A stretch of DNA of 38,272 bases, from assembly GCA_017608025.1 (NCBI GenBank), contig JAFCGM010000004.1, positions 154,744 to 193,015 of the forward strand, given 5' to 3'. Origin of the DNA: Candidatus Pacearchaeota archaeon. Its GTDB lineage: Archaea; Nanobdellota; Nanobdellia; UBA10117; JABICX01. The notes below the pieces were generated by a model. It was given only the letters and a program-made list of their open reading frames with translations, made no database searches and had not been told where the DNA came from. The position numbers were made by a program, and so were the translations under genes. This document shows positions 1 to 38,272 of the stretch, one piece after another (position 1 is the first letter of the stretch; the number at the start of each line of letters is the position of its first letter).

Positions 1-283
1 TAATAAATATATTTATCATAAAAAATATAATTACTGAAAAGAAACAAAAACATCTTAATTAAAACCCTCTATCCCCTTTATTTCCATTCCAATATATATA
101 AATAAAAAAATATTTAATAAATAATTATATTATTTACAATATAGTAAATAATTAAAGAAAACAAAAAACAAATTACTCAAATCAAATAAAAAAATAATTA
201 ATTTAAAACAAAAACAAAATCATTTTTCTTAAAACAAAACAGTTTCCATAAGAAACTATACTCTCAGAGGTAAAAAAAATATA
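1..283. other. AT-rich intergenic region without a gene
   Basis: This stretch is almost entirely A and T, with no credible reading frame and no RNA gene that I can recognise. The only structure is a short hairpin near its right edge, described separately as a terminator for the minus-strand gene that follows. Whatever gene lies to the left is outside the window. Confidence 0.6.
241..257 (-). terminator. Terminator-like hairpin after the small regulator gene
   Basis: AGTTTC (241-246) and GAAACT (252-257) form a perfect 6-bp stem with a 5-nt loop. On the minus strand it is followed by the T-rich run GTTTTGTTTT. It lies about 27 bp past the stop codon of the minus-strand gene at 284-622, as expected for a transcription end. 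Confidence 0.4.
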
Positions 284-622
284 TTATTCTTTTTTATTTC
301 TGCTTCTCAGTTCACATATTTTATTATAAACATCTCTTGAGCCTTTCGGATTAGCTTCTTTTCCTAAGGAAAAAATAATTCTCTGAACATTATCACCCCA
401 ACTATAATCTCCTCTTGCTTGCTGAATTTCCCTTATTTTAAACACACCAAGTTCAACTCCTTTATTTAAATGATAATAAATAGACCGTATGCTTACTTTT
501 TTATTAAAAATTTTCAAGTATTTTTTATACAAATCATAGCCATAACTCTCTTTTAAAAAAAATAGCAACTCAATCAAATTCTTTCTTATTTCACTATTTG
601 GCTTTCTTCCTAATTTACTCAT
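284..622 (-). CDS. Small winged-helix-like putative transcriptional regulator
   Basis: A 112-residue basic protein. Residues about 14-63 read as a helix-turn-helix unit: a helix ending in YGYDLYKKY, then the segment VSIRSIYYHLNKGVELGVFKI. That pattern resembles PadR/ArsR-type winged helices, in which a recognition helix is followed by a hydrophobic wing. No ligand-binding domain is visible, and the Lys/Arg-rich ends would suit DNA binding. It is divergent from the PolD gene with about 113 bp between the starts, so it could act on that shared region, but this is inference. A TATA-like stretch lies at about 666-677. The exact family is uncertain. Confidence 0.5.
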   Translation of the reverse strand: MSKLGRKPNSEIRKNLIELLFFLKESYGYDLYKKYLKIFNKKVSIRSIYYHLNKGVELGVFKIREIQQARGDYSWGDNVQRIIFSLGKEANPKGSRDVYNKICELRSRNKKE

Positions 623-735
623 ACATATATATTAGAAATAAAACAATTTTAAGCTTTGCTTTAATTTTATAAAATTAAATATCTTATTTAATTCAGTAAA
701 TAATTCATTTTAAACACCAATTTTTAATTATACTT

Positions 736-3700
736 ATGTCTAAAAAAATCATAGCCCCTCAATCAATTTTTAAGTATTTTGATATTCTAAAAAATGAAAC
801 AAATAAGCAATATATTTTAGCTGGTGAAGCAAAGAAAAAAGGCTTTGACCCTGAAAAAGAAGTTGGAATAATTCTTGCAGACTCTGTTTCAAAAAGAGTT
901 GAAGGTTTAATCTCTGCAGAAGCCCCACAAATAATAAATTCTGGTGTTGCTGAAAGAATAGATTCTCTTGAAAAAAAATACCCTTCTGGTGACTGGAGAA
1001 TTGGAATGATTATTGCAGCAGAAGTTGCCCAGCAAAAATTCTGCAAATTCAAAGACCTTGAAGAAGCAGTTTCCATTGGAATTAGAACAGGTCTTGCATA
1101 CACTACAAACGGAGTTGTTTCAGCACCTCTTGAAGGAATAGCTGACATAAAGCTTAGGCTAAGAAAAGACAATAAAAAATATATATCTCTTTTTTTTGCA
1201 GGTCCAATTCGTGGAGCAGGCGCAACCCAGCAAATAGTTTCTTTAGTTATTTCAGATTATGTAAGAGTTAAGATGAATATAGATAAGTATGATCCAGACG
1301 AAGATGAAATTAACAGGTATTATACAGAAGTAATTGATTACTATGAGCGGGTTGAAAGAAAGCAATATAAGCCAACTTTTGAAGAAATAAAAATGATTGT
1401 AAGCTCAATCCCAATTGAAATTAACGGCGACCCATCTTCAAAATTAGAAGTTTCAAACTACAAAAATCTTCCAAGAATTGACACTAACAAAATTCGGGGA
1501 GGAATGGCTCTCGTTCTTACAGATGGAGTTATAAAGCTTCCAAAAGTCTGGCGCCAATTGAAAAAATGGCAAGAGGATTTCAATATAGATTGGAGTTGGT
1601 TGCCAAAATATTTTGAATTAAAAACAAAAATACACGCAGGAAGCAAAACGCAGACAAAACAGGAAAACACAAACCAAAAAATAGCTCCAAATTATTATTA
1701 TATATCTGAAATTGTTGCTGGACGTCCTGTTTTAGGATACCCTCTTAAAAAAGGAGGATTTAGATTAAGATATGGCCGCTCAAGAATGACTGGCGATGGC
1801 TCCTGGGCAATTTCACCAATAACTATGGCAGTTCTTTTAGATTATATTGCTATTGGAACTCAATTAAGAGTTGAACGTCCAGGAAAGTCAACAGCTTTAA
1901 CTGCTTGCGATGAAATTGAAGGCCCCATTTTAAAGCTCAAAGATGGTTCAGTTGTTAAGCCTGCAACAGAAAAGGAAGCAAGAAAACTTGCCCCAAAAAT
2001 AGAAAAAATACTTTTTTTAGGAGATATTCTTATAAGCCATGGAGAATTCAGCGAGAATGGTCATGTTCTTGTTCCAGCAGGTTATTGTGAAGAATGGTGG
2101 GTAATGGAGCTTGAAGATGCACTCAAAAACAGCACTCACAAATTTGACAAAGAGCTTATTGAAAAAATAAAAGCAAATCCAATTAAAACCAAGATTACTG
2201 CAGTTCAAGCACTGGAATTCTCAAAAAAATTAAAAGTATTTCTTCATCCAAAATATACACATTATTGGAAAGAGGTTTCGTATGAGAATTATTTAAAAAT
2301 ATTTAATTGGTTTAATAAAAAAGATTTTGAAAATACATCTGAAATAAAAGAAATTTTAGAAGAAATTGGATGCACCCATAAAATACAAGAAAATAAAATA
2401 ATTTTAGAGCCTGAAACAAGAGAGATTTTTCAAACTCTTCTTTCAAAAAAAGGACAAGGAGAAAATGCTCTTGAAGCAATAAACTCTACATCTGAAGTTA
2501 AAATTCGCGATAAGTCAGGAACATATATTGGAGTTAGAATGGGCAGACCAGAAAAAGCAAAGCTTAGAGCTCTAAAAGGCACTCCAAATGTTTTGTTTCC
2601 TGTTGGAAGCGAAGGTGGTAGACTCAGAAGTATAACAGAAGCTCTTTCAAAAAAGCAGATTACTTCAGTTTTCCCAAACTTTCTTTGTCCAAAATGCAAT
2701 GAAAAAACAATATATCCGTTGTGCGAAAATTGCAATGTAGAAACAAAAAAACTAATGAGAAAGTCTTTGAGAAAAGACGAAGAGATATTTTATTCAGAAC
2801 AAAAGATAGATATTGAAAAGTTTTTCAAAAACTCGCGAAAAAGAATTCATTTAGAACATGTCCCAGATTTAATAAAAGGCGTTAGGGGAACTTCAAACAA
2901 GAACCATTTCCCCGAATATTTAGGCAAAGGACTTTTGCGAGCAAAACACAAAATTCCTGTAAACAAAGACGGAACAACTCGATTTGACTTGACAGAATTG
3001 GGAATAACGCATTTCAAGCCAAAAGAAATCGGATTAACACCAGAAAAAGTAAGGGAGCTTGGATATGAAAAAGACATTCATGGAAATATAATAACTTCAG
3101 ATGAACAATTAATTGAAATATTTCCACAAGACATAATCTTGCCAAAAACCATGAATAAAACAGAAGATTTTGTTGACACCGGATTTTTCAGAGTAGCTAA
3201 TTTTATTGACGATGAATTGAAATATATATATAAAACAGAACCATATTATAATTTAAAAAAACCAGAAGATCTTATTGGGCATCTTGTTATTGGATTATCT
3301 CCGCATACTTCAGCAGGAATTATTGGAAGAATACTTGGGTTTTCTTCAAAACATGCGTGTTTCGCACACCCATATTGGCACGATGCTCAAAGAAGAGATC
3401 TTGATGGCGAGGAAACTTCAATCATTCTTTTAATGGATGCTTTTCTAAATTTCTCACGCCAATATTTGCCAGATCGCAGAGGTTCACGTTCAATGGATGC
3501 CCCGCTAGTACTTTCAATTGTTCTTAATCCTGAAGAAATTGATGATGAAGTTTATGACCTTGATACTTGCTGGAAATACAGTCGAGATTTTTATGAAGCT
3601 GCACTTAACTACAAGCCAACTTCAGAAGTTGAAGTAGAGCAGATAAGAGATAGAATTGGAAAAGAGCAGCAATATGTTGGAATGGGATTTACTCATAATG

Positions 3701-4152
3701 TTTCAAGCATAGATATAGGAGTAAGAAATTCAGCATACAAAGAGATACCAACAATGGTTGAAAAATTAGCAGGCCAAATGCATCTTGCAAAAATAATAAA
3801 AGCAGTTGATTTGGCAGCAGTTTCAAAATTAGTTATTGAAAAGCACTTTATTCGCGACATAAAAGGAAATCTACGAAAATTTACTTACCAAAAATACCGT
3901 TGTACTAACTGCAATACAGTTTATCGAAGGATTCCTTTGTCTGGAAAATGCGAAAGATGCCCAGTTAAAGGAAATTTGGTTTATACTATTGCTGAAGGAA
4001 CCGTTAAGAAATATTTAGAAGCAACTCTAAAATTAATTGAAATTGAAGGAATCTCACCATATTTAAAGCAAACAATTTCTATTTTAAAAGCAAGAATAGA
4101 AAGCATTTTTGGCAGAGAAAAGACAAAGCAAACATCTTTGTCAGGATTTTAA
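736..4152 (+). CDS. polC: DNA polymerase II (PolD) large catalytic subunit DP2
   Basis: DP2 is the catalytic subunit of archaeal PolD, a replicative polymerase with a two-barrel fold related to RNA polymerase. The 1138 residues match the usual intein-free length, and no intein is present. The active-site region reads HDAQRRDLDGEE (residues 882-893), which aligns with the HDAKRRNCDGDED core known from Pyrococcus. D890 matches the first catalytic Asp, but the second position is Glu (E892). Zinc-binding pairs occur near residue 654 (CPKC...CENC) and near 1056 (CTNC...CERC). The last seven residues, QTSLSGF, fit the QxxLxxF pattern of a PCNA-interacting motif, as known at the DP2 C-terminus. The small subunit DP1 is not in this window. 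The Cas4-like nuclease follows 48 bp downstream on the same strand. Confidence 0.96.
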   Translation: MSKKIIAPQSIFKYFDILKNETNKQYILAGEAKKKGFDPEKEVGIILADSVSKRVEGLISAEAPQIINSGVAERIDSLEKKYPSGDWRIGMIIAAEVAQQKFCKFKDLEEAVSIGIRTGLAYTTNGVVSAPLEGIADIKLRLRKDNKKYISLFFAGPIRGAGATQQIVSLVISDYVRVKMNIDKYDPDEDEINRYYTEVIDYYERVERKQYKPTFEEIKMIVSSIPIEINGDPSSKLEVSNYKNLPRIDTNKIRGGMALVLTDGVIKLPKVWRQLKKWQEDFNIDWSWLPKYFELKTKIHAGSKTQTKQENTNQKIAPNYYYISEIVAGRPVLGYPLKKGGFRLRYGRSRMTGDGSWAISPITMAVLLDYIAIGTQLRVERPGKSTALTACDEIEGPILKLKDGSVVKPATEKEARKLAPKIEKILFLGDILISHGEFSENGHVLVPAGYCEEWWVMELEDALKNSTHKFDKELIEKIKANPIKTKITAVQALEFSKKLKVFLHPKYTHYWKEVSYENYLKIFNWFNKKDFENTSEIKEILEEIGCTHKIQENKIILEPETREIFQTLLSKKGQGENALEAINSTSEVKIRDKSGTYIGVRMGRPEKAKLRALKGTPNVLFPVGSEGGRLRSITEALSKKQITSVFPNFLCPKCNEKTIYPLCENCNVETKKLMRKSLRKDEEIFYSEQKIDIEKFFKNSRKRIHLEHVPDLIKGVRGTSNKNHFPEYLGKGLLRAKHKIPVNKDGTTRFDLTELGITHFKPKEIGLTPEKVRELGYEKDIHGNIITSDEQLIEIFPQDIILPKTMNKTEDFVDTGFFRVANFIDDELKYIYKTEPYYNLKKPEDLIGHLVIGLSPHTSAGIIGRILGFSSKHACFAHPYWHDAQRRDLDGEETSIILLMDAFLNFSRQYLPDRRGSRSMDAPLVLSIVLNPEEIDDEVYDLDTCWKYSRDFYEAALNYKPTSEVEVEQIRDRIGKEQQYVGMGFTHNVSSIDIGVRNSAYKEIPTMVEKLAGQMHLAKIIKAVDLAAVSKLVIEKHFIRDIKGNLRKFTYQKYRCTNCNTVYRRIPLSGKCERCPVKGNLVYTIAEGTVKKYLEATLKLIEIEGISPYLKQTISILKARIESIFGREKTKQTSLSGF

Positions 4153-4200
4153 GCATAACAATTAATAAGACTTAATAAGAAATATATTTCCAAAATAAAA

Positions 4201-4911
4201 ATGAGAATAAAATGCCCTGAAAATGGAGAAGTAACACCAGAAGAATGTATAAAATGTGGAAAGTGCTTCCCAGAACCAATTTTAAAATCTCTTCTTGCTG
4301 GGAGAGATTATAAACGAACGCACAGAAAACGACCTAGATTCGGAGTTACTTATTTAATAAGCAATTGCTTGAGGAAAAGCTATTATCAGTTAACAGAAGA
4401 AGTGCCAATAGAACTTGAAAAGCTTTGGATTTTTTCAAGAGGTCACGCAATACACAATTTTTTTCAAAAAGATTTGCCAAAAGAAAGCATTGAGATTTTT
4501 GTTAAAAAGAATTATTCTGTATTTGATGTTATTGGTTATGTTGATGCAATATATAATAATGTTCTTTATGAATTTAAGACAATAAATACAGTACCGCAAA
4601 TACCGCAGGACGCACACATACTTCAAGCGCAAGCATATTTTTCTCTGCTTCCAGAAGAAAAAAAAGAGAAAATAAAAAAAATAAAAATAATTTATTTTTC
4701 TTTATCAAGCATACGTGTTTTTGATGTACCTAAGCGAGACATTTCTCCGCTTTTAGAAGCAAAAGGAACAATTCTTGCACAAGCACTCAAATTAGGAAAA
4801 CCACCAAGAAAGCAAAAAAATTATTTGTGTGATTATTGCGAATTTAAGGAGTTGTGTATCGGCGAAAAAGAGCCTTCTTTTGACCCCTCAAAAATAATAT
4901 ATGAAGATTAA
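4201..4911 (+). CDS. Cas4/Dna2-like PD-(D/E)XK nuclease with Fe-S cluster cysteines
   Basis: A 236-residue RecB-family nuclease. The catalytic set is visible as H82 (GHAIHNF), D115 (IGYVDAI), E124 and K126 (YEFKT), and the QxxxY-like motif around 142-146 (QAQAY). C56 with C210, C213 and C219 reproduces the one-plus-three cysteine layout that holds a 4Fe-4S cluster in Cas4, AddB and Dna2. An additional N-terminal cluster (C5, C16, C19, C22) looks like a small zinc or Fe-S knuckle. Family members cut single-stranded or flapped DNA ends. No CRISPR array or other cas gene is present. Position between PolD DP2 and a candidate origin suggests a housekeeping role in replication or repair, perhaps Dna2-like flap processing; that is inference. 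Confidence 0.8.
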   Translation: MRIKCPENGEVTPEECIKCGKCFPEPILKSLLAGRDYKRTHRKRPRFGVTYLISNCLRKSYYQLTEEVPIELEKLWIFSRGHAIHNFFQKDLPKESIEIFVKKNYSVFDVIGYVDAIYNNVLYEFKTINTVPQIPQDAHILQAQAYFSLLPEEKKEKIKKIKIIYFSLSSIRVFDVPKRDISPLLEAKGTILAQALKLGKPPRKQKNYLCDYCEFKELCIGEKEPSFDPSKIIYED

Positions 4912-5060
4912 TCAGAAACAATCGGAAATTTTTTTCCAATAAAAAACACTTTACATAAAAGCAATCAGAAACAATCGGAAATTTTTTTCCAATCTTTTCC
5001 AATCGGAAATTAAAAGTAGCTATTGGAAAATTAACATACTTAATTACATTTTTATATTCT

Positions 5061-5076
5061 ATCGGAAATAAAGGGG
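5061..5076 (+). promoter_or_regulatory. Origin-recognition-box-like element, copy 1
   Basis: ATCGGAAATAAAGGGG resembles the right half of archaeal origin recognition boxes, which combine a TGGAAAC core with a downstream G-string (GGAAACAAAGGGG type). Here GGAAA, one variable base, then AAAGGGG are conserved. The resemblance is from memory of the consensus, not from a scan. Confidence 0.4.
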
Positions 5077-5169
5077 TCTTTCTATCGGAAATTTTTTTCC
5101 AATCTTTTCCAATAGATTTTCCAATAAAAAAACAATTTTTAGCATACTAAAAGCAAATTACTTATTTCT

Positions 5170-5185
5170 ATCGGAAATAAAGGGG
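5170..5185 (+). promoter_or_regulatory. Origin-recognition-box-like element, copy 2
   Basis: The sequence is identical to the copy at 5061-5076 and lies in the same orientation 109 bp downstream, inside a 35-bp perfect direct repeat. These two are the only boxes in the array that carry the G-string. Confidence 0.4.
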
Positions 5186-5337
5186 TCTTTCTATCGGAAA
5201 TCGGAATTTCCAATTTCCGATTATTTTTTCCAATAGCGTACTAGTAAACCTTTTTTAAATTGGAAACAATCGGAAAAATCGGAAATGTATGGAAAAAGAG
5301 AATAATGCTTTTATTGTAGAAATCTTTTTTTGTTTTT

Positions 5338-5994
5338 ATGAAGCCAATATCTAAAGAAATTGAATTTATTAAAGACATTCTTGATGAGCACAAAGCAGAC
5401 ATAGAATCAATAAAGCGAAAGCTACATTATTTGACAAACAAGTCTGAAGAAATCAATGAAAAAATAGATAACCAAAAAAAACAAGCAACAGAGCAAACAA
5501 AAACTCTTGAAGACAACAGTAAAAATGAAAAACTGGCAACAGAAGTTGATTCTTTGCGAAACCAGTTAACGTTAATCTCAACAAGCATATCTGAGCTTAA
5601 GCAAGCAATTGGAAACAATCGGAATTTCCAATTTCCCTTACCAACTTCCAACCTGCAAAATCAAAACCCAAATCTTCAGTCACCTCAACAACCTCAACAA
5701 CAACCCAAACACGATTTTGTAATGGACCTTGAAAGACTTCAGCTTTTATTTATATTAAAGCAGAGCAAAGCAACAACACCAGCATTTGCAGTTTCAGCAC
5801 GCCAGATTAAGGAAGCATTTTCAATAGACAAAACAACTCGAACACTGAGAAACAAATTAGCAACACTCGTTAGAGAAGGTTATGTAATAAAAATATCTAA
5901 AAAGCCAGCATTATATTTCTTAAGCCAGAACGGCCTTATAGTAATAAACAAGCAAGAAAAATCTGTATTTTCCTTTGTTCCACAAGAATATTAA
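5338..5994 (+). CDS. Coiled-coil protein with C-terminal winged-helix domain, unknown function
   Basis: Residues 1-92 are charged and heptad-rich, predicting a coiled coil for dimerisation. Residues about 93-125 are an Asn/Gln/Pro-rich linker. Residues about 126-215 look like a winged helix: a helix with LQLLFILKQ, a helix-turn-helix around ARQIKEAFSIDKTTRTLRNK, then the hydrophobic wing EGYVIKISKKPALYFLSQNG. I do not recognise a named family. It sits directly downstream of the ATYGGAAA array. Its own linker-coding DNA (5608-5636) carries one full forward box, one near-match and one full reverse box, so the protein is a natural candidate to bind the boxes, either as autoregulator or as an initiator-like factor. 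This binding role is inference. Confidence 0.65.
   Translation: MKPISKEIEFIKDILDEHKADIESIKRKLHYLTNKSEEINEKIDNQKKQATEQTKTLEDNSKNEKLATEVDSLRNQLTLISTSISELKQAIGNNRNFQFPLPTSNLQNQNPNLQSPQQPQQQPKHDFVMDLERLQLLFILKQSKATTPAFAVSARQIKEAFSIDKTTRTLRNKLATLVREGYVIKISKKPALYFLSQNGLIVINKQEKSVFSFVPQEY
5608..5636. repeat. Intragenic cluster of ATYGGAAA boxes
   Basis: ATTGGAAA (5608-5615), the near-match ATCGGAAT (5618-5625) and TTTCCAAT (5625-5632) lie inside the winged-helix gene. The cluster joins sequence found at 5259-5274 and at 5200-5218 of the upstream array, so it belongs to the same repeat family rather than being a chance match. It encodes residues I-G-N-N-R-N-F-Q-F-P of the linker. Confidence 0.75.
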
Positions 5995-6073
5995 ATATTA
6001 AATTCTTTTCTTTTCTGTAAAATAGTTTTCTTTTTAGTATGGGTTTTTCTTTTTCTAAAAGAAAAAAGCATTT

Positions 6074-6150
6074 GGGGTAAGGCTTAGAAACGAACAGAGT
6101 TCGCGCCTGAACTTGTTCAGACCTTTTTTTCTAAAGAAAAGAATTAGCAG
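6074..6150 (+). repeat. Tripartite hairpin element, copy 1
   Basis: This intergenic element has three hairpins in a row. Hairpin 1 is CGAAC-AGA-GTTCG. After GCGCC comes hairpin 2, TGAAC-TT-GTTCA. Hairpin 3 is a T-rich stem around CTTTTTTTTCTAAAGAAAAG. Over its length it is close to the copy at 23312-23391, including the flanking GTAAGRCTTAGAA on the left and RATTAG on the right. It lies between the winged-helix gene and the TctA gene, which converge here. Confidence 0.75.
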
Positions 6151-6225
6151 TATTTTCCTTTATATTACAAGAATATAATTAAAAGAGTACTGAAAAAATT
6201 AAGCAATACATTTTATCACACAAAT

Positions 6226-6332
6226 CACAAAACCACAGGAACAATTAAGTGTACAACAATACAAATTTCAGTTTTTCCGCCAGCGCTTTTTTTTAAAAAG
6301 GGCTGAGCCACAAAACCACAGGCACAATCAAG
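6226..6332. repeat. Duplicated 3' end of the TctA gene (direct repeat pair)
   Basis: A 24-bp direct repeat at 6226-6249 and 6309-6332 matches at 22 of 24 bases. The right copy lies inside the TctA gene and encodes its LIVPVVL segment. The left copy is 83 bp away, downstream of the stop codon in the gene's direction, and still reads LIVPVVL in a minus-strand frame. Between them lies the CCGCCAGCGC element at 6271-6305. Confidence 0.7.
6271..6305 (+). repeat. CCGCCAGCGC / AAAAGGGCTG dispersed element, copy 1
   Basis: A short element with TTTTCCGCCAGCGC, a T/A-rich middle and AAAAGGGCTG. The same sequence occurs inverted at 22236-22267, just after tRNA-Ile. Here it supplies the last codons and stop of the TctA gene, so that protein's final residues probably come from the inserted element. 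Confidence 0.6.
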
Positions 6333-7507
6333 CAAGCCATCAAATGAGTTTTTTTTATGCCTGTTAACTGGGCAACAAGCCCAATTGCTGTGCATAAAAT
6401 TAAAATATAAATACCTAAAAATCCAGACAAAATAAAACACATAATTAAAATAAAAATCAAAATAATTAAATTTATTTTTTGGTAATTTATTTTATTTATT
6501 TTTTTGCTAAAAATCTTTGCCAAAAAAACAGTAATGCAAAAAGCCATAAAGGAGCAAAAGACTATTGTTAAAATAATAAAATAATATTCATTTAAATTAT
6601 TAAAATCAAAATAATTCATGCCAATTAAATTGCTTATTGTAGAATAAATTCCATTTCTTGCTTTGCCAACAAACCAAAAAACAGAGAACATGAATAAGAT
6701 TGAAACAGAATTGATTCCCCCAATTATAATTAAAAAATCTTTGTTGTTTCTCCTTGAAAAAACCCGTGAAATAAAAGCTGCCTGTGCAGCTCCAATTCCT
6801 GGTAAAATGCTTGTTATTATTGAAGAAAAAATTGCTTTTGCAAAATTCTTAAGATTCCTTGCAAATTTAATTGGCTCAGTAATTTGATTTTGCTTTTCAA
6901 TTTTTGATTTTGTAATTAAGCTTCTTAAAAGAAAGCTTGCTCCGAAAAAACCAGAAAGCATTGGAAAAAGAGGAGTATTTATATTCAAGAAATTAAGCAC
7001 AAAAAATCCAACAATGCCTGCACAAGAAAAAACAAAAATTGACCAGAATTTCTTTTTTAATCCTTTTTCAACAATTAATGAAAGCACAGAAACACCAATA
7101 AGAATCGGAACAACAGCAGAGTAAACCGCTGAATAAGTAGTCTCAATGTAGTCTAAAAAAAGTATACAAAAATAAGCTCCGAAAACCACTGAAAACAGAC
7201 CACCAAGAGCAGTTAATACAACTGCTTCAAAGCCACGACCTTTTTGCAGCATTTTGTGGCCAGGTAAAACTCCCAATCCAGTTGAGCTGTCTGGTGCCCC
7301 AAGAAAAATTGCTGGAATAAAATCAGCAAAGCTGTGCATAACTGACATTGATATAAGAAACAATGCAATTTCAATCCCTGAAAAAAACCTGCTTAAAAAT
7401 CCAACAAAACCCAGGCAAATTAAAGCCACATTGTTCACATGCAACCCAGGAATAAGCCCAGTTATTGTTCCAGCCGCCAACCCAAGCAGAATTGCAATCA
7501 AATACAT
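6293..7507 (-). CDS. TctA/DUF112-family polytopic membrane protein
   Basis: A 404-residue membrane protein with about ten hydrophobic segments. Two internally similar motifs mark the family: GLIPGLHVNN near residue 17 and SILPGIGAAQAA in the second half. They correspond to the paired Pro-Gly loops of the tripartite tricarboxylate transporter permease TctA and its archaeal relatives. Bacterial TctA works with TctB and a periplasmic binding protein TctC. Neither is encoded nearby, so the archaeal protein probably works alone; substrate unknown. The gene is convergent with the upstream winged-helix gene. Its last residues overlap a dispersed repeat, and a duplicate of its 3' end lies downstream. 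Confidence 0.8.
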   Translation of the reverse strand: MYLIAILLGLAAGTITGLIPGLHVNNVALICLGFVGFLSRFFSGIEIALFLISMSVMHSFADFIPAIFLGAPDSSTGLGVLPGHKMLQKGRGFEAVVLTALGGLFSVVFGAYFCILFLDYIETTYSAVYSAVVPILIGVSVLSLIVEKGLKKKFWSIFVFSCAGIVGFFVLNFLNINTPLFPMLSGFFGASFLLRSLITKSKIEKQNQITEPIKFARNLKNFAKAIFSSIITSILPGIGAAQAAFISRVFSRRNNKDFLIIIGGINSVSILFMFSVFWFVGKARNGIYSTISNLIGMNYFDFNNLNEYYFIILTIVFCSFMAFCITVFLAKIFSKKINKINYQKINLIILIFILIMCFILSGFLGIYILILCTAIGLVAQLTGIKKTHLMACLIVPVVLWLSPF

Positions 7508-7618
7508 ATTATAAATAAAACCTAAAAATAAATAAACTGCGATGTTATTAGTATGCAGTTAAAAAATACAATTATATAGCATTATATACAAATTACTTTA
7601 ACAAAAAAAGGTGTAAGT

Positions 7619-10453
7619 ATGAAGAAAATAATTTTTTCCTATTTAATTTTAGCAATAACAATATTATTTGGTGTTTCAGCTGTTTCAGCCTTAGACTTTT
7701 ACGGTTACACTTATGATGAAAATGGAAATGCTTTGAATAATACTTTAATTAATATTAGTGTTTATGAAATGGCTGGCGGACCGCCAACCTTAATTTACTC
7801 AAATTCCACAAACTCAAACGAGTCTGGATGGTTTAATGTAAGTGTAAATGAGTCCAGCCAGTATATGTACGCACCAGAGCTTATTTATACAAATTCCTCT
7901 GGAACAGTAACTCATGTGGGGCAGATTCTTCCAGAGTTTCCTTATGATGAGGTTGTTAATCTAAGTTCTATTGATTTTTACCTTACACCTGCAGCAACTC
8001 TTAATATAACAGCATATAATGAAACAGGAGATGCAGTTGACTTTACATACGGACTTTATGATACGCGGTTTGGAGTTCCATTTTCTTACAGCTTTGAAAC
8101 TGCACTTTCTTCAAAAATAATTTATGTGCCTAAAAACAGAAACTACTCTTTGGAACTTGGGACGCAGACTGGAACGCCTGCTTTCCAAAACATTAACAAC
8201 ATCTCTTCTTATGGAGAAAATCCGCAAGTTGACATTGAATTTAACACTTCTTCAACAATAATTAATGTTGACGGAAGGTTCAACCTTTCAAACGGAACAG
8301 GGTCTTTTGATGAAATGAACATGGTTGCCTATCTTTACGAACCAGGAGAAATGGTTTTTGAAAATGGAAAAATTCCAATAAGCCCATTCTACAATGACAC
8401 TTCTGCAGGAACATACAATTTCTCTTTTGACAGCACAGCAGAGGAATCCAATGTTCTTTTTATGGCTGTTGGAAAAATTGGAAATGAGTATTTTGCTGGC
8501 TTTAGAAACTATACTTTAACTTATGGCACAGACATTCCTGGCTTCAATTTCACACTTTACAGAATGCTTGGCACTCCTGCAAACATCACTCTTAATGAAG
8601 GAACTTTGAACATAACTGTTGGAAAAACAGAATTCACTTTGGTAAATTCAACATCAGTTCTCTCACATGCAAATGCAATGGCGAAAATTTATTTTGACTA
8701 CTCTGATTTAGATATGTCACCAGAAGGTGCAGCAGGACCGCAATTCAAGAGGATAGTGCACGCAGACGATATTGTAGAAGGAACTTTTAAAATACCTCTT
8801 ATAAACCATAGTATTAAAGAGATTTCTATTCTTGCTCAAGGTGATTATGCTTCAAAGAGAATTCCAAAAAGCGTAAGCAATCTTCAGCAGGACAGCATAA
8901 ATTTAACGCTTGAAGTGTTTAATCCTCAGTCTCTTAGTGGTGAAACAGGAACTTCAATAAGCATTGCAATATATCGCTCAAATTCAACTTGCAATCTTCC
9001 AAACAGTTCTTGCGCTGCCCTGACAAGCACAAATGCTGAAGACTTTAACCCACTCACAACAGTAATTGGCGGTGGAGCTCTCAATTTTGAAGTTGGCATT
9101 GGCGAAGTTTTAATTCGGTATATAAATGTTGACCTAATTGCTTCAGGACCGCCTACAGGAATGTTTGACAGCAACAGCGATGTTACAGAAAACACATCTG
9201 GTAGCTTCAATAAACTGATGAGGTTTGGCTCAAATGGGCCAACAATTTACGATTATGTTCTTGTTGCTCTTCCATATACAGAAGGAAACGCAACAACAAC
9301 TGGATTAAATGAAAGCGCAGATGTGAATATATCAATTCCATATTTGTATTTGGAAAACAACGAAGGAGAAATAAACTGGACACAGCCAATTTGGAATACA
9401 TCTGCAAACGGAACAACAGGCTCTGCTCTTGCAGGAAACTACTCTCACTTTTCTGAACACTCTTCTGCTTGGGAAACTTTGCTTAACCAGAATAACTGCA
9501 CAACTAATGCATCAATCTTCAATATAACAAACCCTTGCTATATCGACAAAACAAACAATAAAATATGGATTCGTTTACCACATTTCTCTGGAACAGAACC
9601 AGAAGTGACCGGACAGACAGCAACAGACTCAACAGCCCCAATAATTTCTTCTGTTTCAAGCAGTTCTATTACAAGCAGTGGCGCAACAATAACTTGGACA
9701 ACAAATGAAGCAGCAAACTCAACAGTTTACTATGGAACAAACACAAACACAGCCAGCATCGAGGCCTCTAGCACATCAACAACAAGCCATTCAATTTCTT
9801 TAAGCAGCCTTTCAGCATCAACAACATACTACTATAATGTAAGCAGCTGCGATTCAGAAAACAATTGCAACACTTCCATACAGAGCTCTTTCACAACATC
9901 TGCTGCAGATGATGGCGGAACAACATCTTCTGGCGGCGGCGGAACAGTAACCTCTGGAGAAGACATTGGAGAACTTTCAGGAGAATATATTAAACAGGAA
10001 ATGGAAACTGGCGCTTCTTACACTTTCACAACAAATGACAAAGAATACGCAATAAAAATCAGCAAAATTGACACACAAGAAAACAAAGTAAAATTCTACA
10101 TAAGAAGCAGTTATATTTACATTTATGTAGAAGAAGGTAAAACAAAAAACATTGACCTTGATGAAGATGGAGAATATGACATAACTCTGAAGCTCCTTGA
10201 AATAATAGATAGCGACAACATTAAAATTTCTATAAAAGAGTATGGTGAAGCAGAAACAACTGAAACATCAACAACAGGAGCAACAACCACTAAAACCACA
10301 GGCACCACACAACAAACAGAAACACAACAAGAAACAACTCTGGAAAAACAAGGAGCATCTACAAGCACAATTATAGCAACAGTAATTGCTGTATTGATTA
10401 TTGGAGCTGGCGCAGTTTTTGCCTGGTATTATACTCAAAAACACAAAAAATAA
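7619..10453 (+). CDS. Large secreted, membrane-anchored surface protein with a fibronectin type III domain
   Basis: A 944-residue cell-surface protein. Residues 1-24 form a signal peptide (KK, hydrophobic core, cleavage near VSA-LDF). The N-terminal part (FYGYTYDENGNALNNTLINISVYE) resembles a transthyretin/CnaB-like beta domain. Residues about 672-760 match a fibronectin type III fold (TAPIISSVSSSS to TYYYNVSS...SFTTS). After a Gly-rich linker, residues about 785-875 form a beta module containing DLDEDGEYD, which looks like a calcium-binding loop. A Thr-rich stalk follows, then one transmembrane helix (about 917-938) and a short basic tail. Many N-x-S/T sites suggest heavy N-glycosylation. 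It may be an S-layer or adhesion protein; the role is inferred. A purine-rich RBS (GGTG) lies shortly before the ATG. Confidence 0.85.
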   Translation: MKKIIFSYLILAITILFGVSAVSALDFYGYTYDENGNALNNTLINISVYEMAGGPPTLIYSNSTNSNESGWFNVSVNESSQYMYAPELIYTNSSGTVTHVGQILPEFPYDEVVNLSSIDFYLTPAATLNITAYNETGDAVDFTYGLYDTRFGVPFSYSFETALSSKIIYVPKNRNYSLELGTQTGTPAFQNINNISSYGENPQVDIEFNTSSTIINVDGRFNLSNGTGSFDEMNMVAYLYEPGEMVFENGKIPISPFYNDTSAGTYNFSFDSTAEESNVLFMAVGKIGNEYFAGFRNYTLTYGTDIPGFNFTLYRMLGTPANITLNEGTLNITVGKTEFTLVNSTSVLSHANAMAKIYFDYSDLDMSPEGAAGPQFKRIVHADDIVEGTFKIPLINHSIKEISILAQGDYASKRIPKSVSNLQQDSINLTLEVFNPQSLSGETGTSISIAIYRSNSTCNLPNSSCAALTSTNAEDFNPLTTVIGGGALNFEVGIGEVLIRYINVDLIASGPPTGMFDSNSDVTENTSGSFNKLMRFGSNGPTIYDYVLVALPYTEGNATTTGLNESADVNISIPYLYLENNEGEINWTQPIWNTSANGTTGSALAGNYSHFSEHSSAWETLLNQNNCTTNASIFNITNPCYIDKTNNKIWIRLPHFSGTEPEVTGQTATDSTAPIISSVSSSSITSSGATITWTTNEAANSTVYYGTNTNTASIEASSTSTTSHSISLSSLSASTTYYYNVSSCDSENNCNTSIQSSFTTSAADDGGTTSSGGGGTVTSGEDIGELSGEYIKQEMETGASYTFTTNDKEYAIKISKIDTQENKVKFYIRSSYIYIYVEEGKTKNIDLDEDGEYDITLKLLEIIDSDNIKISIKEYGEAETTETSTTGATTTKTTGTTQQTETQQETTLEKQGASTSTIIATVIAVLIIGAGAVFAWYYTQKHKK

Positions 10454-10469
10454 TTTTTTTTCTTTTTCT

Positions 10470-10910
10470 TTAATTAACTCCAGTGCTTCCTAGTCCGCCT
10501 TCTCCTCTTTCAGTTTTCTCCAAAGCCTCTTCAGACTCTGCTTCAGAAAAATCAGGTTGCTCAACTTTCTTGAAAACAAGCTGCGCAATTCGGTCACCTC
10601 TTTTTACTTCAAAATTTTCTTTACCGTGATTAATTAAAATTATTTTAATTTCACCCCTATAATCAGAATCAATTGTTCCAGGCGTATTTAAAACACTTAT
10701 TCCTTTCTTGAAAGCAAGACCTGACCGAGGTCGTACTTGCGCTTCATAACCTGCAGGCATTTGAATCTTAATCCCAGACCCAACAGCAAGCCATTTTCCC
10801 GGTTCAATAATAACGTCTTCTCTTGACCTTAAGTCAATTCCAGCACTTCTTTCAGTTTCAAACCTTGGAAGTGGCAAATCTTTATCCATTTTAAATATTT
10901 TAACTTCCAT
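10470..10910 (-). CDS. dut: dUTP diphosphatase (trimeric dUTPase)
   Basis: It hydrolyses dUTP to dUMP and diphosphate, keeping uracil out of DNA and supplying dUMP. All five motifs of the trimeric family are visible in order: AGIDLRS, RPRSGLA, NTPGTIDSDYRGE (with the base-discriminating hairpin), RGDRIAQLVF and the Gly-rich C-terminal RGEGGLGSTG that closes over the active site. I prefer the ATG at 10910 (MEVKIF) because the frame extending to 10919 adds only three residues, and a TATA-like stretch lies about 27 bp upstream of 10910, as expected for a leaderless transcript. It converges with the surface-protein gene, ending 17 bp from it, and diverges from the aminopeptidase gene. Confidence 0.95.
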   Translation of the reverse strand: MEVKIFKMDKDLPLPRFETERSAGIDLRSREDVIIEPGKWLAVGSGIKIQMPAGYEAQVRPRSGLAFKKGISVLNTPGTIDSDYRGEIKIILINHGKENFEVKRGDRIAQLVFKKVEQPDFSEAESEEALEKTERGEGGLGSTGVN

Positions 10911-10984
10911 GCAGAACAAAAAATCTATGCCTTAATAAACCTTTTTTCAGATAAATTTATATTATGCAGTCTACAGATTAAAGC

Positions 10985-12430
10985 ATGGTAGAAGTTTATG
11001 CAGAAAAAACCCTTAGAATAAAGCTTAACGCAACGCTTATTTTTGTAACAAAAGACCAGGTAAAAAATAACAAATTTAATTTTAAAAACTCTGAAATTGA
11101 AAAGCAGACAATTTCTGCATATGAGAAAAACAGATTCAAAGCAGAATTTGAATCAATTTTAACTCTTAATGTTGGAAAGCCGGTTTTTGTAATTGGCCTT
11201 GGAAATGAATCTGAACTAACTTCAATAAAAGTAAGAATTGCAGTAAAGCATTTTTTAGATAATCCTCTTTTAGATGGCTTGAGAAAATTGGAACTTTGCC
11301 CACACCAAGACAATGCCCTCTTCATTAGGGCATATGTTGAAGGCTGCGTCCTTGGAAATTACAAATGGGACAAATATTTAACAAAAAAAGATGAAGACAA
11401 TTATATTATTAAAATAGTTAGCAGGTACGAAGATTTTGTTTGGCGTTTGTCAAGAATTTGTGACGGAGTTAATTTTGCCCGCGACCTTGTAAATGAAAAT
11501 GCTGACATAAAAAATTCAGAATATATTGAGCAAAAAATCCGTTCTTTAATTAAGCGCCACAAAAACACTTCTTTAACTGTTATTGACGAAAAAAAGATGA
11601 AAAAGTTAGGTATGAACTTATTCCTTGCAGTTAACAAAGGAAGCAACTACCCACCAAAATTAATAATTATTGAGTATCATGGAGGCCAAAAGCACGAGCC
11701 ATATGTAGCATTTCTTGGAAAGGGAATTACTTTTGATTCTGGAGGAATAAATCTCAAACCATCTGGTTATCTTGAGTCAATGAGATTTGACATGGCAGGA
11801 ACTGCTGCAGTAATTGGAACTTTAAGAAATATTCTTGAACTTAAGCCACAAAAAAATATAATTTTTGCTTGCGCTCTTGCAGAAAATGCCATAGGAAAAA
11901 AATCTTACAAACCAGGAGATGTTTACACAGCATATAATAAAAAGACAGTTGAAATTGCAAATACAGATGCTGAAGGCCGTTTGATTCTTGCAGACTCTCT
12001 TGCTTATATTACAGAAAAATATCATATTAACAAAATAATTGATATAGCAACACTAACTGGTGCTGTTTTGGTTTCTTTTGGAAATGATTTCTCAGCTTTA
12101 ATGACAACAAATCAGAAAATAGCAAATGATATTATTCAGGCTAGCCATATATCTGGAGACCGTGCATGGCAAATGCCTATTTACCCTGAATTAAAGAACC
12201 ATGTAAAGTCAAAATATGCAGATATTAGAAATCTTGGCTTTAAGGGGAAAGCCGGAACTCTTTCTGCAGGAGAATTTCTTCGTCAGTTTGTAAAAAAAGG
12301 AGTTGACTGGGCCCATTTGGACATTGCTGGAACTGCATATATTGAAGAAGAAGAATATTTATATTATAATTATGGAGCAACAGGAGCTGGAGTTCGGCTT
12401 ATGACTGACTATTTGACTCTTTTCGCTTGA
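10985..12430 (+). CDS. pepA: Leucyl aminopeptidase, M17 family
   Basis: A cytosolic dinuclear-metal exopeptidase that removes N-terminal residues from peptides, acting late in protein turnover. The M17 signature NTDAEGRLILADSL is present. The metal and catalytic residues fall at K246, D251, K258, D269, D328, E330 and R332, all offset by 24 from the E. coli PepA residues, so the active site is intact. The 481-residue length is usual for the family. A TATA-like ATTTATATT at about 10953 lies near 26 bp before the ATG, which suggests a leaderless mRNA. Its last 32 bp overlap the 3' end of the opposite-strand gene at 12399. Confidence 0.95.
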   Translation: MVEVYAEKTLRIKLNATLIFVTKDQVKNNKFNFKNSEIEKQTISAYEKNRFKAEFESILTLNVGKPVFVIGLGNESELTSIKVRIAVKHFLDNPLLDGLRKLELCPHQDNALFIRAYVEGCVLGNYKWDKYLTKKDEDNYIIKIVSRYEDFVWRLSRICDGVNFARDLVNENADIKNSEYIEQKIRSLIKRHKNTSLTVIDEKKMKKLGMNLFLAVNKGSNYPPKLIIIEYHGGQKHEPYVAFLGKGITFDSGGINLKPSGYLESMRFDMAGTAAVIGTLRNILELKPQKNIIFACALAENAIGKKSYKPGDVYTAYNKKTVEIANTDAEGRLILADSLAYITEKYHINKIIDIATLTGAVLVSFGNDFSALMTTNQKIANDIIQASHISGDRAWQMPIYPELKNHVKSKYADIRNLGFKGKAGTLSAGEFLRQFVKKGVDWAHLDIAGTAYIEEEEYLYYNYGATGAGVRLMTDYLTLFA

Positions 12431-12749
12431 TTTTTTCAATAATTATTTCCTTTTCTCCTTCATACGTTTCTATTTTCCCAAAAACAAAATAACTTCCTTT
12501 TTCCAACTCCAAAGTTTCAAAAATCACACCTTTCAAACTGCAATTTCCTTTTTCCAAATCAAAAAAACTCACTCCTTCATAGCTTTTTGAATTCACGCAA
12601 TCTGCTTCAATCTTAACTCTTTCACCTACATTAACATTGCAAAGGTTTTTTTCCTCAAAACCAGAAAACTCTGAAATTAAAACCAACCCCAAAACACCAA
12701 TAACGCAAAAAGCAGAGCAAAAAAATAAGATTTTTTTTATTTTAACCAT
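12399..12749 (-). CDS. Membrane-anchored or secreted OB-fold-like small protein
   Basis: A 116-residue protein with one N-terminal hydrophobic helix (residues about 6-26), a signal anchor or signal peptide, then a compact beta-rich domain. The segment VGERVKIEADCVNSKSYEGVSFFDLEKG and later YFVFGKIETYEGEKEIIIEKI follow the strand pattern of small OB-fold (tRNA_anti-like) domains. Substrate is unknown. It overlaps the upstream ThpR gene by 13 bp on the same strand, implying one operon, and its 3' end overlaps the pepA 3' end in convergent orientation. The fold call is by pattern only. Confidence 0.6.
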   Translation of the reverse strand: MVKIKKILFFCSAFCVIGVLGLVLISEFSGFEEKNLCNVNVGERVKIEADCVNSKSYEGVSFFDLEKGNCSLKGVIFETLELEKGSYFVFGKIETYEGEKEIIIEKIKRKESNSQS

Positions 12750-13270
12750 ATTTCATCAACAATTGAATAAACAGGTCCTTTTGGAGAGAGGACACTTTTA
12801 TACATATTTATTTTCTCAATTTTTTCCGCTTCGTCAATCCAAATTCTGATTTTTTTAATAAAATCTTTGTCAACTACTTTTTTTATTCTTGCAAAAGTAA
12901 TGTGTGGATGAAATCTTTTGTCTCTTCCAAGAACAGGATTGAATTTCTCTCTAATGTTGGAAAATTTTTTTTCATTATCAAACCCTGCCCAAACTATTTT
13001 TGGATTTTTTGCATTTGGGAAAAATCCTATTTTTTTTATTTTAGATTTGAATTTTTTGATTTTCTTTTTTTCAACAATTTCTCGAAGTCCTTTGCAAATG
13101 TCCATAACTTCTTCTTTGTTTTTCTCTCCCAAAAAAGCAACAGTTATATGAAGATTCTTTTTTTCAACAAACTTTGCTTCAAAGAAACCAACATTTCTCA
13201 AATATTGCTCTTTGGCAAAAAGTTTTTCTTTTGTTTTCTCGCTCAGCGGAATTCCTAAAAAACATCTCAT
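12737..13270 (-). CDS. thpR: RNA 2',3'-cyclic phosphodiesterase, 2H family
   Basis: This enzyme opens 2',3'-cyclic phosphates at RNA ends to 2'-phosphates and is found in archaea as the LigT/ThpR protein. The two catalytic HxT motifs of the 2H superfamily are clear: HITVAF near residue 41 and HPHITFAR near residue 121. The 177-residue length is usual, and the N-terminus MRCFLGIPL is typical of the family. It is the first gene of a two-gene minus-strand operon with the OB-like protein, overlapping it by 13 bp. In archaea the biological substrate is not settled. Confidence 0.92.
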   Translation of the reverse strand: MRCFLGIPLSEKTKEKLFAKEQYLRNVGFFEAKFVEKKNLHITVAFLGEKNKEEVMDICKGLREIVEKKKIKKFKSKIKKIGFFPNAKNPKIVWAGFDNEKKFSNIREKFNPVLGRDKRFHPHITFARIKKVVDKDFIKKIRIWIDEAEKIEKINMYKSVLSPKGPVYSIVDEIWLK

Positions 13271-13384
13271 GTCTTATTAACTAAATAAAGCTTTAAATAA
13301 TTTAACTTGTTTCTTTGCTTTGATTGCCTAATATAGAAACACTTATTAGGTATCAGGCATTGAAATATAATACAGGTGATTCTC

Positions 13385-13639
13385 ATGGATAAACAGCAAG
13401 CAAGAAAATTAATTGGTCGGACAATTGTAAGCAAATCTGGACAGAAGTTCGGAGTTGTGAGAGACATTTCTTTTGAAACAAGAACAGGAGAGCTTCTTTA
13501 CCTTATTTTAGGACAGCCAACCCCTCACGCTTCAAAGCTGGACCTTGAAAGAAGTAAAAATGGAGAACTAACAATCCCTTTCACATCTGTTGTTTCTGTC
13601 GGCGATTTCATAATTGTTGAAGAAAAAGACATTGTTTAA
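13385..13639 (+). CDS. PRC-barrel domain protein
   Basis: A single PRC-barrel of 84 residues: LIGRTIVSKSGQKFGVVRDISFETRTGELLYLILG at the front and IPFTSVVSVGDFIIVEE at the end. PRC-barrels are small beta domains found alone in archaea and in RimM, where they contact ribosomal proteins; the archaeal stand-alone proteins have no firmly assigned role. The start is the ATG at 13385, since GGTGA at 13375-13379 is a good Shine-Dalgarno with 5-nt spacing; an in-frame GTG at 13376 would overlap that site. The gene's last codons are duplicated 128 bp downstream. Confidence 0.88.
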   Translation: MDKQQARKLIGRTIVSKSGQKFGVVRDISFETRTGELLYLILGQPTPHASKLDLERSKNGELTIPFTSVVSVGDFIIVEEKDIV

Positions 13640-13803
13640 TCACTTTATTTTATTTCTTATTATTTTCTTTTTAATATTATTTATTCTTTCGCCAGAAGCG
13701 GATTTAGTCCGCGCCTAATGTTCACATTAGCATTTCTTTTTAAGAAAGGCTGAAAGACATTGTTTAATCACTTTATTTTATTTCTTATTATTTTCTTTTT
13801 AAT
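13625..13803. repeat. Duplicated 3' end of the PRC-barrel gene (51-bp direct repeat pair)
   Basis: The 51 bp at 13625-13675, which include the final codons K-D-I-V and stop of the PRC-barrel gene plus 36 bp downstream, recur without change at 13753-13803. The offset is 128 bp. The second copy abuts the stop codon of the HerA-like gene. A tripartite hairpin element lies between the copies. Confidence 0.9.
13691..13752 (+). repeat. Tripartite hairpin element, copy 3 (variant)
   Basis: Hairpin 1 is GCGGA-TTTAG-TCCGC (13698-13712), hairpin 2 is CTAATG-TTCA-CATTAG (13715-13730), and hairpin 3 is a T-rich stem around TTTCTTTTTAAGAAA. The order and spacing match copies 1 and 2, with paired base changes in hairpin 1 (GCGAA/TTCGC becomes GCGGA/TCCGC) and a fully different but still paired hairpin 2. 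Confidence 0.7.
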
Positions 13804-15167
13804 TATTCTATCTTCTTCAGCTCAGAAATGTTTTCTTCCAGCTTTTTCAAAAAAGGATTTTCTTTTTCTTTTAGTTTTTCCTTTATTTCTTCAATTGCAG
13901 AAGGGTCGTGTCCGCCGTGCCAGCTTTCCCTAGGCCTTATTTGAATTGGAAAAATTTTCTCGTTATTGTCATCCAAAACAATCGCGCTTCCTTTTACTTT
14001 TGGAAGCTCATTGAATTTTAATAGAAGGTCTTTTGAAATATAAGACTGCATAATTTCATTCAAAGCTCTTATGTCTGTTCTTGAAGTTACTCTGTGCGAC
14101 AAAACCAAATCTGCCTGGCTTAAAGCGTCAGTGGAAATCTTTCCTATTTGCTGAGTTGCAAGAACAAGGGAAATTCCTGGCTGTCTTCCTTCTTTTAAAA
14201 TTGTCTTTAATCCAAAAGAAGCAAGAGTGTCTTTTTTTGGTATGAATTCATGCGCTTCATCAATTAAAATCCAAACCAAGGGCTCTTTCTCTTCCTTGCC
14301 AGCAAACAAAGTTCCTTGCTGTATGTCTATAAGTTCCTCTTTTTTTCTTGCAACCATCCGCCGTTTCAAAATCTGCCTGCCAACAAGGTCAACAACCAGG
14401 TTTTTTATAGTGAAGTCATCTGAAAATTTAGTATATGCACTTAAGTCAATTATAGAAGTTTTTCCTGGCGGCAAAAGCTCATTAATTTCAGTGCCTTCTC
14501 TGCTGAAAATCCCCCAATTATTTACAGTTTCAAACCGCGAAACAATCTGCTTTTTAGCTTTCTCATCAAATCCTTTGTTTGTTAATATTGTCTCTGCAAG
14601 CTCCTCCAAAGAAAAATCTTTTTTCAGATTTGAAATTGCCCAGGAAATCATGGCTCCTTTATCTGAATTTATATCAATTTCAAAAAGGTCGCACCAATTT
14701 TCAGCACTCATCCAGCTTGTTTTTAGTGAAAAACCAGAATCAACAGAAATGCCTTTTCTTTCATAATCTTCTTTAAGCTTTTCAGGAACAAAAACCACTA
14801 TTTCTTTTTTCCTAGCCTTTAAATCCCATTCATTTAGTAATTTGCTGTCCCTGTAATTTGAAAATTTCATTGACCAAAAAATTCCCAGTGTGTCGAAAAT
14901 AAGGCATGAAATGTTTTCCCTCACTTTCTCTGGCAGATTTGAAAGTTCCTCAGCGATAACACCCAAAGTGTAGCTCTTACCACTTCCCCTTTTTCCGCAA
15001 ACAAGCATTACATGGGGCCGTACAACATCAAGAAAAACTTTATTGGCAAGAGAAGTTTCTCGCCCCATAGTTATGTAGTGCTTTCCAAGAAAAATAGTTC
15101 CTTCTTTTCCAAACAGTTCCTTGTCTCTTTTGTTCCTGCCAAGAATTATTTCATACATGTTTAACAT
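13803..15167 (-). CDS. HerA/FtsK-superfamily DNA-translocating ATPase
   Basis: A 454-residue hexameric-type P-loop ATPase. Walker A is GKRGSGKS at residues 58-65. Walker B (WILIDEAHE) is near 297-306, and a following ATQQ sensor motif fits the HerA/VirB4/FtsK group. The N-terminal MYEIILGRNKRDKELFGKEGTIFLGKHYITMG resembles the HerA-type barrel ahead of the ATPase core. HerA proteins work with the nuclease NurA in end resection, but no NurA gene is adjacent here, so this may be one of the archaeal HerA-like paralogues. The C-terminus is a Lys/Glu-rich helix. Translation may begin at the second Met (15158). The minus-strand promoter (TATAAAATATT) lies at about 15181. Confidence 0.85.
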   Translation of the reverse strand: MLNMYEIILGRNKRDKELFGKEGTIFLGKHYITMGRETSLANKVFLDVVRPHVMLVCGKRGSGKSYTLGVIAEELSNLPEKVRENISCLIFDTLGIFWSMKFSNYRDSKLLNEWDLKARKKEIVVFVPEKLKEDYERKGISVDSGFSLKTSWMSAENWCDLFEIDINSDKGAMISWAISNLKKDFSLEELAETILTNKGFDEKAKKQIVSRFETVNNWGIFSREGTEINELLPPGKTSIIDLSAYTKFSDDFTIKNLVVDLVGRQILKRRMVARKKEELIDIQQGTLFAGKEEKEPLVWILIDEAHEFIPKKDTLASFGLKTILKEGRQPGISLVLATQQIGKISTDALSQADLVLSHRVTSRTDIRALNEIMQSYISKDLLLKFNELPKVKGSAIVLDDNNEKIFPIQIRPRESWHGGHDPSAIEEIKEKLKEKENPFLKKLEENISELKKIE

Positions 15168-15233
15168 AATGCTTTCTGCTTATAAAATATTAACTGCAAA
15201 AAAACAGAACAAACAAATCAGCACACCAATACT

Positions 15234-15247
15234 TTTATATATTTTAT
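15234..15247 (+). promoter_or_regulatory. TATA-box promoter of the membrane microprotein
   Basis: TTTATATATTTTAT is a strong box A. It begins about 33 bp before the ATG at 15267, so transcription would start at or next to the start codon, the usual leaderless arrangement. Confidence 0.6.
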
Positions 15248-15266
15248 ATAAGAAAGTAAAGCTTCG

Positions 15267-15350
15267 ATGATAAAAAGCGTAACTCTTGCAGCATTTATGC
15301 TTTCTCTTTTCGGATTGGTGTTTTTCCTAGCACTACAGATAAGTTTTTAA
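15267..15350 (+). CDS. 27-residue single-pass membrane microprotein
   Basis: The frame reads M-I-K-S-V-T-L-A-A-F and continues as a hydrophobic helix (LSLFGLVFFLAL) to a stop at 15348-15350. A lysine near the N-terminus and a pure hydrophobic stretch predict one transmembrane helix with the N-terminus inside. A strong TATA box at leaderless distance supports expression. It does not overlap any other gene and lies 38 bp ahead of the NMD3 gene on the same strand. The size recalls small subunits of membrane complexes such as oligosaccharyltransferase or translocase components, but no homology can be claimed. Confidence 0.5.
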   Translation: MIKSVTLAAFMLSLFGLVFFLALQISF

Positions 15351-15387
15351 TCAAACTCTTTAAATATCTTGCCAAAAACTATTTCTT

Positions 15388-16071
15388 ATGTCCATAAAAA
15401 CAATACTATGCCCAAAATGCGGAAAAAAAATTGAAGATTCAGTCAACAATCTTTGCATAGAATGTTTTCTTGAAAAAGCAGACATTTCAATACCAAGCAG
15501 AGTGTCAATTAAGTTTTGCGTAAAATGCGAGGCAATTTTAATGAAAAACATATGGAAAAAGCCTCTGAACTCCGTAAATTCTATTTTTGAGTCAGAGCTG
15601 AAACAGAAAATAAAAGTTCCGCACCCATTTATTCTCGAAGATGTAACAATTAAAGATTTTGATGAAGGCATATTTTCAATGTTGCTTTCAAAAGACAACC
15701 TAAAAATCGAAGTTGAGGATAAAACAAATTTTGTTTTGCAAAAAGTTGCCTGTCCTGAATGCTCAAGAGAAAAAAAGAAATACATATCAAAAATTCAAAT
15801 AAGGTTTTTCAGCAATGTAAAGAAAAACAAAGCAGAGCTTGATAAATTTATGAGACAATATTATAAAAAAATAATAAAGATAGAAGAGTTTGAACGCGGC
15901 TTTGATTACCATTTTTCAAATGATTCTCTTGCAGTTGACATTTCCAGAAAACTCTCTCGAAAATTCAAGAGCAAGGTTAAGGAAACTTTTGAGCTTTTTA
16001 GCTGGGACAAATTGAAGAACCGACCAAGGAAAAGGCGAATTTTAATGCTTAAATGTAGCGGCAAATCCTAA
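15388..16071 (+). CDS. NMD3-family ribosome biogenesis protein
   Basis: Archaeal homologue of eukaryotic NMD3, the adaptor that binds late large-subunit precursors. The N-terminal zinc-binding region is the main evidence: C8-x2-C11, C23-x2-C26, C44-x2-C47, and a further CPEC pair near residue 124. The remainder has the mixed alpha/beta pattern of the eIF5A-like/NMD3 core, and the basic C-terminus (RPRKRR) would suit rRNA contact. At 227 residues it is shorter than eukaryotic NMD3, which carries export signals absent in archaea. It is followed by aIF1A and then a KH protein, a translation/ribosome assembly cluster. Confidence 0.82.
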   Translation: MSIKTILCPKCGKKIEDSVNNLCIECFLEKADISIPSRVSIKFCVKCEAILMKNIWKKPLNSVNSIFESELKQKIKVPHPFILEDVTIKDFDEGIFSMLLSKDNLKIEVEDKTNFVLQKVACPECSREKKKYISKIQIRFFSNVKKNKAELDKFMRQYYKKIIKIEEFERGFDYHFSNDSLAVDISRKLSRKFKSKVKETFELFSWDKLKNRPRKRRILMLKCSGKS

Positions 16072-16102
16072 CATTTATAAATCTATATAAGTGTTTTACT
16101 TT

Positions 16103-16459
16103 ATGCAAAAGAATAAGAAGTTCAAAAAAACAAAAAGGCATAGTTATGAGCAGTCATCAGAAGATGTTTTTCGAGTTAGATTGCCAAAAAACAATGAGCT
16201 TCTTGGAATTGTTGACATTAGATTAGGATTTGGAAAATCAAGAGTAAGATGTTCTGACGGAAAAACTAGAATTTGTCGCGTTCCTGGTGCTTTGAAACGC
16301 AGGCTCTGGGTTCGTCCAGGAGATATTGTTCTTGTAACTCCATGGGAATTTGAAGGAGATAAAAAAGCAGAATTAATACACTGCTACAAGAAAAACCATG
16401 CTCAATGGCTAAGGTCAAAAGGCCATTTGAAAGACTTGTTCGAAGCTGAAGAGTTTTAG
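16103..16459 (+). CDS. eif1A: Translation initiation factor aIF1A
   Basis: Archaeal initiation factor 1A, an OB-fold protein that binds the A site of the small subunit with aIF1 and helps start-codon selection. Family features are the basic N-terminal tail, the segment VRLPKNNELLGIVDIRLGFGKSRVRCSDGKTRICRVPGALKRRLWVRPGDIVLV and the C-terminal LRSKGHL helix. I choose the ATG at 16103 over the in-frame GTG at 16091, because the TATA-like TTTATAAATCTATATAA at 16074-16090 would place the transcription start near 16103. The 118-residue length is normal for the family. Confidence 0.95.
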   Translation: MQKNKKFKKTKRHSYEQSSEDVFRVRLPKNNELLGIVDIRLGFGKSRVRCSDGKTRICRVPGALKRRLWVRPGDIVLVTPWEFEGDKKAELIHCYKKNHAQWLRSKGHLKDLFEAEEF

Positions 16460-16639
16460 AAATGAAAAATATAATAAATTTTGTTCAATGCATTGCAAAA
16501 CAATGCGCTTCGCGTAAGTCCTTTCGCGAGAAGAACGTTCAAATCCTACCCATTCACACAGCTATATATTATGTGCAGCTCTGCTGTATACGATCAGCCC
16601 GAGTTCCTTGGCTAGAAGGACAAAAAGTTTTAAATTAAA
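16460..16639 (+). ncRNA. Possible structured small RNA between aIF1A and the KH gene
   Basis: This 180-bp gap has no reading frame but is richer in G and C than its neighbours. A TATA-like AATATAATA lies at 16467. GCATTG/CAATGC forms a 6-bp stem at 16490-16506. A second stem, GTTCCTT/AAGGAC with one bulge, sits at about 16600-16620. Several other short palindromes (CGCTTCGCG, TTCGCGAGAA) lie between. There are no box C/D motifs and no clear tRNA arms. It could be a guide RNA, a leader of the KH gene, or a decayed hairpin repeat. Confidence 0.3.
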
Positions 16640-17152
16640 ATGAGTTTTTCCACAATATCAATCCCAAAAGCAAGAATCAAAGTTCTAATTGGAAAAAACG
16701 GCGCAATAAGAAGGAATATTGAAAATCGCGGAAAAGTGAAGCTCTATGTTCATTCAGACACTAGCGAGATTGATATTAATGCAAAAGATGCGCTTTCTTT
16801 AATGACTGTGGAAAATGTTATAAAAGCAATAGCAAGAGGCTTTGCACCAAAAAAGGCGTTTCTTCTTTTTCGCGAAAATTATTTTTTTGAAATAATAGAT
16901 ATAACTGCATTTAAGGCAAAAAGCAAATCGAGATTACAAACCCTTCGCTCACGAATTATTGGAACAAACGGAGTCACAAAGCATTTGCTTCAAAAATATA
17001 CAAACTGTTTTTTATCAATACAGGGAAAGACTGTTTCAATAATTGGCGAAGCAGAGAACATAATGCTGGCAAAACAAGCAGTTGAAATGATTCTTGACGG
17101 AGCAAAGCAGGCAACAGCATATCATTTTCTAGAAAAATCTTCTCATAATTAG
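16640..17152 (+). CDS. KH-domain ribosome biogenesis protein (Dim2/Pno1/Krr1-like)
   Basis: A 170-residue protein with two KH domains. The first carries GKNGAI (residues 18-23), the GxxG loop that contacts RNA. The second, from RIIGTNGVTKHLLQKYTNCFLSIQ to SIIGEAENIMLAKQAVEMILDGAKQATAYHFLE, has the layout typical of archaeal Dim2/Pno1. The eukaryotic proteins escort the 3' end of pre-18S rRNA; the archaeal homologue binds the 3' region of 16S rRNA with aIF2 alpha, as known from Pyrococcus. It follows the aIF1A and NMD3 genes on the same strand, consistent with small-subunit maturation. Confidence 0.9.
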   Translation: MSFSTISIPKARIKVLIGKNGAIRRNIENRGKVKLYVHSDTSEIDINAKDALSLMTVENVIKAIARGFAPKKAFLLFRENYFFEIIDITAFKAKSKSRLQTLRSRIIGTNGVTKHLLQKYTNCFLSIQGKTVSIIGEAENIMLAKQAVEMILDGAKQATAYHFLEKSSHN

Positions 17153-17288
17153 TGCGAATTAAATACCCCCATATTTTACTTAAAAATAGCAACAGTTTAT
17201 AAATGCTTTTAAATATATCATAAAAATAATTAAAATTTAAACAAATAAGATAGAAATCTTTTTAAAACAGAGACTTATTTAAGATATT

Positions 17289-19055
17289 ATGGCTGATTCT
17301 GTAGAAGAAAAAACAGAAAAACAAGATACAGAAAATAAAAAAGTAGTGAAAAAACCAAAAAAAACTTCTGTTAAAGTAACAACAGAAAGTCATAAATCAG
17401 TTTCTGTTGCCGAGTTTTTTGAAAAAAATCGCCATCTTCTTGGATTTAACAATCCTGCAAAATCTCTTATTACTTCTGTAAAAGAGGCAGTTGATAATTC
17501 TCTTGATGCTTGTGAAGAAAACAATATTCTTCCAGAAATTTATGTTGAATTAAAGGAAGTAGGAACAAACAAATATCGTATGATTGTTGAGGACAATGGT
17601 CCTGGGATAAAGAAAAAGCACCTTACAAAATCATTTGGAAAGCTCCTTTATGGTTCAAAATTTAGAAGCCACGGAGGAAAACAAGGAAGAGGTCAGCAAG
17701 GAATTGGAATATCTGCAGTAATTCTTTATGGCCAGCTTACAACAGGAAAAAAAGCAGTTCTTATTTCAAAGACAAAAAAAGATGACTCGGCCCATATGTA
17801 TCTTCTAGGCATTGATGTAAAAACAAATGAACCTGAGATAGGAAATTCTGAAGAATATGACTGGAATGAAAAAGAGCACGGAATTAGAATTGAAGTTGAG
17901 ATGGTTGCAAAGAACATCAAGTCAAAGCAGTCAGTTGATGAGTATATAAAAGAAACATCTGTTGTAAATCCGCATGCAAAAATAACTTACATAAACCCTG
18001 ACGGCGAAAAAATAGAATATCCGCGAGTAACAGAGAAAATTCCTAAAAAAGCAAAAACAATAAAACCTCACCCACATGGAATAGAGCTTGGAGTTTTGAA
18101 AAGAATGCTCAAAGAAACAAAATCACGAAACATAAAGTCATTTTTAACAAATGAATTTGACAGAGTTGGTTCTGGCTCAGCAAAGGAAATTCTTGAAAAA
18201 GCAGAACTTGACCCAAGAATTCTTCCAAGGCTTTTAACTGATGACCAGCAAGAAAAGCTTCTGGAAATAATGCAGACAACAAAATTAATGAATCCTAGCA
18301 CAGACTGCCTTTCACCAATTGGCTCAAAAGCCCTTGAGGAAAGCATCCGTTCAGAATATGATGTTGATTTTGTTCATTCAATAACAAGATCCCCTACAGT
18401 TTATCGTGGAAACCCATTCCAGATTGAAGTTGCAATTGGATACGGAGGAAGCTTAAATCCAGAAGGGTATGTTAATCTTGTTCGTTTTGCAAATAAAGTG
18501 CCGCTCCTTTACCAGGAAGGCGCTTGCGCAATAACTCAGGCAGTAAAAGCTGTTTCTTGGAAATCTTACGGCCTTTCCCAATCAGGAAATTCTCTTCCAG
18601 TCGGTCCAGCAGTAATTCTCGTACATATAGCATCTGTATGGGTGCCATTCACTTCAGAAGGAAAAGAAGCTGTTTCTTCATACCCAGAAATAACCAAAGA
18701 AATAAAGCTTGCAGTTCAAGAGTGCGGTCGTTCATTGCAAAGGCACATTTCAAAGCAAAAGCGAAGCGAAATGGAAGAGAAAAAACGGCAGATATTCAAA
18801 AACTATTCTTCAGAAGTCGCAACAGCAATATATTCTTTAATAAATGAAGGAACTTACAAATATTCAAATGATGAAATACTTGAAAAGGCAAAGTCAATTC
18901 ATGAAGCGCTTCTTAAGATAGCAGAGTATATGTATTCAAATGGAAAAAACTTTGAAGAAGCTGAGAATCAGGAAACAAAAGATGAAATAACAGAGCCTGA
19001 ATCAGAAGAACATGAAAAAACTGAAACTATGCAAGAGGAGATTAATGAAGAATGA
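17289..19055 (+). CDS. top6B: DNA topoisomerase VI subunit B
   Basis: ATPase subunit of the archaeal type IIB topoisomerase that relaxes and decatenates DNA. The GHKL fold is shown by the N-box EAVDNSLDA (E66, N70), the G1 box DNGPGI (102-107) and the G2 box [10 protein letters not shown] (133-142). The helix-two-turn-helix segment lies near 270-330, and the transducer domain follows with its lysine-containing [10 protein letters not shown] region. The N-terminus is Lys-rich and the C-terminus is an acidic tail of about 35 residues after the transducer, which looks like a lineage-specific extension. Stop and start with top6A overlap by 4 bp (ATGA), giving coupled translation. Confidence 0.96.
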
Positions 19056-20161
19056 CAAACTCAAAAAGGCAGGAAATAATTGAAAAGCTGGAAAAGCTTG
19101 GCAAAGACCTCAAAAAAAAGATAGATAATCTTGAAAACCCAAGTCTTAAGATTCCGCTAAGAACACTTAGCAATGCTTATTTTGATGAAAATGACCGTCT
19201 GATAAAGCTCGGAGACAAAAAGCAGACCCGTACTTTTTTCAATGTCGGCCAGGCAAAGAAATTCATGCAAACAATTCTTGTTGGAGCTCAGATAAAAAAG
19301 CTTCTTGAGCAGAAAAAGCCAGCAATATCAACAAGGCAGCTTTATTATATTCTGAAGCATACAATTGGAGACTCAAAGGAAAACACTTTTGACGACCAGT
19401 CAACAGAATCTGACCCTGCAATAGAGGACATTGAAGTTTCAATTAATGCACTTAGGGAAGAGTTAGGGCTTGAGGCAACACCTAGTGGAGTAATCTCCGG
19501 CCCACTAATTTATCAAGACATTAAGACTGGAGATGTTATTGACTGCACAAAAATGGGCTCTGCAGGAGCAGCTATTCCTCCTAATGTTGAGGACCACGTT
19601 ATAAAATTCAAGGAATGCACAGCAGATTATATTTTGGTTGTTGAGAAATTCGCAATATGGAACCTCCTGAACCAGGCAAGATACTGGAAAAAGAACAACT
19701 GTATTTTAATGACAGGAAAAGGTCAGGCAGCAAGATCTGATAGACGGCTGCTTGCAAGACTTTCCCGTGAGCTTAAAATACCTGTTTATGTTTTTTGCGA
19801 CAATGACGCTTATGGATATTATATTTACTCTGTTTACAAACAGGGAAGCATTAATCTTGCCTTTTTCTCTGAAAAGTCAGCATGCCCAAACGCGAAATTC
19901 ATAGGACTCAAGACTCGCGATATAAAGAAGTATGACATTGCAAAGACAAACTGGATTAAGCTTGAAGGACATGACCTCCGAAGGCTTAAGGAAATCTCAA
20001 AATACGAATGGTTCAAAAGCAAGGAATGGCAAAAAGAGCTTAAGGAGATGAAGGACTTTGGATATAAAGTTGAAGCAGATGCCCTTGTATCAAAGTCAGT
20101 TGAGTTTGTTGCAGATACATATCTTCCAGAAGTAATCAAAAACAAAGACTGGCTGGACTAA
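19052..20161 (+). CDS. top6A: DNA topoisomerase VI subunit A (Spo11-like)
   Basis: The DNA-cleaving subunit of Topo VI. The winged-helix catalytic motif is [11 protein letters not shown]; by analogy with Spo11 the nucleophilic tyrosine is Y99. The Toprim domain follows with the acidic residues of [11 protein letters not shown] and [12 protein letters not shown] (the DxD motif), which bind magnesium. At 369 residues it has the usual length and no missing element. It starts inside the last codon of top6B. An unknown gene follows 37 bp downstream and then orc1/cdc6, so it sits in a DNA-replication cluster. Confidence 0.96.
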
Positions 20162-20163
20162 AG

Positions 20164-20178
20164 AAATATATAAAAATT
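20164..20178 (+). promoter_or_regulatory. TATA-like promoter between top6A and the unknown gene
   Basis: AAATATATAAAAATT directly after the top6A stop codon begins about 35 bp before the next ATG at 20199. It suggests the unknown gene has its own start and is not simply the tail of the top6 operon. Confidence 0.45.
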
Positions 20179-20198
20179 AAAAATGCTTTTTTCATTTT

Positions 20199-20834
20199 AT
20201 GAGAACATCAGTTCTTACTGAAAAGATAAACAGACAGGATTTATTTCAAAAAGTATTTGCTGGGAGATATTCAGCATATCCTTATATTGGAAATTCTCGT
20301 TTTGAAACAAGAGTTTATTTTCTTGCAAGAGATGAAACAAAAGAGCTTGAAAGAGACAAGCTATTGGATTCTGCAAAAATATTAACAATACACTGCGATG
20401 ATTTATCAAAATACAGTATTCAAACAAGTAATAAAAAAATTTATCAATTTAATGCTCGCGGAGAAAAGTTTTTCATTGTTTATCCTTTTAATTATACTAC
20501 AAAAATTCTTCCAGAATTAAAAAAATATGAACACATACTTGCAAAATCAAAAAACACTATTGAAGGAACATTCTACATCCAATATATACCTAAGAATACA
20601 AAAACTCATAAAATGAAAAGCCTGTCTAAAAAAATAACTTTTTTTAATTTAGAAGGAACATGTTTATTAGATGATTATTCTTCAGAAGATATAAAATATC
20701 TTGATAAAGGAATATTAAGTATCAATCACAATAACTTCTTTTCAATTGAAACTCTTGATGTACCTGTTATAAATGTTCTTTTGAAAAAAGAAATGAGAGA
20801 GAATGGTTTATCATTTGACATGCAATATAAATAA
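20199..20834 (+). CDS. Protein of unknown function between top6A and orc1
   Basis: A 211-residue protein I do not recognise. It has no signal peptide or membrane segment and is rich in Lys, Tyr, Phe and Asn. The hydrophobic pattern (KILTIHCDDLSKYSI, KFFIVYPFNYTTKILPELKKY, GTFYIQYIPKN) alternates strands and helices, suggesting a soluble alpha/beta fold. Its codon use is more AT-rich than the flanking top6 and orc1 genes (many ATA, AAA and TTA codons), which may mean relaxed selection or later arrival. The position between two replication genes invites a link to DNA metabolism, but nothing in the sequence shows one. Confidence 0.65.
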   Translation: MRTSVLTEKINRQDLFQKVFAGRYSAYPYIGNSRFETRVYFLARDETKELERDKLLDSAKILTIHCDDLSKYSIQTSNKKIYQFNARGEKFFIVYPFNYTTKILPELKKYEHILAKSKNTIEGTFYIQYIPKNTKTHKMKSLSKKITFFNLEGTCLLDDYSSEDIKYLDKGILSINHNNFFSIETLDVPVINVLLKKEMRENGLSFDMQYK

Positions 20835-20885
20835 TATCCTCTCAACATTAGAAATAAATAAAAGCTTTCAATATCATATTTCATC

Positions 20886-21998
20886 ATGACCATGAACGAG
20901 TTTCTTTCAAGAGAGGAGAGCATCTTTTCAAATCCAGATGCTCTTGATCCAGATTTTGTTCCCAAAGTTCTCCCACATCGTGAAGATGAGCAAAAGGAAA
21001 TAATTTACGCAATAAAGCCCCTCATTAAGTCAAGAAGCGGAGGCCAACTCCTCATAAAAGGCCAGTCTGGCGTAGGAAAGACTGTTTCTGTTAAGAAGGT
21101 TCTTCGGGAATTAGAAGAGACAGAAGAGGCAGATGATATAACAATTGCATTTGTAAACTGCTGGACAACAAACACATCATATAAGATTGCAGTCTCAATT
21201 GCAAACTCTCTTGGATTTCGATTTACTCAAAACCTAAACACTTCTGAAATTTTTGACAAGATAAAGGAAATTGTTTTGCAGAGGCAGGGAATTGTTGTAG
21301 TTCTTGATGAAGTTGACAAGGCAGACGATTATGACTTCCTTTACTACATTCTCGAAGTTATTCCAAAAAAATCACTGATAATGATAACAAATGAAATGCA
21401 GTGGGGAAGCAACCTTGACTTGAGAATTAGAAGCAGGCTCATGCCTTCTGTGGTTGAATTCAAAACATATTCAAAACTTGAAATACGTTCAATCCTTGCT
21501 CAGAGAGTGAAATATGCTTTTTATGAAAACACATGGTCAGAAGATGCTTTTGAAAATATTGTTGATATGGCTGCAAAATACCATGATGTTCGTGTTGGAA
21601 TAAAGCTGCTTAAATCTGCTGGAGAAATTGCAGAAAGAGACTCTTCAAAAAAGGTTATGAAAAAGCACGCAGAAGACGCCATTTCAAAGACAGAGAATTT
21701 CAAAATAAAGTCATCAGATTCTTTTACAGAGGAAGAAAAGCTTATTTTAAATGTTTGCAAGGAATGTTCTGGCCAGAGAATAGGAAAGCTTTATGATTAT
21801 TATCTTTCAGTTGGCGGTGGAAAGTCAGAAAAAACCCTTAAGAGAAAGCTTGAATCTCTCGCCAAAAAGGGCGTAATAGACCTTGAACTTTCTGGAGAAG
21901 GCCTCCGCGGGAAGTCATCAATAATAAAATATAGGGGCCTAGAGGCTACGAAGCTATCTGATTTTGAAAAGAAAGAGAAAAAAGAAAAGCAAGATTAA
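20886..21998 (+). CDS. cdc6: Orc1/Cdc6 replication initiator
   Basis: Archaeal origin-recognition and helicase-loader protein. The AAA+ core has Walker A GQSGVGKT (residues 59-66) and Walker B VVVLDEVDKA (near 140), sensor 1 with MITNEM and an arginine-bearing sensor-2 region near RVKYAFYENTWS...DVRVGIKLLKSAGEIAERD. The C-terminus is a winged helix (FTEEEKLILNVCKEC...KTLKRKLESLAKKGVIDLEL), which binds origin boxes. The 370-residue length is usual. I use the ATG at 20886; another ATG lies two codons later. Its likely binding sites are the ORB-like boxes at about 5061 and 5170, some 16 kb away. Confidence 0.95.
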   Translation: MTMNEFLSREESIFSNPDALDPDFVPKVLPHREDEQKEIIYAIKPLIKSRSGGQLLIKGQSGVGKTVSVKKVLRELEETEEADDITIAFVNCWTTNTSYKIAVSIANSLGFRFTQNLNTSEIFDKIKEIVLQRQGIVVVLDEVDKADDYDFLYYILEVIPKKSLIMITNEMQWGSNLDLRIRSRLMPSVVEFKTYSKLEIRSILAQRVKYAFYENTWSEDAFENIVDMAAKYHDVRVGIKLLKSAGEIAERDSSKKVMKKHAEDAISKTENFKIKSSDSFTEEEKLILNVCKECSGQRIGKLYDYYLSVGGGKSEKTLKRKLESLAKKGVIDLELSGEGLRGKSSIIKYRGLEATKLSDFEKKEKKEKQD

Positions 21999-22044
21999 AA
22001 GCAACCTTTTTAAAACAAACATTTATTCTATAAATATACAATAT

Positions 22045-22116
22045 GCCCTGGTAGCTTAGTGGTGGAGCGTACGGCTGTTAACCGTAAGGTCGAAGGTTCG
22101 AGTCCTTCCCAGGGCG
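22045..22116 (+). tRNA. tRNA-Asn (GTT)
   Basis: Acceptor strands GCCCTGG (22045-22051) and CCAGGGC (22109-22115) pair fully, with discriminator G. The anticodon stem TACGG/CCGTA encloses the loop CTGTTAA with anticodon GTT. The T arm holds GGTTCGAGTCC. CCA is not encoded. It begins a three-tRNA run after cdc6. Confidence 0.95.
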
Positions 22117-22119
22117 CAC

Positions 22120-22232
22120 GACCCGGTAGCTTAGCCTGGTTAGAGCGCTGGTCTTATAAGATCCCTTCCACGAGGAAGATAACATGTATTTGGGAAAACC
22201 AGAGGTCTCGAGTTCAAATCTCGACCGGGTCA
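22120..22232 (+). tRNA. tRNA-Ile (TAT anticodon) with a 38-nt intron at 37/38
   Basis: Acceptor strands GACCCGG and CCGGGTC pair fully, with discriminator A. The anticodon stem CTGGT (22148-22152) pairs with ACCAG (22198-22202). The intron is 22159-22196. It is bounded by a clean bulge-helix-bulge: outer stem CTGGT/ACCAG, central 4-bp helix CTTA/TGGG (with two G-U pairs), bulges TAA and AAA, and a weak inner helix GAT/ATT. Splicing leaves the 7-nt loop CTTATAA, anticodon TAT at 22155-22157, reading AUA. There is no long variable arm, so leucine is excluded. It starts 3 bp after tRNA-Asn. Confidence 0.88.
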
Positions 22233-22235
22233 TCA

Positions 22236-22267
22236 CAGCCCTTTTCAAAAAAGCGCTGGCGGAAAAC
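22236..22267 (-). repeat. CCGCCAGCGC / AAAAGGGCTG dispersed element, copy 2
   Basis: Inverted copy of the element at 6271-6305, starting 4 bp after the tRNA-Ile gene: CAGCCCTTTTC, an A-rich middle, GCGCTGGCGGAAAA. It may form the transcription end of the tRNA pair. Confidence 0.55.
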
Positions 22268-22331
22268 TTCTCGCTACCGCTCGAAAAGAAAGGTATATAA
22301 ATCTCAACTCAAAAAAACAGAAATAAAATAT

Positions 22332-22406
22332 GCCCCTATGGTGTAGTCCGGTCAATCATCCTGGCCTTTCGAGCCAGGGACGTGAGTTCAAATCTCGCTG
22401 GGGGCA
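22332..22406 (+). tRNA. tRNA-Glu (TTC)
   Basis: Acceptor GCCCCTA pairs with TGGGGGC (one G-U), with discriminator A. The anticodon stem CTGGC/GCCAG encloses the loop CTTTCGA, anticodon TTC. The T arm contains GTTCAAATC. CCA is not encoded. Its last 19 nt plus 9 flanking bases are repeated exactly 187 bp downstream. Confidence 0.95.
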
Positions 22407-22602
22407 CTGCCTTTTCTCACTCCCTTTTCTTTTCAGAAAAGAAAAGGTAAGTTTCCAAAAGAAAATAAATTCTTTCGCGAACCTTTCTTTCTAAAAAAAG
22501 GCTCTGTAAGTTGCCAAAAAAGATTGTTCTCTTTCGAGAACATTTTTCTTACAAGAGAAAGGTTCATGTGGGTATCAAATCTCGCTGGGGGCACTGCCTT
22601 TT
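22388..22602. repeat. Duplicated 3' end of tRNA-Glu (28-bp direct repeat pair, att-like)
   Basis: The 28 bp at 22388-22415, covering the T-arm end, acceptor strand, discriminator and 9 downstream bases of tRNA-Glu, recur exactly at 22575-22602. The second copy lacks the rest of the tRNA. Such repeats arise when an element integrates into a tRNA 3' end (attL/attR) or by local duplication. The roughly 160 bp between them hold only hairpins: CTTTTCTTTTCAGAAAAGAAAAG and GTTCTC-TTTC-GAGAAC. Confidence 0.85.
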
Positions 22603-22678
22603 TCAGAAAAAGGCAAGTTGCCAAAAAAAGCCAATAGTCTATACAAATTCTTTTATATGTTAAGAGAGATTTTTTTGT
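22416..22678. other. Hairpin-rich spacer between tRNA-Glu and an unknown gene
   Basis: There is no credible gene. The stretch holds several perfect or near-perfect hairpins with T-rich arms (about 22429-22447, 22485-22503 and 22597-22614), the partial tRNA duplicate, and a TATA box TTTTATAT at 22651-22658. That box lies about 27 bp before the next ATG and probably drives that gene. Confidence 0.5.
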
Positions 22679-23167
22679 ATGAAAACACTCTGGGATTTAG
22701 AAAAAATTATGCTAGATGGTACAAATAAATCTAATAACGATTTAACTGAATATATTAGGGAAGTTACAAAAACTGTTTTTGAAATTGAAAGTGGATCTCC
22801 AGTAGAAAAAGCTATTAGTGCATATTTAGGTGTAATGCGTTCCAGTGACCTTCCTGCAGAAAAATTTATAGTTCCAGGTCACGCTGTACTTTTTTTATTA
22901 ATGGCAGCATCATATGAAAATAACAGTATAAGTCTCATGGATTACACAGACTGTGCATTATTTTATAAAGTGTATTCTGTGTTGAATAGAGAAGAAATTA
23001 AAAATCTCCCTGCAAAAATGATTTATTCTAAACGTGCTAAAATAAGTGAGGATGAAGCTATACAACCTTATTTTGATAGTCTTCAAAATCTAATAAACAA
23101 ACTTCTTAAAGATAATGCAGAAAAAATTGCTAAAAACCAATTAGAGAATAATCCTGCTTATGGATGA
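22679..23167 (+). CDS. Unknown soluble protein downstream of the tRNA-Glu duplication
   Basis: A 162-residue, largely helical protein that I do not recognise. It contains a short hydrophobic patch (AVLFLLMAASYE, residues about 69-80), probably a buried helix, and a C-terminal Lys/Asn-rich helix. It lacks a signal peptide. A well-placed TATA box (22651-22658) implies its own leaderless transcript. The gene lies immediately outside a partial tRNA-Glu copy and beside 550 bp of non-coding repeat DNA, a setting typical of acquired genes. Whether it came with an integration event cannot be told from this window. Confidence 0.6.
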   Translation: MKTLWDLEKIMLDGTNKSNNDLTEYIREVTKTVFEIESGSPVEKAISAYLGVMRSSDLPAEKFIVPGHAVLFLLMAASYENNSISLMDYTDCALFYKVYSVLNREEIKNLPAKMIYSKRAKISEDEAIQPYFDSLQNLINKLLKDNAEKIAKNQLENNPAYG

Positions 23168-23311
23168 TTATACAAAATTTTTTAATTGAGAATCTTTTAG
23201 GAAGAAAAGTTTGGGGAAAATTCTCGTTTGAGAGAGACAAACTTTTAGAGATGTTTATTGGAAGAAAATGTTGATTTTTCGTGATTTGATTGTCTAGTAA
23301 TAGTTTTCTTT

Positions 23312-23391
23312 GGAGTAAGACTTAGAAGCGAACATAGTTCGCGCCTGAACTTGTTCAGACCTTTCTTTTTCTAAAAGAAAGGGATTAGTAG
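23312..23391 (+). repeat. Tripartite hairpin element, copy 2
   Basis: Hairpin 1 is GCGAAC-ATA-GTTCGC, hairpin 2 TGAAC-TT-GTTCA, hairpin 3 CCTTTCTTTTTCTAAAAGAAAGG. It aligns over its full length with copy 1 at 6074-6150 with few differences, so the whole 80-bp unit was copied or moved. Confidence 0.8.
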
Positions 23392-23444
23392 ACACTGGAC
23401 AACTAGTAATTTCCTATTTAAACTAGAATTTCCATTCTTTTACT

Positions 23445-23561
23445 ATGGAAGGCAAAAAAAGATTCCAGAAGAGTTTTTTCGGAGACCCGAATGCTCTAGA
23501 CTTCAGAGAGGTATCTGGAATATTGTCTTCAATTTTACTGCACTTGAATACTGCAGAGTAG
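23445..23561 (+). CDS. Possible 38-residue protein with own promoter and terminator
   Basis: The frame begins MEGKKRFQKSFFGDPNALDF and ends at TAG 23559-23561. CTATTTAAAC about 27-32 bp upstream could be a TATA box at leaderless distance, and a strong hairpin plus TTTTT follows 14 bp after the stop. The protein has a basic N-terminus and a hydrophobic helix near its C-terminus (GILSSILLHL). It could instead be a small non-coding RNA using the same promoter and terminator. No family is recognised. Confidence 0.35.
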   Translation: MEGKKRFQKSFFGDPNALDFREVSGILSSILLHLNTAE

Positions 23562-23575
23562 GCGTCGCGAATTCT

Positions 23576-23597
23576 CCCAGGCAGTGCCTGGGTTTTT
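23576..23597 (+). terminator. Strong intrinsic-type terminator
   Basis: CCCAGGC-AGT-GCCTGGG is a perfect 7-bp GC-rich stem with a 3-nt loop, followed at once by TTTTT. It is the most GC-rich hairpin outside RNA genes in this window and fits a transcript end. Confidence 0.65.
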
Positions 23598-23608
23598 ACA
23601 CCCATAAA

Positions 23609-23663
23609 TTTTCTTTACAAAAAGAAAATTTGAACAAGTTCGGACGCGAATAAATTCGCTTCT
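23609..23663 (-). repeat. Tripartite hairpin element, copy 4 (inverted)
   Basis: Read on the minus strand it gives AGAAGCGAATTTATTCGC, then GTCC, then GAACTTGTTC, then a T-rich stem TTTTCTTTTTGTAAAGAAAA. Order and spacing match the plus-strand copies. It lies just ahead of the CNNM gene promoter. Confidence 0.7.
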
Positions 23664-23716
23664 GCTACAAAAAATATCATCACTAAATTTATATTCTATA
23701 GACTACAATTTAATGC

Positions 23717-24940
23717 ATGCTAGCAGTAAATTTGCTTATCCTCGCAGTGCTTCTTTTGTTATCTGGAATATTTTCAAGTTCAGAAACAGCTCTTTTTTCA
23801 TTAAGTCAGATAAAAGTCCGCAATCTTGTAAAAGAGAAAAAGCCTGGATCATTTTCATTAAAATACCTTAAAGAGAAGTCAGAAAAAACCCTTATTACAA
23901 TCCTAATTTTCAACAATCTTGTCAATATTACAGCATCTTCTTTTGCCACAATTCTTGCAGTTGACCTTTTCGGAAGCAAGGGAGTTGGAATAGCAATCGG
24001 AGTAATTACTTTTTTATTATTGCTTTTCGGGGAAATTACTCCAAAATCTCTCGCCCTTAAGAGCAATATTAGAATTTCTCTTTTTATCTCTCCTATACTT
24101 AAATTCCTCGTGATTTTAATTACTCCAATAACATTTTTCTTCCAGATAATAACAAAGCCGTTTACATCAAAATCTGAAAAGCAGCAGATAAGTGAAGAAG
24201 AACTTAGGCAAATAGTATCTCTTGGAAAAGAGGAAGGAGTAATAAATTATCGAACTTCAAAAATGCTTTCAAATGTTCTTGACTTTAAGGAAAACAAGGC
24301 GGCAGACATAATGACTCCTGCAGAAGCAGTCATTGTAATTGATTCAGAAATGCCACTTTCAAAAGCAGTTCGGAAAATGACAAAATATGGCTATTCAAAA
24401 TATCCTATTTTTGATGACAAGAAAGATGAAATAATCGGAGTTATATTTTCAGAAGAAATAATAAAATATCTTGGAAAGAGAAACTTGAATGTGAAAGTCA
24501 GAACTCTTTCAAAGCAGGTTCTTTTTGTTCCAGAAACAACAAAAATAGAAAACATATTAGACAGTTTCCAGAAAACAATTCACGACATGGCTATTGTTGT
24601 GAATGAATACGGAACATTTATTGGAATAATAACTCTTCATGACATACTTGAAGACCTTGTTGGAGATATTTTTGATAGAAGGGATAGAAAAAGCATCTAC
24701 ATAAAAAGAATAAGCAACTCTCGCGCAATAATTGACGCCCGAGCATCTCTTGACGAAGTGAACGATGTTCTTCATCTCGGACTTCGAGACTCCCACTTTA
24801 ACACACTTGCAGGATTAATACAGCACAAGCTTGGAAAAATACCTCAAAAAGGAGATGAAGTAAAGCTTAAGAGAGTTAAAATAAGAATTGTTGAAGCAAC
24901 ACCTCACAAAATCAAGAAGATGCTTATTGAGCACAAATAG
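23717..24940 (+). CDS. CNNM/CorC-family membrane protein (DUF21, CBS pair, CorC domain)
   Basis: A 407-residue protein with the full family architecture. The DUF21 transmembrane domain covers residues about 1-140 and contains SGIFSSSETALFSLS and FGEITPKSLALK, both strong signatures. A CBS pair spans about 190-315 (IMTPAEAVIVIDSEMPLSKAVRKM; TIHDMAIVVNEYGTFIGIITLHDILEDLVGDI). The C-terminal CorC/HlyC domain follows with LDEVNDVLHLGL...TLAGLIQHKLGKIPQKGDEV. Members move or sense magnesium, and the CBS pair binds ATP. An upstream ATG at 23713 is in another frame, so 23717 is the start. Confidence 0.92.
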   Translation: MLAVNLLILAVLLLLSGIFSSSETALFSLSQIKVRNLVKEKKPGSFSLKYLKEKSEKTLITILIFNNLVNITASSFATILAVDLFGSKGVGIAIGVITFLLLLFGEITPKSLALKSNIRISLFISPILKFLVILITPITFFFQIITKPFTSKSEKQQISEEELRQIVSLGKEEGVINYRTSKMLSNVLDFKENKAADIMTPAEAVIVIDSEMPLSKAVRKMTKYGYSKYPIFDDKKDEIIGVIFSEEIIKYLGKRNLNVKVRTLSKQVLFVPETTKIENILDSFQKTIHDMAIVVNEYGTFIGIITLHDILEDLVGDIFDRRDRKSIYIKRISNSRAIIDARASLDEVNDVLHLGLRDSHFNTLAGLIQHKLGKIPQKGDEVKLKRVKIRIVEATPHKIKKMLIEHK

Positions 24941-24974
24941 ATAGTTTTAATAAAATCATTTGGAAAAAAATAAT

Positions 24975-26672
24975 ATGGATCTTAAGGAAAAAGTTGTTGA
25001 TTTTTTGAAAGAATATCTTTCACTTAATAAAGAGAAGATTTACAATTCTTTGGAAATCCCTCCAGACCCGAAATTTGGAGACATATCATTTCCTTGCTTT
25101 GAACTTGCAAAAAAGGAAAAAGTTAATCCAGGGCATTATTCAAAGCATCTTAGAGAAAAAATTGTTATTCCTGACAATTCAATTTTTGGAAGAATTGAAT
25201 CTGCTGGACCATACCTTAATTTTTTCGTGAATTATACAAAATTTATTCCGAAATTATTAAAAGAAATTAACAAAAATCCTGCATATGGGCGCGGAAAGGC
25301 AAAAAAACAGAAAATATTGCTCGAATATATTTCCCCAAACCCGCTTAAAGACTTGCATGCAGGCCATCTTCGGCAGGCTGCAGTCGGCGGAACACTCGCT
25401 CGTATTTTAGACTTCGCAGGATTTTCAGTAATTCCTGTTTTATATTATAATGACTCCGGAACACACATTGCAAAAACTCTTTGGGCTTATGAAAAATTCC
25501 ACAAAGGAGAGGAAAAGAATATAAGTAACAAAGGAGCATGGCTTGGAAAGATTTATTCTGAGGCTCACAAAAAATCAAAAGACAATAAAAAAGTGCAACA
25601 GGAAATAAGAAAAATTCATCTCGCTCTTGAAAATAAAAACAAGAAATACATAAACTTAAAGAAAAAACTATATCTTTGGAGCACGCAGTATTTTGAAAAA
25701 TTCTACAGAGATGTGAATGCAAAATTCGACAAAATATATTATGACTCTGACTTCGTGGATGAAGGCAAGAAAATTGTAAAAAAGCTTGAAAAGACAAAAT
25801 ATCTTTACTATGAAAATAATACACCAGTTCTTGACTTAACAGAATTCAACCTTCCCAAAACCCTCCTCTTGAAAAGTGATGGAACAGCACTTTATCTTAC
25901 AAAAGACCTTGCAATGGCATTTCAAAGAATTAAGGAGTTTAATGCTGACAAAATGGTTTACATGACTGGCTCAGAGCAGAAGTTGAATTTCCAGCAATTA
26001 TTCAAAGCTCTTGAAATTCTAAAATTCAAAAACTCAGAAAACCTTTTCCACATTCCTGTTGAACTTGTTTATGACAAGCACGGAAAACGCTTCTCTTCCA
26101 GAGAAGGAAATGCAGAAGCATATTCAAAAATAATTGAAGATGCAAGAAAAGCCGCAGAAAAAAGAATTAGTAATCCAGAAATCTCTGAAAAGGAAAAGCC
26201 AGAATATGCAGACAAGATAGCTCGGGGAGCCCTTCTTTACTTTATGAATAAGGTTTCTTATAAGAAATCAATAAACCTTGACCTTGAAAAAGCACTTTCA
26301 TTTGAAGGGCAAACAGGACCGTATTTGCAATATTCCTATGTCAGAGCCAGAAAAATAACAAAAAAGGCAAAATCAAAACCATCTCCAAAATACTTGACAA
26401 AGTTAGATACTCAGGCAGAATTGAACCTTATTAGGAAAATCTATTTTTTCCCAGACATAGTTGAAAAAGCAGCAGAGTCTTATCAGCCGCACCTTTTGGC
26501 AGAGTATGCTTTTGACTTAGCATCTTTGTTCTCAAAATTCTACGAACTCTGCCCAGTCAGCAGTGTTGCAGAATCACTAAGCTCAGCGCGTTTGTATCTT
26601 GTTCAGGTTTATATCCGCGTAATAGAGCGCTGCCTAAATCTTCTCGGAATTCCAGTTGTTGAAAAAATGTAG
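24975..26672 (+). CDS. argS: Arginyl-tRNA synthetase
   Basis: Class I enzyme that charges tRNA-Arg. The N-terminal Add1 domain occupies roughly residues 1-100. The HIGH-type motif is HAGH at 128-131 inside EYISPNPLKDLHAGHLR, the arginine-enzyme signature. The KMSKS position is replaced by KRFSSREGN, as is usual for ArgRS. The C-terminal anticodon-binding DALR domain shows GQTGPYLQYSYVRA and ends with ERCLNLLGIPVVEKM. The start is the ATG at 24975, giving 565 residues; an in-frame TTG at 24960 is possible but unsupported. A strong promoter for the next small gene lies directly after the stop. Confidence 0.96.
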   Translation: MDLKEKVVDFLKEYLSLNKEKIYNSLEIPPDPKFGDISFPCFELAKKEKVNPGHYSKHLREKIVIPDNSIFGRIESAGPYLNFFVNYTKFIPKLLKEINKNPAYGRGKAKKQKILLEYISPNPLKDLHAGHLRQAAVGGTLARILDFAGFSVIPVLYYNDSGTHIAKTLWAYEKFHKGEEKNISNKGAWLGKIYSEAHKKSKDNKKVQQEIRKIHLALENKNKKYINLKKKLYLWSTQYFEKFYRDVNAKFDKIYYDSDFVDEGKKIVKKLEKTKYLYYENNTPVLDLTEFNLPKTLLLKSDGTALYLTKDLAMAFQRIKEFNADKMVYMTGSEQKLNFQQLFKALEILKFKNSENLFHIPVELVYDKHGKRFSSREGNAEAYSKIIEDARKAAEKRISNPEISEKEKPEYADKIARGALLYFMNKVSYKKSINLDLEKALSFEGQTGPYLQYSYVRARKITKKAKSKPSPKYLTKLDTQAELNLIRKIYFFPDIVEKAAESYQPHLLAEYAFDLASLFSKFYELCPVSSVAESLSSARLYLVQVYIRVIERCLNLLGIPVVEKM

Positions 26673-26674
26673 CC

Positions 26675-26690
26675 CGAAATCTTTATAAAG
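26675..26690 (+). promoter_or_regulatory. Strong promoter (BRE plus TATA) for the small basic protein
   Basis: CGAAATCTTTATAAAG combines a BRE-like CGAAAT with TTTATAAAG. Transcription would begin near 26712, leaving about 15 nt of leader before the ATG at 26727. Confidence 0.6.
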
Positions 26691-26726
26691 ACCTTAAATT
26701 AAATAACACTAATCTGGATTTGAAAA

Positions 26727-26855
26727 ATGAAGCGATCATCTCGAAAGTGGAAAAAGAAAAACCGGTCAGGATACAGAGGCCGGTGGAAATGGTATAGAAA
26801 GAAACTCAAGAAGAAGAAGAGATTACGTAGAATCCAGAGAGAAAAAGCAAGATAG
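26727..26855 (+). CDS. Very basic 42-residue protein, eL41-like
   Basis: The reading frame gives 42 residues starting MKRSSRKWKKKNRSGYRGRW and ending RIQREKAR. About half are Lys or Arg. The C-terminal half (WYRKKLKKKKRLRRIQREKAR) resembles ribosomal protein eL41, a 25-residue basic helix buried at the subunit interface; the N-terminal half would be an extension. The eL39 family also has this size but shows different Trp and Pro positions. A strong TATA box upstream supports high expression, as for ribosomal genes. Its last codons are duplicated 112 bp downstream. Confidence 0.55.
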   Translation: MKRSSRKWKKKNRSGYRGRWKWYRKKLKKKKRLRRIQREKAR

Positions 26856-26979
26856 TAATCTTTCTTATTTTTCAGAAAAGAAAATTTTCTTTCTAAGAAA
26901 GTCTAAGAAAGCTTTGGGAATCAAAACACTTTTTAAAGGGTTTTGCCAGAAAGAAAAAGCAAGATAGTAATCTTTCTTA
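26834..26979. repeat. Duplicated 3' end of the eL41-like gene (34-bp direct repeat pair)
   Basis: The segment 26834-26867, covering the last codons, the stop and 12 bp beyond, recurs at 26946-26979 with 33 of 34 bases identical. The offset is 112 bp. A T-rich hairpin (TTTTCTTTCTAAGAAAG type) lies between the copies. Confidence 0.85.
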
Positions 26980-27124
26980 CTGCAGGTTATCTTCTTCTTA
27001 AAGAGAAATTGAAGAGGAAGTTCCAATGACGGGCCTTCCAACCCCCAAAGCTTTTTAGGAAAAAGCTTGCAAAAAATAAATTGTTTTTCTTTTAGGGCAG
27101 GTTTTCTTTTCCCAAAAGAAAAAG
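26980..27124. other. Hairpin-bearing spacer before tRNA-Leu
   Basis: No gene is visible. AAGCTTTTT-AGG-AAAAAGCTT at about 27048-27068 is a perfect 9-bp stem, and a second T-rich stem (TTTTCTTTTCCCAAAAGAAAA) lies at about 27103-27122. They probably end transcripts from the small basic gene on one side and from tRNA-Leu on the other. Confidence 0.5.
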
Positions 27125-27208
27125 TGCGGAGAAGAGGATTTGAACCCCTGTAGGCACTAAGCCACTGGGTCCTAAACCCAGCCCGTTTGGCCGCTCCGGC
27201 ATCTCCGC
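27125..27208 (-). tRNA. tRNA-Leu (TAG)
   Basis: Acceptor GCGGAGA pairs with TCTCCGC, with discriminator A. The anticodon stem CTGGG/CCCAG encloses the loop TTTAGGA, anticodon TAG, and the long variable arm GTGGCTTAGTGCCTAC marks a class II tRNA. The T arm contains GGTTCAAATCC. There is no intron and no encoded CCA. Confidence 0.95.
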
Positions 27209-27262
27209 AACCAAAACATAAAAAACATACAAAATTAGTTTTTAAACTTAACTATACCTCAA

Positions 27263-28186
27263 TTAATCTTTTAATTTAAGGTATTCACAAACCCGGCAGA
27301 CGTCCCTGCTTGTCAGCTCTCCACATTCCTTGCACTTTTTCAAGTCTCCTGTTTTCCTTTTCCTTACCAGATCTCCAATTTCATCACCAATTTTGACAAT
27401 TGAAAACTCAATTCCAGGTCTTGTTTTTTTCATTTCTTCCAAATAGTTCATGAAATTAAAGCGGAAGCTTCCAACTCTGCAGCTGCATGGTTTTGGATTG
27501 TACTCAAGTCCGATATAGTCAGCATAGGCCTTGACTTCATTTTCCGGAACTCTTCTTAAAATCTTTATTCTTTGAGTAAATCCCTCTCTTTTTGGCAGTG
27601 ACTTTGCGCCCATTGCAGAGAACCTTCTTAAATCTCCTCTTGAGAAATTCATCAAAAAGCTTTGCGCCTCATCAGTTAAATTATGACCTGTTGCCAACTT
27701 GTTGAATCCTTGCTCTCTTGCTGTTTTGTTAAGAATTCTTCTCCTCAAAACACCGCAAACAGAACACTTATTAATTCCTAATTTTTCTGAAACTTTTGCA
27801 ATATCTTTCATTGAAAAGTCAAATTCTTTTTTGAATTTCAAAACCTCAAACTCAACACCTGCTTTTTTACAAGCATTCTTACAGACTTTTATATTTTTTG
27901 AAGAATTCCAGTCATCTCTGTCAACGTAAAATGCCTTTATTTTAATATCCTTGTGAGCTATATATGTTGAAATAAAGTTGAGCATAACCAGAGAATCTTT
28001 ACCACCAGAAATTGCCAGCGCAATTCTGTCGCCATCTTCAATAAGCTTGTTTTCCTTTATGTTTCTTGAAATTCTTTGCTCCTGAAGCTGGATAAAACAC
28101 GTCTTACATAACCCTTTTCCAAGATAAGGAAGAAAGAATTCTGCATTTTTGCTACACTTAGCGCAAGTTTTTATTTTATTTTTCAT
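27263..28186 (-). CDS. tRNA 2-thiolation enzyme, TtuA/Ncs6-type
   Basis: An adenylating tRNA thiolase of the TtcA/TtuA/Ncs6 group. The PP-loop is SGGKDS at residues 60-65. The catalytic-site cysteines appear in CSVCG and in CSCRVGS. GHNLTDEAQSFLMNF is the group's conserved helix. Two zinc fingers flank the core: CAKC...CKTC at the N-terminus and CKEC...CRVC at the C-terminus, as in TtuA. The target could be U54 (TtuA, thermophiles) or wobble U34 (Ncs6), and the sequence alone does not decide. The gene diverges from the histone-fold gene and ends near tRNA-Leu. Confidence 0.85.
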   Translation of the reverse strand: MKNKIKTCAKCSKNAEFFLPYLGKGLCKTCFIQLQEQRISRNIKENKLIEDGDRIALAISGGKDSLVMLNFISTYIAHKDIKIKAFYVDRDDWNSSKNIKVCKNACKKAGVEFEVLKFKKEFDFSMKDIAKVSEKLGINKCSVCGVLRRRILNKTAREQGFNKLATGHNLTDEAQSFLMNFSRGDLRRFSAMGAKSLPKREGFTQRIKILRRVPENEVKAYADYIGLEYNPKPCSCRVGSFRFNFMNYLEEMKKTRPGIEFSIVKIGDEIGDLVRKRKTGDLKKCKECGELTSRDVCRVCEYLKLKD

Positions 28187-28263
28187 TTTTAGAGGTGTAT
28201 TATATAAAAAAGATAATTATTTAAAGCTAATCATACTAAATTTAAGTATATTGAGGTGTTAAA

Positions 28264-28638
28264 ATGACAGAAGAAGAAAAAAAAGAGGAAATTGAGCAGG
28301 AAGAAGAAGATGACTCTTTGCCATTTCCAAGAGCAAGAATCGTTAAGTTAATGAAAGAGCAAATCGGCTCAGACAAGCAGATTCGTTCAGAAGTTAAAGA
28401 GGCGGTAAATATCTGGCTCGGAGAGCTTTTAAAGAAAATATCGCAGGAAATGGGAAACACTCAGTTTGGCTCAGTTGGAGTTGCAGACTTTCAAAGAGCA
28501 ACAAAGCCATATGACATGCTTGCAGACATTTTAAAAGATGAAGAAAGAATTAAATTGAGTGTAGACAAGCTTCGGTCAGACGCAGATCATATAATACGCG
28601 AATTTGATCGATTCTTCGAGGTGGTTAGGGGCAAATGA
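28264..28638 (+). CDS. NF-YC/POLE4-like histone-fold protein coupled to PolB
   Basis: A 124-residue protein. After an acidic N-terminus comes LPFPRARIVKLMK, the first-helix signature of the NF-YB/NF-YC histone-fold class (LPLARIKKIMK in NF-YC). A long central helix (SEVKEAVNIWLGELLKKISQEM) and VGVADFQRATKPYDMLADILKDEERIK follow, the last part resembling the NF-YC alpha-C region (FDFLVDIVPRDE). Typical archaeal histones are about 67 residues with no such tail. The gene shares ATGA with the PolB start, so translation is coupled. In eukaryotes, histone-fold pairs of this class (POLE3/POLE4) belong to polymerase epsilon. A matching role here is inference. Confidence 0.7.
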   Translation: MTEEEKKEEIEQEEEDDSLPFPRARIVKLMKEQIGSDKQIRSEVKEAVNIWLGELLKKISQEMGNTQFGSVGVADFQRATKPYDMLADILKDEERIKLSVDKLRSDADHIIREFDRFFEVVRGK

Positions 28639-30902
28639 GCTCCACCATATCTTTTTTTATTACTGATGTAGTTTACAGAAAAAACAAAACATTTTCTCTC
28701 GCTGTTCTTGGAAGAACAAAGAAAGGAAAAAAAATTATTCTGGAGGCAGATTTTAAGCCCTATTTTTGGATTGATTTTAACAACAAGAAAAAACTTGAAA
28801 AAAAACTTGAAAAGTTTGATGTCGAGATAAAATACGAAACAAAGGAAATTGATGGAAAGAAAAAAGAGCTAATGAAAATATTTTTTAAATCACCTGAAGA
28901 CCTTAAAGAGCACAGAAGTGAAATAAAAAAGCTTCCTGAAGTTTCTCAGGCTCGTGAATATGACATTCCTTATGAAAAAAGATTTATAATAGACAATAAG
29001 TTAAAGCAGTTTCACCTTTGCAAAGCAGAAGTTTCTGATAACAAAATAATATCAATATCTTGTGAAAATGAAAGATACAAACCTAAAATGCTGGCATATG
29101 ATATAGAGACCTCTTTTGAAAATGTTTTTCCAGACCCTGAAAAAAACAAAATACTGTTTATATCTTTTTATGGTTCAGATGATTTTAAGAAGGTAATCAC
29201 TTGGAAAAAATTCAAGACAAAAAATAAGTACATTAAATTTGTTTCAAATGAAAAAGAACTTATTGAAGAAGCTGAAAAAACAATAAAAGACATTGATCCA
29301 GACATTGTTCTTGGCTATAACTCAGACCAGTTCGATTTTCCATTCCTGAAAAAAAGGGCAGAAAAAAACAGCACAATTTTTGATTTAAACTGGATTAAGC
29401 ATGCAGCCAAAAAAACTGCAGGAATATCAATTCTTGATGCCCTGATTTCTGTAAGAAAAATTCTCGGTCAGAACCTTAGAACAAATCGCTATGATTTAGA
29501 TTCAGTTTCAAGAGAGATTCTTGGAAAAAGAAAAAAAGAGTCAAACATAAAGGAAATAAACAAAATTTGGAAAGACGGAACTGATTCTGAGCTTGAAGAA
29601 ATTGCAGAATACAATTTAATTGATTCAGTTCTTGCATACAAAATTCTGAAAAGTATGCTTTTTTCTCTTCTTGAACTAAATGACTTGACAAATCTTTTTA
29701 TCGAAGATTCAAGCAAGATGAATTACGGAATGCTTGTGGAATGGTTTTTGATTAACAGGTTTTATAACTCAGAAAAAATCGTGCCAAATAGACCAACATA
29801 CAAAGAATTAATTAATAGGAAGAGAGCAAGATTTCAAGGAGCATATGTTTTCCAGCCTCGCGCAGGGCTTTATAAAAACCTTTATGTTCTTGACTTTAGA
29901 AGCCTTTATCCTTCAATTATTATTACACATAAAATAAGCCCTGAAAAATCAGAGTTTTTGCCATCGCTTTTGAAGGAGCTTGTTCATGAAAGAAGAAAGA
30001 TAAAGCAAAAGCTAAAAGAAAAATATTCATCTGAATTAGATGCCCGGCAATTCTCCCTAAAAACTCTAGCTAATTCTTTTTATGGATATTATGGATTCCC
30101 GCAGTCAAGATGGTATTCAATTGAAGCTGCAAAAAAAGTTACAGAATATGGCAGAAAATACATAAAAAAAGTCATATGTAAAGCAAAAAAAGCTGGATTT
30201 GATGTTATTTATGGAGACACCGACTCTGTATTTTTAAAGGCAGAAAAAGACGACAAAATAAAGGATTTTGTAAAGAAAATAAATTCTTCTCTTCCAAAAG
30301 AAATAGAGCTCGAATATGAAGATTTTTATCCTTCTGCCCTGTTCATAAGCAGAAGAAATGAAACTGGTGGAGCAAAGAAAAGATATGCTCTTCTCGATGA
30401 AAATGGGAAAATGATAATAAAAGGACTTGAGGCAGTACGCGGCGACTGGTCAGAAATTGCAAAAAAAGTTCAAAAGGAAATTCTTAAGAAAATTCTTTCT
30501 GAAAAAAATGCAAATTCTGCTCTTAGCTATTTTAAGGAAATAGTTAAAAAAATAAGAAACCGAGAAGTTAATCTTGACGACCTAGTAATAAGAAGTAAGC
30601 TTGTTAAGCCTCTTGAAAAATACAAATCTCGCGGTCCTCATATTGCTGCAGCACAGCTTTTGAAGAAAAAAGGAGAAAAGCTGAGAAAAAACCAAATGGT
30701 TCAATACATTGTTTGCAAAGGTCATCAGAAAAACATATCTGACAGAATAAAGCTTCCAGAGGAGGCAAAACTCGAGGACTATGACCCAGAGTATTATATA
30801 AACCATCAAATAATACGAGCAGTTTTTAAGATTTTTGAAATATTTGGCATAAAGCTTGAGGATATATCAAATAATCAATCCTCTTTGTCCAAATGGAAAT
30901 AG
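28635..30902 (+). CDS. polB: Family B DNA polymerase with 3'-5' exonuclease
   Basis: A replicative or repair polymerase of 755 residues. Exonuclease motifs are intact: Exo I AYDIETSF near residue 154, Exo II GYNSDQFDFPFL, Exo III YNLIDSVLAY. Polymerase motif A is DFRSLYPSII (about 418-428), motif B LKTLANSFYGYYG (about 475), motif C YGDTDSV (about 525). Compared with the Pyrococcus enzyme, about 25 residues are missing between motif A (ISPE) and FLPSLL, so motifs A and B are unusually close. The C-terminal thumb has the expected KYKSRGPHIAAAQLL region. Its start overlaps the histone-fold gene by 4 bp. Methionine aminopeptidase follows 28 bp later. Confidence 0.96.
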   Translation: MSSTISFFITDVVYRKNKTFSLAVLGRTKKGKKIILEADFKPYFWIDFNNKKKLEKKLEKFDVEIKYETKEIDGKKKELMKIFFKSPEDLKEHRSEIKKLPEVSQAREYDIPYEKRFIIDNKLKQFHLCKAEVSDNKIISISCENERYKPKMLAYDIETSFENVFPDPEKNKILFISFYGSDDFKKVITWKKFKTKNKYIKFVSNEKELIEEAEKTIKDIDPDIVLGYNSDQFDFPFLKKRAEKNSTIFDLNWIKHAAKKTAGISILDALISVRKILGQNLRTNRYDLDSVSREILGKRKKESNIKEINKIWKDGTDSELEEIAEYNLIDSVLAYKILKSMLFSLLELNDLTNLFIEDSSKMNYGMLVEWFLINRFYNSEKIVPNRPTYKELINRKRARFQGAYVFQPRAGLYKNLYVLDFRSLYPSIIITHKISPEKSEFLPSLLKELVHERRKIKQKLKEKYSSELDARQFSLKTLANSFYGYYGFPQSRWYSIEAAKKVTEYGRKYIKKVICKAKKAGFDVIYGDTDSVFLKAEKDDKIKDFVKKINSSLPKEIELEYEDFYPSALFISRRNETGGAKKRYALLDENGKMIIKGLEAVRGDWSEIAKKVQKEILKKILSEKNANSALSYFKEIVKKIRNREVNLDDLVIRSKLVKPLEKYKSRGPHIAAAQLLKKKGEKLRKNQMVQYIVCKGHQKNISDRIKLPEEAKLEDYDPEYYINHQIIRAVFKIFEIFGIKLEDISNNQSSLSKWK

Positions 30903-30930
30903 TTTTATCTCAAGATGAATTTAGTTAAAA

Positions 30931-31812
30931 ATGGAAAATTCAGATTTCATAAAAGCAGGAAAGGTCTCTGCTCAGGCAAAAAATTACGCTCTTTCTTTAG
31001 TCAAAGAAGGAGCAGAAATCCTTGAAATTGCTAAAAAAATCGAGCAATTTATTTACGATAAAGGGTGCAAGCTTTCATTTCCAGTAAATGTTTCAGTAAA
31101 TGAAACCGCAGCACATAATGCTCCAAAATTAGATGATAAAACAAAACTGAAAAAAGGAGATTTAGTGAAGCTTGATCTTGGAGCACAATATAACGGCGCA
31201 GTAACTGATTGCGCAGTTTCTGTTTCAGTTGGCAAATCAGATGAAAACGAAAAGTTGATTGAAGCTGCCAGAAAAGCAAACGAAGAAGCTGTTAAAATGG
31301 CAACACCTGGAACAAATACAGCAGACATTGGAAAAAAAATTCAGGAAATAATTGAAAGCTATGGTTTCAGACCAATAAGGAACTTAACAGGTCACGGAGT
31401 TGGAATTTATGAAGTCCACACTTCACCTTCAATTCCAAACTATGCAATAAAAAAAGGAGTTCCACTGAAAAAAGGTCAGATTATTGCTATAGAACCTTTT
31501 TCAACAAATGGCGCAGGCCTTGTTTATGAATCAAAAAATTCTGAAATTTATGGGGTGATTTCATCAATACCTTCCAGAGCATATAGTGAAGTTCTTAATT
31601 ATATCAAGAAAGAGTTCAAAACACTTCCTTTTTCAAAAAGGCACATAATAGAAAAATTTGGAAAATTAAAAGCAAGCATAGCTTTGAAATCTTTTTTAGT
31701 TCAGAAGATAATTCAGGAATATCCAATCTTAAAGGAAAAGGAAAAAGGAAAAGTTGCCCAATGGGAAAATACAGTTATTGTTGATAACAAGCCAAAAGTT
31801 CTTACTCATTAA
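30931..31812 (+). CDS. map: Methionine aminopeptidase, type II
   Basis: Removes N-terminal methionine from new proteins. The pita-bread fold metal ligands are D82, D93, H155, E188 and E279, at almost the same numbers as in the Pyrococcus enzyme. The type II insertion is present between the H155 and E188 regions and E279 (RAYSEVLNYIKKEFKTLPFSKRHI...), where type I enzymes lack it. The 293-residue length is usual and no residue is missing. It follows polB by 28 bp on the same strand and may be cotranscribed. Confidence 0.96.
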   Translation: MENSDFIKAGKVSAQAKNYALSLVKEGAEILEIAKKIEQFIYDKGCKLSFPVNVSVNETAAHNAPKLDDKTKLKKGDLVKLDLGAQYNGAVTDCAVSVSVGKSDENEKLIEAARKANEEAVKMATPGTNTADIGKKIQEIIESYGFRPIRNLTGHGVGIYEVHTSPSIPNYAIKKGVPLKKGQIIAIEPFSTNGAGLVYESKNSEIYGVISSIPSRAYSEVLNYIKKEFKTLPFSKRHIIEKFGKLKASIALKSFLVQKIIQEYPILKEKEKGKVAQWENTVIVDNKPKVLTH

Positions 31813-31849
31813 GCAAAGTATTAAATAAAACTGAAATCTATTTTTTAAT

Positions 31850-32119
31850 ATGAATAATTCTCAGCTAAGGAAAAAAGCACAACGAAGAGTAAGATTTAAG
31901 GAACATGTTGCAGCTTATTTTTTAATGAATGTTGTTTTGTGGGTAATTAATATCATTATAAATGCGGAATTTAATACTCATATTTATTGGGCAGCATTTA
32001 TAACAATTGCATGGGGCTTTGGACTTTCAATTCATTTTGCAAAAACATATCTTTATGATCCAGATGAAGCTGTAGAAAAGGAATATAAAAAATTAAAAAC
32101 TAAATGTTCTGAAAAATGA
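31850..32119 (+). CDS. 2TM-domain small membrane protein
   Basis: An 89-residue protein with two membrane helices (AAYFLMNVVLWVINIII and HIYWAAFITIAWGFGLSIHF) and a C-terminal charged helix (DEAVEKEYKKLK). The pattern, including a basic N-terminus RKKAQRRVRFKEHVAAY, fits the 2TM domain family, often found fused to histidine kinases or alone. Function of the stand-alone form is unknown. Its stop overlaps the start of the next gene (ATGA), so the two are translated together. Confidence 0.75.
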   Translation: MNNSQLRKKAQRRVRFKEHVAAYFLMNVVLWVINIIINAEFNTHIYWAAFITIAWGFGLSIHFAKTYLYDPDEAVEKEYKKLKTKCSEK

Positions 32120-33237
32120 AAATAAAAACAACTATTTATCTGATTCTAACTCTTGCAATAATACTTGCAATGGTTTTTGCTTATTTTAAACTTATAGAGT
32201 CAGAAGATGTTTCTGAAAATGTAAGGGATCTGGTTGAAACAAAGGAAAAGCAAGAAGAGCCAACAGCGCCATATTCAGCAGCATGGCTTCTTGAAAACCA
32301 ATTAAGCGGAGCAGTAATTTCACTTGAAAAAGGAGTTCCCAGTGAAGATTCAATAGAAAAATTATCTGAATTTAATCCAGATTTTGTAATACTTGAAGTT
32401 TATGAATACTGGTCAGCAGAAAAGCCCTATGAACCAAAAAAATCATCAAAAAGAAATACTGAGAAAGTTTTAAACATTCTTGCAGAAAATAATCTAAAAA
32501 CAATAATTGTTCCTGTAACTGGACCAGGAAAGTCAGAATCAAATCTTCAGGTTTTTTACAAATATGATGCTCAAGAGGCATGGGAAATGATGCTTCATGA
32601 TCTTGTACAGGAAACAGCAGATTATGAAAATATTATTGCTTGGAGTGTAATGGGGTTCCCAAATCCAGACACTTACTTTCTTGAAGAAGACTCAGAAAAG
32701 TTCAAAACATCAATGAAATTTTGGAACAATCTCACGAACCGCTACATAAATACAATACGAGAAATTGATTCTGATAGATTAATTTTAATTTACCCATTGA
32801 ATAAGGCAAGCCCTACAGGTCTCGCAGCAACAGAACCATTTGATTATGTAAATATAGCTTATGCAGTTAATTTTATGGAGCCAAGGCAATTCATAAACCA
32901 AAAAGAGCCAGAATTTAAATATCTTTATGAACGAGATGCAGATGACAAAACATATAAAAAGCAGGATATTGCTGAGATGATTAAACCAGCTAAGACTTTT
33001 CAGTCAAAATACAGCAAACCAGTAATTATTGCTAGATATGGCGGAGTAAGATATGTCCCAACAATGAATAACTATATTTCAGATTTAATTGATATTTTCC
33101 AAGAAAATAAATTTTCTTTTGCATATTATGCTTGGAATTCAGATGAGGATTACTTCTTGCCCTATGGAATAAATCTTTACAATGAAGAATTTGACTCAGA
33201 ATCTAGAGTATTTAAGCCAATCCTCAATACTTGGTAG
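32116..33237 (+). CDS. Membrane-anchored, GH5-like TIM-barrel protein lacking catalytic glutamates
   Basis: A 373-residue protein with one N-terminal membrane helix (residues about 5-27) and an extracellular domain. Strand patterns suggest a GH5-like TIM barrel: ENIIAWSVMGFPNPD at the place of strand 4 (GWEL.NEP in active enzymes), DYVNIAYAVNF near strand 6, KPVIIARYGGVR at strand 7 (KPV.ITEFG in active enzymes) and FSFAYYAWNSDEDY at strand 8. Neither the acid/base Glu after Asn nor the nucleophile Glu is present. I infer a sugar-binding or structural protein derived from a glycosidase. The family call is by pattern only. It is coupled to the 2TM protein. Confidence 0.55.
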   Translation: MKIKTTIYLILTLAIILAMVFAYFKLIESEDVSENVRDLVETKEKQEEPTAPYSAAWLLENQLSGAVISLEKGVPSEDSIEKLSEFNPDFVILEVYEYWSAEKPYEPKKSSKRNTEKVLNILAENNLKTIIVPVTGPGKSESNLQVFYKYDAQEAWEMMLHDLVQETADYENIIAWSVMGFPNPDTYFLEEDSEKFKTSMKFWNNLTNRYINTIREIDSDRLILIYPLNKASPTGLAATEPFDYVNIAYAVNFMEPRQFINQKEPEFKYLYERDADDKTYKKQDIAEMIKPAKTFQSKYSKPVIIARYGGVRYVPTMNNYISDLIDIFQENKFSFAYYAWNSDEDYFLPYGINLYNEEFDSESRVFKPILNTW

Positions 33238-33405
33238 CTGCTTTTTCCAAAAGTTTCTTATTGTTTTTGATGAAACTTTTTCCAAAAGTTTCCGCAGAAA
33301 GCGTAGCTGCCTTAGACACAGTCTTAGCTGCTTTTTCTAAAAAGGGCTCGGGCTTCCACTCGACAGTTTTTAAAATTTTCGGGCGCTATATTATTTAAAA
33401 CAAAC
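33238..33405. other. Intergenic spacer with short repeats
   Basis: No gene is visible. CTTTTTCCAAAAGTTTC occurs twice (33240-33256 and about 33277-33293), and TAGCTGCTTTTTCYAAAA at 33235 and 33325 repeats the end of the preceding gene imperfectly. TATTATTTAAA at about 33390 may be the CDC48 promoter, about 25 bp before its ATG. Confidence 0.45.
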
Positions 33406-33415
33406 GGTGGTTTTT

Positions 33416-35773
33416 ATGGATAAAAAAGATGGTTTTTCTTTGGTGGTTGACGAAGCATATCAAGAAGATATTGACAAGGGAATAGTAAGAGTTGATTCCC
33501 AAATAATGAAAAAATTGAAAATTTCTCCAGGAGATATTGTAATAATTAAAGGAACATCTGAAGACATGCAGACTGCAGCAATTGTTCAAAGAGCGTATCC
33601 TTCTGATATGGGGGAGAACATTGTAAGAATGGATCCTTTAACTCGTAGAAATGCAGGAACAAGTGTTGGCGAGAAAGTTTTAATTGAAAAAGCAAAGTCA
33701 ATACATCCTGCAAAAAAAATAGTTCTTTCTCCTATAAAGAAAAATACAGAAGTTGAACTTCTTGATGAAGATGCAGGTCCTCAAATAATTCGTGGGATAA
33801 AACAGGACAAAGAGCACGTAAGAATATCCCCGATTGTAATTCAAAAAGCATTGTTCAAAAAACCACTTACAAAGGAAGATATAGTATCTGTTGGAGGTGG
33901 CGGAACATCTAGAAGAAGGGTTTCCCCTTTTGGAGAAGACTTTAACTCACTTTTCAGTGAGATGGATCGACTTTTCAGTTCTGCAGGAATTGGCGCAATC
34001 TCATTCAGCGGACGACCTTTGAAATTTCAAGTTGTTTCAGTAAACCCGACAGGCGTTGTCCTTCTGAACAAAGACACAAAAATTCAAATTTCTGAAAAGC
34101 ATGCTTTAACTGTTGCTTCTGGAGTACCTGAAATAGCTTATGAAGATATTGGCGGGCTTGATGAAGAAATTAAGAAAGTTCGCGAAATGATTGAAATTCC
34201 TTTGAAGCATCCAGAAATTTTTGATAAGCTCGGAGTTCAGCCACCAAAAGGAGTCCTTCTTTACGGACCACCTGGAACAGGAAAAACACTTCTTGCAAAA
34301 GCTGTTGCTCATGAAAGTAATGCTAATTTTGTTCTTATTAACGGACCAGAAATTATGAACAAGTTTGTGGGAGAAGCAGAGAAAAAACTCCGCGACATTT
34401 TCGATAAAGCAGAAAAGAATTCACCAAGCATAATTTTTATAGATGAAATAGATGCAATCGCACCAAAAAGAGAAGAGTCTTATGGTGAGGTTGAAAGAAG
34501 GGTTGTTGCCCAGCTTCTTGCTTTAATGGATGGACTAAAATCAAGAGGAAAAGTTATTGTTATTGCAGCAACAAACCGTCAGGATGCATTAGACCCTGCT
34601 TTAAGGCGTGGAGGAAGATTTGACAGGGAAATAGAAATAGGAGTCCCAAACAAAAAAGCAAGGCTTGAAATTCTCCAAATTCACACCCGAAACATGCCTC
34701 TTGACAAGAAAGTTGATTTAAAGCTTTTGTCAGAGAGAACGCACGGTTTTGTTGGAGCTGACCTTGAAGGTCTTGTAAAGGAAGCAGCTATGAGCGTAAT
34801 ACGAAGAGTTATCCCTGAATATAATTTTTCAGATGACCAGCAAATACCAAAGGAAGTTCTTGAAAAGCTTGTTGTTAAGACAGAGGATTTTAAAGAGGCT
34901 TTGAAAGTTGTTCATCCAAGCGCAATGCGCGAAGTTCTTGTTGAAGTTCCTAAAATAAAATGGGAAGATGTTGGAGGTCTTGAAAAAAGCAAAGAAGAGC
35001 TAAAGGAAACAATCGAGTGGCCTTTGAAAAACCCGCAAGCTTTCAAAAATCTTGGAATAAAAGCTCCAAAAGGAGTCCTTCTTTACGGACCACCTGGAAC
35101 AGGAAAGACCTTGCTAGCAAAGGCTGTGGCAAATGAAGCTGGAGCAAATTTTATCCTTGTTAAGGGACCAGAGGTATTTTCAAAATGGGTTGGTGAGAGC
35201 GAAAAAGCAATAAGAAAAATTTTCCAAAAAGCAAGGCAAGTAAGCCCTTGCATAATTTTCTTTGATGAAATAGATGCAATTGCATCCAGCAGAGGAGCAG
35301 ATATAGGTGGAAACAAGGCAGGAGACAAAGTTGTAAATCAGCTTCTGACAGAAATGGATGGCCTTGAAGAACTAAGCGATGTTGTGATAATGGCAGCAAC
35401 AAACAGACCGGAACTGATTGACCCTGCGTTATTAAGGCCCGGAAGATTCGACCGCGCAATATTGATAAATGTACCAGATGAAAAAGCAAGAGAAGAAATA
35501 CTGAAAGTTCACACCCAGAATATGCCTCTTGACAGCAAAATTGACTTGAAGAAACTGGCAAAAGATCTTGAAGGATATTCTGGAGCTGACATAGAGTCAA
35601 TTGTTCGTGAAGCAGGAATTCGTGCTCTGCGGGAAGACATAAACGCAAAGAAAGTTAAGAAAAAGCATTTTGAAAACGCAATAAAGGAAATAAAACCTTC
35701 TCTTGCAAAAGTCGAGCTCGGAAAATACAAAAAAGCCCTAAGCGACAACGCAACAGTGGACTATCTCGGATAG
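33416..35773 (+). CDS. CDC48/VAT-type AAA+ ATPase (p97 homologue)
   Basis: A double-ring unfoldase that feeds proteins to the proteasome and remodels complexes. The N-terminal double-psi barrel (residues 1-90) and CDC48-2 domain precede two AAA modules, each with Walker A GPPGTGKT (about 284-291 and 558-565) and Walker B IIFIDEIDA / IIFFDEIDA, plus SRH arginines (GGRFDRE, PGRFDRA). An insertion of about 35 residues (GGGGTSRRRVSPFGEDFNSLFSEMDRLFSSA) interrupts the second half of the N-domain. No HbYX tail is present. I start at the ATG 33416 because GGTGGT at 33406-33411 is a good Shine-Dalgarno; an in-frame GTG at 33407 lies inside it. This gives 785 residues. Confidence 0.95.
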   Translation: MDKKDGFSLVVDEAYQEDIDKGIVRVDSQIMKKLKISPGDIVIIKGTSEDMQTAAIVQRAYPSDMGENIVRMDPLTRRNAGTSVGEKVLIEKAKSIHPAKKIVLSPIKKNTEVELLDEDAGPQIIRGIKQDKEHVRISPIVIQKALFKKPLTKEDIVSVGGGGTSRRRVSPFGEDFNSLFSEMDRLFSSAGIGAISFSGRPLKFQVVSVNPTGVVLLNKDTKIQISEKHALTVASGVPEIAYEDIGGLDEEIKKVREMIEIPLKHPEIFDKLGVQPPKGVLLYGPPGTGKTLLAKAVAHESNANFVLINGPEIMNKFVGEAEKKLRDIFDKAEKNSPSIIFIDEIDAIAPKREESYGEVERRVVAQLLALMDGLKSRGKVIVIAATNRQDALDPALRRGGRFDREIEIGVPNKKARLEILQIHTRNMPLDKKVDLKLLSERTHGFVGADLEGLVKEAAMSVIRRVIPEYNFSDDQQIPKEVLEKLVVKTEDFKEALKVVHPSAMREVLVEVPKIKWEDVGGLEKSKEELKETIEWPLKNPQAFKNLGIKAPKGVLLYGPPGTGKTLLAKAVANEAGANFILVKGPEVFSKWVGESEKAIRKIFQKARQVSPCIIFFDEIDAIASSRGADIGGNKAGDKVVNQLLTEMDGLEELSDVVIMAATNRPELIDPALLRPGRFDRAILINVPDEKAREEILKVHTQNMPLDSKIDLKKLAKDLEGYSGADIESIVREAGIRALREDINAKKVKKKHFENAIKEIKPSLAKVELGKYKKALSDNATVDYLG

Positions 35774-35802
35774 TTCGCACCTTTTCTTTTTTCAAATTTT
35801 TC

Positions 35803-35837
35803 TCTAAAAGTTCATTAAGCATTATGAACTTTTTCTA
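35803..35837 (+). terminator. Terminator-like hairpin after CDC48
   Basis: AAAGTTCAT and ATGAACTTT form a 9-bp stem around an 8-nt loop, followed by TTTCTAAGGG. It lies about 40 bp after the CDC48 stop and could end its transcript. Confidence 0.5.
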
Positions 35838-35880
35838 AGGGCTCAAAACTTTAATATACTTAAATTGTATAATGTAGTAA

Positions 35881-37131
35881 ATGGATGTATTTTACTCAAT
35901 TGGAATTGCAGGAATGTTAATTCTTATTGGAGCTTTTTTTACTATAATTTCCAAAAAAATAAAATATCCCTTAATGCTTTTGCTTCTACTAATTGGAATG
36001 ATTTTTGGTCCAATAACTGGTTTTTTCAACCCTTTTAACTTTCATCCAGTTATAAATTCATTTGTAACTCTTGCATTAGTCATTGTTCTCTTTGAAGTCG
36101 GATACAACACCCGCTTCTCAGAGCTGAAAAACAACCTACCTAGATCAATATGGATTACAATAATTTCTGTATTTTTTACAGTAACTCTGTGCGCCCTAAT
36201 TGTAGTTCTTTTTTTGAAAGTTGATATTCTACATGGAATTCTTCTCGGCGCATTATTAGCTTCAACTGATCTTACAATTGTAGCTCCATTAATGGACAAT
36301 ATTGCAGTTCTCCCAAAGCTTCGCTCATATCTCGAAATTGAGTCATCTTTAAACTCAGTAATATCTGCAGTTATAGCAATTGCAGTAATTAACATTATTC
36401 AAATCGGAGCCGGAGTTTCAGAAACACTGAAAATTTTCTTGATAAATATATTTGTTGGAATCGGCCTTGGATTTACGCTTGGCTATATTATTTTCAAGAT
36501 TGTCAAAAAGCTGAACATTGAGGAAAAGCCACACATTATTTCAATAGGTTCAGTACTTCTTGCATATGCAATTGCAGAATTTTTTGGCGCTTCAGGAATT
36601 ATAACCGCCCTTGTTATTGGAATGATTTTCGGAAATGCCCGTCCACCTTTGCCTAAAATAATTCAGAGTTTTGGCGGAGAGCTACAGATGATACTTCTTA
36701 CTTTTGTTTACGTGCTTCTTGGAACTTTCCTTAAGTTTGATTTCTTTGCAAAAGCAGGCTGGATTCTGATACCAATTATAATGGTTCTTCTTCTGGCAAG
36801 GTTTTTCATGGCAAAGTTCGGACTTCAGGATATGGATACATACTCAAAAATTGTAGCAGTCCTTTCAGGACCTCGCGGTATAGTATCTGCATTGCTGATT
36901 TTGTCTTACGCAACCCTCTTTTCTCAATCAGAAATAATAATTGGAATTGGTTTTTCAATTGTTTTAATAACTTCTTTAATAGTTTTAATTATTCCACTGC
37001 TTCCCAAGCCAAAGCATTTTCGAACTCCTTCTGCAAAAAAAAGAATGCCTGCAAAGAATCAAATCTCAACCCAGAAAATCGAAAAAAAAGCAAGAAAAAC
37101 AATCAAAAATATTATTTCTCCCAAAAAATAA
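35881..37131 (+). CDS. CPA-family cation:proton antiporter with altered ion-site motif
   Basis: A 416-residue membrane protein with about 12 hydrophobic segments. It matches the NhaP/CPA1 fold: LLASTDLTIVAP around D130, a motif homologous to ATDP, and GPRGIVSALLIL, the conserved Arg-Gly helix. In active CPA1 members the next helix carries an Asn-Asp pair; here the segment reads ESSLNSVISAV with S159 at the Asp position, so the usual ion-binding carboxylate is missing. The C-terminus is a Lys-rich cytosolic tail. It may be an unusual transporter or a channel-like derivative. The gene lies between CDC48 and the rRNA promoter, with a TATA-like TTAATATACTTAAA at about 35851. Confidence 0.8.
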   Translation: MDVFYSIGIAGMLILIGAFFTIISKKIKYPLMLLLLLIGMIFGPITGFFNPFNFHPVINSFVTLALVIVLFEVGYNTRFSELKNNLPRSIWITIISVFFTVTLCALIVVLFLKVDILHGILLGALLASTDLTIVAPLMDNIAVLPKLRSYLEIESSLNSVISAVIAIAVINIIQIGAGVSETLKIFLINIFVGIGLGFTLGYIIFKIVKKLNIEEKPHIISIGSVLLAYAIAEFFGASGIITALVIGMIFGNARPPLPKIIQSFGGELQMILLTFVYVLLGTFLKFDFFAKAGWILIPIIMVLLLARFFMAKFGLQDMDTYSKIVAVLSGPRGIVSALLILSYATLFSQSEIIIGIGFSIVLITSLIVLIIPLLPKPKHFRTPSAKKRMPAKNQISTQKIEKKARKTIKNIISPKK

Positions 37132-37168
37132 CCGAAGCATTTAAAAATACACTCCATCTAAAAGATAA

Positions 37169-37185
37169 TACCAACTTTGTTGGTA
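37169..37185. terminator. Perfect hairpin upstream of the rRNA promoter
   Basis: TACCAAC-TTT-GTTGGTA is a 7-bp stem with a 3-nt loop, about 38 bp after the antiporter stop. No clear T-run follows on the plus strand, so it could be a terminator or a regulatory hairpin. Confidence 0.35.
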
Positions 37186-37201
37186 GCTTCTAGCGTTACA
37201 A

Positions 37202-37224
37202 GGAAACATTTATATATAGTTTCC
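37202..37224 (+). promoter_or_regulatory. Likely 16S rRNA promoter inside an inverted repeat
   Basis: GGAAAC (37202-37207) and GTTTCC (37219-37224) flank TTTATATATA (37209-37218), a strong archaeal TATA box. The symmetric flanks could be BRE-like on both sides or an operator. Transcription would start near 37240, about 100 bp ahead of mature 16S. Confidence 0.6.
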
Positions 37225-37242
37225 AAAAATAATTGATATTCA

Positions 37243-37324
37243 TTCATTCATGAATGAAACTATGTATGCCAGTTTTCAACTGGTATGAATTAGTTATAGT
37301 GAGTGTATCTCTTGTGAGGTAAAC
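37243..37324 (+). promoter_or_regulatory. Structured 16S rRNA leader
   Basis: TTCATTCATGAATGAA (37243-37258) is a perfect 16-bp palindrome. Next, ATGCCAGTT-TTC-AACTGGTAT is a 9-bp stem with one G-U pair, enclosed by ACTAT/ATAGT. These are probably pre-rRNA processing or antitermination structures. The matching 3' strand of the processing stem would lie beyond the window. Confidence 0.4.
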
Positions 37325-37337
37325 ACACGCCAATTTA

Positions 37338-38272
<935 letters not shown>

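Follow-up and report, generated by a model that had tools for sequence, protein, structure and literature searches.

What is the role of a winged-helix gene that lies directly beside a dense array of short repeated boxes, within a few kilobases of a probable replication origin? The question is raised by a stretch of 38,272 nucleotides (the window) from the 700-kb, 34-contig genome of an archaeon that appears to be tiny and symbiont-like; its named relatives are MAGs labelled Woesearchaeota, Nanoarchaeota and Pacearchaeota. The order on the contig is cdc6-1, oriC1, a small protein, DP2, a Cas4-like nuclease, the array and the winged-helix (wHTH) gene (Table 1). From the sequence, array and gene are read as one module, composed of a cis site and its own predicted binding protein. 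The module is real and conserved, and the pair looks like a simple centromere-like chromosome-marking or origin-control system not described before.

Table 1. Features of the window, with positions counted from its first nucleotide
Feature	Position	Strand	Basis or remark
Right half of apparent canonical oriC1	1..286		AT-rich; the other half and cdc6-1 are just left of the window (C28:153316-154743)
ORB of oriC1, TGGAATGGAAATAAAGGGGA, 4 mismatches	72..91	-	ORB motif match
Dyad TTTACAATATAGTAAA in AT-rich part of oriC1	133..148	+	Same place in G002 and G008
ORB-core-like TTTCCATAAGAAA, right edge of oriC1	243..255	+	Sequence match
Small conserved protein, no known family	284..622	-	Between oriC1 and DP2
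DNA polymerase D large subunit DP2	736..4152	+	Family match
Cas4-like PD-(D/E)XK nuclease	4201..4911	+	Left neighbour of array
Array of 20 ATYGGAAA boxes, both strands	4921..5285		Spacing of GGAA cores mostly 10 and 20 bp
ORB-like element TCTATCGGAAATAAAGGGGT in array, 3 mismatches to published common ORB	5058..5077	+	Motif match
Second ORB-like element, identical to first	5167..5186	+	Within a 36-bp exact repeat
Gene of coiled-coil and winged-helix protein, family A	5338..5994	+	218 aa, ATG start
Coiled-coil helix, residues 4-92	5347..5613	+	AlphaFold2 model
In-gene boxes	5608..5632		Linker between coiled coil and wHTH; position kept in five relatives
Winged helix, residues 131-211	5728..5970	+	AlphaFold2 model
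Second orc1/cdc6 (cdc6-2)	20886..21998	+	Family match

A cdc6 gene, inverted ORBs and AT-rich DNA, which together characterize an Orc1/Cdc6 origin, were found at the left edge of the window and not at the array. Because of the inverted ORBs, the AT-rich DNA and a shared dyad (TTTACAATATWGTAAA, common to G002 and G008), the left-edge site reads as an apparent canonical archaeal oriC1, with cdc6-1 (C28:153316-154437) just left of the window. The small protein encoded next to it is 56-61% identical to counterparts in G002, G005, G008 and G012, and has a weaker match near cdc6-1 of G030. The Cas4-like nuclease carries N-terminal cysteines and is kept in 15 of 18 genomes of the order; its gene lies directly 3' of DP2 in most order genomes whose flanks were read. 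Farther to the right, a protein without family match is encoded at 20199-20834, between TopoVI A and cdc6-2, and a tRNA match of 113 nt at 22120-22232 probably bears an intron.

The wHTH open reading frame is real and is kept open in relatives. An earlier note on this DNA had described its product as a coiled coil plus winged helix of no known family. The latter statement holds in Pfam, NCBIfam and PHROGs, which returned no curated family and only weak coiled-coil/wHTH noise. The architecture is also borne out by AlphaFold2 (17-sequence alignment), which gave a single long helix, a disordered linker at residues 98-121 and a winged helix (pLDDT about 97) at 131-211, where 126-215 had been proposed. 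Residues R168, R171 and K173, borne by the helix at 167-180, are nearly invariant in this protein family (family A) and in a distant sister family (family B) described below.

The array contains 20 exact ATYGGAAA boxes versus 0.08 expected (p ~3e-41), and the whole window 30 versus 7.8 +/- 2.9. It is the sole dense YGGAAA cluster on the 193-kb contig, with 21 in 500 bp; the runner-up has eight and the mean is 1.4. The two full boxes and one near-match reported earlier within the gene at 5608-5636 were found: ATTGGAAA at 5608-5615 (+), the near-match ATCGGAAT at 5618-5625 and ATTGGAAA at 5625-5632 (-). Taken by itself, the pair of full boxes in this one gene is modest evidence (Poisson p = 0.008). 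Across the six family-A genes, each with a box-rich linker, 30 GGAA/TTCC occur in a total of 558 bp of linker versus 21 in 2336 bp of remaining gene (p = 3e-14). The spacing of the family-A cores is likewise ordered, with 27 GGAA pairs at exactly 10 or 20 bp versus 6.2 +/- 2.4 in a jitter null, a value reached in 0 of 5000 randomizations; this phasing comes mostly from the genome of the window (G000), G005 and G001. An iteron plasmid replicon would combine phased direct repeats with a Rep-type initiator; the phased boxes of family A are of mixed orientation, and no convincing Rep domain match was obtained. With an apparent Orc1/Cdc6-ORB origin alongside and ORBs in the array, no new stand-alone initiator need be invoked; oriC1 seems to own a cdc6.

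Does the array follow the gene? Besides the genome of the window, family-A homologues were found in G001, G002, G005, G008 and G012. All six genomes have a spacer with GGAA boxes beside the Cas4-like gene together with boxes where the gene encodes the linker, whereas none of nine order relatives with the Cas4-like gene but without the wHTH gene has a box cluster or a close ORB match there, a clean count of seven given that G004 and G011 are covered just to the contig end. Absences in the fragmentary genomes G007, G010 and G014 carry no weight. The G008 spacer is poor in strict YGGAAA (four versus two expected). The co-occurrence of array and gene in relatives, a check proposed in the earlier note, thus came out positive. 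A single-protein search for related loci gave no match. L032 (G014) was dropped as a homologue (weak coiled-coil match, E 0.009, phage-type-looking genes, partly contaminated bin), and L006-L008, L010, L011 and L013-L017 were set aside as weak coiled-coil matches.

Profile searches led to family B, which occurs in other families of the same archaeal class and is homologous to family A (hhalign 97%, E 6e-11). The word locally enriched at its loci is CGGAACT/AGTTCCG, clustered at the gene's end or across 2-5 kb. Among 30 tRNA-deacylase loci, a cluster is present at seven of the eight with a family-B gene versus none of the 22 without, and GGAAC reaches 4.3-8.8 per kb at the seven cluster-bearing loci versus 0.3-1.9 at the 22 gene-less ones. 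The exception, G022, has a divergent homologue without a GGAAC cluster, and in G033 the cluster is displaced from the gene. Family-B boxes form an overlapping GTTCCGGAAC-type palindrome, unlike the 10/20-bp phasing of family A. The box differs by family, YGGAAA in A and CGGAACT in B, with the arginines and the lysine of the recognition helix kept. That the cluster follows the gene and that the box changes with the protein, with the recognition residues kept, is the main argument from which we infer that the protein binds the boxes. In the earlier suggestion of a dedicated protein beside its probable sites, the pairing has stood in both families, and binding stays a prediction.

The family-B neighbourhoods (G027:C9, G037:C102, G054:C4 and G042:C27; L135, L134, L116-L121 and L133) contain a MinD-type ATPase and a tRNA deacylase, and GGAAC boxes run through several of their coding genes. 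In 6/6 genomes with family B, a MinD/ParA-superfamily ATPase is encoded at a distance of 2-8 kb from its gene, a point in favour of the partition-like reading given below; the two of these ATPases that were scanned scored over the cut-off of TIGR01969. In several genomes, a secretion-type (pilus-type) ATPase lies between the two genes; a family search detected it in the G027 and G042 neighbourhoods. Because of this intervening gene, the MinD-type ATPase may not be a partition motor, and its gene may belong to a pilus-type secretion operon. Placement of family B at an origin found no support in the GC skew of G030, whose locus lies 160 kb from oriC1 and not at a skew minimum. On the 727-kb contig of that genome, the best ORB match (G030:C5:256609, 2 mismatches) is possibly a second origin; its distance is 20 kb to the family-B gene and 139 kb to oriC1.

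The reading that we prefer, with a probability of roughly 45%, is that a protein specific for the boxes assembles a nucleoprotein patch next to oriC1, by which the origin would be marked or segregated without ParA. The N-terminal coiled coil probably brings two copies of the protein together, and the C-terminal winged helix probably reads the GGAA-core boxes via R168/R171/K173. The protein would coat the array, in which one or two helical turns separate the boxes, and this coating should repress the protein's own gene, given that boxes are found around its start and within it. A fixed patch of protein and DNA would result at 4-8 kb from oriC1. Most likely it tags the newly replicated origin so that this can be separated or condensed, in the way of a ParA-less centromere, and SMC may be its effector. 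An SMC hinge was found in 19/19 genomes tested. The module is near oriC1 in all five genomes whose DNA covers both, including G002 with its rearranged gene order. GC skew shifts its trend in this region but does not tell array and oriC1 apart, both in G002 (cumulative minimum at 24-28 kb, array at 26 kb, oriC1 at 34 kb) and in the genome of the window (curve flattening at about 155 kb, minimum at 168-172 kb).

Which known systems does the pair resemble? The best PDB chain is TubR, by sequence profile (E 2.8e-4) and as the top Foldseek hit for both the full model and the domain; AspA ranks second or fourth in Foldseek. MarR/MepR folds score within about fourfold of TubR and are thus nearly as good, so the TubR/AspA likeness is a lead and not a classification; winged helices resemble each other, which counts against a partition reading based on TubR. 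A wHTH gene with an upstream repeat array, as in TubRZC, is matched here in architecture and fold only. In type III partition of Bacillus plasmids, tubC lies upstream of tubR and is built from repeats, either direct or inverted, through which tubRZ is also repressed (PMC7762940). The present locus shares with TubR-tubC a wHTH protein and a multi-repeat site upstream of its own gene, and differs in having no adjacent tubZ, a long N-terminal coiled coil and a chromosomal position beside oriC1, with ORBs. AspA of the archaeal plasmid pNOB8 is a wHTH protein that binds a centromere located upstream of the AspA gene (PMC5120986). This archaeal arrangement is similar; however, the AspA site is a 23-bp palindrome instead of an array, and no parB/parA follow here.

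Partner genes argue against segregation in part, as family A has neither a ParA/SegA over cut-off nor an adjacent TubZ. A TubZ-type partner was ruled out: none is encoded beside the wHTH gene, and the two FtsZ-type genes per genome are unlinked to it, lying elsewhere in every genome tested. A ParA partner for family A was also ruled out, since ParA-type ATPases are below cut-off or absent (no PF13614 match over cut-off in the six family-A genomes). Streptococcus pneumoniae has ParB without ParA, and SMC loading falls when ParB is lost (PMC7022226). Its ParB-parS system is comparable in combining origin-proximal sites with a cognate protein (here a predicted one), ParA missing and SMC present, and unlike in that no ParB fold is found here and that one dense array takes the place of dispersed 16-bp parS sites. 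In SegAB of Sulfolobales, site clusters lie near the genes and the oriC1 region (PMC12284271), and the SegB motif core is AGAg/cTCT. The placement of the box clusters is alike, whereas the boxes here are GGAA-type and family-A genomes have no SegA-type ATPase over cut-off. Further points against the preferred reading are G022 without a cluster, the shifted cluster of G033, the few strict boxes of G008 and the G030 locus 160 kb away.

Initiation control, which we consider rather unlikely, is the strongest rival in our analysis because of the ORBs in the array, which point to initiation rather than segregation. The array would then be a satellite of oriC1 bound in competition by Orc1/Cdc6 and the wHTH protein, serving initiator titration or oriC1 licensing in the manner of H. 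hispanica oriC2D or E. coli datA, with the wHTH protein as an initiation regulator or co-initiator. Searching with the published common ORB of Ori-Finder 2 (PMC4164010) gave, for the whole window, two matches at <=3 mismatches where 0.06 are expected, and both fall in the array; all six family-A spacers have matches at looser cut-offs (4-5 mismatches in G002, 4 in G008). The box sequence itself is the ORB core, and oriC1 is close. Canonical ORBs with the G-string are concentrated in the arrays: of 13 GGAAA-N2-5-GGGG sites in 475 kb, eight lie in 5 kb of arrays, two in oriC1 and three elsewhere. There is precedent in Haloarcula hispanica oriC2D, where 11 ORBs in 722 bp downstream of cdc6E restrain oriC2 (PMC3936714); oriC2D, like the array, is an intergenic region close to an origin and dense in ORB-type elements. 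However, oriC2D is tied to cdc6E and the present array to the wHTH gene, and the G-string is absent from most of the array's 20 boxes. The array tracks the wHTH gene and not cdc6, being missing from the nine relatives with the same neighbours, and some family-B clusters have no ORBs nearby.

Ordinary autoregulation is improbable; in this view the protein would be a MarR-like repressor, and the boxes ahead of and within its gene would be an exceptionally rich operator. Boxes do flank the gene start and lie within the gene, and MarR folds are among the nearest structures. A single palindromic operator of MarR type, however, is not what was found: 20 phased boxes over 365 bp exceed the need of an operator, and the family-B clusters, which reach 10-14 boxes per kb along 2-5 kb of DNA, neighbouring genes included (about 50 boxes across 4-5 kb in G027 and G054), have too many boxes for one. 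The link to oriC1 and a coiled coil of about 90 residues also speak against it.

An integrated plasmid or virus remnant, that is, an iteron origin and its initiator captured beside oriC1, would account for an iteron-like array next to a wHTH gene and has a precedent in the capture proposed for oriC3-whiP of Sulfolobus (PMC4010727), but is very improbable in view of the lack of a relative in viral contigs (one alignment tried), a vertical-looking distribution with the same Cas4-like neighbour in several genera, and no integrase or mobile gene noted beside the module in an unsystematic look. In WhiP-oriC3, a winged-helix gene likewise adjoins an origin (PMC4010727), and oriC3 has no ORB, unlike the present locus with its apparent Cdc6-ORB origin alongside.

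What would the preferred reading mean for these archaea? In a more specific form, put forward tentatively and with some doubt, the module would be a motor-less chromosomal centromere-like system of DPANN-type archaea, made of a TubR/AspA-like wHTH protein and a co-evolving GGAA-box array; in one lineage it would lie beside oriC1, interleaved with ORBs, so that initiator and segregation protein would meet on the same DNA. Little is understood of segregation in archaea beyond the SegAB lineages, and the literature searched yielded no DPANN centromere. A conserved module of protein and array by oriC1, whose box specificity takes two forms according to the protein, is a concrete candidate for experimental work. 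If initiation control were true instead, the locus would be a non-haloarchaeal, ORB-rich regulatory satellite with its own dedicated protein.

Follow-up and report, generated by a model that had tools for sequence, protein, structure and literature searches.

The window, a stretch of 38,272 nucleotides from the genome of a Candidatus Pacearchaeota archaeon, contains at 22120-22232 an intron-bearing tRNA gene that belongs to a cluster of tRNA genes (Table 1). Beside the tRNA-Glu gene a perfect 28-nt direct repeat was found (22388-22415 and 22575-22602), a copy of the 3' end of this gene together with its flank, which resembles an insertion scar. The window also encodes the large subunit of DNA polymerase D, topoisomerase VI, Orc1/Cdc6, NMD3, arginyl-tRNA synthetase, a histone-fold protein and the start of the 16S rRNA.

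Table 1. Features at and around the tRNA-Ile(UAU) gene, in window coordinates (^, splice cut; BHB, bulge-helix-bulge).
Feature	Position	Strand	Basis
tRNA-Asn(GUU), adjoining, same cluster	22045..22116	+	ARAGORN, Rfam
5' exon of tRNA-Ile(UAU), positions 1-37	22120..22158	+	Rfam tRNA match
BHB central helix, 5' strand CTTA	22153..22156	+	Homologous-intron comparison
Anticodon TAT (UAU), positions 34-36	22155..22157	+	Stem CTGGT/ACCAG, loop CTTATA^A; register from 136 homologous introns
38-nt BHB intron at 37/38, starts AGAT, base 2 is the conserved G	22159..22196	+	Comparison with homologous introns
Intron hairpin CTTCC-ACGA-GGAAG	22165..22178	+	Folding
BHB central helix, 3' strand TGGG (two G-U pairs)	22191..22194	+	Homologous-intron comparison
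3' exon, positions 38-73, discriminator A73	22197..22232	+	Rfam match
tRNA-Glu(UUC), adjoining, same cluster	22332..22406	+	ARAGORN, Rfam
NcsA/TtuA-like tRNA thiolase gene	27263-28186		Best solved relative 6scy

Identification of a tRNA-Ile(UAU) gene

The Rfam tRNA model (RF00005) matched exactly the stretch 22120-22232 (E 4e-10; 57.9 bits, cutoff 29). The match places 39 inserted nt at the anticodon loop. The full-length match indicates that the gene is complete and that its product has the tRNA fold. The spliced loop reads CTTATAA, which gives the anticodon UAU, and the tRNA has the short variable arm and the A73 of an isoleucine tRNA. The gene was missed by ARAGORN in its default mode, which allows no introns. 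With introns allowed it was called tRNA-Ser(TGA), the intron being put after position 36. That the gene encodes a tRNA-Ser(UGA) is hardly credible, however. The body type refutes this identity, as the long variable arm is absent, and the genome already has four serine tRNAs with long arms. Besides, the cut lies at 37/38 in the homologues, and ARAGORN itself names those of genomes G005 and G016 Ile(TAT). The Rfam match and the splice register in relatives (see below) uphold the sequence-only reading of this locus, which had proposed a tRNA-Ile with the spliced loop CTTATAA and the anticodon UAU.

Splice register and geometry of the intron

In the BHB reading of the gene, the central helix is formed by C32 U33 U34 A35 and the intron bases UGGG. 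All four positions are paired (one G-C, two G-U and one A-U), and the helix is flanked by the 3-nt bulges UA^A and AA^A, each cut two bases in. An identical mature tRNA is obtained when both cuts are moved by one base. The register was examined in 136 homologous introns by setting the loop bases CTTA against the four intron bases that adjoin the 3' bulge; G112, in which the parse is uncertain and an extra intron is apparent, and G190, which has no intron, were left out. The helix was paired in 94% of the 544 cells, against 18-51% when it was slid by 1-3 bases, and the introns had all four pairs in 107 cases and at least three in 133. The splice register is therefore supported by the pairing that is kept across relatives, and not by free folding. 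The minimum-energy fold of the whole gene contains no BHB and pairs GGUCU with AGAUC, and in the 55-nt core the BHB-like folds fall short of the best one by about 3 kcal/mol. The comparison supports the splice sites that had been proposed from the sequence, and the description of the intron as a canonical BHB is a fair one, although 22120-22232 is a weak copy, with G-U at two of the four central positions and a free fold that favours a different structure.

Additional introns were apparent in some of the homologues. In the genes L229 (G044), L233 (G102), L236 (G072), L249 (G024) and L248 (G112) the bases that precede CTTATA find no partners in the 3' stem. A further intron within the anticodon stem is suggested by this, and the parse of these five genes is less certain. 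The Ile(UAU) genes of 35 genomes, for instance L205 (G004), L181 (G054) and L186 (G062), have a second intron in the T loop: their T stem (5/5) and acceptor stem (7/7) were restored only when 13-99 nt were omitted. The T arm was intact in 80 of the 138 genomes with an identified tRNA-Ile(UAU), and 23 were without a call. An intron in the T arm is also reported for the tRNA-Ile(UAU) of a red alga (PMC9602550).

Absence of TiaS and use of AUA codons

The usual archaeal route to AUA is a tRNA-Ile(CAU) that is converted by TiaS with agmatine, giving agmatidine. In the window's genome (G000) the TiaS profile PF08489 had no match. The same was true of all 194 sampled genomes of the phylum, many of which are rated 98-100% complete, and of 50 other genomes that were reached via loci with tRNA-Ile(UAU) (31 of them Micrarchaeota by title). 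The profile was found each time in the four archaea among the 14 control genomes. G000 is an incomplete draft (91.5% complete, 34 contigs), so that absences in this genome alone are weak evidence. Two CAU tRNAs were seen in it: one is elongator-Met-like, and the other is an initiator with an AGCGGG start and a GGG/CCC stem; a third, Ile-like CAU tRNA was not seen in this 91.5%-complete draft.

Nearly complete tRNA sets were read for G000, G005 and G016, and partial ones for G004 and G008. Two CAU tRNAs were present in each of G005 and G016, together with Ile(GAU) and an intron-bearing Ile(UAU). A CAU pattern that covered intronless genes, and would miss intron-bearing ones, was run on 47 genomes and gave at least one match with a 5-bp stem in 27, of which nine had two and one had three. 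The third CAU match in G016 was ascribed to chance because it is not among the tRNA matches of that genome. G004, a single contig rated 100% complete, gave few tRNA matches, several of them intron-bearing; its tRNA genes may be fragmented to an unusual degree.

The codon ATA accounts for 337 of the 841 isoleucine codons (40%) in 21 genes of the window, or 38 per 1000 codons, in line with the remark of the sequence-only reading that the genome is rich in ATA. Use of the TiaS/tRNA-Ile(CAU) route, with the UAU gene as a spare or dead copy, is very improbable. A missing gene could hide in an incomplete draft, but the absence of TiaS from all 194 genomes contradicts such a route phylum-wide, and the UAU gene shows no damage and has conserved homologues. 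Neither the tiaS gene nor the CAU isoleucine tRNA, whose place the UAU tRNA had been proposed to take, was encountered in the genomes searched.

Distribution of tRNA-Ile(UAU)

A strict pattern for the 5' half of the tRNA was matched in eight of the 194 genomes of the phylum, the records of which are named Nanoarchaeota, Woesearchaeota and Pacearchaeota. It failed because GGAGC stands in place of AGAGC, and it was then relaxed. The relaxed pattern was matched in 121 of the 194 genomes; G020, G091 and G003 were dropped, their matches not being of the Ile type. A second pattern, applied to 76 genomes, was matched in 25, of which 20 were accepted and five were judged to be chance (G127, G113, G030, G045 and G094). 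In total, tRNA-Ile(UAU) was identified in 138 of the 194 genomes (118 by the relaxed and 20 by the second pattern), and neither pattern gave an accepted tRNA in the other 56.

The genes L172 (G091) and L215 (G003) have a long variable arm and the loop CTTATGA, that is, the anticodon UAU with G37, and are Leu- or Ser-like. They could be contamination; if genuine, they would mean that AUA is read as another amino acid.

A narrower pattern was matched by 97 stretches in 84,980 species genomes, which partly overlap the 194. The names of these records were Woesearchaeota, Pacearchaeota, Nanoarchaeota, Micrarchaeota, Diapherotrites and 'Candidatus ainarchaeum', in addition to one Marsarchaeota and one 'bacterium' record, which may have been misbinned. 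The tRNA sequence of L323 (Candidatus Pacearchaeota) equals that of G180, the sampled genome from the window's order.

A UAU anticodon had been regarded as a solution reported in few archaea, and this is true of the literature that was found. According to a 2018 survey of 167 archaea, tRNA-Ile(UAU) occurs only in Korarchaeum and Nanoarchaeum, as species-specific gains (PMC6000648), and in the tRNAscan-SE 2.0 paper the lack of tRNA-Ile2(CAU) in these two is attributed to their UAU tRNA (PMC8450103). A literature search on AUA decoding and tRNA introns in DPANN groups, with preprints and most subscription papers outside its reach, retrieved no report on the wider phylum. As a view of the tRNA itself, however, rarity is too narrow: tRNA-Ile(UAU) is general in the phylum and is also present in Micrarchaeota and Diapherotrites.

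Retention and sequence of the intron

An intronless copy of tRNA-Ile(UAU) was found in one of the 138 genomes (G190). With matched patterns for intronless genes in the 194 genomes, Ile(GAU) was matched in 75 genomes, 68 of which were left after matches without an anticodon stem had been removed by eye, and Ile(UAU) in ten, of which one was real. The second base of the Ile(UAU) intron was G in all 136 introns, and bases 1-4 were mostly [T/A]G[A/G]C, chiefly TGAC or TGGC. In 54 rows of introns from other tRNAs, a rough control in which some rows are misplaced Ile(UAU) or chance, base 2 was A in 21, G in 15, T in 11 and C in seven. The same features were seen in the scan of the species genomes, where all 45 copies from records named Nanoarchaeota, Woesearchaeota, Pacearchaeota or 'archaeon' had an intron with G at base 2 (one of them, L293, parsed weakly). 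Copies without an intron numbered 11 of 31 in Micrarchaeota, where two of 20 introns had the G, one of two in Diapherotrites and ainarchaeum counted together, and three of the 17 further stretches. The comparisons suggest that the Ile(UAU) intron is kept, and constrained in sequence, far beyond other tRNA introns in the phylum. The intronless copies of G190 and of Micrarchaeota rule out a universal need for it.

Introns as short as 17 nt were found, and a box C/D or H/ACA guide in the intron is in general unlikely given this length. A further short intron motif (53 of 136 introns; shuffles 19.4 +/- 4.1) was given no weight because it had been chosen after looking. The Pus1/TruA family (PF01416) was absent from G000 and was detected in two of the 194 genomes, both of one genus, and in 12 of the 14 controls. 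Pseudouridylation by a Pus1-like TruA homologue was rejected on this account, and any modification served by the intron would need another agent.

Discussion

The findings strongly support a decoding role for tRNA-Ile(UAU). We consider it very probable (about 0.93) that the gene encodes the isoleucine tRNA with which the organism reads AUA, and that this is the common solution of a whole phylum in which the usual TiaS route has been lost. The precursor would carry the 38-nt intron directly behind the anticodon; after cleavage of the BHB by the splicing endonuclease, the exons would be joined to a short-armed tRNA with the anticodon UAU and A73, which is presumably charged with isoleucine. The anticodon would pair directly with AUA, for which reason the CAU-plus-TiaS route would not be needed and could be lost, and some change of U34 would keep AUG unread.

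In encoding UAU directly in place of tRNA-Ile2(CAU), the organism resembles Nanoarchaeum equitans and Korarchaeum cryptofilum with their tRNA-Ile3(UAU) (PMC8450103, PMC6000648). Those accounts present the tRNA as uncommon (two of 167 archaea), whereas in the present sample it was identified in 138 of the 194 genomes of a single phylum, and it also occurs in Micrarchaeota and Diapherotrites. The archaeal tRNA-Ile2(CAU) with TiaS solves the same problem, the reading of AUA but not AUG; unlike in that system, neither TiaS nor a third CAU tRNA was found here. Bacterial tRNA-Ile3(UAU) is not known to have a BHB intron or splicing machinery of this sort. In Bifidobacterium, Mycoplasma and Neorickettsia it likewise replaces CAU plus modification by a direct UAU (PMC8450103). 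The eukaryotic tRNA-Ile(UAU) has the same anticodon, likewise carries an intron at 37/38 and must also exclude AUG (PMC4090602, PMC9602550). This kind of tRNA is already known; what stands out is its use across the phylum, the lack of TiaS and the constraint on the intron.

What holds the intron in place can be accounted for in more than one way. The chances are about even that it is an old, vertically inherited intron, the start of which is conserved to suit the splicing endonuclease or local pairing, and the rarity of its loss would be down to chance or to a slow rate of loss. Pairing of intron bases 2-4 with the bases upstream of the central helix amounts to 68% of cells, and to 13-53% in slid registers, the similar intron starts throughout the phylum fit common descent, and in Micrarchaeota the Ile(UAU) intron is often missing. 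On the other hand, the sister tRNA-Ile(GAU) is without an intron in 68 of the same 194 genomes, and the invariant G is not common to other tRNA introns. Inheritance together with the needs of splicing is nevertheless the most economical account. A possible, though rather doubtful, alternative is that the intron is kept because an enzyme other than Pus1, or a guide RNA, acts on U34/U36 before splicing and recognises the junction UAUA-[U/A]GRC. This could explain why Ile(UAU) was seen without an intron in a single genome and Ile(GAU) in 68 genomes of that set, and why base 2 is always G here and varies in other tRNA introns. Korarchaeum cryptofilum also has an intron in its UAU tRNA and none in its GAU tRNA (PMC6000648). 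A precedent is found in yeast, where Pus1 forms pseudouridine 34 and 36 of tRNA-Ile(UAU) only with the intron present (PMC4090602, PMC9602550). Unlike in the yeast system, Pus1/TruA is absent from 192 of the 194 genomes, the intron lacks the G or is itself lacking in most Micrarchaeota copies, G190 lives without it, and no candidate enzyme or guide was found. The wider proposal that the phylum lost agmatidine early and that, independently of eukaryotes, the intron became the required substrate for a change of U34/U36 before splicing, by an agent unrelated to Pus1 acting at the junction CUUAUA-[U/A]GRC, is doubtful. If it were so, the intron would almost never be lost because it is required as the substrate of modification.

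A 2-thio group on U34 (s2U34) favours A over G in the codon. The NcsA-like thiolase encoded in the window could in this way limit wobble, and among solved structures it is closest to 6scy, the [4Fe-4S]-dependent U34-tRNA thiolase (E 8e-51). That misreading of AUG is prevented by 2-thiolation through this candidate is nonetheless unlikely: its NcsA score lies below the NCBIfam cut-off (164 vs 500 bits), the known substrates of archaeal NcsA are the Lys, Glu and Gln tRNAs, and nothing ties the thiolase gene to tRNA-Ile(UAU).

How AUA can be decoded as isoleucine while AUG is spared is a classic question in the study of the genetic code, which bacteria, archaea and eukaryotes each answer with a different modified base. 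If a large share of the smallest archaea encode UAU directly, agmatidine can no longer stand in textbooks as the archaeal solution without a major exception, and the view of 2018 that the tRNA is a species-specific gain would have to be revised. With a near-obligatory intron and an invariant base, it becomes testable whether archaea, like yeast but with a different enzyme, need the intron for the protection of AUG.
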